64,000 nucleotides of DNA from Thermoleophilia bacterium (GTDB lineage Bacteria > Actinomycetota > Thermoleophilia > RBG-16-64-13): contig JAOSKU010000001.1 in NCBI GenBank assembly GCA_027493445.1, positions 1,515,314 through 1,579,313 of the forward strand, in the 5' to 3' direction. Below, piece by piece: positions 1-64,000 of this stretch. A program made the position numbers and the translations under genes. The first letter of the stretch is position 1. Every line of letters begins with the position of its first letter. The notes beneath the pieces were generated by a model. The model saw only the letters and a program-made list of their open reading frames with translations, did not search any database and was not told the DNA's origin.

Positions 1-2161
1 GAGCTCCCTGGCGAAGCCCACCAGCGGGATCATGATCTCCACCCGAGGCGCTTCCCCGAGCTCGGCCGCAATGTGGCAGGCGGCTTCCAGAATGGCCCGC
101 ACCTGCATGGCGTAGATCTCCGGGTACTGGATGCCCAAGCGGCAACCCCGGGTGCCGAGCATGGGGTTCATCTCGTGGAGCGTCTTGACCTTACCGGCGA
201 CCTTTTTCCTTGGCGGCTATCTCGTCGGCGGAGGCCCCCGTCAAACGAAGTCGCTCGAGCTCTACCATGAGGACCGTGTAGTCGGGCAGGAACTCGTGCA
301 GCGGCGGATCGAGCAGGCGGATCGTCACCGGCAGACCGGCCATGGCCCGGAAGATGCCGTCGAAATCTTCACGCTGGAAAGGAAGCAGGTTGGCGAGGTG
401 CCGCTCGCGCTCGTCCCTCGTTTCGGCCATGATCATGGCCTGCACGTGGGGCAAACGCTCCTCCTGCATGAACATGTGCTCCGTGCGGCAGAGTCCGATG
501 CCCTCGGCGCCGAACTCCCGGGCCTTCTGGGCGTCCTCAGGGGTGTCGGCGTTGGTGCGCACGCGCAAGCGGCGGATCTCGTCGGCCCAGGAGAGCACCT
601 GGTCGAAGTTCTCGTTGATCTGTGGAGGAACCAGGGGTACTTGGCCCAGCATGATGCGGCCGGTGGTGCCATCCATGGTGATCCAGTCGCCCTCGCAGAC
701 CACCGTGCCGTCCACATGGAACCGACGGGAGGCCGTGTCGATCTTCATGTCGGCTGCGCCGGCGATGCAGGGCTTGCCCATGCCCCGGGCCACCACGGCC
801 GCGTGCGACGTCATGCCACCGTGGCTGGTGACTACGCCCTGGGCCTGGATAAGCCCGTGGATGTCGTCGGGGTTGGTCTCCCAGCGCACCAGGATGACCT
901 TCTCCCCCTTGGAACCCCTCTCCTCGGCCGTGTCGGCGTCGAACACCACCTGACCCACGGCCGCCCCCGGCGAAGCATTCAGACCGGTGGTGAGCACCTT
1001 GTAGCCCGCCTTGGGGTCGAGCATGGGGTGCATGAGCTGGTCGAGGGCGGCCGGGTCGATGCGGCGGAGCGCCTCTTCTCTGGTGATGAGACCCTCGGCC
1101 ACCATATCTACGGCCGCCTTGAGGGCGGCGGCCGCCGTCCGCTTGCCGCTGCGGGTCTGCAGCATGAAGAGACGGCCGTCCTCGATGGTGAACTCGATAT
1201 CCTGCATGTCCCGGTAGTGGGACTCGAGGGTCTGGCGTATCTGGTAGAGCTGCTCCAGGACTTGGGGCATGACCTCGCGCATCTCCTCGAGGGGCCGGGG
1301 GTGGCGTACGCCGGCCACCACGTCCTCGCCCTGAGCGTTCATAAGGAACTCGCCGTAGAAGCGGTTCTCGCCGGTGGAAGGATCGCGAGTGAAAGCCACC
1401 CCCGTGCCCGAGGTCTCACCCTTGTTGCCGAAGACCATGGACTGCACGTTGACCGCCGTGCCCAGCGAGTCGGGGATGCTGTGGGCCTTGCGATAGACCT
1501 TCGCCCGGTGGTTGTCCCAGCTGCTGAAGACAGCCTGGATAGCCAGGCGAAGCTGCACTCGGGGGTCACTGGGGAAACCCGAGCCGATCTCGTTCTTCAG
1601 AATCTGCTTGAAGCGCTCGGTCAGATCCTTCAGGTCGTCGGCGGACAGATCGTTGTCGGTAGCCGCTCCGACCTCGTGCTTCTTGGCCGTCAGGGCGTCT
1701 TCGAAGAGCTGACCGTCGACGCCCATGACCACGTCGCCGAACATCTGGATGAAGCGACGTAAGGAGTCGTAGGCGAAGCGGGGGTTTCCCGTGGCGGCCG
1801 CCAGGCCCTCCACAGTGACGTCGTTCAGGCCCAGGTTCAGGACCGTGTCCATCATGCCCGGCATGGACACCACCGCGCCGGAGCGCACCGAGACCACCAA
1901 CGTGGCCCTCGGATCGCCGAAGCCCTTTCCGGTGGCCTTTTCGAGGGCCTGCAGGTGCTGCTCGATCTCCCGCTCCAGGCTCTCGGGGAAGCGGCCCGTG
2001 CGGGAGTACTCGATGCAGGCTTCGGTCGTGATGACGAAGCCGGGAGGAACGGGGATGCCGATCGCGGTCATCTCCGCCAGGTTGGCGCCCTTACCCCCCA
2101 GCAGATGCTTGAGGTCGGCGCTCCCCTCGGAAAAGTCATAGGCGTACTTCTTCGAGCTCAT
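1..2161 (-). CDS. ppdK: pyruvate, phosphate dikinase (3' end beyond window, one frameshift)
   Basis: Interconverts pyruvate, ATP and phosphate with PEP, AMP and pyrophosphate; cytoplasmic, glycolytic/gluconeogenic. About 720 of the usual ~880 codons are present and the C-terminus runs off the window. The N-terminal ATP-grasp region opens with [10 protein letters not shown]; the phosphohistidine domain shows [16 protein letters not shown] around residue 450; the PEP-binding barrel follows. ATG 2161 is preceded by AGGAG. The frame closes at 191-193, but the next frame continues with [12 protein letters not shown], a conserved PPDK motif, to the window edge. One surplus base in TTTTT 203-207 explains the break. 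It lies divergent to the radical SAM gene. Identity is certain; whether the frameshift is real is doubtful. Confidence 0.95.
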
Positions 2162-2287
2162 CGAGCGATCTCTCCTTCAGCGGAGGGTCCTGCGGCGGTC
2201 CGGATAGACAGCAAAGCCCCCGGAGGGGCCGCCCTATTGTAACGAACCGCCCTTCGCTTGTGAAGCAGAGGACGTACTGCTGTACAG

Positions 2288-2357
2288 TCATCGAAGACGC
2301 CGCATCGCGCCGCCGAGTGCGGCCTAGGGACCGGGGCTTCGTTTTGAGACGAGCTCT
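2288..2357 (+). repeat. palindromic repeat family, right-half copy (R1)
   Basis: The 320-base gap between ppdK and the radical SAM gene holds a right-half copy of the dispersed repeat: GACGCCGCATCG, then GGGGCTTCGTTTTGAGAC, ending in GAGCTC at 2351-2356. No left half is present. The rest of the gap should hold the two divergent promoters; I see no clear -35/-10 pair. Confidence 0.75.
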
Positions 2358-2482
2358 CATCGTGCCGATTGCTGCGAAAGGGTATTCCGCTTGCCTTACT
2401 TAAGTATTACACTTCAAAGGGTAGAAACTGGGTCACACCTTGTGGGAGCACACGAACTATCACCGATCGGAGAGGAGGAGAA

Positions 2483-3961
2483 ATGTCAGAGCACCGGCTC
2501 GGAGTGCAGGGCTCCCGAGACCACGAACGAGCGACCACCGCCATCGCGGCGGCATTGGCGTTGATGTCACGCTCGCCTGAGCGGACCAGTCGCGCGCTGG
2601 CCACGGCCTTGGGCAAGCTGTCGCGCTCCAAGCAACAGAAGATGGTCGCCGACTGGGTGCACGACTACCTGGAGCCGGGGGGACCCGGCGCCGCCTACGT
2701 CACCCGCCTGCTTCGTCAGCTTCATCCGAATGTCCGCAAGCGCTTCTTAGCGGGTTTCATCGCCAACCTCTTCTTCCGCGATCCCGAGGTCTCGGAGCGC
2801 TTGAAGCGGGAGCACGGCATCAACGCTCCCAACCTACTTGCCATCAGTCCTTCCATGCGCTGCAATCTTCGTTGCACCGGCTGCTACGCCGGGGACTATG
2901 ACCGCCACGACGACCTCCCCACCGAGGTGTTCGACCGTCTGCTCTCCGAGGCCGAGGCCATCGGCACCCGCGTTTTCATTCTCATAGGCGGAGAGCCGTT
3001 CATGTGGCCGCCTCTACTCGACATCGTCGAGGCACACCGCAACAGCTTCTTCCAGATCTATACCAATGGCACCATGATCGACGACGATATGGCGGCGCGC
3101 ATCGTGGAGCTTGGCAACATCGCCCCCGCGGTCAGTATCGAGGGGAGCCGGGAGCGCACCGACGCCCGGCGGGGTCCGGGCGTCTACGACAGGGTGATCT
3201 CTGCCATGGAGAGATTGCGCGACCACGGGGCCATGTTCAGCTTCTCGGCCACCGCCACGCGCGACAACCTGGAAGAGATCATCTCCGACGAGTTCATCGA
3301 CCTCATGATCGAGAAGGGCGCCCTCTACGGCTGGTACTTCGCGTATGTGCCGATCGGCTTGAACCCCGACCTGGAGTACATGCCCACCCCCGAGGAACGG
3401 GATCGGCTACGTCGCGGAGTCAACAGCATCCGCGAGCGGAAGCCTATCCTGGTGGCCGACTTCTGGAACGACGGCTCCGTCACCGGCGGGTGCCTTGCGG
3501 CCGGCCGCAAATACGTGCACATCAACAACCGGGGCGACGTGGAGCCGTGCGTGTTCGCGCATTTCGCCGTGGATAACATCCGGGAGACGTCCCTGGTCGA
3601 CGCCCTAGCGTCAGACTACTTCCGCGACCTGCGCAAGCTGCAGCCGTTCGGGCACAACCTGCTCCGGCCCTGCCCGCTCATCGACCATCCGGGCGTGATC
3701 AAGCGGGTGGTGGAGAAGCACGGCGCGTACCCCACCCACGAAGGAGCAGAGAGCCTCATCTCGACCCTTCAACCGGGTCTGCACAACTACGCCGTGAGCC
3801 TGCGCGACGTCTACCAGCCCGTGTGGGACAAGGAGTACCGCTGGGTGGACGAGTGGCTGTCCAGCGATCCCGAGTGGCAGAAACGACGCTCGAAGGGGCT
3901 CGACGCCGAAGCCGAGCTGGCGCAGCCGGCCAGGCAGTCAGGAGCCGACGAAGCCAGCTGA
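2483..3961 (+). CDS. radical SAM protein with SPASM-like C-terminal cysteines
   Basis: A 492-residue radical SAM enzyme. The 4Fe-4S/SAM motif is RCNLRCTGC (C127, C131, C134), followed by the glycine-rich IGGEP strand. C-terminal cysteines in GGCLAAG, EPCVFAHF and RPCPLID look like auxiliary-cluster (SPASM-type) ligands. The first ~115 residues are helical with no obvious domain. Start ATG 2483 is chosen over the upstream TTG 2369 because GGAGGAG lies just before it. It stands alone and ends next to the convergent glyS, so no substrate can be inferred from context. Family assignment is firm; function is unknown. Confidence 0.85.
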   Translation: MSEHRLGVQGSRDHERATTAIAAALALMSRSPERTSRALATALGKLSRSKQQKMVADWVHDYLEPGGPGAAYVTRLLRQLHPNVRKRFLAGFIANLFFRDPEVSERLKREHGINAPNLLAISPSMRCNLRCTGCYAGDYDRHDDLPTEVFDRLLSEAEAIGTRVFILIGGEPFMWPPLLDIVEAHRNSFFQIYTNGTMIDDDMAARIVELGNIAPAVSIEGSRERTDARRGPGVYDRVISAMERLRDHGAMFSFSATATRDNLEEIISDEFIDLMIEKGALYGWYFAYVPIGLNPDLEYMPTPEERDRLRRGVNSIRERKPILVADFWNDGSVTGGCLAAGRKYVHINNRGDVEPCVFAHFAVDNIRETSLVDALASDYFRDLRKLQPFGHNLLRPCPLIDHPGVIKRVVEKHGAYPTHEGAESLISTLQPGLHNYAVSLRDVYQPVWDKEYRWVDEWLSSDPEWQKRRSKGLDAEAELAQPARQSGADEAS

Positions 3962-3962
3962 A

Positions 3963-6051
3963 TCAGCCCTGGAGCCGCTCCAGACGAGCGATAGCCCGCA
4001 TACCCTCGGCAATCCGCCACAGCAAGCGCAGGCGGTTCAGCCGTACCGCTTCGTCCTGGGCCATGACGAGAACATCGTCGAAGTAGCGGTCGATCGCCGG
4101 CCGCAGGGCGGCGAGTGCCTCCAGGACCTCGTAGTAGTGCTGAGTGACGACCAATCCGGTCACTCGGTCCTCGGCCGCCCTCCAGGCCTGGTAGAGCCCG
4201 TTTTCAGCATCCTCGCTGAAGAGACCCGGATCCACGTCCGGGCCCACCTCCTCCGGCGGCAGCTTCGTGGCCAGGTTCGAGGGGCGGGTGAAGGCGGTCA
4301 CGAGGTCGTCCCAACCGTCCGAGTCCCGGAAGCAGTCGAGAGCCGCCGCTCGCCGGCGCAGGTCTAGAAACACGTCGGACGTGGGCAGCACCGCGTCCAC
4401 CGCGTCGCGAGCGATGCCGTTATCGACCAGGAAGCGGGCCAGCCGGTCCTTGACGAAGTCAACCGCGTCGCCCACCGCCGACTCGCGCCCCACCAGACCA
4501 GGAAAGCGCTCCAGACCGTCGTAGGCCCGCTGGCAGAGGGCCCGCAGGTCGTAGGTGAACCCATGCTGGAAAGCGATAGCCACCATGCCCATGGCCGCCC
4601 GGCGCAAGCCATACGGGTCCTTGGAGCCGGAGGGGGGCTCGCCCGTGGCGAAGGCAGCGACCACGTTGTCCACCTTCTCCGCCGTTGCCAGCAGGGCTCC
4701 GGCCGCGCTGCGCGGCGGCCTCCCCCCCGAGACGTCAGGAAGGTACTGCTCGCGGATGGCGACGGCCACCTCGTCGTGGAAGCCCTCCATACGGGCGTAG
4801 GTCTCGCCCATGACGCCTTCAAGGTCGGCGAACTCCCGCACCATGACCGACACCTGATCGGCCTTGGCCAGGCGGGCAGCCTCGAGAGCCCAGCCCTGGA
4901 CGTCGGCAGGGGCACCCACCGTGCCGGCCAGGTGTGCGGTGAGATGTACCAGCCGGTCGGTCTTGTCCCGCATCGTCCCGATCTTGACGTGAAAGACGAC
5001 CCGATCCAGACCCCGGGCCATCTGCTCGATACCCACGGCCAGGTCCTTCTCGAAGCTGAACTCGGCGTCCTCGATGCGCCCCTCCAGCACCCGCTCGTTA
5101 CCGGCGGTGATCTGCTCGGCATGGGCCGGCTCGCCGTTCATCACGTAGAAGAAGCTGTTGGCCAGATTGCCCTCGGAGTCCACCAAGGGGAAGTAGCGCT
5201 GGTGAGACTGCATGGCCGTGATCAGCACCTCGTCAGGCAGGCGCAGATGCTCTTCGCCGAAGGTGCCGGCCAGCACCGTAGGCCACTCGACCAGGTGGAG
5301 CACCTCGTTCATCTTGCCCATGGGGTCGAGCACCTGGAGGCCGCGCTCGGCGGCCAGGCGGCGCAGCTCCGACCAGACGAGGGCCTCGCGCTCCTGCTGG
5401 TCCACCAGCACCCGCACCTGCCGCATGGTCTCGACGTAGGCCCCCGGTGTAACGATGTCCACCTCATGGCCCAGCCAGCGGTGCCCCCGAGAGCGCCGCC
5501 CCGACTCGACCCCCCGCCACGGAGAAGGACACCACCTCTTCCCCGAAGAGGCCCACTAGCCAGCGTACCGGCCGGCTGAAACGCAGCTCGCGCGCGCCCC
5601 AGCGCATGTTCTTGGGGAAGTACATATCGCGCACGGTCTTGAGGCAGATCTCGGGCAGCAGCTCGGCAGTAGGCCGCCCTTCGCTGCGGGACACGGCGAA
5701 CACGTAGCGCCGCCCGTTCTCCTCGCGCACCTGCAGGTCCTCGGGGGCCACCCCTTTCGCCCGCGCGAAGCCCTCGGCCGCTTTGGTAGGTCGCCCCTGG
5801 GCGTCGAAGGCGCCTTCTACGGCCGGGCCCCGCTGGGCGATCTCGCGGGGTGCCTGCCTCTCGGGTACGCCGCTCACCAACACGGCGATCCGTCGCGGCG
5901 AGACCAGCACCCGGATACCCTGGGGATCGACGTCGATGTCGTCGGCCGCGAACAGGCCGGCCACCCGGCCGGGCAGCAGCTCCAGCACCGACAGACAGGC
6001 CGACGCCGGGATCTCCTCGACCCCGATCTCGAGCAGGAAGTCGCGCGCCAC
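3963..6051 (-). CDS. glyS: glycyl-tRNA synthetase beta subunit (one frameshift)
   Basis: Beta chain of the tetrameric glycyl-tRNA synthetase, providing tRNA binding and the C-terminal anticodon-binding region. It opens with LLEIGVEEIPA, the family start. GTG 6051 directly abuts the glyQ stop, so the two are co-translated. The first frame ends near 5464 and the second begins at GHEVDIVTPGAYVETMRQ. Removing one base from the C run 5510-5515 joins them into about 695 residues, the normal length. As this is an essential gene with no second copy in view, the break is most likely a sequence error. Confidence 0.95.
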
Positions 6052-7023
6052 CTAGGCCACCTCCTCGTCACTCGAAGTCGGGGCTCCACCGGTGGGGCCA
6101 TTCCCGGGGTTTGCACCGAGATCTCCGCCGACTCCCGCGGCCGCGCCCCCGGCGGCCGCCCGGCGCTCGTTCAATTGGGTCACGTAGACCTCGGCCACCC
6201 GGCGGGCGATGTTGCGCACCCTAGCGATGTAGCCGGTGCGCTCGGTGACGCTCAGAGCTCCCCGGGCGTCCAGCTGGTTGAAGGCGTGCGAGCACTTGAG
6301 CACGAAGTCGTAGGCGGGCGCCACCAGGCCGTGCGCCAGGCAACTCTCGCACTCCTGCTCATAGTCGGTGAAGTGCCGCTGCAGCACGGCCACGTCAGCT
6401 ACGTCGAAGTGGTAGCCCGACCACTGGGCTTCGTTCACCTGGTGGACATCACCATAGGTGACACCCGGCACCCACACCAGATCGAAGGCGCTGTCCACCC
6501 CCTGTAGATACATGGCCAGGCGCTCGGTGCCGTAGGTGAGCTCCACGCTGATGGGGTCGAGGTCGAAGCCCCCCACCTGCTGGAAGTAGGTGAACTGCGT
6601 GGCCTCCATGCCGTCGATCCAGACCTCCCAGCCCAGGCCCCAGGCCCCCAAGGTGGGCGACTCCCAGTCGTCCTCTACGAAACGGATATCGTGCTTCTCG
6701 AGCTCGATGCCCAGGTGGGCCAGCGAGGCCAGGTAGAGGTCCTGGATGTCATCGGGGGCCGGTTTCAAGACCACCTGGTACTGATAGTAGTGGCCCAGCC
6801 GGTAGGGGTTCTCTCCGTACCGCCCGTCGGTGGGTCGGATAGAGGGCTCCAGGTAGGCCACGTTCCAGGAGTCGGGGCCCAGAGCGCGCAGGAAGGTGGC
6901 CGGGTTGAACGTGCCTGCCCCCACCTCGGTGTGATACGGGTGCCAGATCACGCAGCCCTGCTGCGCCCAGAACCGCTCCAGCCCCAGGAGCACGTCTTGG
7001 AAGGTGGGTCTCTGCTCGCTCAC
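6052..7023 (-). CDS. glyQ: glycyl-tRNA synthetase alpha subunit
   Basis: Catalytic alpha chain forming glycyl-adenylate and charging tRNA-Gly with GlyS. The diagnostic stretches are [34 protein letters not shown] and [17 protein letters not shown]. The open frame extends upstream to 7194, but GTG 7023, preceded by CCGAGG, matches where the family begins, giving 323 residues. A Gly/Ala-rich tail of ~35 residues extends beyond the usual end. The 160-base gap to the divergent nitroreductase holds TACAAT (about 7078-7083, minus strand) as a possible -10. I saw no T-box leader. Confidence 0.95.
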
Positions 7024-7183
7024 GGTGACCTCGGATCGCACGGGCACGCAGTGCCGGGTTTGCCTCGCAGACAGCCGATTGTAACAGACGGGTTGCGGGG
7101 AGGATACGCAGCGAGCCCCACGCGGAAGGCGACGCGGAGCCTCATACACAGGGGAGGCCTCAGGGAAGGATGGTGTTGTTCGC

Positions 7184-7696
7184 ATGGATTTCAAGGACCT
7201 CGTCCGGGCCAGATACAGCGCCCGAGCCTACCTGGACCGTCCGGTCGAGCCCCAGAAGCTCGACCTGGTGCTCGAGGCCGCCCGCCTGGCCCCTACGGCG
7301 GCCAACCGCCAGCCATTCCGCCTAGTGGTGGTCTCCGACCCCCAGATCCGAGCCGACATGAAGGCCGCGTACCACCGGCGCTGGTTTTACACGGCACCCT
7401 TGATCGTGGCCGCCTGCGGAGTGCCCTCCGAGAATTGGGTGCGGTGCGACGGCAAGAACTACAACGACGTCGACGTCGCCATAGTCATGGACTACCTGAC
7501 CCTGCAGGCCGCCGACATCGGGCTGGGGACCTGCTGGATCGCCGACTTCGACCCCGACGCCGTACGCGACATCCTGCACCTGCCGGCGGATCTGGAGCCG
7601 GTGGCCCTCACTCCCTTGGGTTACTCGGCCGACGAACCCAAGGCCAAGCAACGCAAGCCCTTGGATCGGCTGGTGGTGCACAACCGCTTCTCCTGA
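7184..7696 (+). CDS. nitroreductase family protein
   Basis: A 170-residue FMN-dependent oxidoreductase of the compact nitroreductase group. The N-terminal [17 protein letters not shown] and the FMN-contact segment [15 protein letters not shown] are typical, as is [14 protein letters not shown] in the second half. Substrates of this subgroup (nitro compounds, flavins, quinones) cannot be told from sequence. ATG 7184 follows a weak AAGGATGG. It lies just ahead of the Rrf2/cydAB group but has a separate promoter after it, so co-regulation is uncertain. Confidence 0.85.
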
Positions 7697-7734
7697 CAAA
7701 CTGGCTCGCCGGCGCAAAACACGGCGGGCGAGCC

Positions 7735-7779
7735 TTGACACCTTCCCGCGGCGCGCTATATGATACTGATTAACTATCA
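7735..7779 (+). promoter_or_regulatory. sigma-70-type promoter with overlapping palindromic operator
   Basis: TTGACA (7735-7740), 18-base spacer and TATGAT (7759-7764) form a near-consensus promoter for the Rrf2 gene. TGATA...TATCA arms with a 9-base centre (7761-7779) overlap the -10 and the likely start point. That position and symmetry suit autorepression by the Rrf2 protein; this part is inference. Confidence 0.75.
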
Positions 7780-7794
7780 TTTACGCAGAGAGAC

Positions 7795-8250
7795 ATGGAG
7801 ATCACGCGCCGCACAGACTACGCCATCCGCATCCTGCTCGCCCTGGCCGGCCTGCCCCGGGACGAACGTCTCTCGGCCCGCGAGCTCGGCACGCTGCAGG
7901 AGGTGCCCTACGCCTTCGCCCGGGGGATCCTGACCGAGCTGGCGGGAGCCGGCTTCGTCACCAGCCGGCGCGGCGTAGGCGGAGGCGTCTCGCTGGCCCG
8001 CCCGGCCGAAGCCATCACCCTGCTCGAGGTGGTCGAGGCCATGGAAGGTCATATCAGCTTGAACCTCTGCACCCGCGACCCGGACTACTGCGGCCGAGCC
8101 GGGGGCTGCTTCATGCACCAGATCTGGCAGGAGGCCGAGCAGACCTTGCGCGCCTCCCTCGCCTCCTACGACTTCGCATTGCTGGCGGGCGGCCGACGAT
8201 CGCCGCTCCAGGCCGTCGAACCCAAGGAGAATCTCGCGCCCACCATCTGA
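7795..8250 (+). CDS. Rrf2-family Fe-S transcriptional regulator
   Basis: A 151-residue winged-helix regulator of the IscR/NsrR family. The N-terminal MEITRRTDYAIRILLALA and recognition-helix region precede GVGGGVSLARP, the family wing. Three cysteines in LCTRDPDYCGRAGGC (CX6CX5C) fit an iron-sulphur cluster site, so it likely senses iron-sulphur status, NO or oxygen. It has its own promoter carrying an operator-like palindrome and lies 53 bases upstream of cydA, the probable target. The exact signal (IscR-like or NsrR-like) cannot be decided here. Confidence 0.9.
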   Translation: MEITRRTDYAIRILLALAGLPRDERLSARELGTLQEVPYAFARGILTELAGAGFVTSRRGVGGGVSLARPAEAITLLEVVEAMEGHISLNLCTRDPDYCGRAGGCFMHQIWQEAEQTLRASLASYDFALLAGGRRSPLQAVEPKENLAPTI

Positions 8251-8302
8251 CCCAACCGAACGCCCTGACATGTGCCTACTGTCACAAGGAGGTCACCGCC
8301 CA

Positions 8303-9664
8303 ATGGACACCGTACTGTTGTCGCGCATCCAGTTCGCTTTCACCGTCGGCTACCACTTCCTGTTCGTCCCGCTGAGCCTGGGTCTGGCGGTGACCCTGGT
8401 GTGGGCCGAGCGGCGCTACTACCGCAGCGGGTCGGCCGAGGACCGGGCGGCGTCGAGTTTCTGGATCCGCCTCTTCACGACAACCTTCGCCATCGGGGTG
8501 GCAACGGGGATCACCATGGAGTTCGCTTTCGGCACGAACTGGGCGGCCTACTCCCGTTTCGTGGGCGACATCTTCGGTGCTCCCCTGGCCGCCGAGGCCT
8601 TGCTCTCTTTCTTCCTGGAGTCGACTTTCCTGGGCGTGCTCCTCTTCGGGCGCGACCGCGTCTCCCGCCGTTTCTACTACGTCTCGGCCTGGCTGGTGGC
8701 GCTAGGCGCGCACCTTTCCGCCCTGTGGATCATCATCGCCAACTCGTGGCAGCAGACCCCGGCCGGCTACGCGGTGGAGAACGGCCGGGCAGTGCTCACC
8801 GACTTCTTCGCCGCCGCCTTCAACCCTTCCACGGTGCCCCGTTTCCTGCACACCGTCACGGCGACCTGGGTGGCCGGCGCCTTCCTGGCGGCCGGGGTGG
8901 CCGCCTGGTACCTGCTGAGAGGGCGTCACGTGGCTTTCGCCCGCCGAACGCTGCCCACTGCCCTGGTATTCGGACTGGTCGTCTCGCTGGCCATGCCCCT
9001 GGTGGGTCACTTCCACGCCCTGCAAGTGGCCGACACCCAGCCGGCCAAGATGGCGGCCTTCGAGGGGGTGTTCGAAACCCACAGCGGTGTCGGCCTGACC
9101 CTGGTGGGCTGGGTGGACGAGGCCGACCAGAAGACGGTGGCCCTCAAGATGCCCAGCGCGCTGAGTGTGCTCGTGGGCGGCAGCACGGACACCGTGATCC
9201 AAGGACTGAACGACTTCGCGCCCCAGGACCGCCCACCCCTCCAGCTGACCTTCCAGGTGTTCCATCTCATGGTGGCCTTGGGCCTCTACTTCATAGCGCT
9301 CATGGCCCTAGGAGTCGTCCTCTGGCAGCGGGGGCGGCTGGAGAGGAGCCGGCGGTACCTGCGCGTCCTGGTGTACTCGACTCCCCTGCCCGTGCTGGCC
9401 TCGCAAGTGGGTTGGATGGCCGCCGAAGTAGGCCGGCAGCCCTGGATCGTGCAGGGAGAGCTGCGCACCCGCGACGCCGTGTCGGCCGTGGTTCCCGCCG
9501 GACAGGTCGTCATGTCGCTGGCTCTCTTTGCGGCCATCTACGCGTTTCTCTTCGCCGGCTGGTCGCGCATCGTGCTCGACCTGATCCGCAAGGGGCCCGG
9601 CGACGAGGCCCTCTCCCCCGTCCCCGCCCCGGCGGAAGCCGGCGGCCCCACCGTAGCCGGCTGA
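8303..9664 (+). CDS. cydA: cytochrome bd quinol oxidase subunit I
   Basis: Haem-bearing subunit of cytochrome bd oxidase, which reduces oxygen with quinol at the membrane. It opens with [24 protein letters not shown], carrying the conserved N-terminal histidine. [23 protein letters not shown] and the GRQPW motif near residue 380 are diagnostic. At 453 residues the quinol loop is of the short type. ATG 8303 is preceded by AAGGAGGT at 8286-8293; an in-frame upstream ATG at 8270 lacks such a site. cydB follows after 16 bases. Oxygen scavenging or micro-aerobic respiration is the likely role. Confidence 0.95.
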
Positions 9665-9680
9665 CACCGGGAGGTTGGTC

Positions 9681-10693
9681 ATGGATCTACAGCTGCTTTG
9701 GTACCTGCTGATCGGCGTGCTGCTGGCAGGCTACGCCGTGCTGGACGGCTTCGACCTGGGCGTCGGAGCCCTGTACCCCTTCCTGGCCCGCAACGAGCAG
9801 GAGCGCCGCTCACTGCGCCGGGCCGTTGGCCCCTTCTGGGACGGCAACGAAGTGTGGTTGCTCACCGCCGGAGGAGCGCTCTTCGCCGCCTTCCCCCGGT
9901 CTACGCCACCGTCTTCAGTGGCTTCTACCTGGCGCTGATCCTGGTGCTGGCCGGATTGATCTTCCGAGCGGTCTCCCTGGAGTTCCGCTCGCACGATCCC
10001 GCTTGGAGCCCTGTGTGGGACGCCGCCTTCGTGGGCGGCAGTGCCTTGCCCGCGCTTCTCTTCGGGGTGGCGGCCGGCAACATCGTACGCGGCGTGCCCC
10101 TGGACGCGGCTGGTGAGTACGCCGGCGACTTCTTCACTCTTCTGAACCCCTTTTCGCTGCTGGTCGGCGTTTTCGGGCTGGCCATGTTCCTGAGCCACGG
10201 GGCTGCCTGGGCGGCTCTGAAGACCGAGGGCCCCTTGCGGGAGCGGGCGGTCGCCTGGCGGTCAACCCTTCACTGGGTCTTCGTGGCCCTGCTCGCCGCC
10301 GTCACTGTGGCCGCGGTCTTCGCGGCCCCCGACCGTTTCTCGGCCAACCTCAGCCGCCCTGCTGGTTGGGTGGCAATCCTCGTGGAAGCGGCCGGGCTGG
10401 TGCTGGCCCGAGCAGCCATGCTGCGCAAGGACGACCTGCTAGCCTTCGCCGGCTCAGCCCTGGGGGTGCTAGGGCTCGTGGGCCTGTGGGCGGTGGGCAA
10501 CTATCCCGATTTGGTGCCCGCGAGCGGGGGCGGCGGTGCGAGCCTGACGGCCCACAACGCGTCGTCGTCGAACCTGACTCTGACGGTGATGCTCATCATA
10601 GCCGCCATCGGTGTCCCAGTAGTGCTGGCCTACACGACCCTGTTATACAAAGCGCTGGGCGGGCGTGTACGCCCCGAAGGCAGCGGCTACTGA
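9681..10693 (+). CDS. cydB: cytochrome bd quinol oxidase subunit II (one frameshift)
   Basis: Polytopic second subunit of cytochrome bd. It begins [26 protein letters not shown], the CydB hallmark, with GGGAGG before ATG 9681. The frame breaks at CCCCC 9893-9897: one missing C turns [18 protein letters not shown] into a premature ending, while the next frame continues correctly to a TGA at 10691-10693. Repaired length is 337 residues, normal for the family. It pairs with cydA immediately upstream. I see no cydCD assembly transporter nearby. Confidence 0.92.
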
Positions 10694-10778
10694 GGCCCGC
10701 CGGCAACTGGGAAGATCGCGCGGCGCCCCTGCCCGCCCGGCAGGCCGGTGCCTGCGTGCACGCCCGGGAGCCCTCTGG

Positions 10779-12044
10779 TCAGTGCTCGTCCTGCAGGCGC
10801 ACGCCACCGCTCTGCGCGAAGGCGTAGCCAGCTTCGCTGTGCTGGCTCAAGTCCAGGCCCAGCAGCTCCTCCTCGTCTCGTACCCGCACCCCCATGACCG
10901 CTTTGATGATCGAAAGAAGCACGAAGGTAACGAAGAACGACCAAGCCATGACCGCCACCACCGCCAGCATCTGCTTGCCCAGCAGGCCGGGGTTCCCGAA
11001 AAAGGCGCCGTCGGCCCCAGCGCTGTTGATGGCCGTCTGGGCGAGCAGACCGGTGGCGAGGGCTCCAAAAGTACCTCCCACCCCATGTACGCCCACCACG
11101 TCGAGGCTGTCGTCGTACTTGAGCCTCCACTTGAGCAGCACGCCCAGATAGCAGAGGACGCCGGCGCCCCCGCCGATCGCGAGGGCCGACATGGGCCCCA
11201 CGAAGCCCGAGGCCGGAGTGATGGCCACCAATCCGGCGACCAGGCCCGAGGCGACTCCCAGAGTGGTGGGTTGACCTTTGTGCACCCACTCCGCCCCCGC
11301 CCAGGAGAGCGCGGCGGCGGCGGCCGCCAGATGGGTCACCACGAAGGCGTTGGCCGCCAGACCGCCGGAGGCCAGGGCACTCCCGGCGTTGAAGCCAAAC
11401 CAGCCGAACCAGAGGATGCCGGCCCCCAACAAGGTCATGGGCAGGTTGTGGGGGTGCATGGCCTCTCGGCCGAAGCCCCGCCGCTGCCCGATCACCAGGG
11501 CCGCGGCCAGAGCAGCCAACGCCGAACTGATGTGTACCACCGTACCGCCGGCGAAGTCCAGCGCGCCAAGCTCCCGGATCCAACCGCCCACCCCCCACAC
11601 CCAGTGGGCCACCGGGCTGTACACCGTAAGAGACCAGAGCAGGCTGAAGATCAGAAACGACGAGAACCTCATCCGCTCGGCGAAGGCCCCGGTGATCAAG
11701 GCCGGCGTGATTACGGCGAACATCCCTTGGAACATCATGAAGGCGAGATGAGGCACGGTGGCTGCGTAGTCGGGATTGGGCGCCTCTCCCACCCCGCGCA
11801 AACCGATCCACTGGAGCGATCCGATCAGTCCGCCGTGATCGGTCCCGAAGGCCAGAGTGTAGCCGAGGACGGCCCACAACACCGACACCAGTCCGATCAT
11901 CACGAAGCTCTGCATGAGCATGCCCAGCACGTTCTTGCTACGCACCATGCCCCCGTAGAAGAGGGCCAGCCCGGGGGTCATGAACATCACGAGGGCCGTG
12001 GAGAGCAACAGGAAAGCCGTATCCCCGGTGTTGATGGCATCCAT
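10779..12044 (-). CDS. amt: ammonium transporter
   Basis: Amt/Rh channel protein of 421 residues with 11 predicted membrane spans. Diagnostic stretches are DTAFLLLSTALVMFMTPGLALFYGGMVRSKN, PVAHWVWG with the first conserved histidine region, and DVVGVHGVGGTFGAL with the twin-histidine pore motif region. Start ATG 12044 has GGAGGAG seven bases upstream; the open frame continues much further up, but only through a repeat element. No PII gene lies beside it. It is convergent with cydB across an 85-base gap with no clear terminator. Confidence 0.95.
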   Translation of the reverse strand: MDAINTGDTAFLLLSTALVMFMTPGLALFYGGMVRSKNVLGMLMQSFVMIGLVSVLWAVLGYTLAFGTDHGGLIGSLQWIGLRGVGEAPNPDYAATVPHLAFMMFQGMFAVITPALITGAFAERMRFSSFLIFSLLWSLTVYSPVAHWVWGVGGWIRELGALDFAGGTVVHISSALAALAAALVIGQRRGFGREAMHPHNLPMTLLGAGILWFGWFGFNAGSALASGGLAANAFVVTHLAAAAAALSWAGAEWVHKGQPTTLGVASGLVAGLVAITPASGFVGPMSALAIGGGAGVLCYLGVLLKWRLKYDDSLDVVGVHGVGGTFGALATGLLAQTAINSAGADGAFFGNPGLLGKQMLAVVAVMAWSFFVTFVLLSIIKAVMGVRVRDEEELLGLDLSQHSEAGYAFAQSGGVRLQDEH

Positions 12045-12061
12045 GCCGTACTCCTCCATTT

Positions 12062-12320
12062 GAGCTCGATTCGGAACGAAGCCTTGGCCGCCAGGCCGCA
12101 CTGGCCGGTCCCATGCGGTGTCCTCGGTCACGTCCGTAGCGCTGCTACGCCCGCTCCCTGCGTCCTTGCCTCGCCCGCGCCCATCGCTCCCTGGCGGCGA
12201 AGCGTCATTCCGAGCCGAGCTCTGGAGCTCGATTCGGAACGAAGCCTTGGCCGCCAGGCCGCACTGGCCGGTCCCATGCGGAACGAAGCCCCGGCCGCCG
12301 CGGTCGCCTGGGCGGTGCGA
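12062..12320 (-). repeat. palindromic repeat cluster R2: one full copy plus truncated right ends
   Basis: This fills the gap between amt and the ABC permease (about 390 bases). A complete ~160-bp element in reverse orientation spans 12062-12222, bounded by GAGCTC on both ends. Its first 57 bases are repeated exactly at 12225-12281, and a third partial right end follows to about 12320. The amt promoter must lie within or beyond this block. Confidence 0.85.
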
Positions 12321-12438
12321 CTGCGCAGGCAGACACTCATTGAGCCAGATCGGCAGGGTCGGCGCATTGGCCCGATGGAGGGAATGGGAGCCGAGCGGGA
12401 TGGCCAAACAGAGACGGCGCTACCGCGGATCGGGGTGC

Positions 12439-13292
12439 CTACGTGTAGATGTCGCGCCGCTGAAAGAGGATCGCCGCGAGCGCCGTCAACCCCGTCGCGG
12501 CCCCGAGAATCGCGAGGAAACTCAGCCAGGCGATGCCATTCTCGATGGCCGAGCCGTAGTGGTAGAAGATGGTGAAAGGCCGCAGACGGTCGAAGGCCTC
12601 GGAGATACCCCCAGGCCGTTGATGACGTACATGGCCACCAGGATGGCGGCGGGCAGGCCAATGGCCAGAGCTCCCCGGCGCACCAGGGCCGACACGACCA
12701 GAGCCAGGCCTCCGAAGAACAGGCAGAAGGGCCACAGATTCAACGCGCCGGCCGCCACGTGCGCGACCCCCAGGGGGGCGTCGAGCGCCAACGACGGCAG
12801 CCAGGTGATCACGGCCAGCAGCGTCGCCACCACTAAGAGCTCCAGAGCCATGCCCAGGTAGGCGCTGGCCACCACCTGCCAGCGAGGCACGGGATTGCCC
12901 AGCAGGATATCGATGCCGCGCCGCTCCTCGGCGCCGGCGATGGCACGCGCGCCCAGGAGTATCGGCAGGAAGGCCAAGGCCAGGGGGGCGGTGATGTTGA
13001 ACATCTCCATGGCCAGCCAGGTCTCGACACTGTTCACGCCGCCGGTAATACCCAGAAACTGTGTGTACTGTTCGGGTAGCTGGCTCATGTACTCATTCAC
13101 CTGGGCGCTCATGCTCGGGTACATGGCCACGTACAGCGCGCCGAGAACGCCCAGAGACACTCCCCAAACGACCATGGCCCGCCCCTGGCGGCGCACCAGA
13201 TGAAGGGTCAGGACGGCCAGCCGCGAGAACGCCGATGACCGTGCCGCGGCCACGCCCTCGTCGGCGCCGACGACCACAGGTTCGCTGCTCAT
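12439..13292 (-). CDS. ABC-2-type transporter permease (one frameshift)
   Basis: Membrane subunit of an ABC exporter with about six hydrophobic spans; partner of the ATPase immediately upstream, with which it overlaps (ATGA at 13289-13292). The motif ARAIAGAEERRGIDILLGNPVPR is typical of ABC-2 permeases. The frame breaks at CCCCC 12608-12612, where one base is missing; joining the frames gives NGLGGISEAFDRLRPF and a 284-residue protein. The substrate is unknown. It is the last gene of a five-gene run that starts at 16458. Confidence 0.85.
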
Positions 13293-14183
13293 GACGACGA
13301 GCCCCCATAGTAGGTCAGGAAGATCTCCTCCAGGCTGGGACGGTCCAGCTCCATGTCCTCGAGCGGGAACTGGGCCACCAGCTTGACCACCCGATCCAGG
13401 TCCTGGCGCACGGTGAGGACGACCGCCTCGTCGTCCTGGCGCGCCTCCTCCACCCCAGGCAGCGCCGCGAAGAGCGAGGCGTCCACCGGCTCAGCGAAGC
13501 GCAGCGTCATCCGCCTCAGCCGCTTCTTGATGAGGGAGGCGGTCGTTTCCAAAGCCGCCAACTCCCCTTCGCGGATGATGCCTATCCGGTCGCAGACGCG
13601 TTCGACCTCGCTCAGCACGTGCGAGGAGAAGAAAACGGTACGGCCCTCGGCCCGGGTCTCCTGGACGATGTCGAGGAAGGCCTCCTGCACAAGGGGGTCC
13701 AGCCCGGTAGTGGGCTCGTCAAGAATGAGGAGAGGAGGCCGGTGGAACATCGCCTGCACCAAACCGATCTTCTGCTTGTTGCCCCGACTGAGGCGACGCA
13801 TGGGCCGGCTGAGATCGGCGTCCAGCCGTTCGGCCAGCCGGTGGCCGTAGCTGAGGTCGTCAACCCCGCGCAGCTTCCCGAAGAAGCGCAGCAGCTCCTC
13901 GCCGGTCAGACGGTCGTCGAGGGCGAATTCGCCCGGGAGGTTGCCCACCCGCTCGCGGATGGCCACGCTTTGCCGGCGGGAGTCGAGCCCAAAGACGGTG
14001 GCTTTGCCCGAGGTGGGGGTGCAGGAAGTCAAGAATGGTGCGGATGGTGGTGGTCTTTCCCGCCCCGTTTAGCCCCAGAAACCCAAACACCTCGCCTGGT
14101 TCGACGGTCAGGTCGAGATCCCGAATGCCCCGGTCGTTCCCGTAGAGCTTGGTCAGTTTCTTGGTGTGGATCGCCGAGTTCAC
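13289..14183 (-). CDS. ABC transporter ATPase, ABC-2 exporter type (one frameshift)
   Basis: ATP-binding subunit of 297 residues after repair. Walker A is GLNGAGKTTT, the signature is LSRGNKQKIGL, and Walker B is LLILDEPTTGLDP. The C-terminal ~80 residues form the extra domain usual in drug/lipid exporter ATPases. The frame breaks at GGGGG 14015-14019, where a surplus base splits FLHPTSGKATVFG. GTG 14183 overlaps the stop of the upstream MacB-like ATPase (14180-14182), and its own stop overlaps the permease ATG, so all three are translationally coupled. Confidence 0.88.
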
Positions 14184-14893
14184 GCGGCCTGCTCCCGCCC
14201 GGAGACGACCTCGGCCTCGAGACCAACGACCTCGCCATCGCGCATGCGGATGGCGCGGCCGCAGGCCCCGGCCACCTCGGGATCGTGGGTCACCAGCACG
14301 AAGGTGGTGCCTGTCTCGGCGTTGATGCGGCGCATCATGGTAATCACCTCGACCGAGTTCGCTGAGTCGAGGTTACCCGTGGGCTCGTCGCCGTAGACCA
14401 CCGCCGGCCGGTTCACCAGGGCGCGGGCGATGGCCACCCGTTGCTGCTGACCCCCGGAGAGCTCGGTGGGCATGTGGCGCACCCGATCGGCGAGCCCCAC
14501 CAGGTCGAGGGTCTGCCGGGCGGTCTCGACCGCTTGACCGCGCGACCGGCCGGCGTACTCGGCGGCCAGGGCCACGTTGTCCAAGGCCGAAAGCGTGGGC
14601 ACCAGATTGAAGCCCTGGAAGATGAAGCCCACCTCGTCGCGGCGCAGGGCGTTCAGCGCCCGGCCGCGCAGCGTGTCGACCCGGCGGCCGTTCAGCCAGA
14701 CCTCGCCGCCGTCGGGCGAGTCCAGGCAGCCCAGGATGTGCATCATGGTCGACTTCCCCGACCCAGACGGACCCATGATAGCCACCATCTCGCCGGCATC
14801 AATGCTCACGGAGGCGCCCCGCAGAGCGTCCACGTAGTTGTCCTTGCCCAGGGTGTAGCGCTTGGTCAAGTCTACCGCTTGAATCAGCGTCAT
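14180..14893 (-). CDS. ABC transporter ATPase, MacB/LolD-like
   Basis: A 237-residue ATPase of the LolD/MacB class. Walker A is GPSGSGKSTMMHILG, Q-loop FIFQGFNLVP, signature LSGGQQQRVAIARAL, Walker B VVYGDEPTGNLDS. ATG 14893 is preceded by AAGGAG and follows the permease gene by ten bases. With the FtsX/MacB-type permease next to it, it should drive a mechanotransmission-type exporter acting on membrane or extracytoplasmic substrates. No periplasmic MacA adaptor is in view. Confidence 0.92.
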   Translation of the reverse strand: MTLIQAVDLTKRYTLGKDNYVDALRGASVSIDAGEMVAIMGPSGSGKSTMMHILGCLDSPDGGEVWLNGRRVDTLRGRALNALRRDEVGFIFQGFNLVPTLSALDNVALAAEYAGRSRGQAVETARQTLDLVGLADRVRHMPTELSGGQQQRVAIARALVNRPAVVYGDEPTGNLDSANSVEVITMMRRINAETGTTFVLVTHDPEVAGACGRAIRMRDGEVVGLEAEVVSGREQAA

Positions 14894-14903
14894 GATGCTC
14901 TCC

Positions 14904-16066
14904 TTACTCGTAGCGCAGGGCGGCAACCGGGTTCAGACGAGCGGCGTGCCAGGAGGGGTACAGACCGCTCACCAGACCCAGGAACACGGCGAACAGGACT
15001 GAGCCGACAGCCAGACGGGCGGTCACCAGGAAGAGAGCGGTGCCCGCGTCGTTGCCGGCGGCATTGAGGGCCACGGTCAGCAGCCAGCCGAAGAGCAGGC
15101 CGGTAGCGCCTCCCAGAAGGCCGATGAAGCCAGACTCGGCGAGGAACTGGCGCACGATCTGCCCGTGCGAGGCCCCGATGGCCTTCCGGATGCCGATCTC
15201 ACGGGTGCGCTCGGCCACCGACATGGTCATGGTGTTGATGACCGAAAGCCCGCCCACCAGGAGCGAGATCATGGCGATGCCGAAGATGATCGCGTTCAGG
15301 AGACGGGAGGCATTGCCTATCTGGTCTTTGAAACCCTGGGGTCCCATGGCCGAGATCCCGGGCACCGAGGCCTCCAGAGTGGTAGCCAGGACATCAGGGT
15401 CAGTGCCGGGCTCAACGTAGACGGTGAGATCGGTGGCCAGCTGGGTCGCGTCGACACGGCCCTGCATCATCTCGGGAAGGCTCCTCTGAAACAGCCTTTG
15501 CGCGTCGGACAAGGGCATGATGACCGAGGAATCAGGGGCCGTCAGGGTCTTCTCCAGAATGCCCACCACTTCGAAGGGTTCGCCCCTCAGGGTGACGGTG
15601 CTCCCGACCTCGGCATCCAGCTTCGTGACCAGGTCCGAGCCCACGACGACCTTACCCACCTCGCCCGGAGACAGGTTCCGGCCGTCGGCGTACGTCACCT
15701 GGAAGGTCTCGTAGTCCTCTCCGCGCAAGTCGGTGCCGATGATCATCGGCGGCATGCCCATCGAAACTGAGGGCATCTCTTCGTCGAGCATCATGGTGAC
15801 TCCGGCGGAGGCCACGGCTACGCCGTCGACCTGCTCGACCTGGTCGAGCTTGCTCACGGAGAGCGGGCTCGAGTTGAAGGAGTTGGCCGACCTGGCGTCG
15901 CTGATCGTTACCTTGTCGCTGAAGTACGTTGTGCCGCCCGACACCAACAGGTTGATCTTCTCGGCCATCCCCCCATGACCACCAGGGCGAACACCCCGAT
16001 GGTGATACCGAAGATGGTCAGGAACGCCCGCAGCTTCCTGCGGAAAACGTTGCGGATGATGCGCAT
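14904..16066 (-). CDS. MacB/FtsX-type ABC permease (one frameshift)
   Basis: A 387-residue permease with the MacB layout: one N-terminal span (RRKLRAFLTIFGITIGVFALVVMGG), a large extracytoplasmic domain, then three C-terminal spans with ISLLVGGLSVINTMTMSVAERTREIGIRKAIGA, the family signature. The break is in C run 15969-15974, one base short; the next frame supplies MAEKINLLVSGG onwards. ATG 16066 overlaps the stop of the receiver gene (TGATG); ATG 16072 is an in-frame alternative. Confidence 0.88.
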
Positions 16067-16458
16067 CACCATGTCTCCCTTTCTCTCGTCAAGCCAGACC
16101 CGCCTGCGACCCCACCCTGACGCAGCAGGCCGATCAGCCGCTCCGGCGACTCGTTCTTGCTCACGAACCCGTCCACTCCGGCCGACCGGGCGGCGGCTTT
16201 CGCCTCCGGCCTGCCACTCAAGACCACTACGCGCAGCCCGGCCCTGAGGTTTCGAAGCTCGGCCACCAAACTGGCGGGGGCCATGCCCGGCAACTCCCAA
16301 CCCACCAGCACGAGGTCGGGCGCCAAGGTCTTCACTGCCTCGAGAAGACCCTCGGCGTCGACCGCCTCGCCCACCTCAGCCACCTGATCCTCATGGTCGA
16401 GAAGCAGCCGGAGAGCCGACCGCACCTCGTCCTTGTCATCCGCCACGATCACGCGCAT
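16066..16458 (-). CDS. stand-alone receiver-domain protein lacking the phospho-acceptor aspartate
   Basis: A 130-residue protein made of one response-regulator receiver domain and a short tail with no output domain. The acidic pocket (ADDKDE, residues 6-11) and the conserved lysine (VSKNES) are present. The position of the phospho-acceptor Asp is Gly53 in LVLVGWELPGM, so ordinary phosphorylation is not expected. AGGAG lies before ATG 16458. It heads the ABC exporter run and overlaps the permease start, so it may be a phosphorylation-independent adaptor for that system; that is inference. Confidence 0.85.
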   Translation of the reverse strand: MRVIVADDKDEVRSALRLLLDHEDQVAEVGEAVDAEGLLEAVKTLAPDLVLVGWELPGMAPASLVAELRNLRAGLRVVVLSGRPEAKAAARSAGVDGFVSKNESPERLIGLLRQGGVAGGSGLTRERETW

Positions 16459-16597
16459 CGAGAGCTCCTCTCATCCGCTTGGTCCAGGACCTTCTGGACG
16501 CGTCATGAGTATCGCTCTCACTGAGCGCGGGACACGCCGGGCGACTGGTGGGACCGGCCGTGGCCGGGGGGCGAGTCTTTCACCTGGTCACCAGGCC

Positions 16598-16630
16598 GGG
16601 TGAGGCCGCCGCGCCGCGGCGGCCTCACCC
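16598..16630. terminator. strong hairpin, probable terminator
   Basis: Perfect 15-base stem (GGGTGAGGCCGCCGC) with a 3-base loop, two bases after the stop of the minus-strand HEAT-like gene. No T run follows, so termination may need Rho or be partial. Confidence 0.65.
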
Positions 16631-16632
16631 GC

Positions 16633-17394
16633 TCATCCAAGGGCCCGCCTGCAGGCGACCACCCACTGTGGGTCGGCCCGCTCCAAGCGCTTCTTGGCCA
16701 GGTTCTGTCGGGCCACCCAGAGGACGTCGGCATCATCACAGGCCAGCCAGAGCTCAAAGGCGGGCCGGCCCCGTTCCGGATCGGCGGCCACGACGACGCT
16801 CCAGCCGTATGCCAGGGCTTTGCGCAGCACGCGCACCTCCTCCGAGCGCCGGTCGGCGGCCTCCACCAGTCGCGTGGTGATCTGGTCGAGCAGGCGGAGG
16901 GCGGCCTCGACCGCCGGCGGCGTTAGCAGCAGGGAGGGCTCGCAGAGAGCGGCCACGACCGCTCGGCACTCGAGTAGGCTGCCTTCGGCCCAGGAGTCCA
17001 TCACCTCAAGCAGGGCCGGGAGGTCGGACTCGCCCCACCACTGCAAGGCCATGGCCGCCGCTTCCCGCACTCGCCAGCGCGGGTCGCCCGCCTGTCGGCG
17101 CAGAAGGCCGAGCAGGGCCTGCGGATCCGCCTCCGGCGTGCCGCCTTCGACAAGGAGGCGGCCCAGGCCGAGGGTGCCACAGAAGGTCAGGAACTCAGAC
17201 TGGGAACCGGTGGGAGCCTCCTCGGGTCCGATCACGGCCAGCCGCAGAAACAGAGGGACCGTACCGATCTCGGCGAAGGCCCGGGCCAGCTCGAGGTTGC
17301 CCCGGGGACCAGGCAGGCCGGAGTGCTCGAGCAGGTAGGGCTCCCACTCGGTGAGCGACGTAAGCGCCGCGCGATACTCGTCGATGCGAGTCAT
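16633..17394 (-). CDS. HEAT-repeat-like hypothetical protein
   Basis: A 253-residue soluble protein built of helical pairs. DPRWRVREAAAMALQWWGESDLPALLEVMDSWAEG resembles HEAT or DNA-alkylation-repeat (AlkD-like) modules, and the rest (DADVLWVARQNLAKKRL) repeats the pattern. No signal peptide or membrane span. No catalytic motif is recognised. ATG 17394 has only a weak ribosome site. A strong hairpin follows its stop, so it is probably a single-gene unit. A scaffold or DNA-repair-like role is possible but unsupported by neighbours. Confidence 0.65.
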   Translation of the reverse strand: MTRIDEYRAALTSLTEWEPYLLEHSGLPGPRGNLELARAFAEIGTVPLFLRLAVIGPEEAPTGSQSEFLTFCGTLGLGRLLVEGGTPEADPQALLGLLRRQAGDPRWRVREAAAMALQWWGESDLPALLEVMDSWAEGSLLECRAVVAALCEPSLLLTPPAVEAALRLLDQITTRLVEAADRRSEEVRVLRKALAYGWSVVVAADPERGRPAFELWLACDDADVLWVARQNLAKKRLERADPQWVVACRRALG

Positions 17395-17518
17395 CGTGCA
17401 GGCCCATCGAAGGACCGGGCGATTCCAACAGCCGGCTCATCATCCCGCCTGCGACTCCCAGGTGCGTCGGGTTCTCGGAAGGATGTCGAGATGATCTTCC
17501 TGGAAGTCATCGACCTGG

Positions 17519-18166
17519 TCAGCCTACCAGCTTCCGCTGCAGAGCCATGGCCACGGCCTCGGTGCGGGACGAAGCCCCCAGCTTCATGAGGATGTTGCTG
17601 ACGTGGAACTTGACAGTGGACCGGCTGACGATCAAGCGGTCGGCTATCTCGGGATTCGAAAGCCCGTCGATCATGAGTCGGAGGATCTCACACTCCCGGG
17701 TGGTGAGGTCGTCCCCGGGGTCAGCCTCACCCGAGTGGGTGGCTGCATGGATGAGGACCTGCGCGGCTTCGGGGGCTAGAGTCGGCCGGCCGGCGTGAGC
17801 CGAACGGATGGCCTGAGCCAGCTCGTCCCCCGAGACGTTCTTGAGCAGGTAACCGATGGCTCCGGCCTTCATGGCCGCCTGCACCAGGTTGTCCTCCTTG
17901 AAGCTGGTGAGGGCGATCACCTGGATATCGGGACATTCCTCCCGGATGGCCTTGGTAGTAGCCGCGCCGTCCATGCCCGGCATCACCAGGTCCATGAGCA
18001 CCACGTGGGGCTCCACCCGGCGGCATATGCGCACCGCTTCCTCTCCGTTGGAAGCCTCGCCGACCATCTCCAGGTCTTCGTAGACGGAAAGGAACGCCGA
18101 GAGGCCGCTGCGCACGACCGCATGATCGTCGACGAGAAGGACCCGGATACGACCCGTATCACTCAT
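17519..18166 (-). CDS. NarL/LuxR-type response regulator
   Basis: A 215-residue two-domain regulator: receiver with VDDHAVVR, phospho-acceptor in VVLMDLVMPGMDG and lysine in YLLKNVSGDE, then a LuxR-type HTH (LTTRECEILRLMIDGLSNPEIADRL and SRSTVKFHVSNILMKLG). Closest by feel to LiaR/VraR-type regulators. Its ATG overlaps the stop of the sensor kinase gene (18163-18166), so the two form a cognate pair. Confidence 0.92.
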   Translation of the reverse strand: MSDTGRIRVLLVDDHAVVRSGLSAFLSVYEDLEMVGEASNGEEAVRICRRVEPHVVLMDLVMPGMDGAATTKAIREECPDIQVIALTSFKEDNLVQAAMKAGAIGYLLKNVSGDELAQAIRSAHAGRPTLAPEAAQVLIHAATHSGEADPGDDLTTRECEILRLMIDGLSNPEIADRLIVSRSTVKFHVSNILMKLGASSRTEAVAMALQRKLVG

Positions 18167-20415
18167 GCGGACTCCTTTTCCGTGGGCGCGGGCCAGACGA
18201 CGGTGACCCGCGTCCCCTGCCCTCGCTCCGTCTCGATCTCCAGCAAAGCGCCGATGGCCTCGGTCCTTTCCCTCATGATACCGACTCCCAGGTGGTCGGA
18301 GGAAACCTGGGCCGGATCGAAGCCCACGCCATCGTCGGCGATCCGCAGGACCAGAAGCGCACCGTCACACTCCAGCGTCACCCGGGCTTGCTCGGCGTGG
18401 GCGTGCTTGACCATGTTGTTGAGCGCTTCCTGGGCGATGCGGTAGTAGGCCACCTTGACCTCGCCTGGGATGGAGCTGTCTGGGCACTCGCCGACCTCCA
18501 GCCCGACCGGCACCCGAGACCGCGCGGTGGCCGCCTCGCAGAGTTGCTTGAGGAGCTCGGCCGGCTCGGCCTCCTCGAGAGCGGTGGGGCGGAGTTCCAT
18601 GAGCAGCGTCCGCATCTCAGCCAGGGCCCCGCGGGTCAGCTGGCGCAGCTCCGCCAGCCGGCGCTCCCCTTCGACCGGATCCCGCTCCCAGATGCGGGGC
18701 AGGACCTCGGCAATGAGCGACGCCGAGAATAGCGTCTGGCTGACGGCATCGTGCAGATCGCGGGCCAGCCGGCTCCGCTCGGCGGCCGCGGCCGTGCTCT
18801 CTGCCTCCTCGTAGAGGCGGGCATTGTCCAGGGCCACGCCGATCTGGCTGCCGATCGAGTCGAGCAGGTCGAGTTCCTCCTGCGTGAGACGGCGAGCGTT
18901 GGTCGTGGCCAAGGCCAGGAAGCCAAGCACCCGTCCCTTGACCATGAGCGGGGTGCTAACAACGAGCTTCAGACCTTCGCGCACCAGTAGGTCACGAAAA
19001 CGCCCGGCCGGGTACTCGTGCACCATGCGGGCCACCGGGGTCAGCTCGGGTTTGCGCAGCCACAGGCCCCAGTCCTCCAGGCGCAGGCTATCGACGGCCA
19101 GGCGCAGCCGGTCGGAGAGACCGCGCTGAGCCACCAACCGCAGGGTCCGCGACTCCTCGTCGAGCCGGAAAGCGCCCCCGGCCTCCATGCCCATGACGTC
19201 CAGCGTCTTATCCAGCGAGGCCTCCAACACGCGCGGAAGCTCCAGCGAGCGGCCGGCCACGGAGGCGATGGCGTTGAGCGCGGCGAGCTCCCGGGTGCGA
19301 TCCGCGACCCGCTTCTCCAGCTGGGCGTAGGAATCCTGCAGCTGCCCCGACATGCGGTTGAACTGACCGGCCAGGGCGCCGATCTCATCGCCGTTCTCGG
19401 CGTTGATGGTACGCCCGAAGTTGCCCTCAGCGACTTCCCGCGCCGCCACGGTGAGCTCCTCGAGCGGCCGGGTGATGCGCCGCACTCCAAAGCGGACCAC
19501 GCCGGCCGGCAGCAGCACCCCCAGGACCAGCAGCACGATCAGCGACCGCCTGTAGAACTGGCTGGGTCGGAGAAGGGACGACCAGCTCTCCACCGTGACC
19601 AGTCCCCAGGGGGTCCCGGGCACGGGAGCATACCCGGCCACCACGTCCCGGCCGTCGAGATCGCTGGTGCGCACGGCGCCGGCTTTGCCCTCCATCACCA
19701 GCTCGACCGTGGTATCACCCAGCAAGCTCTCGCCGATGAGCGACGCGTCTGGGTGTTGGATCAGACGCCCCTGCCCGTCCACCAGGTAGGCCGTGCCGGT
19801 CTCGCCGATGCGCAGCTTGACGATGTCGCCGTAGAGGGCACTGACGGCGGTGGCTCCCAGGTTGAACATGCCGGCCAGCACCCCTCTGAACTCCCCGTGG
19901 TCGCCCATGATCGGCACGGCCACCACGATGACCTCGGTGCCCCCGCGGCCGTCGGCCGCGATGTCCGAGAAGACCGCCTCCTGAGAACGCAGCATGTGTC
20001 TGAAGTAGACTCGGTCGGACCAGTCGGCGCCGCGGTCCTCAGGGCGTTCCGGCAGGCTGGCCACCACCTGGCCCCGGGTGTCGAGCAACACCACACCCGC
20101 GTCGAACACCGCCAGGCTGTTGCGCGCCCACGTGAGGGCTACTCGCCGCACCGAGGCCGAGCCGCTGTTGATGTCGCTGCGGCGGGCCACGCTGTCCAGT
20201 GTGTCCGCGTAGTCGCTGACCTCGGTAGTGAGCTGCCCCGCATACAGCCGGGCCAGCTCGCGATTGCGCTGCACGACCAGGTCCTCGGTCACTTTCTCGT
20301 ACGCGTAGAAGGCCACCAGGGCGACGGCGAGGAGAATGATGGTGGTGGGCACGAACGACCAGGCGATGATGCGGATACGCAGCCCGCTCCGCCGGCGTCC
20401 GGAAGTGCCGCCCAC
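18163..20415 (-). CDS. sensor histidine kinase (Cache-HAMP-GAF-HisKA_3)
   Basis: A 750-residue membrane kinase. Two spans (about 12-35 and 295-318) enclose a ~260-residue extracytoplasmic region that looks like a double Cache sensor (FSDIAADGRGGTEVIVVAVPI, GETGTAYLVDGQGRLIQHPD). HAMP, a coiled coil and a GAF-like domain follow. The dimerisation helix is SRLARDLHDAVSQTLFSASL with the phosphorylated histidine at about residue 555, and the ATPase domain has NNMVKHAHA and IADDGVGFDP. GTG 20415 follows the binding-protein gene by one base, so the three genes form one operon. Confidence 0.93.
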   Translation of the reverse strand: MGGTSGRRRSGLRIRIIAWSFVPTTIILLAVALVAFYAYEKVTEDLVVQRNRELARLYAGQLTTEVSDYADTLDSVARRSDINSGSASVRRVALTWARNSLAVFDAGVVLLDTRGQVVASLPERPEDRGADWSDRVYFRHMLRSQEAVFSDIAADGRGGTEVIVVAVPIMGDHGEFRGVLAGMFNLGATAVSALYGDIVKLRIGETGTAYLVDGQGRLIQHPDASLIGESLLGDTTVELVMEGKAGAVRTSDLDGRDVVAGYAPVPGTPWGLVTVESWSSLLRPSQFYRRSLIVLLVLGVLLPAGVVRFGVRRITRPLEELTVAAREVAEGNFGRTINAENGDEIGALAGQFNRMSGQLQDSYAQLEKRVADRTRELAALNAIASVAGRSLELPRVLEASLDKTLDVMGMEAGGAFRLDEESRTLRLVAQRGLSDRLRLAVDSLRLEDWGLWLRKPELTPVARMVHEYPAGRFRDLLVREGLKLVVSTPLMVKGRVLGFLALATTNARRLTQEELDLLDSIGSQIGVALDNARLYEEAESTAAAAERSRLARDLHDAVSQTLFSASLIAEVLPRIWERDPVEGERRLAELRQLTRGALAEMRTLLMELRPTALEEAEPAELLKQLCEAATARSRVPVGLEVGECPDSSIPGEVKVAYYRIAQEALNNMVKHAHAEQARVTLECDGALLVLRIADDGVGFDPAQVSSDHLGVGIMRERTEAIGALLEIETERGQGTRVTVVWPAPTEKESA

Positions 20416-20416
20416 C

Positions 20417-21772
20417 TCAGGAGGACCTCGCCAGGACGGCGGCGATCTGGGCCGAGGCCTCGCTCATGGAATCCACCGAGGCCTGGCCGAGGGTCAAGAT
20501 GCGCTCGAAGGCGGCGGCCGCGATCGGGGCGATCTCGTCCATGCCCGCAGCGAAAACCTCGGCGGTGACCGAGTAGCCCTGCCTGTGGCCCTCCGCGAAC
20601 ACGTTGAGATCGACATCGTCGACTCGGTCGGGGAACTCCTCCCTCACGAATCCCACCCACTCGCTCACCAGGGAGCCGCGGGCGGGTTGCAGAAAGCTCG
20701 CCTTGGCCATGGCCCGTCCGTAGGCCGGACTGACGAGGAACTTCATCAGCTCCCAAGCCGCCTCTGGGTGGCGTGTGCCGGAATAGATGCCGAAGCCGTC
20801 GGTGGTGGAAAGGGTCACCCGGCGCGCCGGCCCCCCGGGGAAGGGGGCCACCCCCACGCGGAACCCCGACTTCTCGAGGATGTCCTTGAGCGCCCAGGAC
20901 CCATCCTCCACCATGGCCACCAACCCCGAAGCAAAGGCGTCGCGGGTGGAGAGGTTCTGCACATCCTGGGGCCTGGCCATCACCTGGTCGTCCCACATGC
21001 GGGCGCGCAGCCACTCGATCGCTGCGAGGGACTCCGGTGCGGATATCAGACTATGCCGGGGATCGTTGGGGTCGACGAATGAGCCTCCCCATCCGTTCAC
21101 GTGGACCTGGACCCGATCCCAGGAGATGTCGAGCATGCTCCCCCAAAGATCGGTGGCGCCGTCGCCGTCCAGGTCGCGTGTGAGGACCTTCATGGTCGCG
21201 AGGTAGTCGTCGTGGGTCCAGGAAGGAGCCGGGTAGGGCACCTGGTAGAGATCGAACAGGTCCTTGTTGTAGTAGACGGCCAGGGCTCCGTGATACTTGG
21301 GGAGCCCGAACTGCAGGCCGTCGGAGCTGAAGAACGAGGCGTACTGCGCCGGGTCCCAGTCGGCGATCGTCTCCTGGTCCATGTCCCTCGCCACGTAGGG
21401 GCGCAGGTCGAGGGTGTAGCCCTTCTGGGCCCAGGCCGGGAAGTGGGCGCAGCATCCCTGGAAGATGTCGGGAGCGGTGCCACCGCGCATGTCGGCCAGC
21501 ATCTTCTCTACGAAGTCCTCGGGGTCGGGTGTGTAGAAGACCCGGATGTCGGCGTGCTCGGCGTGGAAGGCGGCCAGCTGCTCCTGGGCCATGGGAGGGA
21601 ACCACTCGGTGCGCCAATCCTGATAGACGAGCTGCACCGGACCTGAGCCCGGTGACCCGGTGTCTCCGCTCGTACAGCCGGCTCCGGCCAGCAGCGGCGC
21701 CCCCAGCGCCAGACCGGCCCCCGTGCGGGCCGCCAGACCCAAGAAGCCGCGCCGCGTGTAGTCTCGCGCCAT
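20417..21772 (-). CDS. extracellular solute-binding lipoprotein, family 1, Tat-type signal
   Basis: A 451-residue periplasmic-binding-type protein. The N-terminus TRRGFLGLAARTG with a twin arginine and a lipobox ending LAGAGC (C33) indicates a Tat-exported lipoprotein. The mature part resembles sugar/polyol binding proteins (GTAPDIFQGCCAHFPAWAQKG, FGLPKYHGALAVYYNKDLFD). No ABC permease or ATPase accompanies it; instead a histidine kinase and its regulator follow with no gap. It probably delivers ligand information to the kinase rather than feeding a transporter. Ligand unknown. Confidence 0.9.
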   Translation of the reverse strand: MARDYTRRGFLGLAARTGAGLALGAPLLAGAGCTSGDTGSPGSGPVQLVYQDWRTEWFPPMAQEQLAAFHAEHADIRVFYTPDPEDFVEKMLADMRGGTAPDIFQGCCAHFPAWAQKGYTLDLRPYVARDMDQETIADWDPAQYASFFSSDGLQFGLPKYHGALAVYYNKDLFDLYQVPYPAPSWTHDDYLATMKVLTRDLDGDGATDLWGSMLDISWDRVQVHVNGWGGSFVDPNDPRHSLISAPESLAAIEWLRARMWDDQVMARPQDVQNLSTRDAFASGLVAMVEDGSWALKDILEKSGFRVGVAPFPGGPARRVTLSTTDGFGIYSGTRHPEAAWELMKFLVSPAYGRAMAKASFLQPARGSLVSEWVGFVREEFPDRVDDVDLNVFAEGHRQGYSVTAEVFAAGMDEIAPIAAAAFERILTLGQASVDSMSEASAQIAAVLARSS

Positions 21773-21777
21773 GGGGA

Positions 21778-23778
21778 TTAGTTCGCCGGCGGCGACATGC
21801 CCGTGGTCGACGTGGACGCCGGTGTGGTGGTGGAGGTGGTCGAGCTGCTCGAAGTGGTAGTCGGGGGCGCGGCCACCACGATCGTGACCTTGGAGCCCTT
21901 GTCCACCTTGGCGCCGGGCGGTGGATCCTGGTCGAACACTATGCCCGGCTCGTACCCCTCTACTGGTTGCAGGACCGGAGCGGCGATGAGTCCCACCTTA
22001 CCCAGCTCTATGCCCGCCTGGACGGCGTTCAGGGTACCGTCTGAGACGTCGGGCACGGTCACCTGGGGGGTGATGCTGGCGTTGCTGACGTAGATGACCA
22101 CCTGTGTGCCCTCGGCCACCTCGGTGCCGGCATTGAGCGACTGGGCCACCACCTCCCCCTCCGGCCGGTCGGAATCGCGCCTCTGGGAGATCGGCCGAAG
22201 GTTCAGGCCGTTCAGCGCGTCAATGGCATCCTGCTCCTGCTTGCCGACCAGGTTGGGCACGAGGACCTTCGCCGTAGCCGGTCCCGTGCTCACCCAGACA
22301 GTGACGGTGCTTTCTCGATCAGCCTTTTCGCGCGCCGGCGGTTCCTGGCGAATGATCGTGTCAGGCTCCACGGTTTCAGACGATTCCTGGTTCACCTGCA
22401 GCTTCAGGTCGAGGCCTTGGAGCAGGCCTACGGCCTGTGACCGGGTGCTGCCCACCAGATCGGGCACTTCCACCTGCTCGGCCCCGGCCGCCAGCCACAC
22501 GCGCACGGCTTTGCCTTTGGCCAGCTTGGTGTCTTCCTCGGGATCCTGGCGGGTCACCTGGCCCGGTGCGTACTGGGTAGATTGTTCCTCGCCGGCCACA
22601 TCCAGGGTGAGGCCTACTTTCTCCACTTCGGTCCGCGCCTGGTCCTCGGTCAAGCCGACCAGGCCGGGCACCACCACGGTCTCCTCCTGTGCGCTCATGG
22701 AACGGACCAGCGCGAGGAGGCCGCCGGCGAGGATGATGACGAAGAGCAGCACCAGCAGCCAGGGCCAGACACCCCGGCGGCGGGGCGGCTCAGGGAAGTC
22801 GGCCGCCTCGCGGTGGCGCTCCGGCGGTGCGGTGCGCCGTACCTGGGTCGCCTGGGTGCGCGCCCCAGCGGAGGCGCTCATGACCCGGGTCTCCTGGTTG
22901 GAAAGGGTCGCCGTCGCCTGCGGATCGAGGGGGGCGAACAGCGGAGCCGGGGCCACCGTCTCTCCGCGCTGAACTTTGTGGATGTCTTCCAGAAAGGCCT
23001 GTGCGGTGAGATACCGGTCCTCCGGACTTTTGGTCAGGGCCCGCATGATCACCCGCTCCAGGTTCGCGGGCACTCCGGGGACCAGCGAGCTCGGTGGCGC
23101 TGGGGGCTCGTGCACGTGCTTCATGGCGATGGCCACCGGGTTCTCGCCGGTGAAAGGCAGGGTACCGGTGGCCATCTCGTACACGACCACCCCCAGCGAA
23201 TAGAGGTCGGAGGCGGCTTCGGCGTGCCCCCCCTGCGCCTGCTCCGGAGAGAGGTAGTGCGCCGTACCCAGGATGGAGCCGGTCTCGGTCATGGTGGAGG
23301 CGTTGCCCGCCCGGGCGATGCCGAAGTCGGTGACCTTCACCCGGCCCTCGTCGTCGACGATGATGTTCTGCGGCTTGATGTCCCGATGCACGACGTCTTT
23401 GCGGTGAGCAAACCGGAGAGCTTCCAGGATCTGCGCGGTGATGGAGGCCACATGGTCGGCACGTAGGGGCGCGTGGCGAACGATGATGTCCTTGAGGGGC
23501 CGCCCCTCCAGGTACTCCATGGCTATGTAGTACGTACCCTCAGCCTCGCCGCGGTCGTAGATCTGCACGATGTTGGGATGGTTGAGTCCGGCGGCGTTGC
23601 TGGCCTCTCGGCGGAAACGCTCGATGAACTGCTGGTCGTGCGCGTACTTGGGCGAAAGTATCTTGAGAGCGACGTCGCGCTCCAGGTGCCGGTCGCGCGC
23701 CAGATAGACCTCGGCCATGCCGCCCGAGCCCAGCCTGCGGATCACCTCGTATCGATTTTCGAAGACCCGACCGATCAC
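21778..23778 (-). CDS. pknB: Ser/Thr protein kinase with PASTA domains
   Basis: A 666-residue PknB/PrkC-type membrane kinase. The kinase domain (residues ~8-265) has GSGGMAEVYLA, HRDIKPQNI and TDFGIARAG. After a proline-rich linker and one span (WPWLLVLLFVIILAGGLLALV) come four PASTA repeats, each with a VPDLVG- or VPNLVG-type motif, which bind muropeptides. The tail is Ser/Thr-rich. GTG 23778 is chosen for its GGAGG site and position just before the kinase fold; the open frame runs further up to 23973. It is the distal gene of the fha/pstP/rodA/pbpA operon and should link wall synthesis to phosphorylation. Confidence 0.95.
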   Translation of the reverse strand: MIGRVFENRYEVIRRLGSGGMAEVYLARDRHLERDVALKILSPKYAHDQQFIERFRREASNAAGLNHPNIVQIYDRGEAEGTYYIAMEYLEGRPLKDIIVRHAPLRADHVASITAQILEALRFAHRKDVVHRDIKPQNIIVDDEGRVKVTDFGIARAGNASTMTETGSILGTAHYLSPEQAQGGHAEAASDLYSLGVVVYEMATGTLPFTGENPVAIAMKHVHEPPAPPSSLVPGVPANLERVIMRALTKSPEDRYLTAQAFLEDIHKVQRGETVAPAPLFAPLDPQATATLSNQETRVMSASAGARTQATQVRRTAPPERHREAADFPEPPRRRGVWPWLLVLLFVIILAGGLLALVRSMSAQEETVVVPGLVGLTEDQARTEVEKVGLTLDVAGEEQSTQYAPGQVTRQDPEEDTKLAKGKAVRVWLAAGAEQVEVPDLVGSTRSQAVGLLQGLDLKLQVNQESSETVEPDTIIRQEPPAREKADRESTVTVWVSTGPATAKVLVPNLVGKQEQDAIDALNGLNLRPISQRRDSDRPEGEVVAQSLNAGTEVAEGTQVVIYVSNASITPQVTVPDVSDGTLNAVQAGIELGKVGLIAAPVLQPVEGYEPGIVFDQDPPPGAKVDKGSKVTIVVAAPPTTTSSSSTTSTTTPASTSTTGMSPPAN

Positions 23779-23902
23779 CTGTATCTCACCCTCCACTCGA
23801 GGTCCATATGCGGAGCCGGGTGCAGCGGCCGAGGCCGCCTCCTTGTCGCTCCTCGCGTGAAACCCCCTGCGAGCTCTGAGACGGGAAGTGTACCAGAGGC
23901 GC

Positions 23903-25300
23903 TCAACGGGCCTCCAGGGCGGCCGCCAGCACGTCCCGCGCGATGGGAGCGGCCGCCGAGCCACCCGTACCACCGTGCTCCACCACCACCGCCACCACCA
24001 GCTGAGGATCGTCCGCCGGAGCGAAGCCCACGAACCAGGCGTGCGGCTCGCCGTCGGCCACTTCAGCCGTACCCGTCTTGCCGGCCACCTGGACGTCGGG
24101 CAAGGCCGCCCTGGTTCCCGTGCCCTCGCGTATCACCCCGATCATCAGCTCGCGCACGCTGTCCGCGGTCTGGACGGAAACCGGGGTCAGCCAGACCTCG
24201 GGCTTCGCCGCCTCGATGACGGTTTGGTTGTAGTCGCGCACCTCGTCGATCAGGTAGGGGCGCATGACGCGACCACCGTTGGCAATGCCGGCCGTCGCCA
24301 GTGCCATGCCCAGGGGCGTGGCCAGCACCTCGCCCTGTCCGAAGGCGGCCTGGGCCACGTGGGCCGTGTCCATGTCGCCTGGATCGGGGAGCACTCCGGT
24401 GGAGCCGCCCAGCCGCCAGGGCAGATCTTCACCGAAGCCGAAGGCCCGGGCGTAGCGGGCCAGCGACTCGGCTCCCAGCTCCACCCCCACCTTGGCGAAG
24501 GTGGTGTTGATGCTCTTCTCCATGGCCGTGGTGAAGTCGTGGACGCCGTAGCTGTTGCCGCCGTAGTTGCTCACCCGGTAACCGCCGGCGATCCAGCTAC
24601 CCTGGTCGGTGAACTCGGTGGCCGGCGTGACGATACCCTCCTCGAGGGCGGCGGCCGCCACCACCACCTTGAATACAGAGCCCGGCGGATAGCGTCCCTG
24701 CGTGGCCCGATTGACCAGCGGCCGGCCGGAATCCTCGTTCAGGGCCTGCCAGTCGCCCTCCAAGGTGTTTGGATCGTAGCGGGGAGAAGAGGTCAGAGCC
24801 AGGACCGCCCCGGTGCGAGGATCTAGAGCCACTACGGCGCCCACGCGGTCGCCCAGGGCAGTCACGGCCGCCTGCTGCACTCGGGTGTCGAGGGTCAGGC
24901 GCAGGTCGGCCCCCCGTTTTGGCCTGCCGGTGAGCACGTCCAGGTAGTTGCGCAGCGAGAGCACATCGCTCTCGCCCGCGAGCTCGGGGTTGTAGAGGCG
25001 CTCCAACCCGGCCCGGCCGTAGCGCAGGCTGGAGTACCCAAGCCAGGGAGCCACCAGGGCGGCTTGGGGGTACTGCCGCAAGTAGTAGGGACCCTCCTGG
25101 CGGTTGCCGGCCAGCACCACCCCGTCGGCCGACACGATCACGCCGCGTTCCACCCGCATCTCGGCCTCGATGGCCCGGGTGTTGCTGGGATTGGTGCGCA
25201 GGCTGGGCGCAGCGTACACCTGGACATACGTGAGCTGCACGATCAGCGCCAGAAAGAGCAGCGTGAAGAAGGCGAAGAGACGACGGACCGGCTTCTCCAC
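23903..25300 (-). CDS. pbpA: penicillin-binding protein, transpeptidase (PbpA-type)
   Basis: A 465-residue monofunctional class B penicillin-binding protein that cross-links peptidoglycan. One N-terminal span (LFAFFTLLFLALIVQLTYVQVY). Catalytic motifs are SVFK in PPGSVFKVVV (SxxK), SIN in EKSINTTFAKVG (SxN) and KTGTAE. Start GTG 25300 has GGGGAG six bases ahead and lies just after the rodA stop. The upstream neighbour is the matching SEDS glycosyltransferase, so the two probably act as one synthase. Confidence 0.94.
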   Translation of the reverse strand: MEKPVRRLFAFFTLLFLALIVQLTYVQVYAAPSLRTNPSNTRAIEAEMRVERGVIVSADGVVLAGNRQEGPYYLRQYPQAALVAPWLGYSSLRYGRAGLERLYNPELAGESDVLSLRNYLDVLTGRPKRGADLRLTLDTRVQQAAVTALGDRVGAVVALDPRTGAVLALTSSPRYDPNTLEGDWQALNEDSGRPLVNRATQGRYPPGSVFKVVVAAAALEEGIVTPATEFTDQGSWIAGGYRVSNYGGNSYGVHDFTTAMEKSINTTFAKVGVELGAESLARYARAFGFGEDLPWRLGGSTGVLPDPGDMDTAHVAQAAFGQGEVLATPLGMALATAGIANGGRVMRPYLIDEVRDYNQTVIEAAKPEVWLTPVSVQTADSVRELMIGVIREGTGTRAALPDVQVAGKTGTAEVADGEPHAWFVGFAPADDPQLVVAVVVEHGGTGGSAAAPIARDVLAAALEAR

Positions 25301-25301
25301 C

Positions 25302-26680
25302 TCAGCTCCCCTCTTCGACGCGCCGCCCGCCGGTGGCGCCGCGGTGGGGCGGACGGGGACCCGCGCCGGCCGCATGCGCGGCGGCCGGGGCCCGCTCGGT
25401 GGCGCTGTCCTCGGCCGCCCGCTCGCTGGCCAGCAGCAAGAGGGCCAGCAGGCCGAAGTTGGCCACGATCGAGCTCCCCCGTAGCTGATAAAGGGCAGGG
25501 TGATGCCGGTCAGCGGGATCAGCTTGATTACGCCGCCCACGATCAGGAAGGCCTGCAGCCCGAAGATGGCCGTGAGCCCCGTGGCCAACAGCCTGGTGAA
25601 ATCGTCGCGGGCCTGGACGGCGATGCGCAGCCCCCGGTAAACGAAAAGCAGGTACAGCAGCACGATGGCCACCGCCCCGGCCAATCCAAGCTCCTCGCCT
25701 ATGGCCGAGAAGATGAAGTCGGTCTCCAGGGCGGGGATGATCGTGTGCCCCGACTGCAGAACCAGGTACCCCTCTCCCAGCCCACGCCCGAAGAGGCCTC
25801 CCGAAGCCAGCGCGAAAAGCGACTGCACGATCTGGTAGCCCGCGCCCGAGGGGTCCTTCCAGGGGTCGAGCCACACGTCCACCCGCAGCTGCACGTGGGG
25901 GAAGATCTGGTAGAGGACGGTGGCCCCTCCCGTGAACAGCAGCACACCGACGATCACATAGAAGAGCCGCCCGGTGGCCACGTACATGAGGGCCAGCATG
26001 GCCCCGAAGAAGAGCAGGCTGGTGCCCAGATCCTTGAGGAACACCAGGAGAACCAGCGCCAATCCCCAGACAGTGAGCAGCGGGGCCAGGTAGCGCACAG
26101 GGGGCAGGGCGATACCCAGCACCCGGCGTGTGCTCACCGTGAGCAGCTCACGCACCCGGTAGAGGTAGCCGGCAAAGAACACCATGAGCAGCAGCTTGGC
26201 GAACTCAGGGGGCTGGAAGCCGATGCCGCCCAACCGGATCCAGAGACGAGCGCCGTTCACCTCCCGGCCGGCGACGATGGTCAGCAGCAGCAGCCCCAAA
26301 CCCAGGGCGCCGATGAGATACGTGTACTCGGCCAGAACGCGGAGGCGGCGGGCGAACAAGAGCACGGCCAGGAAGAAGACCAGCCCCACCACCAGCCAGT
26401 AGGCCTGCTGCAGAGCGAGTCGCTCGTTCAAGCGGTAGATCATGAGGATGCCCAGGGAGGCCAGCAGCGCCGTGATCGGCAGCAAGTAGGGATCGGCTTC
26501 GGGCACCAGAAAGCGCCGCACGGCGTGCACGAGACCGAAGAGCCCCAGGAAGACCACGCCGTAGGAGAGCGAGTACACGTCGAGCACCTGCGAGGTACGC
26601 GCGTAGACGGTGGCGAAGCCGATGGTCACCAGGACCATGGCGGGGAGCAGCAGGAGCAGCTCCCGGTTGCGCGTGCTCAC
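25302..26680 (-). CDS. rodA: SEDS-family peptidoglycan polymerase RodA/FtsW (one frameshift)
   Basis: A polytopic glycosyltransferase that polymerises lipid II. Signature stretches are GFQPPEFAKLLLMVFFAGYL, LKDLGTSLLFFG, DFIFSAIGEELGLAG and PFISYGG. The frame breaks at C run 25476-25480, one base short: the repaired reading gives ISYGGSSIVANFGLLALLLLA, the conserved end. Length is then 459 residues. GTG 26680 overlaps the pstP stop. Without repair the frame would run on into pbpA and look like a fusion, which is an artefact. Confidence 0.92.
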
Positions 26681-27874
26681 TCCCCGCTCGCGAGGCCGCG
26701 GATGAACCGCTGCCCCTCCTCCTTGGTGACCAGCTCGTGGGTGTCGATGCGGGCCTTCAGGTAGTCGTCCAGGGTGTCGTAACGGGTGGGGCTCACTTCC
26801 ACCGTCTCGTAGAGCGTGACCCCCACCACCCGGTAGGGCATGCCCCGGTAGAGGGCCACCTTGCCCTCTCTGGTCCCCACGAAGTAAACGGTCGAGTTCC
26901 AGAGGGCGAAGCCGCCCACACCCACGGCCGCGATCACGAGCAGACCGGCGAGCGCCAGAAGCACCCGGCGGCGGCCCCAGCGGGGCGGCCGGCGGCCGGC
27001 CTCCTCACCGGCGGCTGGTGCGTCCTGGGCAACGGAGGGTCCGTCGGGGTCGAGGTCGGGCGTGGCCGGCACGGGCTGCTCGGGGCTCAGGGAGGCCGCG
27101 CCGGGCGCGGCCTCGGCTTCCACCAATACGCCCCTACCATCGGTGGCGGTCTCGGGCTGCTCGGGGTCGCCGTCGGACAGCACCACGACCACAACCGCGG
27201 TGACGTTATCCTCCCCCCCCGGCCAGGGCCGCCCGGATCAGGGCATCGGCCATGGCCTGAGGGTCATGACCGCGCCCCAGGATGCCGGAGATCTCACGAT
27301 CGCTCACCATGCCGCTGAGGCCGTCGCTGCAGAAGAGAAGGCGGTCGTCAACATGCAGCGGGACATCGAAGACGTCGGGCTGCACGACCTCCTCGGGGCC
27401 CAGGGCCCGAGTGATGATGCTGCGATGCGGGTGCGAAGCCGCCTGGGCGGGCGTAAGCCGGCCCAGGCGGACCATCTCGGCCACAAGCGAGTGATCCTGG
27501 GTGAGCTGCTCGAGCCGGCCGTCGCGCAGTCGATAGGCTCGGGAGTCGCCCACATGGGCGATGGTCAGCGTCTCTTCGCGGACGGCTGCAGCGGTCAGAG
27601 TGGTCCCCATGCCCTGCATGGCGGCATCGCGGTAACTCTGCTCTCGGATGTCTCGGTTGCTTTCCCGCACGGCCCGGGAGAGCTCCTGACGGGCGTCCTT
27701 TCCAGGGTCGACCGAGAGCACGATGCGGCAAGCCGTCTCCGAGGCTACCTCCCCGGCCTGGGCCCCACCCATGCCGTCGCACACCGCATAGAGACCGTCG
27801 CGGGCGACGAAAGAGTCCTCGTTCTGTCGGCGCACAAGGCCGACGTGGCTGGCGGAGCCGTGTCGCAACCGCAT
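26677..27874 (-). CDS. pstP: PP2C-type protein phosphatase with C-terminal membrane anchor (one frameshift)
   Basis: A PstP-like phosphatase that reverses the kinases of this operon. The catalytic domain has QNEDSF, CDGMGG, GMGTTLTAA, HVGDSRAY and DNVT metal-site motifs. A linker, one span (VLLALAGLLVIAAVGVGGFALW) and a ~65-residue extracytoplasmic domain follow, as in mycobacterial PstP. The frame is broken by a surplus base in the C run 27213-27220; repair restores GGGEDNVTAVVVV and a 398-residue protein. ATG 27874 overlaps the fhaB stop (TGATG). Confidence 0.93.
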
Positions 27875-28359
27875 CAGCGAACCTCCACCCGGAACACCGT
27901 ATCGCCGACCGCCACCTCGTCTCCGGACCCGACGAAGGTGGGCAGGCTGATCTCCTCGCCGTTCACCACCGTACCGTTGGTGCTCCCCAGATCCTCCACG
28001 ACCAGACCCTCGAGCTCGGCCCGTACCCGCGCGTGCCGCGAAGATACGAAGGTGTCGGGCAAATGAAGCTCCGCCTCCGACGACCGGCCCAGCAGGGCCT
28101 CCCGCCCCACGGGCAGGACGAACGCCCAGCCCGTCTGCGCATGGGGGCTCTCTACCACCGTGAGGGCCCAGGCCGCCGGTGCACGCGCCGCTTCCGCCAC
28201 CGGGGCCGCCCTCTGCACGCCTCCGACCATTCCCGCCGGGGCCCGTCCCTGGGAGAGCACACGAAGCTCCCTGGTCGAAGAGCGGATGACCAGGAACACG
28301 AACCAATAGAGGATTACTAGGAAGGCGATCTTGCCACCTAGTAACACCAGGTTCAGCAT
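27874..28359 (-). CDS. fhaB: membrane-anchored FHA-domain protein (FhaB/FipA-type)
   Basis: A 161-residue protein: one N-terminal span (LGGKIAFLVILYWFVFLVI), a short linker and a C-terminal FHA domain (LLGRSSEAELHLPDTFVSSRHARV, DLGSTNGTVVNGE) that binds phosphothreonine. In mycobacteria the equivalent connects PknA/PknB to division proteins. ATG 28359 has AGGAG upstream, and immediately beyond that site the ends of repeat R3 begin, so its leader is formed by the repeat. Confidence 0.93.
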   Translation of the reverse strand: MLNLVLLGGKIAFLVILYWFVFLVIRSSTRELRVLSQGRAPAGMVGGVQRAAPVAEAARAPAAWALTVVESPHAQTGWAFVLPVGREALLGRSSEAELHLPDTFVSSRHARVRAELEGLVVEDLGSTNGTVVNGEEISLPTFVGSGDEVAVGDTVFRVEVR

Positions 28360-28371
28360 CGACCGCTCCTG

Positions 28372-28864
28372 GCAGGCTGTTGAAGAATGACGCTTCGCCG
28401 CCAGGGCGCGATGGGCGCGGGCGAGGCCAGAGCTCGGTTCGGAATGACGCTTCGCCGGCAGGCTGCGCTGGGCGCGGGCGAGGCAAGGACGCAGGGAGCG
28501 GGCGTAGCGGAGCTACGGACGTGACCGAGGACGCCGCATCGGGCCGGCCAGTGCGGCCGCGGCGGCCGAGGCTTCGTTCTGAACCGAGCTCCCCGGACGC
28601 AGGGAGCGCGAAGAGCTCGTGCCAGTTTGACGCTTCGCCGATCAGGGCGCGATAGGCGAGTGCGAGGCAAGGACGCAGGGAGCGCTCGTAGCCGAAGGCT
28701 ACGGGTGCGACCGAGGACGCCGCATGGCGCCGCCCAGTGCGTCCTGGCGGCCAAGGCTTCGGGCTGGCACGAGCTCATACAAGCGGCGCTACGGGCGTGA
28801 CCGAGGACAAGGCATGGCGCCGCCCAGTGCTGCCCGGTGGCTTCGTTGTTCAACGGCCTCCTAG
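28372..28864 (+). repeat. nested palindromic repeat R3 (type-A element holding two type-B elements)
   Basis: This 493-bp block fills the gap between fhaA and fhaB. The outer type-A ends are GCAGGCTGTTGAAGAA (28372) and TTGTTCAACGGCCTCCTAG (ending 28864). Type-B element 1 lies at 28430-28591 and type-B element 2 at 28613-28776, each bounded by GAGCTC. Element 1 sits between GCGAGGC and GGACGCAGGGAGCG of the outer copy. Open frames here are spurious. Confidence 0.88.
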
Positions 28865-28890
28865 GTGACCGGCGGCCCGGCAACACGAGA

Positions 28891-29688
28891 CTAGGCCGTC
28901 CCGACCACGACATCGCAGCCGCCCAGGCTCAGGACGTCGCCGTCGACCACCGGACCCGAGGTGACGGGCCGGCCGTTGACGAAGGTGCCGTTGGTGGAGC
29001 TCAGGTCCTTGATGAACATCTGCCCTCCTTGCCAGTAGAGCACTGCGTGACGGCGTGACACGTTGGGATCGTCAAGCCGGAAGTCCGCCTCCCTGCCTCG
29101 GCCCAAGACGACCCGCCCGTGCTGAAACTCCTGGGCGTGCGGACCATGGCGCAGCACCAGAGTCTGCCGGGCCAGACCCAGAGCAGTCGCCTGCCGGGGG
29201 GTGATGCTTTGCGTCTCCTGCACCACCGGGGCTCGACACATCGGATCGGTTGGGGGCGGACCCGCCGGCACGACCCCGGGAAGGCGTTCCTTGGCGGCTG
29301 CGGGCGAGGGCGGCAACGCAGAGCGAGTGCTCTCAGCCAAGATGCCGAACTGTCCAGGTTTGAGGTCGGCGTCGGAAGTGAAGAGCACGCGGGGGGGGCC
29401 AGTCATGTCGTACCCCTGCCGGCGCGAGTGCTGCAGCAGGTGCGAGGCCAGCTCGCTCACCAAGGCGCCCTCGTAGGGGCGGTACTCGTCGCGGTCAGCC
29501 GAGCCGAGGAAGATGGTGTACTGGTTGGGGACGTAGGTGCGCGAAGCGGAGCGGGTCTTGTGGTCCTCCATCTCCTTCACGAGCTTGGCAGCCAGCTCCA
29601 CTGGTTGGATGTGGGACTTGAACGCGCGATCGAATGCGCCTTCGACGCCGCGCTGGAGACGGAACTCGACCCTCCGCAACAGGCCCAT
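28891..29688 (-). CDS. fhaA: DUF3662/FHA-domain protein (FhaA-type)
   Basis: A 265-residue soluble protein: N-terminal DUF3662 (GVEGAFDRAFKSHIQPVELAAKLVKEM), a proline-rich linker and a C-terminal FHA domain (GRGREADFRLDDPNVSRRHAVL, DLSSTNGTFVNG). In mycobacteria FhaA binds the phosphorylated MurJ pseudokinase complex. It begins four bases after the kinase gene upstream. Repeat R3 separates it from fhaB, although the gene order is otherwise that of the conserved operon. Confidence 0.93.
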   Translation of the reverse strand: MGLLRRVEFRLQRGVEGAFDRAFKSHIQPVELAAKLVKEMEDHKTRSASRTYVPNQYTIFLGSADRDEYRPYEGALVSELASHLLQHSRRQGYDMTGPPRVLFTSDADLKPGQFGILAESTRSALPPSPAAAKERLPGVVPAGPPPTDPMCRAPVVQETQSITPRQATALGLARQTLVLRHGPHAQEFQHGRVVLGRGREADFRLDDPNVSRRHAVLYWQGGQMFIKDLSSTNGTFVNGRPVTSGPVVDGDVLSLGGCDVVVGTA

Positions 29689-29691
29689 CGC

Positions 29692-31392
<1,701 letters not shown>

Positions 31393-31420
31393 GGGTCCTT
31401 AGTATATCCCCCGGCGCCCG

Positions 31421-31498
31421 GCGGGACGCGGGTTAGGTTGGCGGGACGCGGGTTAGGTTGGCGGGACGCGGGTTAGGTTGGCGGGACGCGGGTTAGGT
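31421..31498 (-). repeat. four tandem 20-bp repeats upstream of the kinase operon
   Basis: The unit GCGGGACGCGGGTTAGGTTG (plus strand) occurs four times without spacing: three identical copies at 31421, 31441 and 31461 and a fourth shortened at its last bases (31481-31498). The array covers the -35 region and ~70 bases upstream of the TATACT box of the minus-strand kinase gene. The period is close to two helical turns, which suits a multimeric operator. No spacers, so not CRISPR. Confidence 0.8.
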
Positions 31499-31578
31499 CG
31501 CCACGACCTGCAGCCGTCTTCACGACTCGGGCGCCTCGGCTCCCAGCTGAACTCGAGGTCCTGGGGTATAGTTGTCCC

Positions 31579-31968
31579 GGCGATGGAGTCCGCCTGAACC
31601 GCGGGAAGAAGAGAAGAGCTCGTTTCAGAATGACGCTTCGCCGTCAGGTCGCGCTGGGCGAGTGCGAGGCAAGAAGCTCGTCTCGGAATGACTCTTCGCC
31701 GTCAGGTCGCGCTGGGCGAGTGCGAGGCAAGGACGCAGGGAGCGGGCGTAGCAGAGCTACGGACGCGACCGAGGACGCCGCATCGTGCCGTCCAGTGCGG
31801 TCTGGGGGCCGGAGCTTCGTTTCGAGACGAGCTCTCGGACGCAGGGAGCGTTCGTAGCGGAGCTACGGGCGCGACCGAGGACGCCGCATCGTGCCGGCCA
31901 GTGCGGCCGCGGCGGCCAAGGCTTCGTTCTGAGACGAGCTCCACATAGGTCCGCTGATGACGCCTACC
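31579..31968 (+). promoter_or_regulatory. fluoride riboswitch split by repeat R4
   Basis: The 5' half GGCGATGGAGTCCGCC (31579-31594) followed by TGAACCGCGG and the 3' half CCGCTGATGACGCCTACC (31951-31968) match the crcB/fluoride aptamer. P3 strands GCGG (31601-31604) and CCGC (31951-31954) remain complementary across the insertion, so the repeat occupies the P3 loop. The pseudoknot GGAGTC/GACGCC has one A-G mismatch. TATAGT at 31567-31572 would start transcription at about 31579, the first aptamer base; the -35 is poor. It directly precedes the GTPase gene. Confidence 0.75.
31616..31941 (+). repeat. nested palindromic repeat R4 (type-B inside type-B)
   Basis: The outer copy is bounded by GAGCTCGTTTCAGAA (31616) and TTCTGAGACGAGCTC (ending 31941). 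A second complete copy (about 31674-31834) is inserted between GCGAGGCAA and GGACGCAGGGAGCG of the outer one. The block lies inside the loop of the upstream fluoride riboswitch. Confidence 0.88.
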
Positions 31969-32008
31969 AGGTACCCAGACCTTCACCAGGGCGAAGGAGG
32001 CGGACGGC

Positions 32009-33724
32009 GTGCATCTCGAGACAGGTCGAGCCGACACCGCAGGACACGAGCTCGAGGTAGTTGCCGGACAGCTTGCCCGACTCGTTGCAGACTTCAGGCT
32101 GGGCGTGCTTCGCTCCCAGCTCAGCGTAGTGTGGGGTTCGCTCTCCGAGCCTGCCCTGCTCGACGTCGCGGTCGTCGGCCGCTTCAAGGCGGGCAAGAGC
32201 TCCTTCCTCAACCACCTGATCGGTCGCCCTGTGCTCCCCGAGGACGTGCTGCCGGCCACGGCCGTGGTCACCCAAGTGGCGTACGGGCCGGAGGACCAGG
32301 GAGTGGTTCGCTCAATCGACGGCACAGTGCAGCAGGTCGACCTGGCTCGGGTGCCGGAGTTCGTCACTGAGCACCTGAATCCCGGTAACACCAAGGCAGT
32401 GGCATCCGTGGAAGTGGATCTGCCCTCCCTCGCGGCCTACCGGGGTCTACGCTTCGTCGACACCCCAGGGCTGGACAGCGTCTTCACCCACAACACCCGG
32501 ACGGCGATGGACTGGCTGCCGCACGTGGGAGTGGCCCTGGTCGCCATGAGCGTCGACCCACCGCTGGCCCAGAACGACCTCCGGCTCCTCGCCGACGTGG
32601 CCGCCTTCACGCCCGAGGTGGTCATCCTCCTGACCAAGGTGGATCTCGTGCCCCGGCCGGAGCTCGCCCGGGTGCTGGCGTTCGTGGACGCACAGGTCGA
32701 CGAACGACTCGGCAGGAGGCTCCCCATCCTCCCCTTCTCCGTGAAACCGGGGTACGAAGCGGAGCGGGAAGCGACCCACGCGCATCTCGAAGACCTCATC
32801 ATGTCGCGGGAGGACACGAGTAGGGCGATCGTCGTCCACAAGCTCGGGCATCTGGTCGGCGAGGCCGAGCAGTACCTCCGTGTGGGGCTTGCGGCCGCCC
32901 GGGCCAACGACGAGGCGCGGCGTGAGTTGGTCCAACTGCTCGAGACGGAGCGCGCGCACCAGCAGCATGTCAACCGCGAACTACGGGTGCTCGCCGAGGA
33001 TCTGCGGGTTCGCGCGCGTGAGGCTTCCACCAACGAGTTCCGATCGATGCGGCATGAGGTCGAGCGCGGACTGGCCGCCGGGTTTGTTCAGGAGTCGAAG
33101 AAATGGCGCGGTCACCTGGGGAAGACGACCGGCGGCTTCCGGGCATGGCTCGAGGGAGAGCTTGTCCAGCAGCTGCAGCAGGCATCTCGCGCAGGCGAGC
33201 ATACCGTGCGAAAGAATGTGGGAGAAGCGAGTTCAAGCTTCGAGCGGGTTGTTCGTGCGTTTCAGGATCGCGTGTCCGATGAGGTGGAGCACACCCTGAA
33301 GGTGAAGTTGCCGGAGATGGGATTCGTCCCCGAGGTGGATGAGCCGAGCCATCCGGACATCCGCATGGACAAGCCCTTCGACACAGCGATAGAGCTCATA
33401 TGGTTCGCCATACCGATGCGTGTCTTCCGGCCACTCGTCTTGCGCCACTTCCGGCGCCAGCTTGCCTGGGAGGCAGAGAAGAACCTCACCCGGCTCGCCG
33501 GCCAGTGGTCGGAGGCTGTTGGTGTTTGCATCGAAGAGATGGCCCGCCAGGCGCAGGCCTTCATCGCCGAGGAGCTGACCACTGTGGAGCGACTCCTCGC
33601 GCAGCCACAAGAAGGACACACAGACATCGAAGGCGCGCTCCGGGAGCTGGAGGCGATCGGCCGGCGGCTCCCGGCGCGGTCTCCGGTTGGCTCGCAGCTT
33701 GACAGAGCAACCGGAGCTTCCTAG
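32009..33724 (+). CDS. dynamin-like large GTPase
   Basis: A 571-residue GTPase with dynamin-family layout. G1 is GRFKAGKSS (57-65), G2 the threonine in LPATAVV, G3 DTPGLDS (151-157), G4 TKVD (209-212). Residues ~290-470 are long helices, and a hydrophobic stretch IELIWFAIPMRVFRPLVL may be the membrane-binding paddle; no true signal peptide. Start GTG 32009 has AAGGAGG eight bases upstream. The gene sits directly behind a fluoride riboswitch aptamer and its end overlaps the promoter of a second one. A membrane-remodelling or stress-protection role is inferred. Nothing comparable is known to me under fluoride control. Confidence 0.87.
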   Translation: MHLETGRADTAGHELEVVAGQLARLVADFRLGVLRSQLSVVWGSLSEPALLDVAVVGRFKAGKSSFLNHLIGRPVLPEDVLPATAVVTQVAYGPEDQGVVRSIDGTVQQVDLARVPEFVTEHLNPGNTKAVASVEVDLPSLAAYRGLRFVDTPGLDSVFTHNTRTAMDWLPHVGVALVAMSVDPPLAQNDLRLLADVAAFTPEVVILLTKVDLVPRPELARVLAFVDAQVDERLGRRLPILPFSVKPGYEAEREATHAHLEDLIMSREDTSRAIVVHKLGHLVGEAEQYLRVGLAAARANDEARRELVQLLETERAHQQHVNRELRVLAEDLRVRAREASTNEFRSMRHEVERGLAAGFVQESKKWRGHLGKTTGGFRAWLEGELVQQLQQASRAGEHTVRKNVGEASSSFERVVRAFQDRVSDEVEHTLKVKLPEMGFVPEVDEPSHPDIRMDKPFDTAIELIWFAIPMRVFRPLVLRHFRRQLAWEAEKNLTRLAGQWSEAVGVCIEEMARQAQAFIAEELTTVERLLAQPQEGHTDIEGALRELEAIGRRLPARSPVGSQLDRATGAS

Positions 33725-33727
33725 AAT
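33699..33727 (+). promoter_or_regulatory. sigma-70-type promoter of the fluoride-responsive antiporter operon
   Basis: TTGACA (33699-33704), 17-base spacer, TAGAAT (33722-33727). The element overlaps the last codons of the GTPase gene; transcription should start at about 33734, three bases before the riboswitch aptamer. Confidence 0.85.
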
Positions 33728-33736
33728 TGCGCTTCA

Positions 33737-33782
33737 GGCGATGGAGTTCGCCGCAAGCGCCCTCGAGGGCTGATGACTCCTA
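33737..33782 (+). promoter_or_regulatory. fluoride riboswitch (crcB motif), intact
   Basis: GGCG/CGCC (33737-33740, 33749-33752) closes the first hairpin; GCCC-TCGA-GGGC (33759-33770) is P3; TGATGACTCCTA ends the aptamer. Pseudoknot GGAGT (33743-33747) pairs with ACTCC (33776-33780). GACTCC is also complementary to GGAGTC (33806-33811), the ribosome site of the leader ORF, so ligand binding should free that site. Translational ON control is inferred from these pairings. Confidence 0.93.
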
Positions 33783-33814
33783 ATCGGTCGGTCTGGCTCG
33801 AGGAAGGAGTCGTT

Positions 33815-33880
33815 ATGCGGCGCGCACATCTCACTGGATCCCTCACCCCGCGGGTGCCGATCGCTGGGGAGACGGCCTGA
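33815..33880 (+). CDS. 21-residue leader peptide coupled to the antiporter gene
   Basis: ATG 33815 has a strong site (GGAAGGAG, 33802-33809) and the frame ends at TGA 33878-33880, overlapping the antiporter ATG (TGATG). The peptide reads MRRAHLTGSLTPRVPIAGETA in two parts: MRRAHLTGSLTP then RVPIAGETA. The antiporter itself has no other good ribosome site, so it is probably translated by coupling. Peptide function, if any, is unknown. Confidence 0.6.
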   Translation: MRRAHLTGSLTPRVPIAGETA

Positions 33881-35130
33881 TGACCGAGGTCTGGGCTACA
33901 GCCGCGCTCTGGCTCGCCCTTGCCCTCGTCGCCACCCTACTCTCCCTCTGGCTCCGGGTGGCCACCGCCCTCTCCGAGATCATCGTGGGCGTGGTGGCTC
34001 AGCTCATTCTCGGCGCGGTCCTCGGCGGCGCAGCGCTGGGAGCGAACGAGTCCTGGGTCAAGTTCCTGGCCGGCGCGGGAAGCATCGTCCTCACCTTCCT
34101 GGCCGGAGCGGAGCTCGATCCCAGGGTGCTTCGGAGCTCTTGGAAGGCCACCGCCCTTATCGGCCTGGTCGGTTTCGTCGCCCCCTTTCTGGGCTGCACA
34201 GCCGCCGCCTACTTCCTGCTGCACTGGAGCGCCCAGGCCAGCTGGCTCGCCGGGGTGGCCCTTTCAACCACTTCGGTGGCGGTGGTGTACGCGGTCATGC
34301 TGGAGCTGGGCTTGAACATCACCAAGTACGGCAAGGCTGTGCTCGCGGCCTGCTTCGTCAACGACCTTGCGACCGTCATCGCCCTGGGGCTCATCTTCTC
34401 GCCCTTCACCCTGCACACGCTGGTTTTCGTGCTCGTAAGCCTGGCCGCCTTAGCCATCTTGCCCTGGCTCACGCCCCGGTTCTTCGGCAGGTACGGCGCC
34501 AGGCCATCGGAGCTCGAGGCCAAGTACATCCTGCTCCTGCTCTTCGGTCTGGGAGCCCTCGCCGCCTGGGCGGACAGCGAGCCTGTCCTGCCCGCCTATC
34601 TGATCGGCATGGTGCTGGCCGGCACGGTGGGCAAGGATCATGCCCTCGTCCGCCGGCTGCGCACGCTTACCTTCGGGCTGCTCACCCCCTTCTACTTCAT
34701 CCGCGCCGGGTCGTTCGTGTCCCTCGGAGCCCTGGCGGCCGCTCCGGTGGCTTTCATCGTGCTCTTCCTCGCAAAGATGGCCAGCAAGAGCCTCGGCATC
34801 TACCCGGCAACCCTTGTCTTCCGCTATCCTCGCATGGAGCGGGCCTACACGACTCTTCTCATGTCGACCGGCCTCACCTTCGGGAGCATCTCGGCCCTCT
34901 TCGGCCTCACGCACGGGGTCGTCACCCAGGCCCAATACTCGTACCTGATCGCCGCCGTCATCGGCAGCGCCATCATCCCGACGCTCATCGCGAACGCGTT
35001 CTACCTGCCCCGACACCTCATCCCCCGGGGGCATGAGCCGGTGGCCGCGGAGGCCGCCCCCGCCCGGGTCGGGAGCGCAGCCGTGAGTGTTCGTCTGGAA
35101 CCTGTGTCGCAAGGGGAGGAATCTCGATGA
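33880..35130 (+). CDS. cation:proton antiporter, CPA2/KefB-type
   Basis: A 416-residue membrane protein with about 12 spans. GSIVLTFLAGAELDP, ALSTTSVAVVYAVMLELGL and ACFVNDLATVIALG resemble the core helices of CPA antiporters, the last carrying the ND acidic site. No C-terminal TrkA-N domain. It is preceded by an intact fluoride riboswitch and a coupled leader, and followed by a universal stress protein. Antiporters of this kind are known members of the fluoride regulon; whether it exports fluoride itself or corrects ion balance is unknown. Confidence 0.9.
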   Translation: MTEVWATAALWLALALVATLLSLWLRVATALSEIIVGVVAQLILGAVLGGAALGANESWVKFLAGAGSIVLTFLAGAELDPRVLRSSWKATALIGLVGFVAPFLGCTAAAYFLLHWSAQASWLAGVALSTTSVAVVYAVMLELGLNITKYGKAVLAACFVNDLATVIALGLIFSPFTLHTLVFVLVSLAALAILPWLTPRFFGRYGARPSELEAKYILLLLFGLGALAAWADSEPVLPAYLIGMVLAGTVGKDHALVRRLRTLTFGLLTPFYFIRAGSFVSLGALAAAPVAFIVLFLAKMASKSLGIYPATLVFRYPRMERAYTTLLMSTGLTFGSISALFGLTHGVVTQAQYSYLIAAVIGSAIIPTLIANAFYLPRHLIPRGHEPVAAEAAPARVGSAAVSVRLEPVSQGEESR

Positions 35131-35545
35131 AGCAGATTGTCGTCGCTTATGACTGCTCCGCTTCGGCGGAGAAGGCCTTCGCCTTCGGTCTGGATGCGGC
35201 CCACCGCTACGACGCTTCGCTGCACGTCGTCTCGGTGGCCCAGCCTCCCGAGCCCCCGGGCATGGTGGAGACCGGGGGGTCCTGGAGGACTACGAAGCCC
35301 GCTTCCGCGAGTGCTTCCGGAAGCTGGAAGAGCAGGCGCAAGGACAGGGCATCAGGCCGCACTTCGAGATCCGCGTGGGGCACGCCGCCGAGCAGATCGT
35401 GCATTACGCCGCGGAGGTGGACGCCGACGCCATTGTCTTGGGACACCGGGGCCACAGCCTGAGCTTCGTCGAGCGGTGGCGCGTGGGATCCATCTCGAAG
35501 CGCGTGCTCACCTACGCGCACTGCACCGTCATCGTTGTCCGCTAG
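35127..35545 (+). CDS. universal stress protein UspA family (one frameshift)
   Basis: A 139-residue UspA-fold protein after repair. The N-terminus QIVVAYDCSASAEKAFAFGLDAA and the C-terminal nucleotide-binding pattern GHRGHSLSFVERWRVGSIS followed by CTVIVVR are diagnostic. The break is at GGGGGG 35274-35279, one G short. ATG 35127 overlaps the antiporter stop (ATGA), so it belongs to the fluoride-responsive operon, in line with usp genes seen behind such riboswitches elsewhere. Confidence 0.9.
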
Positions 35546-35663
35546 GTCCGCCACCGCACCTGCCGGAGCCCGCCGGTGCGACGCCCTGGCGCTCCGACCA
35601 CTGTATGCTATACTTCGACGCCGACCCGATGGCGCCGTTCATCGCGGCTACTCCTGGTCACGT

Positions 35664-35750
35664 GGGCGAGTGGCGGAATTGGCAGACGCGCTAGGTTCAG
35701 GGTCTAGTGAGTGTAAGCTCATGGGGGTTCAAGTCCCCCCTCGCCCACCA
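35664..35750 (+). tRNA. tRNA-Leu(CAG)
   Basis: Acceptor GGGCGAG/CTCGCCC, discriminator A (35747) and encoded CCA (35748-35750). Anticodon stem CTAGG/TCTAG with loop TTCAGGG gives CAG. The long variable arm (TGAGTGTAAGCTCA) and TTCAAGT T-loop are typical of leucine tRNAs. TATACT at 35609-35614 is a possible -10. Confidence 0.97.
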
Positions 35751-35793
35751 TCATCCGCCTCCAGCTTGGAAAGGGTCGAACGCCAGAGACGTG

Positions 35794-36870
35794 ATGTCCT
35801 TCTTGGATGACGACGACACCTTCACCGAGCTCGCCGAGGAGGAGCGGCGCAGACACGGTCGCCGGGGGAGCTCGGCTCCGCTGGTGCGCCTTCTCCTCGT
35901 TCTTGCCGGCGTGGTGGTGGTAGTGCTGGTCAGCGGACTGCTCGTCCGCAACTGGCTGCACACCAGGGAGATCACGAGCTACGGGACCTACATGTCCCAG
36001 GTGGCCGACATCCTCAAGCGATCCGACGAGACCGGGCGCGACCTCTCCAAGGTCCTGCAGAACCCCGGGGACGCCACCCGCAAAGACGTCCAGACCAAGC
36101 TCGACAAGTACAGCACCACGGCGAACACCCTGACCGAGGAGGCCAAGGGGCTAACCACGCCGAACGACCTGCTCGAGGCCCAGCAGTGGTTCGTGGCCAC
36201 CCTGCAGCTGCGCTCGCGCGGTCTCCAGAACCTTAAGCCTTCCCTTATGAACGCCCTCGAGGTGCAGGACATCGAGGTCTCCTCAGAGACGGTGGCTCGG
36301 GCTATGCTGATGCTGGTGCTGTCCGACGTGGCCTATGAGGAGTTCTTCATGACCCGGGCGAGCGACGTACTCAAGGAGAGGTCGATCGAAGGCGTGAGCG
36401 TGGCCTCGACCGATTTCATCACCGACTCGTCCTTAGCATCGACGACCACCATCAAGGAGATCCTCTCCACCCTCAAGAGCTCGCAGAATCTGCAGAGCGT
36501 GCATGGCGTGGCCCTGAAGGAGGTGCGGGCGATGCCCGCCGACAAGGCCATCGAGGCGGACGGTACGTACAACCTGGCCTCCACCAGCGAGCTGCAGTTC
36601 GTGGTGACGGTGGAGAACCAGGGCAACATGGCGGAGAAAGATGTACCCGTCGAGATCAACCTAACCTCGCCCACCTCGGCGCAACCACAAATCGTCACCA
36701 CGAAGATCGCGGAGCTCAAGGCCAAGGAGACCAAGAAGGTCACCATTTCGGACATCAACCCCACCGACTACGGAGAAAAGGCGCTGCTCACGGTCACCGT
36801 GGGCCCTGTGCCCGACGAGAAGATCAAGGAGAACAACACGCTCAAGGCCTACGTCATCTTCCTCCTTTAG
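35794..36870 (+). CDS. membrane-anchored protein with C-terminal CARDB-like domain
   Basis: About 358 residues. An acidic N-terminus (SFLDDDDTFTELAEEE), one span (LVRLLLVLAGVVVVVLVSGLLV), a helical extracytoplasmic region (~70-260) and a beta-rich C-terminus (LQFVVTVENQGNMAEKDVPVEI) that resembles CARDB/adhesion-type Ig folds. No enzyme motif. ATG 35794 (or GTG 35791) has a weak site. The stop TAG (36868-36870) is part of the left end of repeat R5. Probably a surface or envelope protein; function unknown. Confidence 0.75.
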   Translation: MSFLDDDDTFTELAEEERRRHGRRGSSAPLVRLLLVLAGVVVVVLVSGLLVRNWLHTREITSYGTYMSQVADILKRSDETGRDLSKVLQNPGDATRKDVQTKLDKYSTTANTLTEEAKGLTTPNDLLEAQQWFVATLQLRSRGLQNLKPSLMNALEVQDIEVSSETVARAMLMLVLSDVAYEEFFMTRASDVLKERSIEGVSVASTDFITDSSLASTTTIKEILSTLKSSQNLQSVHGVALKEVRAMPADKAIEADGTYNLASTSELQFVVTVENQGNMAEKDVPVEINLTSPTSAQPQIVTTKIAELKAKETKKVTISDINPTDYGEKALLTVTVGPVPDEKIKENNTLKAYVIFLL

Positions 36871-37035
36871 CAGGCCGTTGAAAAACGAAGCCCCGGCCGC
36901 CGGGCAGCACTGGGCGGCGCCATGCCTCGTCCTCGGTCGCGCCCGTAGCGCCGCTACGAGCGCTCCCTGCGTCCTTGCCTGGCGCGTGCCCAGCGCACCC
37001 CAGCGGCGAAGCGTCATTCTTCAACGGCCTGTTAG
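36868..37035 (-). repeat. palindromic repeat R5, single complete type-A copy
   Basis: Reverse-oriented copy bounded by TTAGCAGGCCGTTGAAAAA and TTCTTCAACGGCCTGTTAG. The central hairpin CGTAGCGCCGCTACG is intact. No nested insertion: GTCCTTGCCTGGCG reads through the usual target site. Confidence 0.88.
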
Positions 37036-37095
37036 GCCAGCCGGCTCCGTCCCGACCTTGAACTTCTCCGCTCCGTCGCGCACACTTCAGCTGGT

Positions 37096-37875
37096 ATGAC
37101 GCTTTCCGACATCACACCACTCACCGCCATCGCGGCCATCGGCTTGGCCGTGCTGGCCATGGTGCTGCTCGTGATGCAGTCGTCGAAGGTGAAACGCCTG
37201 CAGCGGGCACAGCGCGTCATCCTGGGCACCCGTGGAGAAGCCGACATCGTCGAGCATGTCGGCAGCCTAGAAGAGAAGGTGACCAATCTGCGCTCGGCCG
37301 TGGAGGACCTCACGCTGGCCAGCCGCGACCACGAGGTGCGCATCGACCGCTGTCTCTCACGAGTCGGGATGGTGCGCTTTGACGCCTACCACGACCTGGG
37401 TGGGCGGCAGAGCACATCGGTGGCCTTCCTCGATGCCATGGAGAACGGGATGGTGGTCACCACGGTGGTCAGCCGCGAGTTCGCTCGCATGTACGTGAAA
37501 TCCCTCAAGGACGGGCAACCCGACGTCCCGCTCGCGCCCGAGGAGACCGAGGCGGTGGAGCAAGCCCGCGCTCAAGCTCCCTTCACCATACGCCCTCGCC
37601 CCGACCTGGCCCGCAAGGACGGCCCGGATACAGCAGCCGAGGAGCCACCGCCCACGCCTGACGAGTCCGAGGCCGCGCGGCGGGCCCTCGACCGCGAGAA
37701 CCGCCGGCGGCGCAGGCAGGGACTGCCGCCCCTGGACGAGCTACCCCCGGCCCCCTCTACCCTGGGCTGGGCGGCCTTCGAGCCGGCGGCGGCCCTGAAC
37801 GGCCCGCCCGACGATACCCGTGCGCAGAACGGTGACCCGTTCGAGACCGAGAAGGAGATCGAAAGCACCCCATGA
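37096..37875 (+). CDS. DUF4446 family protein
   Basis: A 259-residue protein with one N-terminal span (LTAIAAIGLAVLAMVLLVM), a coiled-coil stretch (GSLEEKVTNLRSAVEDLTLA) and the DUF4446 core VGMVRFDAYHDLGGRQSTSVAFLDAMENGMVV. The Pro/Arg-rich tail of ~100 residues is variable. Its stop overlaps the start of the prephenate dehydratase gene (ATGA, 37872). The family is common in Gram-positive lineages near parB/cell-wall genes; its function is not known. Confidence 0.88.
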   Translation: MTLSDITPLTAIAAIGLAVLAMVLLVMQSSKVKRLQRAQRVILGTRGEADIVEHVGSLEEKVTNLRSAVEDLTLASRDHEVRIDRCLSRVGMVRFDAYHDLGGRQSTSVAFLDAMENGMVVTTVVSREFARMYVKSLKDGQPDVPLAPEETEAVEQARAQAPFTIRPRPDLARKDGPDTAAEEPPPTPDESEAARRALDRENRRRRRQGLPPLDELPPAPSTLGWAAFEPAAALNGPPDDTRAQNGDPFETEKEIESTP

Positions 37876-38828
37876 GCTGTGAAGCACGCGGCCACGACCT
37901 ACCGGTGTGGGCCACCTCCACCCTCGACCTGCCCCTCGTGTTCGCCGCCGGCCGCTTGGGCTTCTTCGGCCCAACGGGCACCTTCACCGAAGAGGCCCTG
38001 CGCACCACCCTGGCCGCGGCTCCGGCCGCCGAGGATCGCGCGCACCCCGAGCTGGTCCCCTTCCCCACCATCCCCGACACCCTCGACGCCGTTTCCGGGG
38101 GCCTGGTCGACTGCGCCATCGTGCCCATCGAGAACTCGATCGAGGGCACCGTCTCCGTCACCGTCGACGTGCTTGCGCACGAGGTTGACGACGTGCAGAT
38201 CGTGCGCGAGGTGCAGATCCCCATCCGGCACCGGCTGATCGCCCGGCCGGGAGTGGCTCTGCGGGATATCGAGACGGTCGTCTCTCACCCGCATGCCAAC
38301 GCCCAGTGCCGCTCCTGGCTCCGGGCCCACCTGCCGGGCATCGAGGTCGAAGCGGCCAACTCCACCGCCGACGCCGTGCAGCGGGTGGCTGCCAGCGATC
38401 GCCCGTGGGCGGCCATCGGGACAGCCATCGCCGCGGAGGCGTACGGCTGCGTGGTCCTCGAGAAGAGCATCGAGGATCATGACGACAACGAGACCCGTTT
38501 CATTCTGCTCTCTCGAACCCGCGAGCGCCAGGACCTGCCCGAGCCGTACAAGACGTCGGTGGTCTGCAAGATCCTGCGGGATCAGCCCGGCGCCCTGCTC
38601 CTGATCCTGCAGGAGTTCGCCCACCGCTACATCAACCTGACTAAGATCGAGTCGCGGCCCTCGAAGAGGGGCCTGGGCGACTACATCTTTCTCATCGACA
38701 TGGAGGGACGCGTCGACGACCCCCAGGTCACCGACGCCCTTCGCTGCCTGGCCTGCAAGCTTCTGCAGGTCAAGATCCTGGGTAGCTACCCTGTGGGGGT
38801 GCCCTCCACCCGGACCGACGCGTTCTAG
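37872..38828 (+). CDS. pheA: prephenate dehydratase
   Basis: Converts prephenate to phenylpyruvate for phenylalanine synthesis. The 318-residue protein has LGFFGPTGTFTEEAL, VDCAIVPIENSIEGTV, the catalytic TRF in DNETRFILLSR, and a C-terminal ACT domain with KIESRPSKRGLGDYIFLID, the phenylalanine-binding ESRP motif. No chorismate mutase domain is fused. The first ~25 residues precede the domain and may be an over-long start, though coupling to DUF4446 supports ATG 37872. Confidence 0.95.
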   Translation: MSCEARGHDLPVWATSTLDLPLVFAAGRLGFFGPTGTFTEEALRTTLAAAPAAEDRAHPELVPFPTIPDTLDAVSGGLVDCAIVPIENSIEGTVSVTVDVLAHEVDDVQIVREVQIPIRHRLIARPGVALRDIETVVSHPHANAQCRSWLRAHLPGIEVEAANSTADAVQRVAASDRPWAAIGTAIAAEAYGCVVLEKSIEDHDDNETRFILLSRTRERQDLPEPYKTSVVCKILRDQPGALLLILQEFAHRYINLTKIESRPSKRGLGDYIFLIDMEGRVDDPQVTDALRCLACKLLQVKILGSYPVGVPSTRTDAF

Positions 38829-38985
38829 GGCATAACGCCTCGCCGCCAGGGTGCGCTGGGCGCGGCCGAGGCATGGACGCGGGGCGCTGGCGTAGCAGAG
38901 CTGCGGGCGCGGGCGAGGACACCGCATCGCATCGCCCTGCCCAGGGCGGCCTGGGAAACCGGGGCTTCGTTTCGAGACCCCGGAC
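38829..38985 (+). repeat. palindromic repeat R6, degenerate single copy
   Basis: Starts right after the pheA stop. Core blocks are altered (ACGCCTCGCCGCC, GGACGCGGGGCG, CGTAGCAGAGCTGCG) and end in GGGGCTTCGTTTCGAGACC. The terminal inverted repeats are poorly kept. The remaining bases to the next gene at 39241 hold TATACT (39049-39054) as a possible -10 and otherwise nothing recognised. Confidence 0.75.
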
Positions 38986-39240
38986 GCCTGACCCTCATCC
39001 ACACCCGCTTCCTTAAAGTGACAACTATCGAAGTCTGTAGTACGCTGCTATACTGAAGTAAACCCATCTGCGGATTCCCTTGAGCGTCCACGCGGGAGGC
39101 GGTATGGAGGAAGAGGTGATCAGTCTCCGAATGAGCCGGAGCTCGCCGGCCGCCTGACCTCACTCCGCGGCCCCGGAACTGGCTGGCGGCCGACTCCGGT
39201 TCCATCCATAGGCAGTGGCGCAGTAAGAGAGGTGAGAGCA

Positions 39241-39603
39241 GTGGAAGCCTATGGAATACCGGTCGACGTCATGACATGCGACCCCGAGCACTACGTCAGA
39301 TGCGCCCTCATGCTTGATGCGGTCCGGCATCTGCCCCCCGAGGTGATGGAGATCCTGCATTACCACGAGTGGACCCTGCGGGAGCCGGGAGGCTATGAGA
39401 TGTTCTGTGCTCTCAACTGCCGGACGACCCCCACGCTTCTGGTCAATGGGGAGCGCAAGTTCGAGAACTACATCCCCACGGTCGACGAGCTCTACGGAGC
39501 CCTCATGTCCGAAGCCCGCACGGAGGAGCAGCGGCTGGTTCTGAGCACTGCCTGGCGTCGCGCGAACCAAGAGTACCCGGTGCGCGCGGCCACGCTGACC
39601 TGA
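39241..39603 (+). CDS. thioredoxin-fold protein, hypothetical
   Basis: A 120-residue protein. The second half, CALNCRTTPTLLVNGERKFENYIPTVDELYGAL, shows the cis-proline (TTPT) and last strands of a thioredoxin fold. The usual N-terminal CxxC is not evident; cysteines occur in MTCDPEHYVRC and just before the cis-Pro. GTG 39241 has AGAGG eight bases upstream and is preferred to GTG 39232. A perfect hairpin follows the stop. It lies near, but on the opposite strand to, the predicted selenoprotein cluster. Confidence 0.6.
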   Translation: MEAYGIPVDVMTCDPEHYVRCALMLDAVRHLPPEVMEILHYHEWTLREPGGYEMFCALNCRTTPTLLVNGERKFENYIPTVDELYGALMSEARTEEQRLVLSTAWRRANQEYPVRAATLT

Positions 39604-39618
39604 GCCGCTGGAGCGATG

Positions 39619-39658
39619 GCCCCTTGCGCCCCGGGGACGACCCCGGGGCGCAAGGGGC
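39619..39658. terminator. perfect 18-bp hairpin
   Basis: GCCCCTTGCGCCCCGGGG, loop ACGA, exact complement; 15 bases after the stop of the thioredoxin-like gene. No T run. Confidence 0.7.
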
Positions 39659-39711
39659 GCGCCGGAGCACACCGCCGTATCCGAGGGCGGACGGGGTTCA
39701 ACCCGTTTCCC

Positions 39712-40045
39712 CTAGCAGGCTGTCGGGAAATGACGCTTCGCCACCGGAGTGCGCTGGGTACGCGCCAGGCTAGAGCTCGTTTCGCAATGACGCTTCGCGG
39801 TCAGGCTGCACTGGGCGCGGGCGAGGCAAGGACGCAGGGAGCGGGCGTAGCGGAGCTACGGACGGGACTGAGGACGCCGCATCGGGCCGCCCAGTGCAGT
39901 AGCGGCCGCCAAGGCTTCGTTGTGAAACGAGCACCCTGGACGCAGGGAGCGCTCGTAGCGGCGCTACGGGCGCGACTGAGGACAACGCATGGCGCCGCCC
40001 AGTGCGGTCCGGCGGCCGAGGTTTCGTTTCCCGACAGCCTCCTAG
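39712..40045 (+). repeat. nested palindromic repeat R7 (type-B inside type-A)
   Basis: Outer ends are CTAGCAGGCTGTCGGGAAA and TTTCCCGACAGCCTCCTAG, an almost perfect inverted pair. A type-B copy (39773-39934, GAGCTCG...CGAGCAC) is inserted between GCCAGGCTA and GGACGCAGGGAGCG. The right end stops one base before the stop codon of the AhpD-like gene. It fills most of the 440-base gap here. Confidence 0.9.
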
Positions 40046-40046
40046 C

Positions 40047-40280
40047 TCACGTCGAGTCTGCGACTGCGGCGAGGAGCTTTTCGGCATGCTCCCGTGTCTC
40101 TTTCAGGCGAGCCTGCATCACGGCGCGGGCCAGGCTCACGACCTGCTCGATCTCCTCCCTGCTTGCTCCGGCCTCACGGGCCTTCCCAACGTGGAGATCC
40201 AGTCACCGCTGGCAGTTGTCGGCCACCGCGACGCCCACGAGCACGAGTTCCAGAGTCCGCTCATCCAAAGGTCCCACCAT
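40047..40280 (-). CDS. AhpD-like protein, predicted selenoprotein (CxxU)
   Basis: Seventy-seven residues when the in-frame TGA at 40203-40205 is read as selenocysteine (residue 26). The motif is then C23-Q-R-U26-LDLH, matching the CxxCxxxH active site of AhpD/carboxymuconolactone decarboxylase-type peroxidase reductases. The following HVGKAREAGASREEIEQVVSLARAVM is the family helix. The frame continues to TGA 40047-40049. ATG 40280 is nine bases after the HMA gene. Alternative reading is a pseudogene, but the TGA falls exactly on a catalytic cysteine. A candidate hairpin (CACG/CGUG) starts 10 bases after the UGA. Confidence 0.78.
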
Positions 40281-40288
40281 TGCGTGTC

Positions 40289-40570
40289 TCACTCTCCTTC
40301 ACCCGGATTTGTGGCGCCTGCCGTCGCGGCTTTTCCTGCCCCCCGGCCTGAGGGGCGCACCGTCAAGTTGTCGTAGCCTGTCCGTTGAGAGATCGCCGCC
40401 ACAACGGCTTCTGTCGTCACCAGCGCAGGGTCGAAAGAAACCAGCGCCCTGCTTAGGGCGAGGTTCACGTCATACTCCACGATGCCGGCTGACTCCTCCA
40501 GAGCCAGGGTGACCATGGCCACTCAGGTCGTTCACTGCATGCCGGGAATATCGATCTCCACCGTTTCCAT
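40289..40570 (-). CDS. HMA-domain protein, predicted selenoprotein with UxxU metal site
   Basis: Ninety-three residues reading two TGA codons (40532-40534 and 40523-40525) as selenocysteine. The N-terminus METVEIDIPGMQ is followed by U-T-T-U-VAMVTLAL, which aligns with GMxCxxCxxxVxxAL of heavy-metal-associated domains, both cysteines being UGA. The rest (GIVEYDVNLALSRALVSF, TTEAVVAAISQRTGYD) is a full HMA fold. ATG 40570 follows the methyltransferase by 56 bases. Expected role: binding a soft metal ion and passing it on. No membrane span or signal. Confidence rests on both UGA codons hitting the two ligand positions. Confidence 0.8.
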
Positions 40571-40626
40571 AGCCCTATGCCCCTGTCGGGCGCCCTGGGG
40601 GGACGCTGTGATCTGGACTTTCCGAA

Positions 40627-41655
40627 TCAGAGTCGCTCTCGCTGCCCATACTTGCGGGCGGCCTGGACAAACGCAAGAAGGTTCTCCGGCGGGCTGTCGA
40701 TAGGAACCTCGCATCCGGTGGCGAGGACGAACCCGCAAGGATTCGCCCCTGCCTGATCGAGTATCTGCTTGACTTCCTGGTCCACCGACTCCGGCGTGCC
40801 CAGAAGCACGGTTTCGGCCGGTCTGACGTTCCCCATCAGCCCGACGCGGGTCCCATAGGTGCGCGATACGTAGCCCATGTCGGCGACGTCGACGCTGATC
40901 ACGCTGGGCCCGCTCTCGACAAAGGGATCAAGGACGGAGTCGATGCGCCCGCAGATGTGCGAGAGCGCCGGCAGGCCGAATGACTTCACGTAGTCCTGCA
41001 GCTCGGTGAGATAGGGGACTACGAACCTACGAAACATCTCAGTCCCCAGGATGCTCCCGGTGGCGATGGGCTCGCAGTTCACGGGTACCCCGCCGGCAGC
41101 GACGATGGCCTCGATCCAATCCCGGTTGGTGTCGGTGGCGTAGCGCAGGACCCGGTGCGCGAAATCGGGGTTCCGATGCAGAGTCTTCACGAACTTCGCG
41201 GTTCCGTAGAGAGACGCCGCGGTGGTGAAGGAACCCGCGAAGAGCGTGCCGACGAAGACCTCCTCCCCTACTTCCTCCACACATCTCGCAGTCGCCTCGA
41301 GGTAGACGGGCAGGCGGCCATCTCGGTGAACATCTACGGGGTGGAGCCGGTCCACGTCATCCTCTGACAGCAAGAAGGGCGTCTCGATATAGGGGGCATT
41401 CTCTTCCGGGTAGGCGAGCCTAGTCCCCATCGCCTCGGCCATGCTGGCAGTAGCGGTCAGGATGGTGATCATGTCGGAGCCATACTTGCGATACGCGGCG
41501 ACATGCGCTCTCGCGACCTTCTCGCCGTCCGTGACCATCTCCTTGACGGTGTACCCCACCACCCGGGCGGCGCCGTTCAGTAGCACCGGAACAGCAGGGA
41601 CTCTGTCGATAGGCTTTCCCTGAAGCAAGGAGCCGACCCGCTCCTTGGGTGTCAT
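40627..41655 (-). CDS. MtaA/CmuA-type methyltransferase (UroD superfamily)
   Basis: A 342-residue barrel enzyme of the uroporphyrinogen decarboxylase superfamily. The zinc ligands of corrinoid-dependent methyltransferases are visible as SHICGRID (HxC) and ATGCEVP, so methyl transfer rather than decarboxylation is likely. It begins MTPKERVGSLLQGKPIDRVPAVP; ATG 41655 with GAGG upstream is preferred, ATG 41679 is possible. No corrinoid protein gene is nearby. It lies between two HMA-domain selenoprotein candidates, suggesting a methylated-metal or metal-thiol substrate; that is inference. Confidence 0.85.
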   Translation of the reverse strand: MTPKERVGSLLQGKPIDRVPAVPVLLNGAARVVGYTVKEMVTDGEKVARAHVAAYRKYGSDMITILTATASMAEAMGTRLAYPEENAPYIETPFLLSEDDVDRLHPVDVHRDGRLPVYLEATARCVEEVGEEVFVGTLFAGSFTTAASLYGTAKFVKTLHRNPDFAHRVLRYATDTNRDWIEAIVAAGGVPVNCEPIATGSILGTEMFRRFVVPYLTELQDYVKSFGLPALSHICGRIDSVLDPFVESGPSVISVDVADMGYVSRTYGTRVGLMGNVRPAETVLLGTPESVDQEVKQILDQAGANPCGFVLATGCEVPIDSPPENLLAFVQAARKYGQRERL

Positions 41656-41730
41656 GCGATCCTCGGGCACTGCAGACATGGTGGGCCCCCAATCATTCCC
41701 GTACGTGCGTGGACTCGAAAACCCAGGAGG

Positions 41731-41937
41731 TCAAGCGGACAGTCGTTCGACGACTCGAGAGTGCTTCCCCGCATCCCGCACCACACCGACGAGCTGCTCG
41801 GGAGTCACGATCGCGGTGTCGCACACGATGATCGCCGTGTCGATGTCCACCTCTGCCGTCTCGACGCCGTCTACCCCTTCCAGGGCCAGTTGGATTACAG
41901 GGATTCAGTTCCCGGTGTTGGCGAAGATCTGAAGCAT
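41731..41937 (-). CDS. HMA-like protein, predicted selenoprotein (single U)
   Basis: Sixty-eight residues with an in-frame TGA at 41905-41907 (residue 11). The sequence MLQIFANTGN-U-IPVIQLALEGVDG and VETAEVDIDTAIIVCDTAIV, then TPEQLVGVVRDAGKHSRVVERL, follows the HMA fold; U takes the first metal-ligand position and the second is Val. ATG 41937 has AGGGAAAGG before it; ATG 41955 with AGGGGGAAGG is an in-frame alternative. It is the gene before the methyltransferase. The missing second ligand makes a metal role less certain than for the UxxU protein. Confidence 0.7.
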
Positions 41938-42029
41938 GAGCCTTTCCCTAGGCATAGCCTTCCCCCTGCGCCGAGTTACATATGGATATAGGTATACACA
42001 GATCTCTACCCTAATGCAAGTCCCCGTAC

Positions 42030-42095
42030 GGTGAAAAGCGGAAGCCGCCCAGCTCTGCCCGGCGGCCGGGGCTTCGTTTTCCGACGGCCCCCTAG
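42030..42095 (+). repeat. palindromic repeat R8, right-half copy
   Basis: GCCCGGCGGCCGGGGCTTCG, then TTTTCCGACGGCCCCCTAG ending at 42095. The final CTAG supplies the stop codon of the ArsR-type gene on the other strand. No left half is present. Confidence 0.75.
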
Positions 42096-42469
42096 TCGAG
42101 AACCGGCCGCGCGCCCTCGTCCTGCGAACGCTCCAGCAGCCGCAGCCGGGCCTCTTCGCTCATCTTGACGATCTCACGGATCGCTTCGTCTTGCAGTCAG
42201 TAGTACACGAACTGGCCGACGCGCTGGCCTCGTACCACCGTCTCGGCCCGCAAGGCGCGCAGGTGACGGGAGACGGTGGGCTGCGACAGGCCGGTGATGC
42301 CGACGATGGCCGACACCGACTTGCACCTTTCCGAAAGAGCAAGCACGATGCGAAGACGCGCCGGCTCCGAGAGCGCCTTGAACAAACGGGCCAGATCGTC
42401 GAACGAGTCGACATGGAGAGCGTCGGCCACAGCGACCTCCAAATCCGCTTTGGAGAGATCCGGTGTCAT
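42092..42469 (-). CDS. ArsR-family regulator, predicted selenoprotein
   Basis: A 125-residue winged-helix repressor reading the TGA at 42197-42199 as selenocysteine 91. LARLFKALSEPARLRIVLAL and GLSQPTVSRHLRALRAE are the ArsR core; the wing ends VGQFVYY-U-LQDEAIREIVKM, and the helix after the UGA continues in frame to TAG 42092-42094. A cysteine (C49) sits near the recognition helix. U91 could act as a soft-metal or metalloid ligand. ATG 42469 is one base after the pgsA stop. Truncation at residue 90 would leave a nearly complete HTH, so a simple stop is the main alternative. Confidence 0.7.
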
Positions 42470-42470
42470 T

Positions 42471-43157
42471 CTATCCTGTGTGCCTTCGGATACGCCACGT
42501 GAGCGCCAGCCGCAGCCCGGCCAGCCAGGCGAAGGCTAGAGCCAACCACAGGATCACAACGGCCACTGCCGTCAGCCCCTCCCAGCCGGCCACCCGGCCC
42601 ACCAGGAAAAGGGTCAGCCCCACGCTGAGCAAGGCCATCTTGATCTTGCCGAAGACATTCGCTCCCACCGCCCTTCCCGTCCGAACCCAGAACACGGTCC
42701 CCACGCCCACGACCAGCATCTCCACGACCATGAAAACCAGGATCACCCTCACCACCAGGTAGTCCAGACCCACCGCCAGCAGGGCCGCGCCCACCAGCAG
42801 CTTGTCGGCCACCGGGTCGATCATGGTGCCGAGACCCGTGATCTGGTCCCGCGTACGGGCCATGGCCCCGTCCAGGAAATCGGTGACCGCCGCCACGACG
42901 AACAGAGCCACAGCGGGCCCTTCCGCGCCGCTCCGGAACAGCAGGTATACCCCCGGGGTGAGCAACAAGCGGACGGCGGTCAGGTGGTTAGGGCGCACGT
43001 TCCGGGGAATGGCCCACAGGAAGCCCCGAGTGACAAGCGCGTCCAGGTGCTGCTGCAACGGCGAAATATGGGCGGGGACAGACCCGCCACCGGGTGGTGA
43101 TAGCTCGTGGTACGCGGCGCCGGCGCCCACGGAGTCAAGCTCTTGGTTACCTTCCAT
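42471..43157 (-). CDS. pgsA: CDP-alcohol phosphatidyltransferase family protein (PgsA-like)
   Basis: A 228-residue membrane enzyme of phospholipid synthesis. The CDP-alcohol motif DGAMARTRDQITGLGTMIDPVADK (DGxxAR...GxxxDxxxD, read in two parts) is complete, with about five hydrophobic spans. It resembles phosphatidylglycerophosphate synthase, although the exact alcohol substrate cannot be fixed. The first ~45 residues are polar and may include an over-long start. The ArsR-type gene starts directly after its stop, so read-through into the selenoprotein cluster is possible. Confidence 0.85.
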   Translation of the reverse strand: MEGNQELDSVGAGAAYHELSPPGGGSVPAHISPLQQHLDALVTRGFLWAIPRNVRPNHLTAVRLLLTPGVYLLFRSGAEGPAVALFVVAAVTDFLDGAMARTRDQITGLGTMIDPVADKLLVGAALLAVGLDYLVVRVILVFMVVEMLVVGVGTVFWVRTGRAVGANVFGKIKMALLSVGLTLFLVGRVAGWEGLTAVAVVILWLALAFAWLAGLRLALTWRIRRHTG

Positions 43158-43237
43158 GTCTCAGGATACTACCAGGGACGTTGCCGTGGCCGGATCAGGA
43201 GTGCTGGCACCCAGACGGCTCGTCTGGTCGTCGCGGG

Positions 43238-44181
43238 TCAGGGCAGCTGCGCCAGCAAGAAAGCCGCGTACCAGGTGGGCCACTCCGAGTCCTCGCCGTC
43301 TGTCTCCAGAAAGGCCATGTGGTGCTCTTGAGCGGTGGCCTGCAGCATGGCCGCCACCTCGTCGCGCAAGACGGCGCCCGAGTCGCGGTCACCGTGATCC
43401 ACCCGCACGAGGTCCCGTCGGGCGAATAGCGGAGGGACTTCCAGACCTAGTCGGGGTCCGGCGTAGAGGTCGGGCGGGACACCGATGTCAGCCACATAGA
43501 GCTCCCCTACGAACCGGTCCGCTCCCGGAGCCTGCAGGCCGAGTTTGGGGAGGGCCAAAGCCATGGTGGCCGTCGCCCGGATCGTGGGATCGTAGGCCTG
43601 ACCGGTAGTCGTGTCGAGTCCCGAGGGCGTGTCCAGGCTCAGGATTGGCGCCCCCAGACCGTCGGCCCAGCGGATGAAGTGGGCGGGCGCCCCCCGAGGA
43701 GCTCCCGCCAAGCCGTACCCGATCAGCGCGTCGATCACCAAGGCGGGTCGTGCGACCACCGGATCGCGACCCTCCAAGGACCCACCCCGCGAAGAGGGCG
43801 GCTCGAGATCCTCATGGTTATCCACGGGCACTCCCAGGCGGCGAATGATGTCCAGCTGGTCAGCGGGCACACCTCGGAAGGTGCTGTCAGGTCGGGAGGC
43901 CAGCACATGGACCTCGGCCCCCAACCGTGCAGGCGGCGGGCGGCCACCAAGCCCCCGCCGCCGTTTCCTCCGGCGCCAGCCAGAACCACCAGCGCCTTTC
44001 CGCGGGGATCTCCCCCCAGAAAGCGCTGCCGGGCCAGGGCGGCCAGGTGGTACCCGGCGTTCTCCATCATCTGGGCGAGGTCGACGTGGTAGTCCTCGAT
44101 CATGGCGCGGTCGACTTCGCGCATCTGTTCCGTGGTCAAAGCCGGCAGGTCTTTCAAGGGTTCTCCCGAGGACAACACCAC
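43238..44181 (-). CDS. nnrE: NAD(P)H-hydrate epimerase, YjeF_N domain (one frameshift)
   Basis: Epimerises damaged NAD(P)HX. LTTEQMREVDRAMIEDYHVDLAQMMENAG and GYGLAGAPRGAPAHFIRWADGLGAPILSLDTPSGLD (two separate stretches) are typical. One base is missing in C run 43918-43922; repair joins RRLHGWGAEVHVLASRPDS and gives about 314 residues. The phosphate-loop region reads GGNGGGGLVAA where the family has NGGDGLVAA, so an aspartate is replaced. No ADP-dependent dehydratase domain follows. The start is uncertain: GTG 44181, or TTG 44157 with GGGAG before it. Confidence 0.82.
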
Positions 44182-44438
44182 GTAGCGACACCGGTATCCG
44201 GTAGACAGTTGTTCTACGAACCGGTGGTCGATGTTTGGACACGAGGGTGTCTCTACACGGGAATTCTCCCCGTAGACCGTCCGGGGCTAATCTTCGGGCG
44301 GTGGCTGCAACACTGGCGGCCGAAGGGGTCCCGGTAGTCCGTCATGCGCCCCTCTGCTAACCTGGGAGCGCCCTGCGCGACAGCGCGCAGCTGGCAAGGG
44401 CGGACCGCGCCACACGCTGACACAGAGGGAGCCGACGC

Positions 44439-45713
44439 ATGCTCGACATCAAGCTCATCCGCAACGACCCCGCGGGCATCCGGGCCGAACTGCGCCGGCG
44501 GGGCGAGAAGGCCGAGGCCGCCCTCGACACCCTCCTGGCGCTCGACGTGCGCCGGCGCGAGATCGTGGTGCAGGTGGAGGAGAAGCGCGCGTTGCGCAAC
44601 CAGGTGAGCGAAGAGATCGCCGCGGTCAAGCGGTCCGGGGGCGACGCCCAAGAGAAGATCGCCGCCATGCGCGCGGTGGGCGAGGCCATCAAGCTCCTCG
44701 AGGCCGACCTCAAGGCCGTGGAAACCGAGCTCGAGGACGAGCTCCTGCAGGTACCCAACCTGGCCGACCCTTCGGCTCCCGATGGCGGCGAGGAGGACTT
44801 CGAGGTGCTGTACTCCTGGGGCGAGCCCCGACGGTTCCACTTCGAGCCGCGTGATCACCTGGACCTGGGCATGGCTCTCGACATGATCGACATGGAGCGG
44901 GGCGGCAAGGTCTCGGGGAGCCGCTTCGCCTACCTGAAGGGGGACCTGGTGCTCCTGCAGTTCGCCCTGGTGCAGTTCGCCCTGCAGAAGTTGATGGGCA
45001 AGGGCTTCCGCCCGGTGATCCCTCCGGTGCTGGTGCGCGACGAGGCCATGTACGGTACGGGCTTCTTCCCCACCGACATGCAGCAGGTCTACCACATCGA
45101 GTCCGACGCCCTGAACCTGGTGGGCACCAGCGAGGTGCCTCTAGCCGCGCTGCACATGGACGAGATACTGCCCGAAGACGACCTGCCCGTGCGCTACGTG
45201 GGCTACTCCAGCTGCTTCCGCCGGGAGGCGGGCGCCGCTGGCAAGGACACGCGCGGCATCTTCCGAGTGCACCAGTTCGACAAGGTGGAGATGTTCAGCT
45301 TCTGCCACCCCGACCGCTCGCGGCAAGAGCACGACTTCATGCGGAGCATCGAGGAGGAGGTGCTCCAGGAGCTGGGCCTGCCCTACCGGGCCGTCAACGT
45401 CGCCGCCGGCGACCTGGGCGCCTCGGCCGCCAAGAAGTACGACCTCGAGGCCTGGATCCCCACCCAGGAGCGCTACCGGGAGGTCACCAGCTGCTCCAAC
45501 TGCACCGACTACCAGGCCCGCCGCCTCAAGGCCCGAGCCAAGGGCAAGGAGGGCGGCCCGTTTCTGGTCCACACCTTGAACGGTACGGTCGTGGCCGTGG
45601 GCCGTACCATCATCGCGCTCATGGAGAACTACCAGACCGCCGAGGGTACCATCGCCGTGCCGGAGGTCTTGCGATCCTTTCTGCCGGTGGGAAAGACCAT
45701 GCTTGGGGCCTGA
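44439..45713 (+). CDS. serS: seryl-tRNA synthetase
   Basis: A 424-residue class II synthetase. It starts MLDIKLIRNDPAGIRAELRRRG, has the two-helix coiled-coil arm (residues ~30-100) that grips tRNA-Ser, motif 2 FRREAGAAGKDTRGIFRVHQFDKVE (in two parts) and motif 3 NGTVVAVGRTIIALMENYQ. ATG 44439 has AGGGAG upstream. The 185-base leader contains a 7-bp hairpin CTGCGCG-ACAG-CGCGCAG but no convincing T-box. Confidence 0.97.
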   Translation: MLDIKLIRNDPAGIRAELRRRGEKAEAALDTLLALDVRRREIVVQVEEKRALRNQVSEEIAAVKRSGGDAQEKIAAMRAVGEAIKLLEADLKAVETELEDELLQVPNLADPSAPDGGEEDFEVLYSWGEPRRFHFEPRDHLDLGMALDMIDMERGGKVSGSRFAYLKGDLVLLQFALVQFALQKLMGKGFRPVIPPVLVRDEAMYGTGFFPTDMQQVYHIESDALNLVGTSEVPLAALHMDEILPEDDLPVRYVGYSSCFRREAGAAGKDTRGIFRVHQFDKVEMFSFCHPDRSRQEHDFMRSIEEEVLQELGLPYRAVNVAAGDLGASAAKKYDLEAWIPTQERYREVTSCSNCTDYQARRLKARAKGKEGGPFLVHTLNGTVVAVGRTIIALMENYQTAEGTIAVPEVLRSFLPVGKTMLGA

Positions 45714-46310
45714 GGCCCGACACGTGACCACCAGTTCGACCTCGCCGCCAACGGCAACGTGGCCCTCACCGGCGAGCTCCTGCTCGCCGAGACCCGGGAG
45801 TTCACCCTGGCCCTGGCCTTCGGCGAAGGGCTGCACAACGCCGGCACCACGCTGCTCCAGGCCTTGGCCCGGCCCTTCACCTCTCACCTCGAGCGCTTCA
45901 CCGAGCAGTGGCGGCGACCGTGCCGGCACATGCTGCCCTTGGAAGCCACCTGCGGCGATGGCGGCCACCTCTACCGAGGCAGCTACACGCTCCTTCTGTC
46001 CCACGAAGACAAGGCTTTCCCAGGGGCCCTGATCGCCTCGGTGGCCATCCCCTGGGGTGAGGTCATGGGCGACGAGGACACGGGCGGCTACCATCTGGTC
46101 TGGACCCGCGACCTGGTGAACAGCGCCACCGGGCTGCTGGCTGCCGGCAACAAGGACACCCCCTCCACCCCGACGGCCCTGGGTATCGCCTTCGCCGACA
46201 TCGTCACGACTCCCGATCAGAAAGGTTCCATCCGCTTCACCTTCTTCTGGCCGGAAGCGGGCGGCTGGGAAGGGACCAACTACCAGGTGACCGTCGATTC
46301 GGCGGGCTGA
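45714..46310 (+). pseudogene. glucoamylase-like (GH15) remnant
   Basis: The frame opens directly at the serS stop without a start codon until GTG 45759. NGNVALTGELLLAE, LSHEDKAFPGALIASVAIPWG and GGYHLVWTRDLVNSATGLLAAG match glycoside hydrolase 15 proteins, then the catalytic remainder is missing: the text jumps to SIRFTFFWPEAGGWEGTNYQVTV, a C-terminal accessory-domain sequence. About 190 of ~650 or more residues remain. It looks like an N-terminally truncated gene with a large internal deletion, unlikely to be active. Confidence 0.75.
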
Positions 46311-46370
46311 GCGGCCAAGAGCGCACACGCCCTCGGCCGGCATCTTTGGCCGGAGCCCTCGCCCCGATGC

Positions 46371-47126
46371 TCACGTGCCCGCGCGGCCCTCAGTATCCAT
46401 GTGCCCGCGCGAGAGACGGCTGGCGGCGGCCTGGTCGACCAGCCAGTAGAGCTCGCCTTCGACGGGCGCGATGAGCTGTGCCGGCCAGCGGCGCGGCTGC
46501 CGCGGTCCCTCGAGGACCTCGCGCAGCGTCTCTGCCTTGGCCTGCCCTGACACCAGAAAGGCCACCAAGGCGGCCCTGTTGATGAGGGACGCCGTGAAGG
46601 TGACGCGAAAGAGGTCCTGCTCGGCCATGTAGACTTCGGCCACCCACCGCTCGGTTTCGTCGAGTGCGTGAGCGTGAGGGAAGAGCGAGGCGGTGTGGCC
46701 GTCCTCCCCCAGGCCGAGGAGCACCAGATCGAAGCGGGGCGCCATACTCGCGAAGAAATCTCGAAGCTCCGCCTCGTAGCGCGAGGCGCCCCGCGCGGGA
46801 GCCCCGACACAGGACGGCGGATGGATGTTGACCTCGGGGATGGGCACATGCTCGAGCAGGGCGTCGCGGGCCATGCGCACGTTGCTGCGTGGGTCGTCGA
46901 CCGGCACGCAGCGCTCGTCGCCCCAGAAGACGTGCACCCGTTCCCACGGGATCTCGTCGCGAAGCGGCCGAGTGGCCAGCAGCTCGTATGTGCGGGTGGG
47001 CGTTCCGCCTCCGGCCAGGGCCACGCTGAAGAACCGGCCCGCCTCGACAGCGCCTTGGGCTTTGCTGGCGAAGAGCTGGGCGGCGGCTCGGCCGAGCGAC
47101 TCGGAGTCGGCATAGACGGCGATCAT
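46371..47126 (-). CDS. pgl: 6-phosphogluconolactonase
   Basis: Hydrolyses 6-phosphogluconolactone in the oxidative pentose phosphate pathway. The 251-residue protein shows LAGGGTPTRTYELLA, HVFWGDERCVPVDDPRSN and LGLGEDGHTASLFP, all diagnostic of the DevB/Pgl family. ATG 47126. No glucose-6-phosphate dehydrogenase lies beside it. The C-terminus ends a little beyond the usual length. Confidence 0.95.
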   Translation of the reverse strand: MIAVYADSESLGRAAAQLFASKAQGAVEAGRFFSVALAGGGTPTRTYELLATRPLRDEIPWERVHVFWGDERCVPVDDPRSNVRMARDALLEHVPIPEVNIHPPSCVGAPARGASRYEAELRDFFASMAPRFDLVLLGLGEDGHTASLFPHAHALDETERWVAEVYMAEQDLFRVTFTASLINRAALVAFLVSGQAKAETLREVLEGPRQPRRWPAQLIAPVEGELYWLVDQAAASRLSRGHMDTEGRAGT

Positions 47127-47270
47127 TCCGCTCTGCTACCCGGCGAGGGCTCCATCCACACCCCCGCTGCCGCTACCGATGGTCCCGTTTCGGGCCGGGC
47201 TTTTGCGAGTAGAATGCAGGAAGAAGCATCCCCCGGGGACAGAGAAGAATCCATAGGAGAGTGGTGCGTC

Positions 47271-47894
47271 ATGCAACCCCTTGGCAGCAAGGACGCCCTG
47301 ATCGTCGTTGACGTCCAGAACTGCTTCTGCCCCGGCGGCTCCCTGGGGGTAGAGGGAGGCGACCAGATCGTACCCGTTATCAACGACCTGCTGCCCCTCT
47401 TCGAGCATCGGGTCTTCACGCGCGACTGGCATCCGAATGGCCACGTGAGCTTTTCGGACAATCCGCAGTTCCGCGATCTCTCCTGGCCGGTGCACTGTGT
47501 GCAGGAGACGGAAGGAGCGGAGTTCCACCCCGACCTGCACGTGCCCGATGACGCTCTTGTGGTGAGCAAAGGCGTGGACCCCGACCGCGAGGCCTACAGC
47601 GGCTTCGAGGCGGTCACGGTGAACCTGGCCCGCTGGCTGCGGGAGCGCGGCATCGAGCGGCTGTTCGTCGCAGGCCTGGCCACCGACTACTGCGTGCGCT
47701 CCACTGCCCTCGACGCCCGCAACGCCGGTTTCGAGGTCGTGCTGGTGGAAGACGCGACCCGAGGCGTGGCGCCGGACTCCACCCGGGTGGCTCTGCAGGA
47801 GATGGCGGCTGTGGGGGTGGAGCGCGTGCTCGCGCGAGTGGTCCACGCCGCCGCCGAGGCGGCCGGAGAACCCGCGGGTAGGCGGCGCGTATGA
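47271..47894 (+). CDS. pncA: nicotinamidase
   Basis: Converts nicotinamide to nicotinate for NAD salvage. The 207-residue isochorismatase-fold protein has the catalytic Asp in VVDVQNCFCPGGSL, metal ligands in TRDWHPNGHVSF, Lys in VVSKGVDP and the nucleophile Cys in GLATDYCVRSTALDA. ATG 47271 has AGGAGAG before it; the open frame upstream is a shadow of pgl. Its stop overlaps the pncB start (ATGA), so the two salvage steps are co-translated. Confidence 0.95.
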   Translation: MQPLGSKDALIVVDVQNCFCPGGSLGVEGGDQIVPVINDLLPLFEHRVFTRDWHPNGHVSFSDNPQFRDLSWPVHCVQETEGAEFHPDLHVPDDALVVSKGVDPDREAYSGFEAVTVNLARWLRERGIERLFVAGLATDYCVRSTALDARNAGFEVVLVEDATRGVAPDSTRVALQEMAAVGVERVLARVVHAAAEAAGEPAGRRRV

Positions 47895-49428
47895 CGGCGG
47901 GGCCGGAACGAGACGCCGCCCGGCAGGATGCCGGGCGGCGCTGGGCCCGGCGCGAGAACCTGGCCCTGCTCACCGACTTCTACGAGCTCACGATGCTTTT
48001 CGGCTACTGGCGCAAGGAGCGCCAGGACCGGCCGGCGAGCTTCGAGTACTTCTTCCGCGAGCTGCCCACCCACAACGGCTTTGCCATCTCAGCTGGTTTG
48101 GAAGGCCTGCTCGACTACCTGGAAAGCTTTCGCTTTACCAAGGACGACTTGGCATACCTGGCCTCCCTGGGCACCTTCCCGCCCCAGTTCCTGGAGTACC
48201 TGCGCGACTTCCGGCTGCGGAGCACGGTGTGGGCCCCCCCGAAGGCTCTCTCGTTTTCCCCCACGAGCCCGTGGTACGGGTGGAGGGGCCGCTGGCCGAA
48301 GCCCAACTACTGGAGACGGCCGTCCTCAACCTCATCAACTATCCCACCCTGATCGCCACCAAAGCGGCCCGCATCCGGCTGGCCGTCAACAACGACACGG
48401 TCATGGAGTTCGGCCTGAGGCGGGCCCAAGGTCCGGACGGAGGGCTGAGCGGCTCGCGGGCCGCGTACATCGGGGGCGCCGACGCCACGTCGAACGTGCT
48501 GGCCGGCAAGATGTACGGGATCCCGGTTCGAGGAACGCACGCGCACTCCTGGGTCATGAGCTTCGAAGACGAGCTCACCGCCTTCCGGGCCTACGCCGAG
48601 GTGTACCCCGAAAGCTGCCTGCTGCTGGTCGACACCTACGACACTCTCACGTCGGGCCTACCCAATGCGCTCACCGTCTTCAAGGAACTGCGCGCCGCCG
48701 GTCACGATGTGCGGGCCGCCGTCCGCCTGGATTCGGGCGACCTGGCCCGCCTGAGCAAGGCCGCCTACCGCATGTTCAGCGAAGCCGGGTTCAAGGACCC
48801 TCTGATTGTGGCCTCCAACGAACTCGACGAGGACCTGATCGCCGACCTCAAGCGCCAGGGGGCCCGCATCAACTCCTGGGGCGTGGGCACACACCTCATC
48901 ACTTCCTCCAACTGGCCGGCGTTGGGTGGAGTCTACAAGCTCATGGCGGCCCAAAACGGCGACGGGGAGTGGGAGCCGCGCATCAAGCTCTCCTCCAACC
49001 TGGCGAAGATGACAGATCCGGGTCGCAAGCGGGTGGTGCGCTATCGGGACGAGGCCGGGCACCCGATCGGCGACATCATGTACCTAGTCGACGAGGAGCC
49101 CCAGAGCGGCCCCTTGATATCCTACGTGGGCCGGCACGACCTCTCGTTCCTGATGGGGCTGGACGCGGCCGCGCACTCGGAAGACCTGCTCACGCCTGTC
49201 TTCCGCGAAGGAAGGAGGGTGGCCCTTTCCCCCCCCTTGGACGACGTTCGCCGGCACGCGCAGGAGCAGGTGGCCTCGCTGTCCGAGGAGTATCGGCGGC
49301 TCCGCAATCCGGAGATCTACACGGTGGGCCTCTCCCCCGGATTGGCGGAGCTCAAAGTCGAGCTCATCCGCCACGCGCCGGGTGTGTTGGCGCGCGAAGG
49401 CGCCGAGGCCCACGAAGGAGGGCGATGA
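47891..49428 (+). CDS. pncB: nicotinate phosphoribosyltransferase (one frameshift)
   Basis: Makes nicotinate mononucleotide, the next step after PncA. LLTDFYELTMLFGYW, FEYFFRELP, LLETAVLNLINYPTLIATKAARI (in parts), VRGTHAHSWVMSF and AVRLDSGDLARLSK are family landmarks. One C is missing in run 48234-48240; repair gives WAPPEGSLVFPHEP and about 512 residues. The membrane-protein gene downstream starts inside its stop codon (ATGA, 49425). Confidence 0.93.
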
Positions 49429-49901
49429 CCAGAGGGTCCCCCAGAGCCTGGCTCGAGACCCACAAGCCCCGCGGAGGGCGGCGAACCCAGCTTCTTCTGG
49501 CCGAGATCATGTGGACGCTCGTGGGGAGCGGCCTGCTTGCCGTGGGACTGCGCTGGATCGTGCAACACTACGGCGAGCCGGGGCTCCTCTATGTGATGCC
49601 CTTCTTGGTGCTGGGACTGGTCAAGGCCTTCTTCGTGCTCGACCCGATCGCCGGTCGCACCATCGACCGCATCGAAGTGCGCGGTGATTCCCACTGCCTG
49701 GGCGGCTTTTTTTCCTTCAGATCCTGGACACTAATCCTGGGCATGATGGCGGCCGGTCAGATCCTGCGGGCTACCCCCCTCCCGCGGGCCGACCTGGGCT
49801 TTGTCTACGCAGCGGTTGGGCTCGCCCTGCTCGTGTCGAGCCGCGCGCTCTGGCGTGCCTGGTGGGGGACACGCGTATCTCGAGCGGGGTCCGCTCCGTG
49901 A
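49425..49901 (+). CDS. small membrane protein, hypothetical
   Basis: A 158-residue protein with four hydrophobic segments (LVGSGLLAVGLRWIV, LLYVMPFLVLGLVKAFFVL, LILGMMAAGQILRA, GFVYAAVGLALLVSSRALW). The stretch FVLDPIAGRTIDRIEVRGD between spans 2 and 3 is the only polar block of note. It is coupled to pncB at its start and overlaps the next gene at its end. I do not recognise a family. Confidence 0.7.
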   Translation: MTRGSPRAWLETHKPRGGRRTQLLLAEIMWTLVGSGLLAVGLRWIVQHYGEPGLLYVMPFLVLGLVKAFFVLDPIAGRTIDRIEVRGDSHCLGGFFSFRSWTLILGMMAAGQILRATPLPRADLGFVYAAVGLALLVSSRALWRAWWGTRVSRAGSAP

Positions 49902-50551
49902 TCCACCCCTCCCGGGGGTCGCCCGAGTCGGGTCCGTCCCGCGAAACCTCCCTTCCTCGCCGGGAGCCCCTTTCACGCGAGCACCGCCGCATCCTGGCTT
50001 TCAGCATCGCCTATCTGGTGGTTTTCGCCTTCATCGCCTTCGCCAGCGGCAACTACGAGTTCGTCTACTACCTGGGGCTCATGGCCGCTCTCATCGTTTT
50101 CGTGGTGGTCTATCACCGCGCCCTCCAGCTCTCGAACGTCGTGCTGGCGACCCTCTCCCTCGTCGGCCTGCTGCATGTCATGGGGGGGACGATCCACGTG
50201 GACGGCACTCGTCTCTACGACCTGGACTGGCTGGGCGGCCGCGTACATTACGACAACATGGTGCACATGGTGGCCGTGTTCGTAGTCACCCTGGTGCTGT
50301 ACAGCGCCCTCACGCCCCACGTCGATAGAACCATCCGCCACAGCAACGTCCTGCTTTCGGCGATGCTGATCCTCATGGCCCTCGGGGTGGGCACCATTAA
50401 CGAGATCGTGGAATTCGGTGCCGTGGTATTCCTGGGATCAGCCGAAACGGTGGGTGACTACTGGAACAACTCCCTCGATCTGGTGTTCAACCTGGTCGGC
50501 TCGGTGGGCGCCGCCTTGCTCATTAGTTTTCACCACCGCCGCCAGGAGTAA
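49898..50551 (+). CDS. integral membrane protein, DUF2238-like
   Basis: A 217-residue protein with about six spans. The pattern RVHYDNMVHMVAVFVVTLVL and LGVGTINEIVEFGAVVFLG, ending DYWNNSLDLVFNLVGSVGAALL, resembles DUF2238/YjdF-type membrane proteins with conserved His, Glu and Asp residues in the spans. GTG 49898 overlaps the upstream stop (GTGA) and is preferred over GTG 49862. Function unknown. Confidence 0.7.
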   Translation: MIHPSRGSPESGPSRETSLPRREPLSREHRRILAFSIAYLVVFAFIAFASGNYEFVYYLGLMAALIVFVVVYHRALQLSNVVLATLSLVGLLHVMGGTIHVDGTRLYDLDWLGGRVHYDNMVHMVAVFVVTLVLYSALTPHVDRTIRHSNVLLSAMLILMALGVGTINEIVEFGAVVFLGSAETVGDYWNNSLDLVFNLVGSVGAALLISFHHRRQE

Positions 50552-50607
50552 CCGACTGCCCGAGCGACTCTCGCAGTCCGCCTACTTGCTTCCTTCGTCC
50601 CATATGC

Positions 50608-50850
50608 GTGCTCGCGATCATGACGTGGCCGGTTTACGAAGGCCTCCTCGAGACGCTCGACATCCTGGGGGATGAGGAGCTGGCGGCGACCCTGCGGGTG
50701 TCCATCGCCGAGTTCGAAAGGACGGAGACAATCTCCTGGTCCGAAGCCCGCCGAGAGCTGGGACGCGCCATGACGCGCAACAAGCAGGCCGCCAGGAGCA
50801 GGCAAACCCCGACTCCCGCGAACGGTCGCGAGACGCGGATCGAGCCATGA
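50608..50850 (+). CDS. Phd/RelB-type antitoxin, N-terminally truncated
   Basis: About 80 residues. WPVYEGLLETLDILGDEELAATL and SWSEARRELG match the C-terminal half of Phd/YefM-type antitoxins. The usual N-terminal DNA-binding part (~40 residues) is missing: GTG 50608 begins where family members already show their 'PVAV(I/L)' strand, and nothing matching lies upstream. It overlaps the toxin gene by ATGA. Loss of autoregulation is expected if this is the true start. Confidence 0.6.
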   Translation: MLAIMTWPVYEGLLETLDILGDEELAATLRVSIAEFERTETISWSEARRELGRAMTRNKQAARSRQTPTPANGRETRIEP

Positions 50851-51260
50851 ACCGCCCGGACACCGCGCACCCCTGGATCGAGCCCGCGATCACCCCTTCA
50901 GCCCTCGATGGTCTGCTGGCGCTCCCCAACGGTCAGGTCTGGGGGCACCTGACCAGGCTCATCACTTGCCTGCCGGACGACCCCTTCACCACGAGCCGGC
51001 TACTCCACGGGGAGTTCGCCGGCCACCGCAGCATCGACGCGCTCTTCAAGAAGTGGCGCGTCATCTACAGTGTGGAAGCTGGACGAGTGACCGTGCTGGC
51101 GGTCGTCCAGGCCGGGCCTCCATCTCTGCCTCGTCCCCGGCTGGAGGCCAAGCCCGACGCGCGGGACATCGTCCTCCGGTGGATCGAGGATGTCCTCTCA
51201 TCGCCGGCGGTCGCGACGAGCAACGAGGAGTCGAGTCCCCCGGAGCATCGAGAGACGTAG
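50847..51260 (+). CDS. RelE/ParE-type toxin-like protein
   Basis: A 137-residue protein. HGEFAGHRSIDALFKKWRVIYSVEAGRVTVLAVVQAG resembles the C-terminal strands of RelE/ParE mRNA interferase or gyrase-inhibitor toxins, in two parts (RSIDALFKKWRVIYSVE and RVTVLAVV). The first ~35 and last ~35 residues are not typical. Context (overlap with an antitoxin remnant) supports the call. With a truncated antitoxin, the toxin itself may be inactive. Confidence 0.55.
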   Translation: MNRPDTAHPWIEPAITPSALDGLLALPNGQVWGHLTRLITCLPDDPFTTSRLLHGEFAGHRSIDALFKKWRVIYSVEAGRVTVLAVVQAGPPSLPRPRLEAKPDARDIVLRWIEDVLSSPAVATSNEESSPPEHRET

Positions 51261-51281
51261 TGTCGCTCCGCGGCCCTCTAG

Positions 51282-51319
51282 TGAGCTGTACACCACATGT
51301 GCATGTGGTGTACAGCTCA
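51282..51319. terminator. perfect 18-bp hairpin between convergent genes
   Basis: TGAGCTGTACACCACATG, two-base centre, then the exact complement. It lies between the toxin gene and the convergent acyl-CoA dehydrogenase gene and could terminate both; no T run. Confidence 0.65.
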
Positions 51320-51411
51320 GCGCGGGGCCCCGGACGGACATACCGGAGTCTGTGAGCGGCGCGCATCAGGCGGTGCGAAGGCGCGGTGCCGGGACCGTCG
51401 CAAGACTCGGC

Positions 51412-53294
51412 TCAGAAATCTGCAGCGTCGAGAGCCATGACCGGAGCCGCTCCCGTCATGATGGTGGCAAGAAGCCCGGACGTCTCGGGCAACACCTTCG
51501 TGAAGAAGAAGCGGGCCGTGGTCAGCTTGGCTTGATAGAAGGCCACGTTTCTTTCGCTCACGATGGCGGGCGCCGGGTCGGCGATCGCGGTCGCCGCCGG
51601 CACGCCCGCGGAAGACCCCCCGCCCCTGATCTTACCGGGCAACGCGCCTGCCTCCACCAGCCTGTCCCGAGCCTTCTCGGCCATCCGAAGCCACATGAAG
51701 CCCACCGCGGTCAGAGCGAACAAGCGCAGGTAGTCGGTGGCCACAGCCCCGGCCTCTTCGGGGTCACGCAGGCTTCGCTCAGCGATCGTCGCGGTGGCCT
51801 GCTGCAGACGGCCGAAGGCCTTGGCCTCCAGAGCGACCAGTTCGCCCAGGTGCGGGTCGTCGGCGTGGGCGTCGAGGAATTCCGCCACCGGGTGGAAGAA
51901 ACGCCGCAGCAGACGGCCGTTATGCATGGGCAGCTTGCGCCCTACGAGGTCGAGGGCCTGCACGCCATTAGTGCCCTCCCAGATCTGGGCGATGCGACTG
52001 TCGCGCACGTACTGCTCCACCCCCGTCTCGCGGATGTAGCCGTGTCCGCCGTGAATCTGGACGCAGAGGTTGGCAGCCTCGAAGCCCTGGTCGGTGAAGA
52101 AGGCCTTCACGATGGGGGTCATGAGGGCCACCAGGTCAGCGCCCTCCTGGCGCGCCGCCGGGTCGGGATGGTGCTCGGAGAGGTCGAGGTGATAGCCCAC
52201 CCAGTACGCCAGAGCGCGCATACCTTCAACCATGCACTTCGTACGCAGCAGCATACGCCGCACGTCGGGATGCACGATCAGCGGGTCGGCCGGCTGCTCA
52301 GGGAAGGCCGGCCCCCGAAGCGCCCGCCCCTGCAGGCGGATTCGCGCGTACTCGCGGGCGTTGTGGTAGGCCACCTGAGCAAGCCCCAGCCCCTGCATGC
52401 CTACACCCAGCCGGGCGTCGTTCATCATGGTGAACATGCAGCGCACGCCCCGGTTTGGCTCGCCCACAAGATACCCCACGGCCCCTTCGAAGTTGAGGAC
52501 GCAGGTGGAGGAGCCCTGGATGCCCATCTTCTTCTCGATAGAGCTGCAGACCACTCCATTGCGCTCGGCCGGGGCGCCCTCGTCGCCCACCAGGAACTTC
52601 GGCACCAGGAACAGGCTGATGCCGTGGGTGCCGGTGGGTGCCCCTGGCAGGCGGGCCAGCACCAGGTGGATGATGTTCTCGGTCAGGTCGTGCTCGCCGG
52701 AGGTGACGAAGATCTTGGTGCCATCGATGCGGTAGGACCCGCCGTCCCGGGGAGCCGCCCGAGTAGTGATGAGGCCAAGGTCGGTACCGCATTGCGGTTC
52801 GGTCAGGCACATGGTGCCCGACCAGACGCCCTGCACCATGTTGGGCAGGAAGCGGGCACGTAGCTCGGGGGAGCCGTGGCGGGCCAGGGCATTCACGGCC
52901 CCCGCGGTGAGGAGCGGGTAGGTGCTGAAGGAAAGGTTGGCGGCAGATACCATCTCTTCCATGGCGAAGCCCAGGAGCTTGGGCAGGCCCGCACCACCGA
53001 ACTCGGGGTCGGCGGTCAGGGCGGTCCACCCGGCCTCGGTGAAGGTGGCGTAGGCACCGGTGAATCCGGCCGGGGTTGCTACCGCACCGCCTTTCCAGTG
53101 ACAACCTTCCTCGTCGGCCGGCCGGTTCAGGGGGAAAAGCAGGTCCTCGCAGATGCGGGCCATCTCCTCGAGCAAGAAGTCGAGCTGGTCGGGGAGGCCT
53201 CCTCGAAGCCCGGCAGCTCGGCCAGATCATATGAGCGCAGCACCTCATGAAGAACGAAACGCATCTCGCGCAAGGGGGCTTTGTACGTGGCCAT
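51412..53294 (-). CDS. fadE: acyl-CoA dehydrogenase (FadE-type, one frameshift)
   Basis: First oxidation step of beta-oxidation, FAD-dependent. MCLTEPQCGTDLGLITTRA, YRIDGTKIFVTSGEHDL and QIHGGHGYIRETGVEQYVRD are diagnostic; the C-terminal ~100-residue extension is that of the ~600-residue type. One base is missing at GGGG 53191-53194, splitting EEASPDQLDFLLEEMA. ATG 53294 and repair give 627 residues. Last gene of the thiolase-FadN-FadE run. Confidence 0.92.
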
Positions 53295-53296
53295 CG

Positions 53297-55650
53297 TCAA
53301 TTCCTCAACGGCCGGCCGGTCTCGAGCATGTGCTCGATCCGAGCCAAGGTCTTCGGCTGACGGAATAGAGCCAGGAAACCCTCAAGCTCCAGGGCCAGGA
53401 GCTCGTCCTCGTGTACCTCGCAGATGATGTCGGTATGGCCCCCGCTCAACACGGTGGCCACGTGCGAGGCCACGAATGCATCGTGGGCCGTGGCTCTGCC
53501 GGCGGCCACATGGTCACCCACGGCGATCTCCAGGGCCGCCTTGGCAGTGGGGCCGGGTAGACGCATCGCGACCGGTTCCGGCGGCTGGTAGCCCTCGGCC
53601 ATGGCCAGAACGCGCGCCTTGGCCGCTGCCAGCACCCGGTCGAGATTCATGACGATGCCGTCGCCCCCCGCAGGAAGAGCAGCTCCCGCGCTTCGGCCGC
53701 TGACTTGGACACCTTGGCCATGGACACCGTCTCGAAAGCTCCGTTGATGGCGGGCATGGGCCCCTGGGGCCGGCCGGACCGGCGCCACCAGCGCAGGAGC
53801 AGCTCCTTGCAACCCCCCCAGGCGGGGATCAGCCCGATACCGGCCTCGGCCGGGCCCATGTAGGTTTCGGCGTGCGCCTCGAGCGCGTCGCAGTGCAGCA
53901 GCACCTCGCAGCCTCCCCCCAGGGCCAGGCCGGAGGGCGCCCCTACCACGGGGAAAGGGGCGAACTTGAGCGCCCGCATGACCCGCTGCCCCGCCTTGAC
54001 CGACTCGGCGATGGCCGGCCACTGACCAATGTTGGCCGCAAAGAGCCCCATGCCGATGTTTGCGCCCACCGAGAAGTTGTCGCCCTCATTGTGGATGACG
54101 AGGCCCTTCCACGTGTCGCGCTCCCGTCCCACGAGCCGCACGGCCTCCTGGATCATGCGCAGGGAGTCGGTGTCGAGGGTGTTCATCTTGCTGTGGAACT
54201 CCAGACAAACCACCCCGTCACCAACATTCCACAGGCTGGCCGAAGCGTTGCGGGCCAGAGGCTGCTCCCGGTGTTTCACATCGGCCAGCAGGAGGACCCC
54301 GGGTGGTCTCTCCACCAGAGCGTAATCACCGGCGGGCGTCAGCTGCATCAAGCGCCCGGACCGGGCCGCGTAGAAGGGGAGATCCTGGGCCAGCTCCAGG
54401 AGTGGAGGGACGGACAGTCCTTCTTCCCGCAGCCGTGCCGCGAACCAGGCCGGCCCCAGGTCATCGACCATCTCGATCGGCCCTCGCTTCCAGCCGAAAC
54501 CTAGCCGCATGGCCTCGTCCACCGCCGATATGGTGCCGGCCACCGCCGGCACCAGCGACAGCGCGTAAGCCAGGGTCCGGGAGAGGACCCTCCAGGCATA
54601 GCGGCCCCCAGGGTCGGCGTGTTCCAGCAGTGCCCGCAGGCCGCCGGCCTTGGCCGCCGTCACGCTCTCCAGGCGCACCTTGCGGGCGGTGTGGTACTCG
54701 CCGGTCCTGAGGTCGACGGCCTCCTTGACGCGCTCGCCCGCCTCCTGTCTCAATCGGTAGAAGCCGCCCTTGCCCTTGCGTCCTGTGTAACCCTGCGCTA
54801 TCAACCGCTCGACGATCTCGGGCTCGCGGTGAACCACGCGGTAGGGATCGTCCGCCGGGAGCTCGGCCAGCAGGCTCCGCCCCACGGCGGGGAGCAGGTC
54901 GAGGCCCACCACGTCCATGAGACCAAACACACCCGTCTTGGGCACCCCGACGGGCCTGCCGAGCACGGCGTCGGCTTCCTCGATGCTCAGGCCGGCGTCA
55001 AGGGCCTCACCCACCGCGCATTGCAGCCAGAACGAGCCGATGCGGTTGGCGATGAAGCCGGGGGTGTCTTTCACCCGCACCACCCCTTTGCCCAGCCGCA
55101 GATCGGCGAAGGCACTCACGGCGGCGATGACCTGGGGGTCGGTGTCCGGTCCGGCCACCACTTCGAGCAGGCGCATGTAGCGGGGCGGATTGAAGAAGTG
55201 AGCGACCAGGAAGTCGCGGGTAAAGCTCCCCGGCAACCCTTCGGTCAGCCGCCGCAACGGGATGGTGGAGGTGTTCGAGGAGACGATGGAGCCGGGCCGG
55301 CGCGCCGCCTCCAACCGCTCATAGAGGGAACGCTTGATCTGGGCATCCTCCACCACCGCCTCCACGATCCAGTCGGCGTCAACCACCCGCGGGAGATCGT
55401 CCTCCAAGTTGCCGGGTTCGATCAAGCGGGCGTCCCGCGGATGCATGAACGCTGCCGGATCGGCCTTCGTGAGACGCTCGAGGGCCGTTCGGGCGAGGAT
55501 GCTGCGATTGGCCGAGGTGGCGCCGGCCGGCACGACGTCCAGCAGCAGCACGGGGAGGCCCGCATTGGCCAGATGGGCGGCGATGCCGGCCCCCATGACG
55601 CCGGCCCCGATGACGGCCGCCCGGCCGATGCGCGCGGCGGCCGTGTCCAT
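53297..55650 (-). CDS. fadN: 3-hydroxyacyl-CoA dehydrogenase/enoyl-CoA hydratase, FadN-type (one frameshift)
   Basis: A 784-residue bifunctional beta-oxidation enzyme. Dehydrogenase half first: NAD site VIGAGVMGAGIAAHLA, catalytic region VAHFFNPPRYMRLLEVV and VKDTPGFIANRI. Hydratase/isomerase half after ~470: SVGANIGMG and SGLALGGGCEVLLHCD. One G is missing in run 53664-53669; repair restores LRGGDGIVMNLDRVLAAAK. ATG 55650 follows the thiolase stop directly. The order matches Bacillus fadN-fadA-fadE in content. Confidence 0.93.
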
Positions 55651-56787
55651 CTAGATCGCCTCCAGAACGGTGGCGATACCTTGGCCGCCGCCGATGCACA
55701 TGGTGGAGAGGGCGTAACGCCCCCCTTCTCGCTGCAGGAGGGAGGCCGCCTTTCCCGTGATGCGCGCCCCGCTGGCCCCCAAGGGGTGGCCCAGGGCTAG
55801 GGCTCCCCCGTCCAGGTTCAGCTTCCCATCGTCGATGCCCAGCTCCCGGATTACGGCCAGAGCCTGGGCGGCAAAGGCCTCATTGAGCTCGATCACGTCG
55901 ATGTCCTCGAGGGCCAGCCCGGCCCGAGCGAGGGCCTTGCGGGTCGACTCCACGGGGCCCATACCCATGATCTCGGGCGCACAGCCTGAGACCGCCGTAG
56001 CACGGATGCGGGCCAGAATGGGAAGCTGTCGCTCACGTGCGTAGCGCTCGGAGCATACCAGCACGGCCGAGGCGCCGTCGGTGAGGGGCGACGAAGTGCC
56101 CGCCGTCACCGTCCCGCCGGCCAGGAATACGGGCTTCAATGCAGCCAGCTTTTCCAAGCTGGTGTCCGGGCGCAGGCAGCCGTCCGTTGCGACCACCCGG
56201 TCGCCGTCCCGAATGGGCACTATCTCAGCCGCATACCTGCCCTCCTGCCAAGCGTCCGCCGCCTTCTGATGGCTGGCCAGGGAGAAGGCCTCCTGGTCCT
56301 TTCGGGAGACGCCGAACCGTTGGGCCACGTTCTCAGCCGTCAGGCCCATGGACGTGTAGGCCTCGGGGTAGGCCTCGTGCAGCCCGGGATGGGGCATGGG
56401 GTTGAATCCCCAGATGGGGACCCGAGTCATGGACTCGACCCCGGCGCACACGAACACCTCCCCCGATCCCATGGCGATGGCCCCGGCCGCCGTATGGATG
56501 GCCTGCATCGACGACCCACAGAAACGGTTGATGGTGACCCCCGCGGTCGAGACCGGCAGACCAGCCAGGAAGACCACCAGCCGGGCCATGTTCAGCCCTT
56601 GCTCGGCCTCGGGCGACGAGCACCCCACCATGAGGTCCTCCACCTCTGGGGCCGGCGCGCCGGTTCGCTCCAGCAAAGCGCGCACCACCTGCTGGGCGAT
56701 CTCGTCCGGGCGCACCCGGGCCAGCTCACCGTTGTTCGCGGGCGTGAACGGCGATCGCACATATCCGGCGATGACCGCGCTCTCCAT
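55651..56787 (-). CDS. fadA: acetyl-CoA acyltransferase (thiolase)
   Basis: A 378-residue thiolase for the last step of beta-oxidation. The nucleophile Cys is in INRFCGSSMQAI, the His in GGALALGHPLGASGARI and the second Cys in STMCIGGGQGIA. It begins SAVIAGYVRSPFTPA. ATG 56787 overlaps the stop of the ligase remnant upstream (TGATG). Confidence 0.95.
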   Translation of the reverse strand: MESAVIAGYVRSPFTPANNGELARVRPDEIAQQVVRALLERTGAPAPEVEDLMVGCSSPEAEQGLNMARLVVFLAGLPVSTAGVTINRFCGSSMQAIHTAAGAIAMGSGEVFVCAGVESMTRVPIWGFNPMPHPGLHEAYPEAYTSMGLTAENVAQRFGVSRKDQEAFSLASHQKAADAWQEGRYAAEIVPIRDGDRVVATDGCLRPDTSLEKLAALKPVFLAGGTVTAGTSSPLTDGASAVLVCSERYARERQLPILARIRATAVSGCAPEIMGMGPVESTRKALARAGLALEDIDVIELNEAFAAQALAVIRELGIDDGKLNLDGGALALGHPLGASGARITGKAASLLQREGGRYALSTMCIGGGQGIATVLEAI

Positions 56788-57339
56788 CAGTCTTCCCCTT
56801 CTTCGCGCTTGCGGCGCTCTTCTTCGATCAGCTCCTTCTTCGAGAGCTTCTGCCGATGACGCAGGCCTCGCGCACGGCTGGATGCTGGTACAGGGCCTCC
56901 TCGATCATCCGGGGATACACGTTGTAGCCGCTGCATAGGATCATATCCTTGATGCGATCCACGATGAAGGTGTAGCCCTCCTCACCCATGGTCCCCACAT
57001 CGGCCGTGTGGAGGCGTCCGTCGACCAGCACCTTCCCGGTCACAGATCTCGCCCTTCTCACCCAGGGGCACTGCCTGGGAGGGGTTGTCCAGCGACGGCC
57101 ACATCGCGCGCCGGGTCGACTGCCGCGGCTTCATAGTCCAAGCCCTGGTCGATGAGCCAGGAGAAGGCGACATGATGCACGTCATGAGGAATCGAGGCCG
57201 TTTCCCTGCGTCTGACCAGCGGGTACAGCGTGCTCTTGGGGAAGGGCAGGATGTCGGCTATCTCCCCGTTCCACTCGATGTCGTCGGGGTAGCAGGCCGT
57301 CCATGGGTAGTCCCCCACGGACTCATACGTTCGAGCCAT
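56788..57339 (-). pseudogene. acyl-CoA ligase remnant with internal deletions
   Basis: Three pieces of an AMP-forming fatty acid-CoA ligase survive. The N-terminus DYPWTACYPDDIEWNGEIA is followed, after loss of ~350 residues, by DVGTMGEEGYTFIVDRIKDMILCSGYNVYP and EEALYQHPAVREACVIG, then after another loss and frame change by KLSKKELIEEERRKREEGED, whose TGA overlaps the thiolase start. The AMP-binding P-loop region is gone, so it cannot be active. Its position shows that the fad operon once began with a ligase. Confidence 0.75.
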
Positions 57340-57492
57340 GGTGGTACCCCCTTCTTGCGACGGCGGAGCCCTTTCTCCTGCCGCAGGCGATGGCTCCCCA
57401 TATGATCGAGCTTACGTTTAGGTCAACGTGACGTCAAGAAGCTAGAATTAAAGAAGGCCGCCAAACCCATGGTGGTGTAGAGGGAGACCTCC

Positions 57493-58536
57493 ATGACCTC
57501 ACCCAACGATGATGAGACTCCTCGCTCATTCGAGGAGCTGATTCGCAGACTCCCCAAGGTGGAGCTGCACCTACATCTGGAAGGAACCTTGGAGCCGGAG
57601 ATGGCCTTTGCCCTGGCCGAGCGCAACGGGGTGCGGCTGCGCTTTCCCACGGTGGAAACTCTGCGGTCTGCGTATGCCTTCCGCGATCTGCAGTCCTTCC
57701 TCGACCTCTACTACGAGTCGATAGCGGTCCTGCGCACCGAACGGGACTTCTACCAGCTCACCCGCGCCTACCTGGAACGGGCCGCCGGCGAGCACATCCG
57801 CCATGCCGAGCTCTTCTTCGACCCGCAGAGCCACACCCGCCGGGGCGTCCCGTTCGGGACGGTCATCGAAGGCATCCATCAGGCTCTCGTAGAGGGTGAG
57901 AGTGACCTCGGCATCACGACCAGGCTGATCATGTGCTTCCTGCGCGACCTCAGCTACAAGGAGGCGGCCGCTGCCCTGCGCGAGGCGCTGCCCTACCGGG
58001 AATGGCTGATCGGAGTGGGTCTGGACTCCGCCGAGCTCGGTCATCCACCATCAGCCTTCACCGCCGTCTTTGCCGCCGCCCGGGCCCAAGGGCTACGGGT
58101 TGTGGCCCACGCCGGCGAGGAAGGTCCCCCGGAGTACATCTGGGAAGCGCTCGACCTTTTGGGCGCCGAGCGCATCGACCACGGCGTGCGCTGCCTGGAA
58201 GACCCGGCGCTCGTGAGCCGCCTGGCCGCCGAGCACGTGCCCTTGACCGTGTGCCCTCTGTCGAACCTGCACCTGCGCGTGGTGGCCTCCCTGGAGGATC
58301 ACCCCTTACGAAGCCTTCTCGAAGCGGGCCTGTGCGCGACCATCAACTCCGACGACCCCGCCTACTTCGGCGGATACCTCACCGACAACTTCCTGGCGAT
58401 TGCCCGCGCCCTTCGCCTCACGCGCGCCGAAGTCGTCACCCTGGTTCGCAACAGCTACCAGGCGGCCTTCATCGACGAACCGAGACGCAGGCAGCTGGAA
58501 GACGAGCTGATCACGGCGCTCCGGTCCATGCCATGA
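57493..58536 (+). CDS. adenine deaminase, adenosine-deaminase-like
   Basis: A 347-residue metal-dependent deaminase. HLHLEGTLEPEMAFALAERN, VVAHAGEEGPPEYIW, RIDHGVRCLEDPALV, LTVCPLSNLHLRV and NSDDPAYFGGYL give all metal and catalytic residues. The overall pattern (RHAELFFDPQSHTRRGVPF, GVGLDSAELGHPP) is that of bacterial/fungal adenine deaminases of this superfamily more than of true adenosine deaminase, but both remain possible. ATG 57493 has AGGGAGACC before it. A hairpin terminator follows. Confidence 0.9.
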   Translation: MTSPNDDETPRSFEELIRRLPKVELHLHLEGTLEPEMAFALAERNGVRLRFPTVETLRSAYAFRDLQSFLDLYYESIAVLRTERDFYQLTRAYLERAAGEHIRHAELFFDPQSHTRRGVPFGTVIEGIHQALVEGESDLGITTRLIMCFLRDLSYKEAAAALREALPYREWLIGVGLDSAELGHPPSAFTAVFAAARAQGLRVVAHAGEEGPPEYIWEALDLLGAERIDHGVRCLEDPALVSRLAAEHVPLTVCPLSNLHLRVVASLEDHPLRSLLEAGLCATINSDDPAYFGGYLTDNFLAIARALRLTRAEVVTLVRNSYQAAFIDEPRRRQLEDELITALRSMP

Positions 58537-58568
58537 CGGCCGGTTCGGCTCCGACGAGGTGGAAAGAT

Positions 58569-58598
58569 GCGACGGGGCCGGAAGACCGGCCCCGTCGC
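58569..58598. terminator. hairpin terminator
   Basis: GCGACGGGGCCGG, loop AAGA, exact complement (13 bp), 32 bases after the deaminase stop and between convergent genes. No T run. Confidence 0.7.
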
Positions 58599-58646
58599 GA
58601 CACATGAGCGAGTCCCGGGCGTGCGAAAGGCGCCCAGGTGGGGTCC

Positions 58647-60068
58647 CTAGGACACCGGCTCGGTCGCAGGTACTCCCGAAGGAGCGGCTTCTTCCTCGGC
58701 GAAGTCCTCCACCAGCTCCTTGACGGGCGTGGTCTGGAACAGACCCTTCTTCTCCTTGAGCAGCACCCACAAGGCCGCGTAGGCGATAGAGATGCCCAGG
58801 AAGATGAAGGCGATGGTGTAGATGTCTCTACCCAACCCAGAGTCGGGGGGCGCGATCTTGAAGAGCATCCAGACCAGGCCGGCCAGGCTCAGCACCTGCG
58901 GGATGGGATATAGGGGAGTCCTGAACCCACCGCGGATCTCGGGATGCTTGTACCGCAGCACCAAGAGATCCACATGGACGATGATGTAGCCACAGACCCA
59001 GGTGAAGGTCGCCGCCAGGATGAAGGTGAGGAACCTCTCCGTCGTGGCCACTCCGATCAGCAGGGGCACCAGGATCATGAGGGCAACCATATAGGTGGCC
59101 CAGCTCGGAACCGCCTGCCGGTTGACCCGCGACAGGACCGACGGCAGCTGGCCCTTCTGGGCCATGCCGTAGAACATCCGGGGCAGAGCCGCGAGCAAGG
59201 TGTTGATCGTGGTGATCGTCGCAAAGATGCTGGCAATCGACATCCAGATCTGGCCGGTGCGACCCAGCAGGGCCGCGCCCGCATCAACCTGCGGCGTCAT
59301 CGAGCCGGCCAGGTCTTCGCCCGGAATGTACTTGATCGAGGCCAGGCCGTAGAGACCGCCGGCAATCAGGATGATCAGGAGACCAAGGAACATCGACAGC
59401 GGGATGTAGACCCGCGGCTTCTTGATCTCCTCGGCGAGCGGCGTGACGAACTCCGCGCCCACGAAAAGCCAGAACCCCAAAGCCACCAGGGAGAAAACGC
59501 TCCATCCCAGAGGATTGAAGGAGGCAAAGGCTCCCTCGACCGGGGTGCCGCTGCCCAGGCCCAAGAGACCGATGATGCCCGCCAGCGCGAGCGAGAGAAT
59601 CATGGCCCCGGCCGTGATCAGCTGGATGGTGCTGAACCACACGATCCCCCGCAGGTTGGCGGCCACGAGCAGCAGAACGATCACCGTCGAGAAGAGTCGC
59701 GGCGGCATCCCATCCCAGAATATGTCGTGGAAGATGATCCCCGGGACCGACGCCTCGGCGCTCCCTGCGAAGATGTTCACGATGAAGTAGGAGGCGAGGA
59801 CGGCGACGATGGCCATGAACGGACCGAGCGCCGCCTGCGTGTAGTGGTTGATGGAGCCGGCCCGCGGGACGATGCCCGAGAGCTCGGCGAACGAGAACAT
59901 GGCGAAGAGATTGATCAGCATGGCGATGACCATGGCGATAAGGAAGCCGGGGCCGGCGATACCGAAGCCCTGCCCCTGCAGCACCAGGGTACTCGACGCT
60001 ACCACGAGACCGACGGCGGTGGCTATCCCCGCCGGTAGCCCCATTACCCTCTTGAGTTCATGAGACAT
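58647..60068 (-). CDS. amino acid permease, APC superfamily
   Basis: A 473-residue transporter with 12 predicted spans. The first spans read LKRVMGLPAGIATAVGLVVASSTL with the unwound substrate-binding segment, and FAELSGIVPRAGSINHYTQAALGPF is typical of the amino acid-polyamine-organocation superfamily. The acidic tail (VEDFAEEEAAPSG) is not conserved. Next to alanine dehydrogenase and aminotransferase genes it probably imports an amino acid for catabolism; substrate not determined. Confidence 0.9.
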   Translation of the reverse strand: MSHELKRVMGLPAGIATAVGLVVASSTLVLQGQGFGIAGPGFLIAMVIAMLINLFAMFSFAELSGIVPRAGSINHYTQAALGPFMAIVAVLASYFIVNIFAGSAEASVPGIIFHDIFWDGMPPRLFSTVIVLLLVAANLRGIVWFSTIQLITAGAMILSLALAGIIGLLGLGSGTPVEGAFASFNPLGWSVFSLVALGFWLFVGAEFVTPLAEEIKKPRVYIPLSMFLGLLIILIAGGLYGLASIKYIPGEDLAGSMTPQVDAGAALLGRTGQIWMSIASIFATITTINTLLAALPRMFYGMAQKGQLPSVLSRVNRQAVPSWATYMVALMILVPLLIGVATTERFLTFILAATFTWVCGYIIVHVDLLVLRYKHPEIRGGFRTPLYPIPQVLSLAGLVWMLFKIAPPDSGLGRDIYTIAFIFLGISIAYAALWVLLKEKKGLFQTTPVKELVEDFAEEEAAPSGVPATEPVS

Positions 60069-60186
60069 ATTCGTTTCCCCCTGGATTCGGTTCGTCTCGG
60101 AGCCGTGAAACCTATGGCATCAGCCGGGCACGGCCTTCACCCCCCTCATCATCGGCGTGGATACCCCCGCGGCGAGCGACCGAACA

Positions 60187-61301
60187 TCACGCTAGCACTT
60201 CCTCGGGCTTGGTCCAATGGTATCCGAGATCCCGGGCCACCGGTGCGCAGACCACCTTCCCGTCGATGACGTTGAGTCCCTTGAGTAGAGCTGGGTCATC
60301 GAGAAGGGCCTGCACGTAGCCCCTATCGGCCAGCTTGAGAGCATACGGCAAGGTGGCGTTGGCCAGGGCGAACGTCGACGTGCGGGCCACCGCGCTCGGC
60401 ATGTTGGCCACACAGTAATGGATCACGCCGTCGACCACGAAGGTGGGATCGTCATGCGTGGTGGGATGGGTGGTCTCCACGCAGCCCCCTGATCCACGGC
60501 TACGTCCACGATCACCGAGCCTTCCGGCATGCGGGACAGCATGTCGCGGGTGATCAGGTGAGGAGCTCGGGCCCCGGCCACGAGCACGCCCCCCACCACC
60601 AGGTCGGCATCGGCGATCTCCTCGTGGATGGCATGCTCGGAACTGGCCACCACCTCTACCCGGCCCCGGAAGATGTCGTCAAGCCTCCGCAGGCGATCGA
60701 GGTTGAGGTCCAGGATGGTCACCCGAGCTCCCAGACCCACAGCCATCTTGGCCGCGTTCAGCCCCACCACGCCGCCGCCCAGAATGACCACCTTGCCGGC
60801 CCGCGTACCCGGAACCCCGCCGAGGAGCTGGCCCCGACCTCCCTGAGCCGTCTCCAGGCAGTGAGCCCCCGCCTGGATCGACAGACGCCCGGCCACCTCG
60901 CTCATGGGTGTGAGCAGAGGCAGCGAGCCGTCGTCGAGCTGGATGGTCTCGTAGGCGATGCCCACCACCTTCCGGTCGAGCAGGGCTTGAGTCAGCTCGG
61001 GGGCCGGTGCCAGATGCAGGTAGGTGTAGAGCACCTGGCCTTCGCGCATCAGCGGGTACTCCGAGGGCTGGGGCTCCTTGACCTTGACGATCATGTCGGC
61101 GCTCGCGAAAACCGCCTCGGCGTCGGGAAGCATGGTAGCGCCGACGCCCTTGTACTCCGCGTCGGTGATGCCGCTGCCCAGACCGGCGCCTTCCTCCACG
61201 TAGACCGTATGACCGCGACCAGTGAGCGCCCGCACCCCAGCTGGGACCATGCCCACCCGGTACTCCCTGGTCTTGATCTCCTTGGGGACACCGACCTTCA
61301 C
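60187..61301 (-). CDS. ald: alanine dehydrogenase (one frameshift)
   Basis: NAD-dependent interconversion of alanine and pyruvate plus ammonia. [42 protein letters not shown], the catalytic-His region and the Rossmann motif [22 protein letters not shown] (in parts) are diagnostic. One base is missing in C run 60485-60489; repair joins [20 protein letters not shown] and gives 371 residues, the normal length. GTG 61301 with AGGAGG upstream is preferred to the longer frame. Confidence 0.95.
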
Positions 61302-61356
61302 ATCCGCCTCCTGTTTCGCCCGGACCGTTCCACAGCAGTCCTCACTCACTCAGGTT

Positions 61357-61385
61357 GCGGCGGGCCGCCCTGGGCGGCCCGCCGC
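61357..61385. terminator. hairpin terminator after the AOR gene
   Basis: GCGGCGGGCCGCCC, one unpaired centre base, exact complement; 16 bases beyond the stop of the minus-strand AOR gene and before ald. No T run. Confidence 0.65.
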
Positions 61386-61401
61386 AAACGCAACAACTCC
61401 C

Positions 61402-63114
61402 TCAAGCGCCGAACATCGCGTCCAGATCGGCCTCCGGCACGTCGAACACGTTGCCCGAGGGCAGCAGCGGTTCGGTGGTCATGAACGCCGGCAGACGATC
61501 GTCGGACGCCGTGAAACCGGCTCGGCGGTTGAAGTCCCGCTCCGTCATCACCACCTTGGCGCCCAGAGCCCCCAGGTAGTCCTCGGGGAGCTGCTCGCCC
61601 AGGACGGCGCTCGCCGCTTGGACCAGCAGAGGGGGCAGGGTGGGGATGTCCAGACAGGCCAGCGATGGGAACAGGCAGAAGCCCAAGGTGTCGACCGCCG
61701 CGAACCAGGCCTGCACGAACTGGGACATCTGCGTCTGTCCCTCGGCTGCGTTCGGGTTGTAGTCGGGCATGTTCGGGCCGGGCAGGATATTGCCGGCGGT
61801 GTGGTCGGCCCCCATGGGCGTGGTGGCATAGGTCGCGCCCGTGCCTTTCAGGGCCCGGGGCTCCCAGGCGGCGATACCCTGGCCCTTGACCGCCGGGACG
61901 CGGGTCACGCCCAAGGCCGCACCGGTGGCCACACAGCCGTTGGCGATGAGCTTGGACTGCTCGCCGCCGCCGAGGATGCCCTCCACCAACGAGTACGCGG
62001 CGGCGCCGTCACCCCAGGGTAGCGCCCCACCCTCCATGGCCACTCCGAGAGCGGCACCGACTTCCATCGTATCCAGGCCCAGGTCGTCGCAGAGCCGGTC
62101 GAGCCGGGCCAGCTGATCCAGATCGGATATGCCGCAGTTCGATCCGAGGAGCCCCAAGGTTTCGAACTCGAAGCCCGAGGTGACGAACTCCCCCTGAGCG
62201 TCCGTGTAGACCTGAGAGCAGTTGACGATGCAGCCCGTCATGCAACGGTGGCTGGACTTGGCATTGTCGCGCTCGCCCAGCAGCCCCATCATCGTCTCGC
62301 CGCTGATGGCCTCGGCCCCCTCGAACTGCCCCTGGCTGAAGTTCTTGGTCGCAAGGCAGCCGATCGCGTTGGCCACGTTCACCAGGAACGGCGTGCCCAG
62401 AGCTTCCAGAGCACCCATGGCCGGATGCGAGCGGATACCCTCCGAAAGGGCCGACGCGGCCGCCTTCATGGCCTCGGGGTCGGCCACCGGCGCCCGCCCG
62501 GCACCCTTGTCGTCGATCACCAACGCTTTGATGTTCTTCGACCCCATGACCGCGCCCAGGCCGCCGCGGGCGGCGGTGCGTAGGTGGAAGTCTGGGGTGG
62601 TGGCCACCACGGCGGCGGCCTTCAACAGCAGCTCACCGGCCGGGCCGCAGCACACGTAGGTCGGGTTGTCGCCGTACTGCGCACGCAGTGCCTCGATGGT
62701 AGCGTAGGACCCGAGGCCGGCTAGTTGCGGCGCCGGCTTCACCCGGGCGCCGCCGCTGTCGACCTCGATGACGCTGAGCTCAGCCGCGGCCCCGCTGACG
62801 GCCATGGCCCGGATGCCCAGGTTGGCCAGCTTGCGGGCCGCCTGCCCGCCGGAGTTCGCTTCTTTGATCGTCCCGGTGAGCGGACTCTTCGCCCCCACCG
62901 ATAGACGGCCGCTGTTGGGGATGGACGTGCCGGCGAGGATCCCGCCCGCGAAGATCAGCAAGTTCTCCGGCCCCAGAGGATCACACTTCGGGTCGACCTC
63001 CGCCGCCACCATCGCCGAGGTGAGCCCCCGGCCGCCGAGGCCGGCAAGCTCGCCCGTGACCGGGGCGGCGGTCGCCGCCCCGGTCGCGAGATCGATTCTC
63101 AGAATGTCCGCCAT
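61402..63114 (-). CDS. aldehyde:ferredoxin oxidoreductase family protein
   Basis: A 570-residue tungsten-pterin enzyme of the AOR family. It begins DILRIDLATGAATAAPV, has GGRGLTSAMVAAEVDP, the pterin segment SPLTGTIKEANSGG and RGGLGAVMGSKNIKALVI, and a 4Fe-4S site CMTGCIVNCS (CX3CX3C). The aldehyde or acid substrate is unknown; subgroup differs from classical AOR. ATG 63114 with GGGGGGAG before it is preferred to the long open frame above. It follows the aminotransferase gene by eight bases, so the pair may oxidise aldehydes from amino acid breakdown. Confidence 0.92.
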   Translation of the reverse strand: MADILRIDLATGAATAAPVTGELAGLGGRGLTSAMVAAEVDPKCDPLGPENLLIFAGGILAGTSIPNSGRLSVGAKSPLTGTIKEANSGGQAARKLANLGIRAMAVSGAAAELSVIEVDSGGARVKPAPQLAGLGSYATIEALRAQYGDNPTYVCCGPAGELLLKAAAVVATTPDFHLRTAARGGLGAVMGSKNIKALVIDDKGAGRAPVADPEAMKAAASALSEGIRSHPAMGALEALGTPFLVNVANAIGCLATKNFSQGQFEGAEAISGETMMGLLGERDNAKSSHRCMTGCIVNCSQVYTDAQGEFVTSGFEFETLGLLGSNCGISDLDQLARLDRLCDDLGLDTMEVGAALGVAMEGGALPWGDGAAAYSLVEGILGGGEQSKLIANGCVATGAALGVTRVPAVKGQGIAAWEPRALKGTGATYATTPMGADHTAGNILPGPNMPDYNPNAAEGQTQMSQFVQAWFAAVDTLGFCLFPSLACLDIPTLPPLLVQAASAVLGEQLPEDYLGALGAKVVMTERDFNRRAGFTASDDRLPAFMTTEPLLPSGNVFDVPEADLDAMFGA

Positions 63115-63122
63115 GCTCCCCC

Positions 63123-64000
63123 CTACTCCTGCAGATCGGCTTCGTTGCGCTTGAGCGTGGCCACCAGGGTGTCCACCGCGGCCGCGAAGTAGTCGCGCGG
63201 CGTGGTCAAAGGCGGCATGAGCCGGAAGACGTTGCCGTTCCGCCCACACACGAAGGAGACATACCCCTGCTCGAGCATCTGCATCATGAGGCCGAACATC
63301 TTCATCGCGTCGGCCGGCTCCCGGGTCTCCTTGTTCTTGACGATCTCCATGGAGAGGTAGAAGCCCTTGCCCCGTACCTCGCCGATCACCGGGCTGTCCT
63401 TGGCGGCGGCGGCCATCTTGGCCAGCATCTCGTCGCCCACCTCGGCCGTGCGCCCGATGAGGTTGTCGTTGGGGTCGGTCATGATATCGATGTTGGTGAC
63501 GCCCACCGCGCAGGAGAGGGCGTTCCCTACGAAGGTGGCCGGCTGCGAGCCCGGATCGAGCATCGACTGGTACTTGGCGTTCACCGTGACCCCGGTCAGC
63601 GGTTGGTCGCCGCCGACGCCCTTGCCCCAGACCACGATGTCGGGGGTGACGCCGTAGTGCTCGATGGCCCACATCTTGCCGCTCCGCCCGAAGCCGCACT
63701 GGATCTCGTCCACGATCATGAGCGCACCCGACTTGTCGCAGATCTCGCGGATCATCGGGTAGAACTCCTTGGGCGGGACCAGGTAGCCCCCTTCGCCCTG
63801 GAACGTCTCGACGATGATGGCGGCGGGCTCGTACACGCCCGTGTAGGGACCGTTGACCACCTCGTCGGCATACTTGGCGCAGGCCATGCCGCAGCTTGGA
63901 TACTCCAGGCCGGCAAAGCAGCGGTAGCAGTAGGCATACGGCAGGTGGGTCACGCCGGGCATGAAGGGACCGAAGCCCTGCCGGTAGTGATAGGAGGTGG
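63123..64000 (-). CDS. class III aminotransferase (5' end beyond window)
   Basis: PLP-dependent aminotransferase of the 4-aminobutyrate/omega-amino acid type. IIVETFQGEGGYLVPPKEFYP, IVDEIQCGFGRSGKMWA and the Schiff-base lysine in VWGKGVGGDQPLTG are visible. The frame is open through HYRQGFGPFMPGV to the window edge, so the N-terminal ~140 residues are missing. Upstream of AOR in the same direction. Confidence 0.92.
   Translation of the reverse strand, partial: TSYHYRQGFGPFMPGVTHLPYAYCYRCFAGLEYPSCGMACAKYADEVVNGPYTGVYEPAAIIVETFQGEGGYLVPPKEFYPMIREICDKSGALMIVDEIQCGFGRSGKMWAIEHYGVTPDIVVWGKGVGGDQPLTGVTVNAKYQSMLDPGSQPATFVGNALSCAVGVTNIDIMTDPNDNLIGRTAEVGDEMLAKMAAAAKDSPVIGEVRGKGFYLSMEIVKNKETREPADAMKMFGLMMQMLEQGYVSFVCGRNGNVFRLMPPLTTPRDYFAAAVDTLVATLKRNEADLQE

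Follow-up and report, generated by a model that had tools for sequence, protein, structure and literature searches.

A compact cluster of five minus-strand genes in the window (the whole stretch of DNA that was analysed, 64,000 nucleotides) is predicted to encode four selenoproteins, including an ArsR/SmtB-family repressor, around an MtaA-like methyltransferase. From sequence comparison, it is strongly supported that the five in-frame UGA codons of this cluster encode selenocysteine, and the best supported of them is that of the repressor, though it lies away from the canonical metal-ligand position of the family. Re-reading of the sequence confirmed the coordinates and order of the genes in the original prediction, together with its count of four genes containing five in-frame UGA codons.

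40047-42469, minus strand: selenoprotein cluster of five genes (ArsR, HMA1, MtaA-like, HMA2, AhpD-like), from the reading of open reading frames
42092..42469, minus strand: ArsR/SmtB-family repressor gene, predicted 125 aa; in-frame UGA (U91) at 42197-42199; stop TAG
41731..41955, minus strand: HMA1, a small protein resembling HMA domains; U17 at 41905-41907, within the motif TGNU; stop TGA
40627..41679, minus strand: MtaA-like methyltransferase of the URO-D superfamily, 350 aa; H241, C243 and C323 predicted to bind zinc; no UGA
40289..40570, minus strand: HMA2, HMA-domain protein; motif UTTU, U13 at 40532-40534 and U16 at 40523-40525; stop TGA
40047..40280, minus strand: AhpD/CMD-like protein; motif CQRU, U26 at 40203-40205; stop TGA

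Profile scores place the repressor in the ArsR/SmtB family (NF033788, 80.6 bits, cut-off 55; Pfam HTH_5, 47.6 bits, cut-off 22), the CQRU-containing protein in the AhpD/CMD family (47.1 bits, cut-off 23) and the methyltransferase in the URO-D superfamily (245 bits, cut-off 23.9). HMA2 scores 44.0 bits against the HMA domain, while HMA1 falls slightly below the cut-off of 24.8 at 23.7 bits. The AhpD-like protein reaches 36.3 bits with the model for GSU3128-type AhpD (seleno)proteins (NF041047, cut-off 110), and PADLOC returned generic HTH matches alone. By motif reading, the expectation that the UGAs would occupy the positions of metal-binding or redox cysteines holds for both codons of HMA2, for that of HMA1, which replaces the second cysteine of its motif, and for that of the AhpD-like protein, which forms a CxxU motif, but fails for the repressor. 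The HMA and AhpD family motifs carry cysteine at these positions, and for these proteins the comparison is with such motifs; for ArsR one cysteine homologue was identified.

The machinery required for selenocysteine insertion is encoded on the cluster's own contig, with tRNA-Sec (74 bits, cut-off 47), SelA (563 bits, cut-off 267.9) and SelB (345.6 bits, cut-off 242.25) lying within 10 kb. UGA is also a normal stop codon, as had been claimed: it terminates the HMA1, HMA2 and AhpD-like genes and is the commonest stop, closing 32 of the window's 47 non-overlapping open reading frames with a length of 150 aa or more. Reassignment of the code was therefore rejected. A pseudogene reading was rejected as well. 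The continuation of homologous sequence past the UGAs is borne out for the ArsR and HMA proteins by other genomes, in which these codons recur at the same place more often than chance would allow. The machinery, the conservation of the UGAs elsewhere, the cysteine homologue of ArsR and a covarying hairpin thus all uphold the selenoprotein reading, under which selenocysteine would be inserted at these codons in the cell.

The ArsR codon has the best support. A profile search of 329 genomes of the class gave 49 matches, of which the ten best contain the TGA, while the eleventh has a cysteine; with a further locus, G186, the UGA is common to 11 loci in 10 genomes. The top-scoring relative without a UGA (L086/G922) reads YYC, with cysteine at the UGA position, and is the sole one to do so among the UGA-free relatives that were compared, the others having R, S, E, D or T. 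The Sec-ArsR profile was also run on 297 genomes from the phylum to which L047 belongs; among the matches listed, two contain a TAA and one (G622, 69.8 bits) a TGA, which may or may not fall at the same position. By sequence comparison, residue 91 is not at a canonical ArsR/SmtB metal-ligand position; this off-ligand position, overlooked in the original prediction, is the more unusual part of the result.

A second residue co-occurs with it. C49 accompanies every U or C at position 91 (17 rows, representing 12 distinct loci) and is absent from all 41 other ArsR rows. It lies two positions before the usual first cysteine of ELCVC, the canonical alpha3 metal motif of ArsR/SmtB proteins, although not every member has it; hence C49 was rejected as the canonical alpha3 cysteine, and the window protein instead reads SERCKSVS where the motif would be expected. 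The association may reflect the shared descent of one clade, and C49 and Sec91 would plausibly act together. In a structural model the protein is a winged helix with a long last helix (H95-119), and Sec91, the residue following the YY of the wing, is located at the wing end just before this helix. Purifying selection on the part encoded before the UGA is apparent from dN/dS in all six pairs chosen; after it, four of the six give values of 0.07-0.48 and two give values of at least 1.0.

Three further features on the minus strand were considered as candidate signals.

42169..42183, minus strand: putative SECIS hairpin in the ArsR gene, with a loop of 5 nt on a stem of 5 bp
40491..40505, minus strand: putative SECIS hairpin in HMA2, with the loop TGGAG on a stem of 5 bp
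41977..41994, minus strand: imperfect palindrome TACCTATatccATATGTA, weakly resembling an operator and lying upstream of HMA1; 7-nt arms, one mismatch; may be chance

The stem of the ArsR hairpin is separated from the UGA by 13 nt and its loop by 18 nt. The hairpin is paired in 54 of 55 cells, and three of its five pairs exhibit two-sided changes; none of 500 shuffles was as high on pairing or on covariation score, in a test that used the same sequences from which the hairpin had been read. Of the five measures compared with shuffles, two lie outside the extreme range (two-sided-change pairs, 11/500; pair types, 442/500). The HMA2 hairpin is weak: all 25 cells are paired, with one pair showing a two-sided change, and 51 of 500 shuffles were as high. 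Hairpin free energies are not beyond those of 280 coding controls, the fractions as low being 0.66 for ArsR, 0.48 for HMA1, 0.35 and 0.11 for HMA2 and 0.24 for AhpD. A free-energy scan for SECIS elements gave no discrimination in this GC-rich genome and was dropped in favour of the covariation counts.

The gene order of the core of the cluster recurs elsewhere: MtaA-HMA2 with the same UGAs is found in four other genomes of other lineages (L047, L048, L062 and L063). The UxxU of HMA2 is present in all five loci, the window included, and a NUIP motif is present in HMA1 in all four with a visible flank, L063 beginning at a contig end. A corrinoid protein adjoins the core in L047 and L062, and several relatives combine dense selenocysteine genes with an ArsR. 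Families of the 'three selenoprotein operon' (Tso) type also occur: fusions of TsoX and thioredoxin reductase (TrxR) in L047, L048 and L062, ArsM_AhpD_UU above its cut-off near the core in L047 and L048, and, in L048, a TsoA-like protein that scores 102 bits against a cut-off of 170, to which L047, L062 and L063 add weaker matches. The best tRNA-Sec of the L047 genome scores 42.4 bits, under the cut-off, whereas those of L048 and L063 are above it.

Other searches extended this distribution little. A contig scan with a single MtaA protein as query found no loci, and L050 was dropped from the four loci of the MtaA alignment scan, being 28% identical. A search of 61 genomes with the query P0005, its own genome included, gave paralogues; the nearest outside its own genome (L018) is 39% identical, and neither an HMA nor an ArsR neighbour was seen in the surrounding 4 kb. 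With A1 as query, 396 genomes of the cluster's own phylum gave the cluster's copy and one outgroup cluster of the ordinary corrinoid type (G116). The phylum of L047, represented by 395 genomes, gave two matches, both already known, and 10 genomes of the class of L049 gave two.

The methyltransferase itself forms part of a clade of 23 sequences recovered as one branch (support 100/97) against 31 of the further homologues listed. Metagenomic homologues of the enzyme (P0007-P0011) reach 72-78% identity. H241, C243 and C323 are invariant in all 23 and align with 4ay7, on which the structural model superimposes with TM scores of 0.88/0.91. The protein has the predicted zinc site of the MtaA-type enzymes, a His-Cys-Cys arrangement described in PMC10418091 as the mark of S/Se-methyltransferases. 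With the MtaA/CmuA model TIGR01463 it scores 175.9 bits, below the curated cut-off of 235.4. None of the cluster's five genes is a corrinoid, Ram or ArsM gene; in the genome there are 35 corrinoid matches, six above the cut-off, and the best match to ArsM_AhpD (167.8 bits, cut-off 510) covers the ArsM part only.

The interpretation we favour, with a confidence just short of even, is a selenol-based operon combining the sensing of a soft metal or metalloid, likely arsenic, with methyl transfer between a corrinoid and a soft atom. The repressor would sense this element, most likely arsenic, through the Cys49-Sec91 pair, and the predicted zinc-dependent enzyme would transfer methyl groups to or from a corrinoid protein, the partner being an atom of As, Se or S that is probably held by the two Sec-bearing HMA carriers. 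The CxxU protein would likely recycle oxidised selenols. Mercury or selenium would fit almost as well as arsenic. A more ambitious version, which we consider possible though rather unlikely, has the Sec-ArsR family commanding a methyl-transfer circuit based on selenols throughout: Sec-HMA would present a metalloid or methyl-selenoether to the His-Cys-Cys zinc site of MtaA, and the methyl group would be exchanged with the corrinoid protein. Within one operon, selenocysteine would then sense the signal, act as a ligand in the carriers and accept methyl groups.

An unlikely alternative is that the system belongs to methyl-selenium metabolism, the enzyme and a corrinoid protein demethylating dimethylselenide or methylselenol, or methylating selenide, while Sec-HMA and Sec-ArsR handle and sense selenium species rather than metals. 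The operon is extremely rich in selenium, and the closest functional precedent comes from type 1 mlp clusters, whose Mlp enzymes have the same His-Cys-Cys site; one of them, ClMlp2, demethylates methylcobalamin in a selenide-dependent manner (PMC10418091). Yet the enzyme need not be an Mlp orthologue, the five genes include neither a Ram gene nor a second Mlp, and the ArsR, the HMA proteins and the ArsM-AhpD neighbours in two relatives all point to metal(loids). Those same neighbours favour arsenic over mercury, and a general scan of open reading frames revealed neither mer nor hgc genes, which makes it improbable that Sec-HMA is a stronger MerP and that the MtaA-corrinoid pair makes or breaks the methyl-mercury bond. 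Selenols do bind mercury very tightly, and HMA2 matches MerTP (41.8 bits) and MerP (34.1 bits), both under their cut-offs; in addition, HgcA and HgcB exist in selenocysteine forms according to the table of PMC13188914.

A different role for residue 91, as a switch responding to selenium supply, seems more doubtful again. The UGA lies just before the modelled last helix; on this reading, without selenium, ArsR would stop at Tyr90, lose this dimerising helix and release the operon, but the genes so released are themselves selenoproteins that could not then be made, and both the cysteine relative and the co-occurring C49 suggest a chemical role. Least credible by far is that the UGAs are genuine stops or miscalls in decayed genes, despite gene callers ending the proteins at them and the unremarkable hairpin energies, since assemblies and lineages that differ from one another share the UGA in 11 ArsR loci and the UGAs in 4-5 HMA loci, with homology past each UGA and the purifying selection on ArsR described above.

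The predicted selenocysteine-containing gene regulator may be new. The inventory of 119 prokaryotic selenoprotein families in Table 1 of PMC13188914 lists neither an ArsR-type or other DNA-binding repressor nor a URO-D/MtaA protein; the possible novelty is judged from the available sections of PMC13188914, PMC12013277, PMC9312934, PMC8318568 and PMC1242214, the fourth of which names a putative selenocysteine histidine kinase. If the reading is correct, a repressor that reads its signal via selenocysteine would give the 21st amino acid a role that is new, and Sec-ArsR would label operons of uncharacterised chemistry, making that chemistry testable. The HMA1-MtaA-HMA2 core would likewise link selenocysteine metal carriers with B12-type methyl chemistry and make the role of Tso-type selenoprotein neighbourhoods directly testable.

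Compared with the Tso families in the available sections of PMC13188914 (a 2026 review) and in the NCBIfam models (TsoA, TsoX, HUIPC-type Trx, ArsM_AhpD_UU and MbdU), the cluster resembles known Tso neighbourhoods yet is not one. The relatives share the TsoX-TrxR fusions, ArsM_AhpD_UU and dense selenocysteine genes, but the five window proteins have no TsoA, TsoB, TsoC or TsoX match, and the window ArsR scores 75 against the TsoR cut-off of 115 and carries selenocysteine. The suggestion of an undescribed system for mercury, arsenic, selenium or their methylated forms remains plausible, but because the relatives carry these families, the system is not wholly undescribed. HMA2 shares its UxxU with the metal-binding (seleno)proteins of NF041115, although at 48 bits it is under the cut-off of 95, and HMA1 (TxNU) scores 27. 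The methyltransferase has the modelled fold and His-Cys-Cys site of MtaA/CmuA and of the type 1 Mlp proteins, but falls under the TIGR01463 cut-off and is encoded between Sec-HMA genes, as the one URO-D gene of a cluster differing from type 1 mlp clusters in having no Mlp2/Mlp3 pair, corrinoid protein or Ram. Finally, the repressor resembles ArsR/SmtB metalloregulators in its NF033788 score and its modelled winged helix with a long last helix, but differs in combining Sec after the YY of the wing with C49, a pairing of which both members are lacking in all 41 other rows.

The window sequence bears out the original prediction of five minus-strand genes with five in-frame UGA codons at 40047-42469. 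The predicted selenocysteine (Sec) positions are 91 in the ArsR-type regulator, 17 in HMA1, 13 and 16 in HMA2 and 26 in the AhpD-like protein, with domains assigned using Pfam and NCBIfam. The spacing of these genes is operon-like, with gaps of 136 nt between ArsR and HMA1, 51 nt between HMA1 and the MtaA-like gene, 56 nt between the latter and HMA2, and 8 nt between HMA2 and the AhpD-like gene. UGA also serves as an ordinary stop, as had been stated, with TGA terminating three of the four UGA-bearing genes and 32 of the 47 long ORFs of the window. Of the Sec machinery expected of such a genome, tRNA-Sec (74 bits), SelA and SelB were found; they lie within 10 kb of one another on the window's contig, which accounts for 4.60 Mb of a 4.70 Mb genome that is 92% complete.

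GC-rich interspersed repeats (window 39712-40045 and 42044-42095) occur on both sides of the operon and between ArsR and HMA1. Adjoining the operon on the opposite strand, a 123-aa ORF (39232-39603, plus strand) appears thioredoxin-like by eye (CALNC, TPTLLVNG), and Pfam and NCBIfam scans of it gave no matches. A fluoride riboswitch (52.6 bits) is present at 33728-33789 on the plus strand.

A search with the MtaA-like protein returned 490 proteins at E <= 1e-60. Among the best 120 of these, query included, identity to the query is 72-78% in five homologues, 56-60% in 17 and at most 53% in the rest; the 22 closer homologues and the query form a single branch (100/97) in a tree that also included 31 of the more distant ones from this list. 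DNA was available for relatives in a Syntrophaceae MAG (L047), a Deltaproteobacteria MAG (L048), a MAG titled Thermincola ferriacetica (L049/L063) and genome G825 (L062). An HMA2 with UxxU lies downstream of MtaA in all four (L047, L048, L063 and L062), and an HMA1 with a single UGA lies upstream in all three that have that flank. Hence the HMA1-MtaA-HMA2 order recurs with its UGA codons, as the proposed search for the same gene order was to establish, and is common to genomes whose MtaA is merely 55-58% identical to that of the window. The core is rare within the genome draws made: matches came from two of 395 genomes from the phylum of L047 and two of ten from the class of L049, and 396 from the window's own phylum gave its own genome plus one distant outgroup, G116.

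The extra neighbours of the relatives' cores are telling. Corrinoid proteins are encoded near the core in L047 and L062 (190 and 202 bits to TIGR02370, slightly below the cut-off of 215.3), and TsoX-thioredoxin reductase fusions in L047, L048 and L062; the TsoX domain was scanned in L047 and L062 and exceeds its cut-off in both. L047 and L048 encode ArsM_AhpD_UU selenoproteins that score above cut-off. L048 also has a TsoA-like protein, to which L047, L062 and L063 have weaker matches. Above-cut-off tRNA-Sec genes are present in the genomes of L048 (75.1 bits) and L063 (71.7), and in G116 (76.4); the genome of L047 yielded none (top score 42.4 bits), perhaps reflecting an incomplete assembly.

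In a set of 5.8 billion proteins, all 11 ArsR homologues at E <= 1e-12 (from 222 candidates) end directly after Tyr-Tyr, two of them representing the window's own genome or near copies. At the DNA level, six of seven matches in a 396-genome phylum draw carry one TGA each, and a profile built from these six produced 49 matches in 329 genomes of the class. The top ten, all scoring at least 124.5 bits, have the TGA. Next in rank, at 116 bits, comes a match with YYC, the sought relative with Cys at this position. The remaining 38 are stop-free, with R, S or T equivalent to residue 91 in the 20 with locus sequence. Adding G186 from the phylum draw, YYU or FYU is found in 11 distinct loci of ten genomes. 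All 17 rows whose residue 91 is Sec or Cys (12 distinct loci) also have Cys49, which none of the 41 others has, one of these (L096) being poorly aligned. AlphaFold modelling (pLDDT 82) places residue 91 close to where strand 87-92 ends, ahead of the last helix (95-119), and Cys49 ahead of a short strand preceding the third helix-turn helix. These two strands are neighbours in winged-helix folds, making a C49-Sec91 contact plausible.

A hairpin with a 5 bp stem and 5-nt loop is found 13 nt 3' of the ArsR UGA in all 11 loci, with 54 of 55 cells paired and two-sided changes in three of five pairs. None of 500 shuffles scored as high on pairing or covariation, while the number of two-sided pairs was matched in 11 and that of pair types in 442; this support is overstated, because the hairpin was derived from these same, related sequences. 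Shifting the partner by 1-3 columns reduces pairing to at most 71%. In six chosen pairs, synonymous divergence after/before the UGA was 0.21/0.41, 0.51/0.71, 0.42/0.55, 0.08/0.39, 0.11/0.35 and 0.45/0.45, hence lower in the tail in five, as RNA constraint would give. Tail dN/dS is at least 1.0 in two of the six, which implies that the far tail is loosely constrained.

MbdU-like genes lie beside Sec-ArsR in seven of the 11 loci (L071-L074 and L129-L131), the protein in L074 reaching 400 bits where the cut-off is 600. Six of the 11 have as a neighbour a relative of the thioredoxin-like gene that reads UxxC in L073. L073 is itself a second Sec-ArsR operon in the window's own genome, in which the MbdU-like and UxxC genes follow the regulator gene (G000:C1:3166345-3166680). 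Upstream of Sec-ArsR in L074, L075, L127 and L128 (four of ten loci, L131 being left out) is an operator-like palindrome, ATATAAAC-N4-(A/G)TTTATAT. As 26-53% of shuffled stretches contain some palindrome of that size, the case for an operator rests on the mutual likeness of the four. By eye, the ORFs following Sec-ArsR in L127 (5661-7626) and L128 (8643-10218) are DsrE-like (L127), Met-rich, thioredoxin-like and SAM-methyltransferase-like; the thioredoxin-like ORF stops at a TGA, with a possible extension.

The model of the MtaA-like protein (METHYLTRANSFERASE; pLDDT 90) resembles Methanosarcina MtaA (4ay7; TM 0.88/0.91, rmsd 2.0), and His241, Cys243 and Cys323, invariant in 23 of 23 sequences, align to its HxC...C. 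A preprint argues that His-Cys-Cys marks S- or Se-methyltransferases in this superfamily, one of which is reported there to demethylate methylcobalamin in a selenide-dependent manner (PMC10418091). The cluster itself contains no corrinoid-protein gene, but the 35 matches in the genome, six above cut-off, indicate that partners exist outside it. A paralogue, outside the window and separate from the operon, has an in-frame UGA that coincides precisely with the position of the third zinc ligand (C323; SPG-U-DMPYD, Tyr replacing His) in all six loci, which were fetched since an earlier scan had flagged TGA in them:

G000:C1:2730032-2731030 (L154), own genome: UGA-bearing MtaA/URO-D paralogue
L155-L159: UGA-bearing MtaA/URO-D paralogues

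Two of the six were scanned against NCBIfam selenoprotein models without a match. The paralogue is likely to represent a Sec-containing corrinoid methyltransferase family and, for this lineage, ties Sec more firmly to corrinoid methyl transfer.

Judging by the motifs, Sec 13 and 16 of HMA2 would stand in for the CxxC metal loop, and the Sec of HMA1 for the second Cys of such a loop. For As(III), Hg(II) and methylated forms, selenols have a higher affinity than thiols. Together these points suggest a scheme in which the HMA proteins would capture a soft element, methyl groups would be exchanged with a corrinoid via the MtaA-like protein, the CxxU AhpD-like protein would recycle oxidised selenols and the Sec-ArsR repressor would control all steps. 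Arsenic is favoured as the element handled because of ArsR and the ArsM-AhpD neighbours, the main rival being that the operon instead serves selenium chemistry.

No ArsR selenoprotein model was matched in the NCBIfam scan of the cluster proteins, and priority relative to Haft and Tolstoy 2025 is uncertain. The description of the system as undescribed can be retained only in part. Selenoprotein families of the UxxU metal-binding type and of the CxxU AhpD type are already known, as is the Tso selenoprotein operon (PMC13188914); the table in that review includes neither ArsR, another DNA-binding repressor nor a URO-D/MtaA protein, its sole regulatory entry being an FmdB-family putative regulatory protein.
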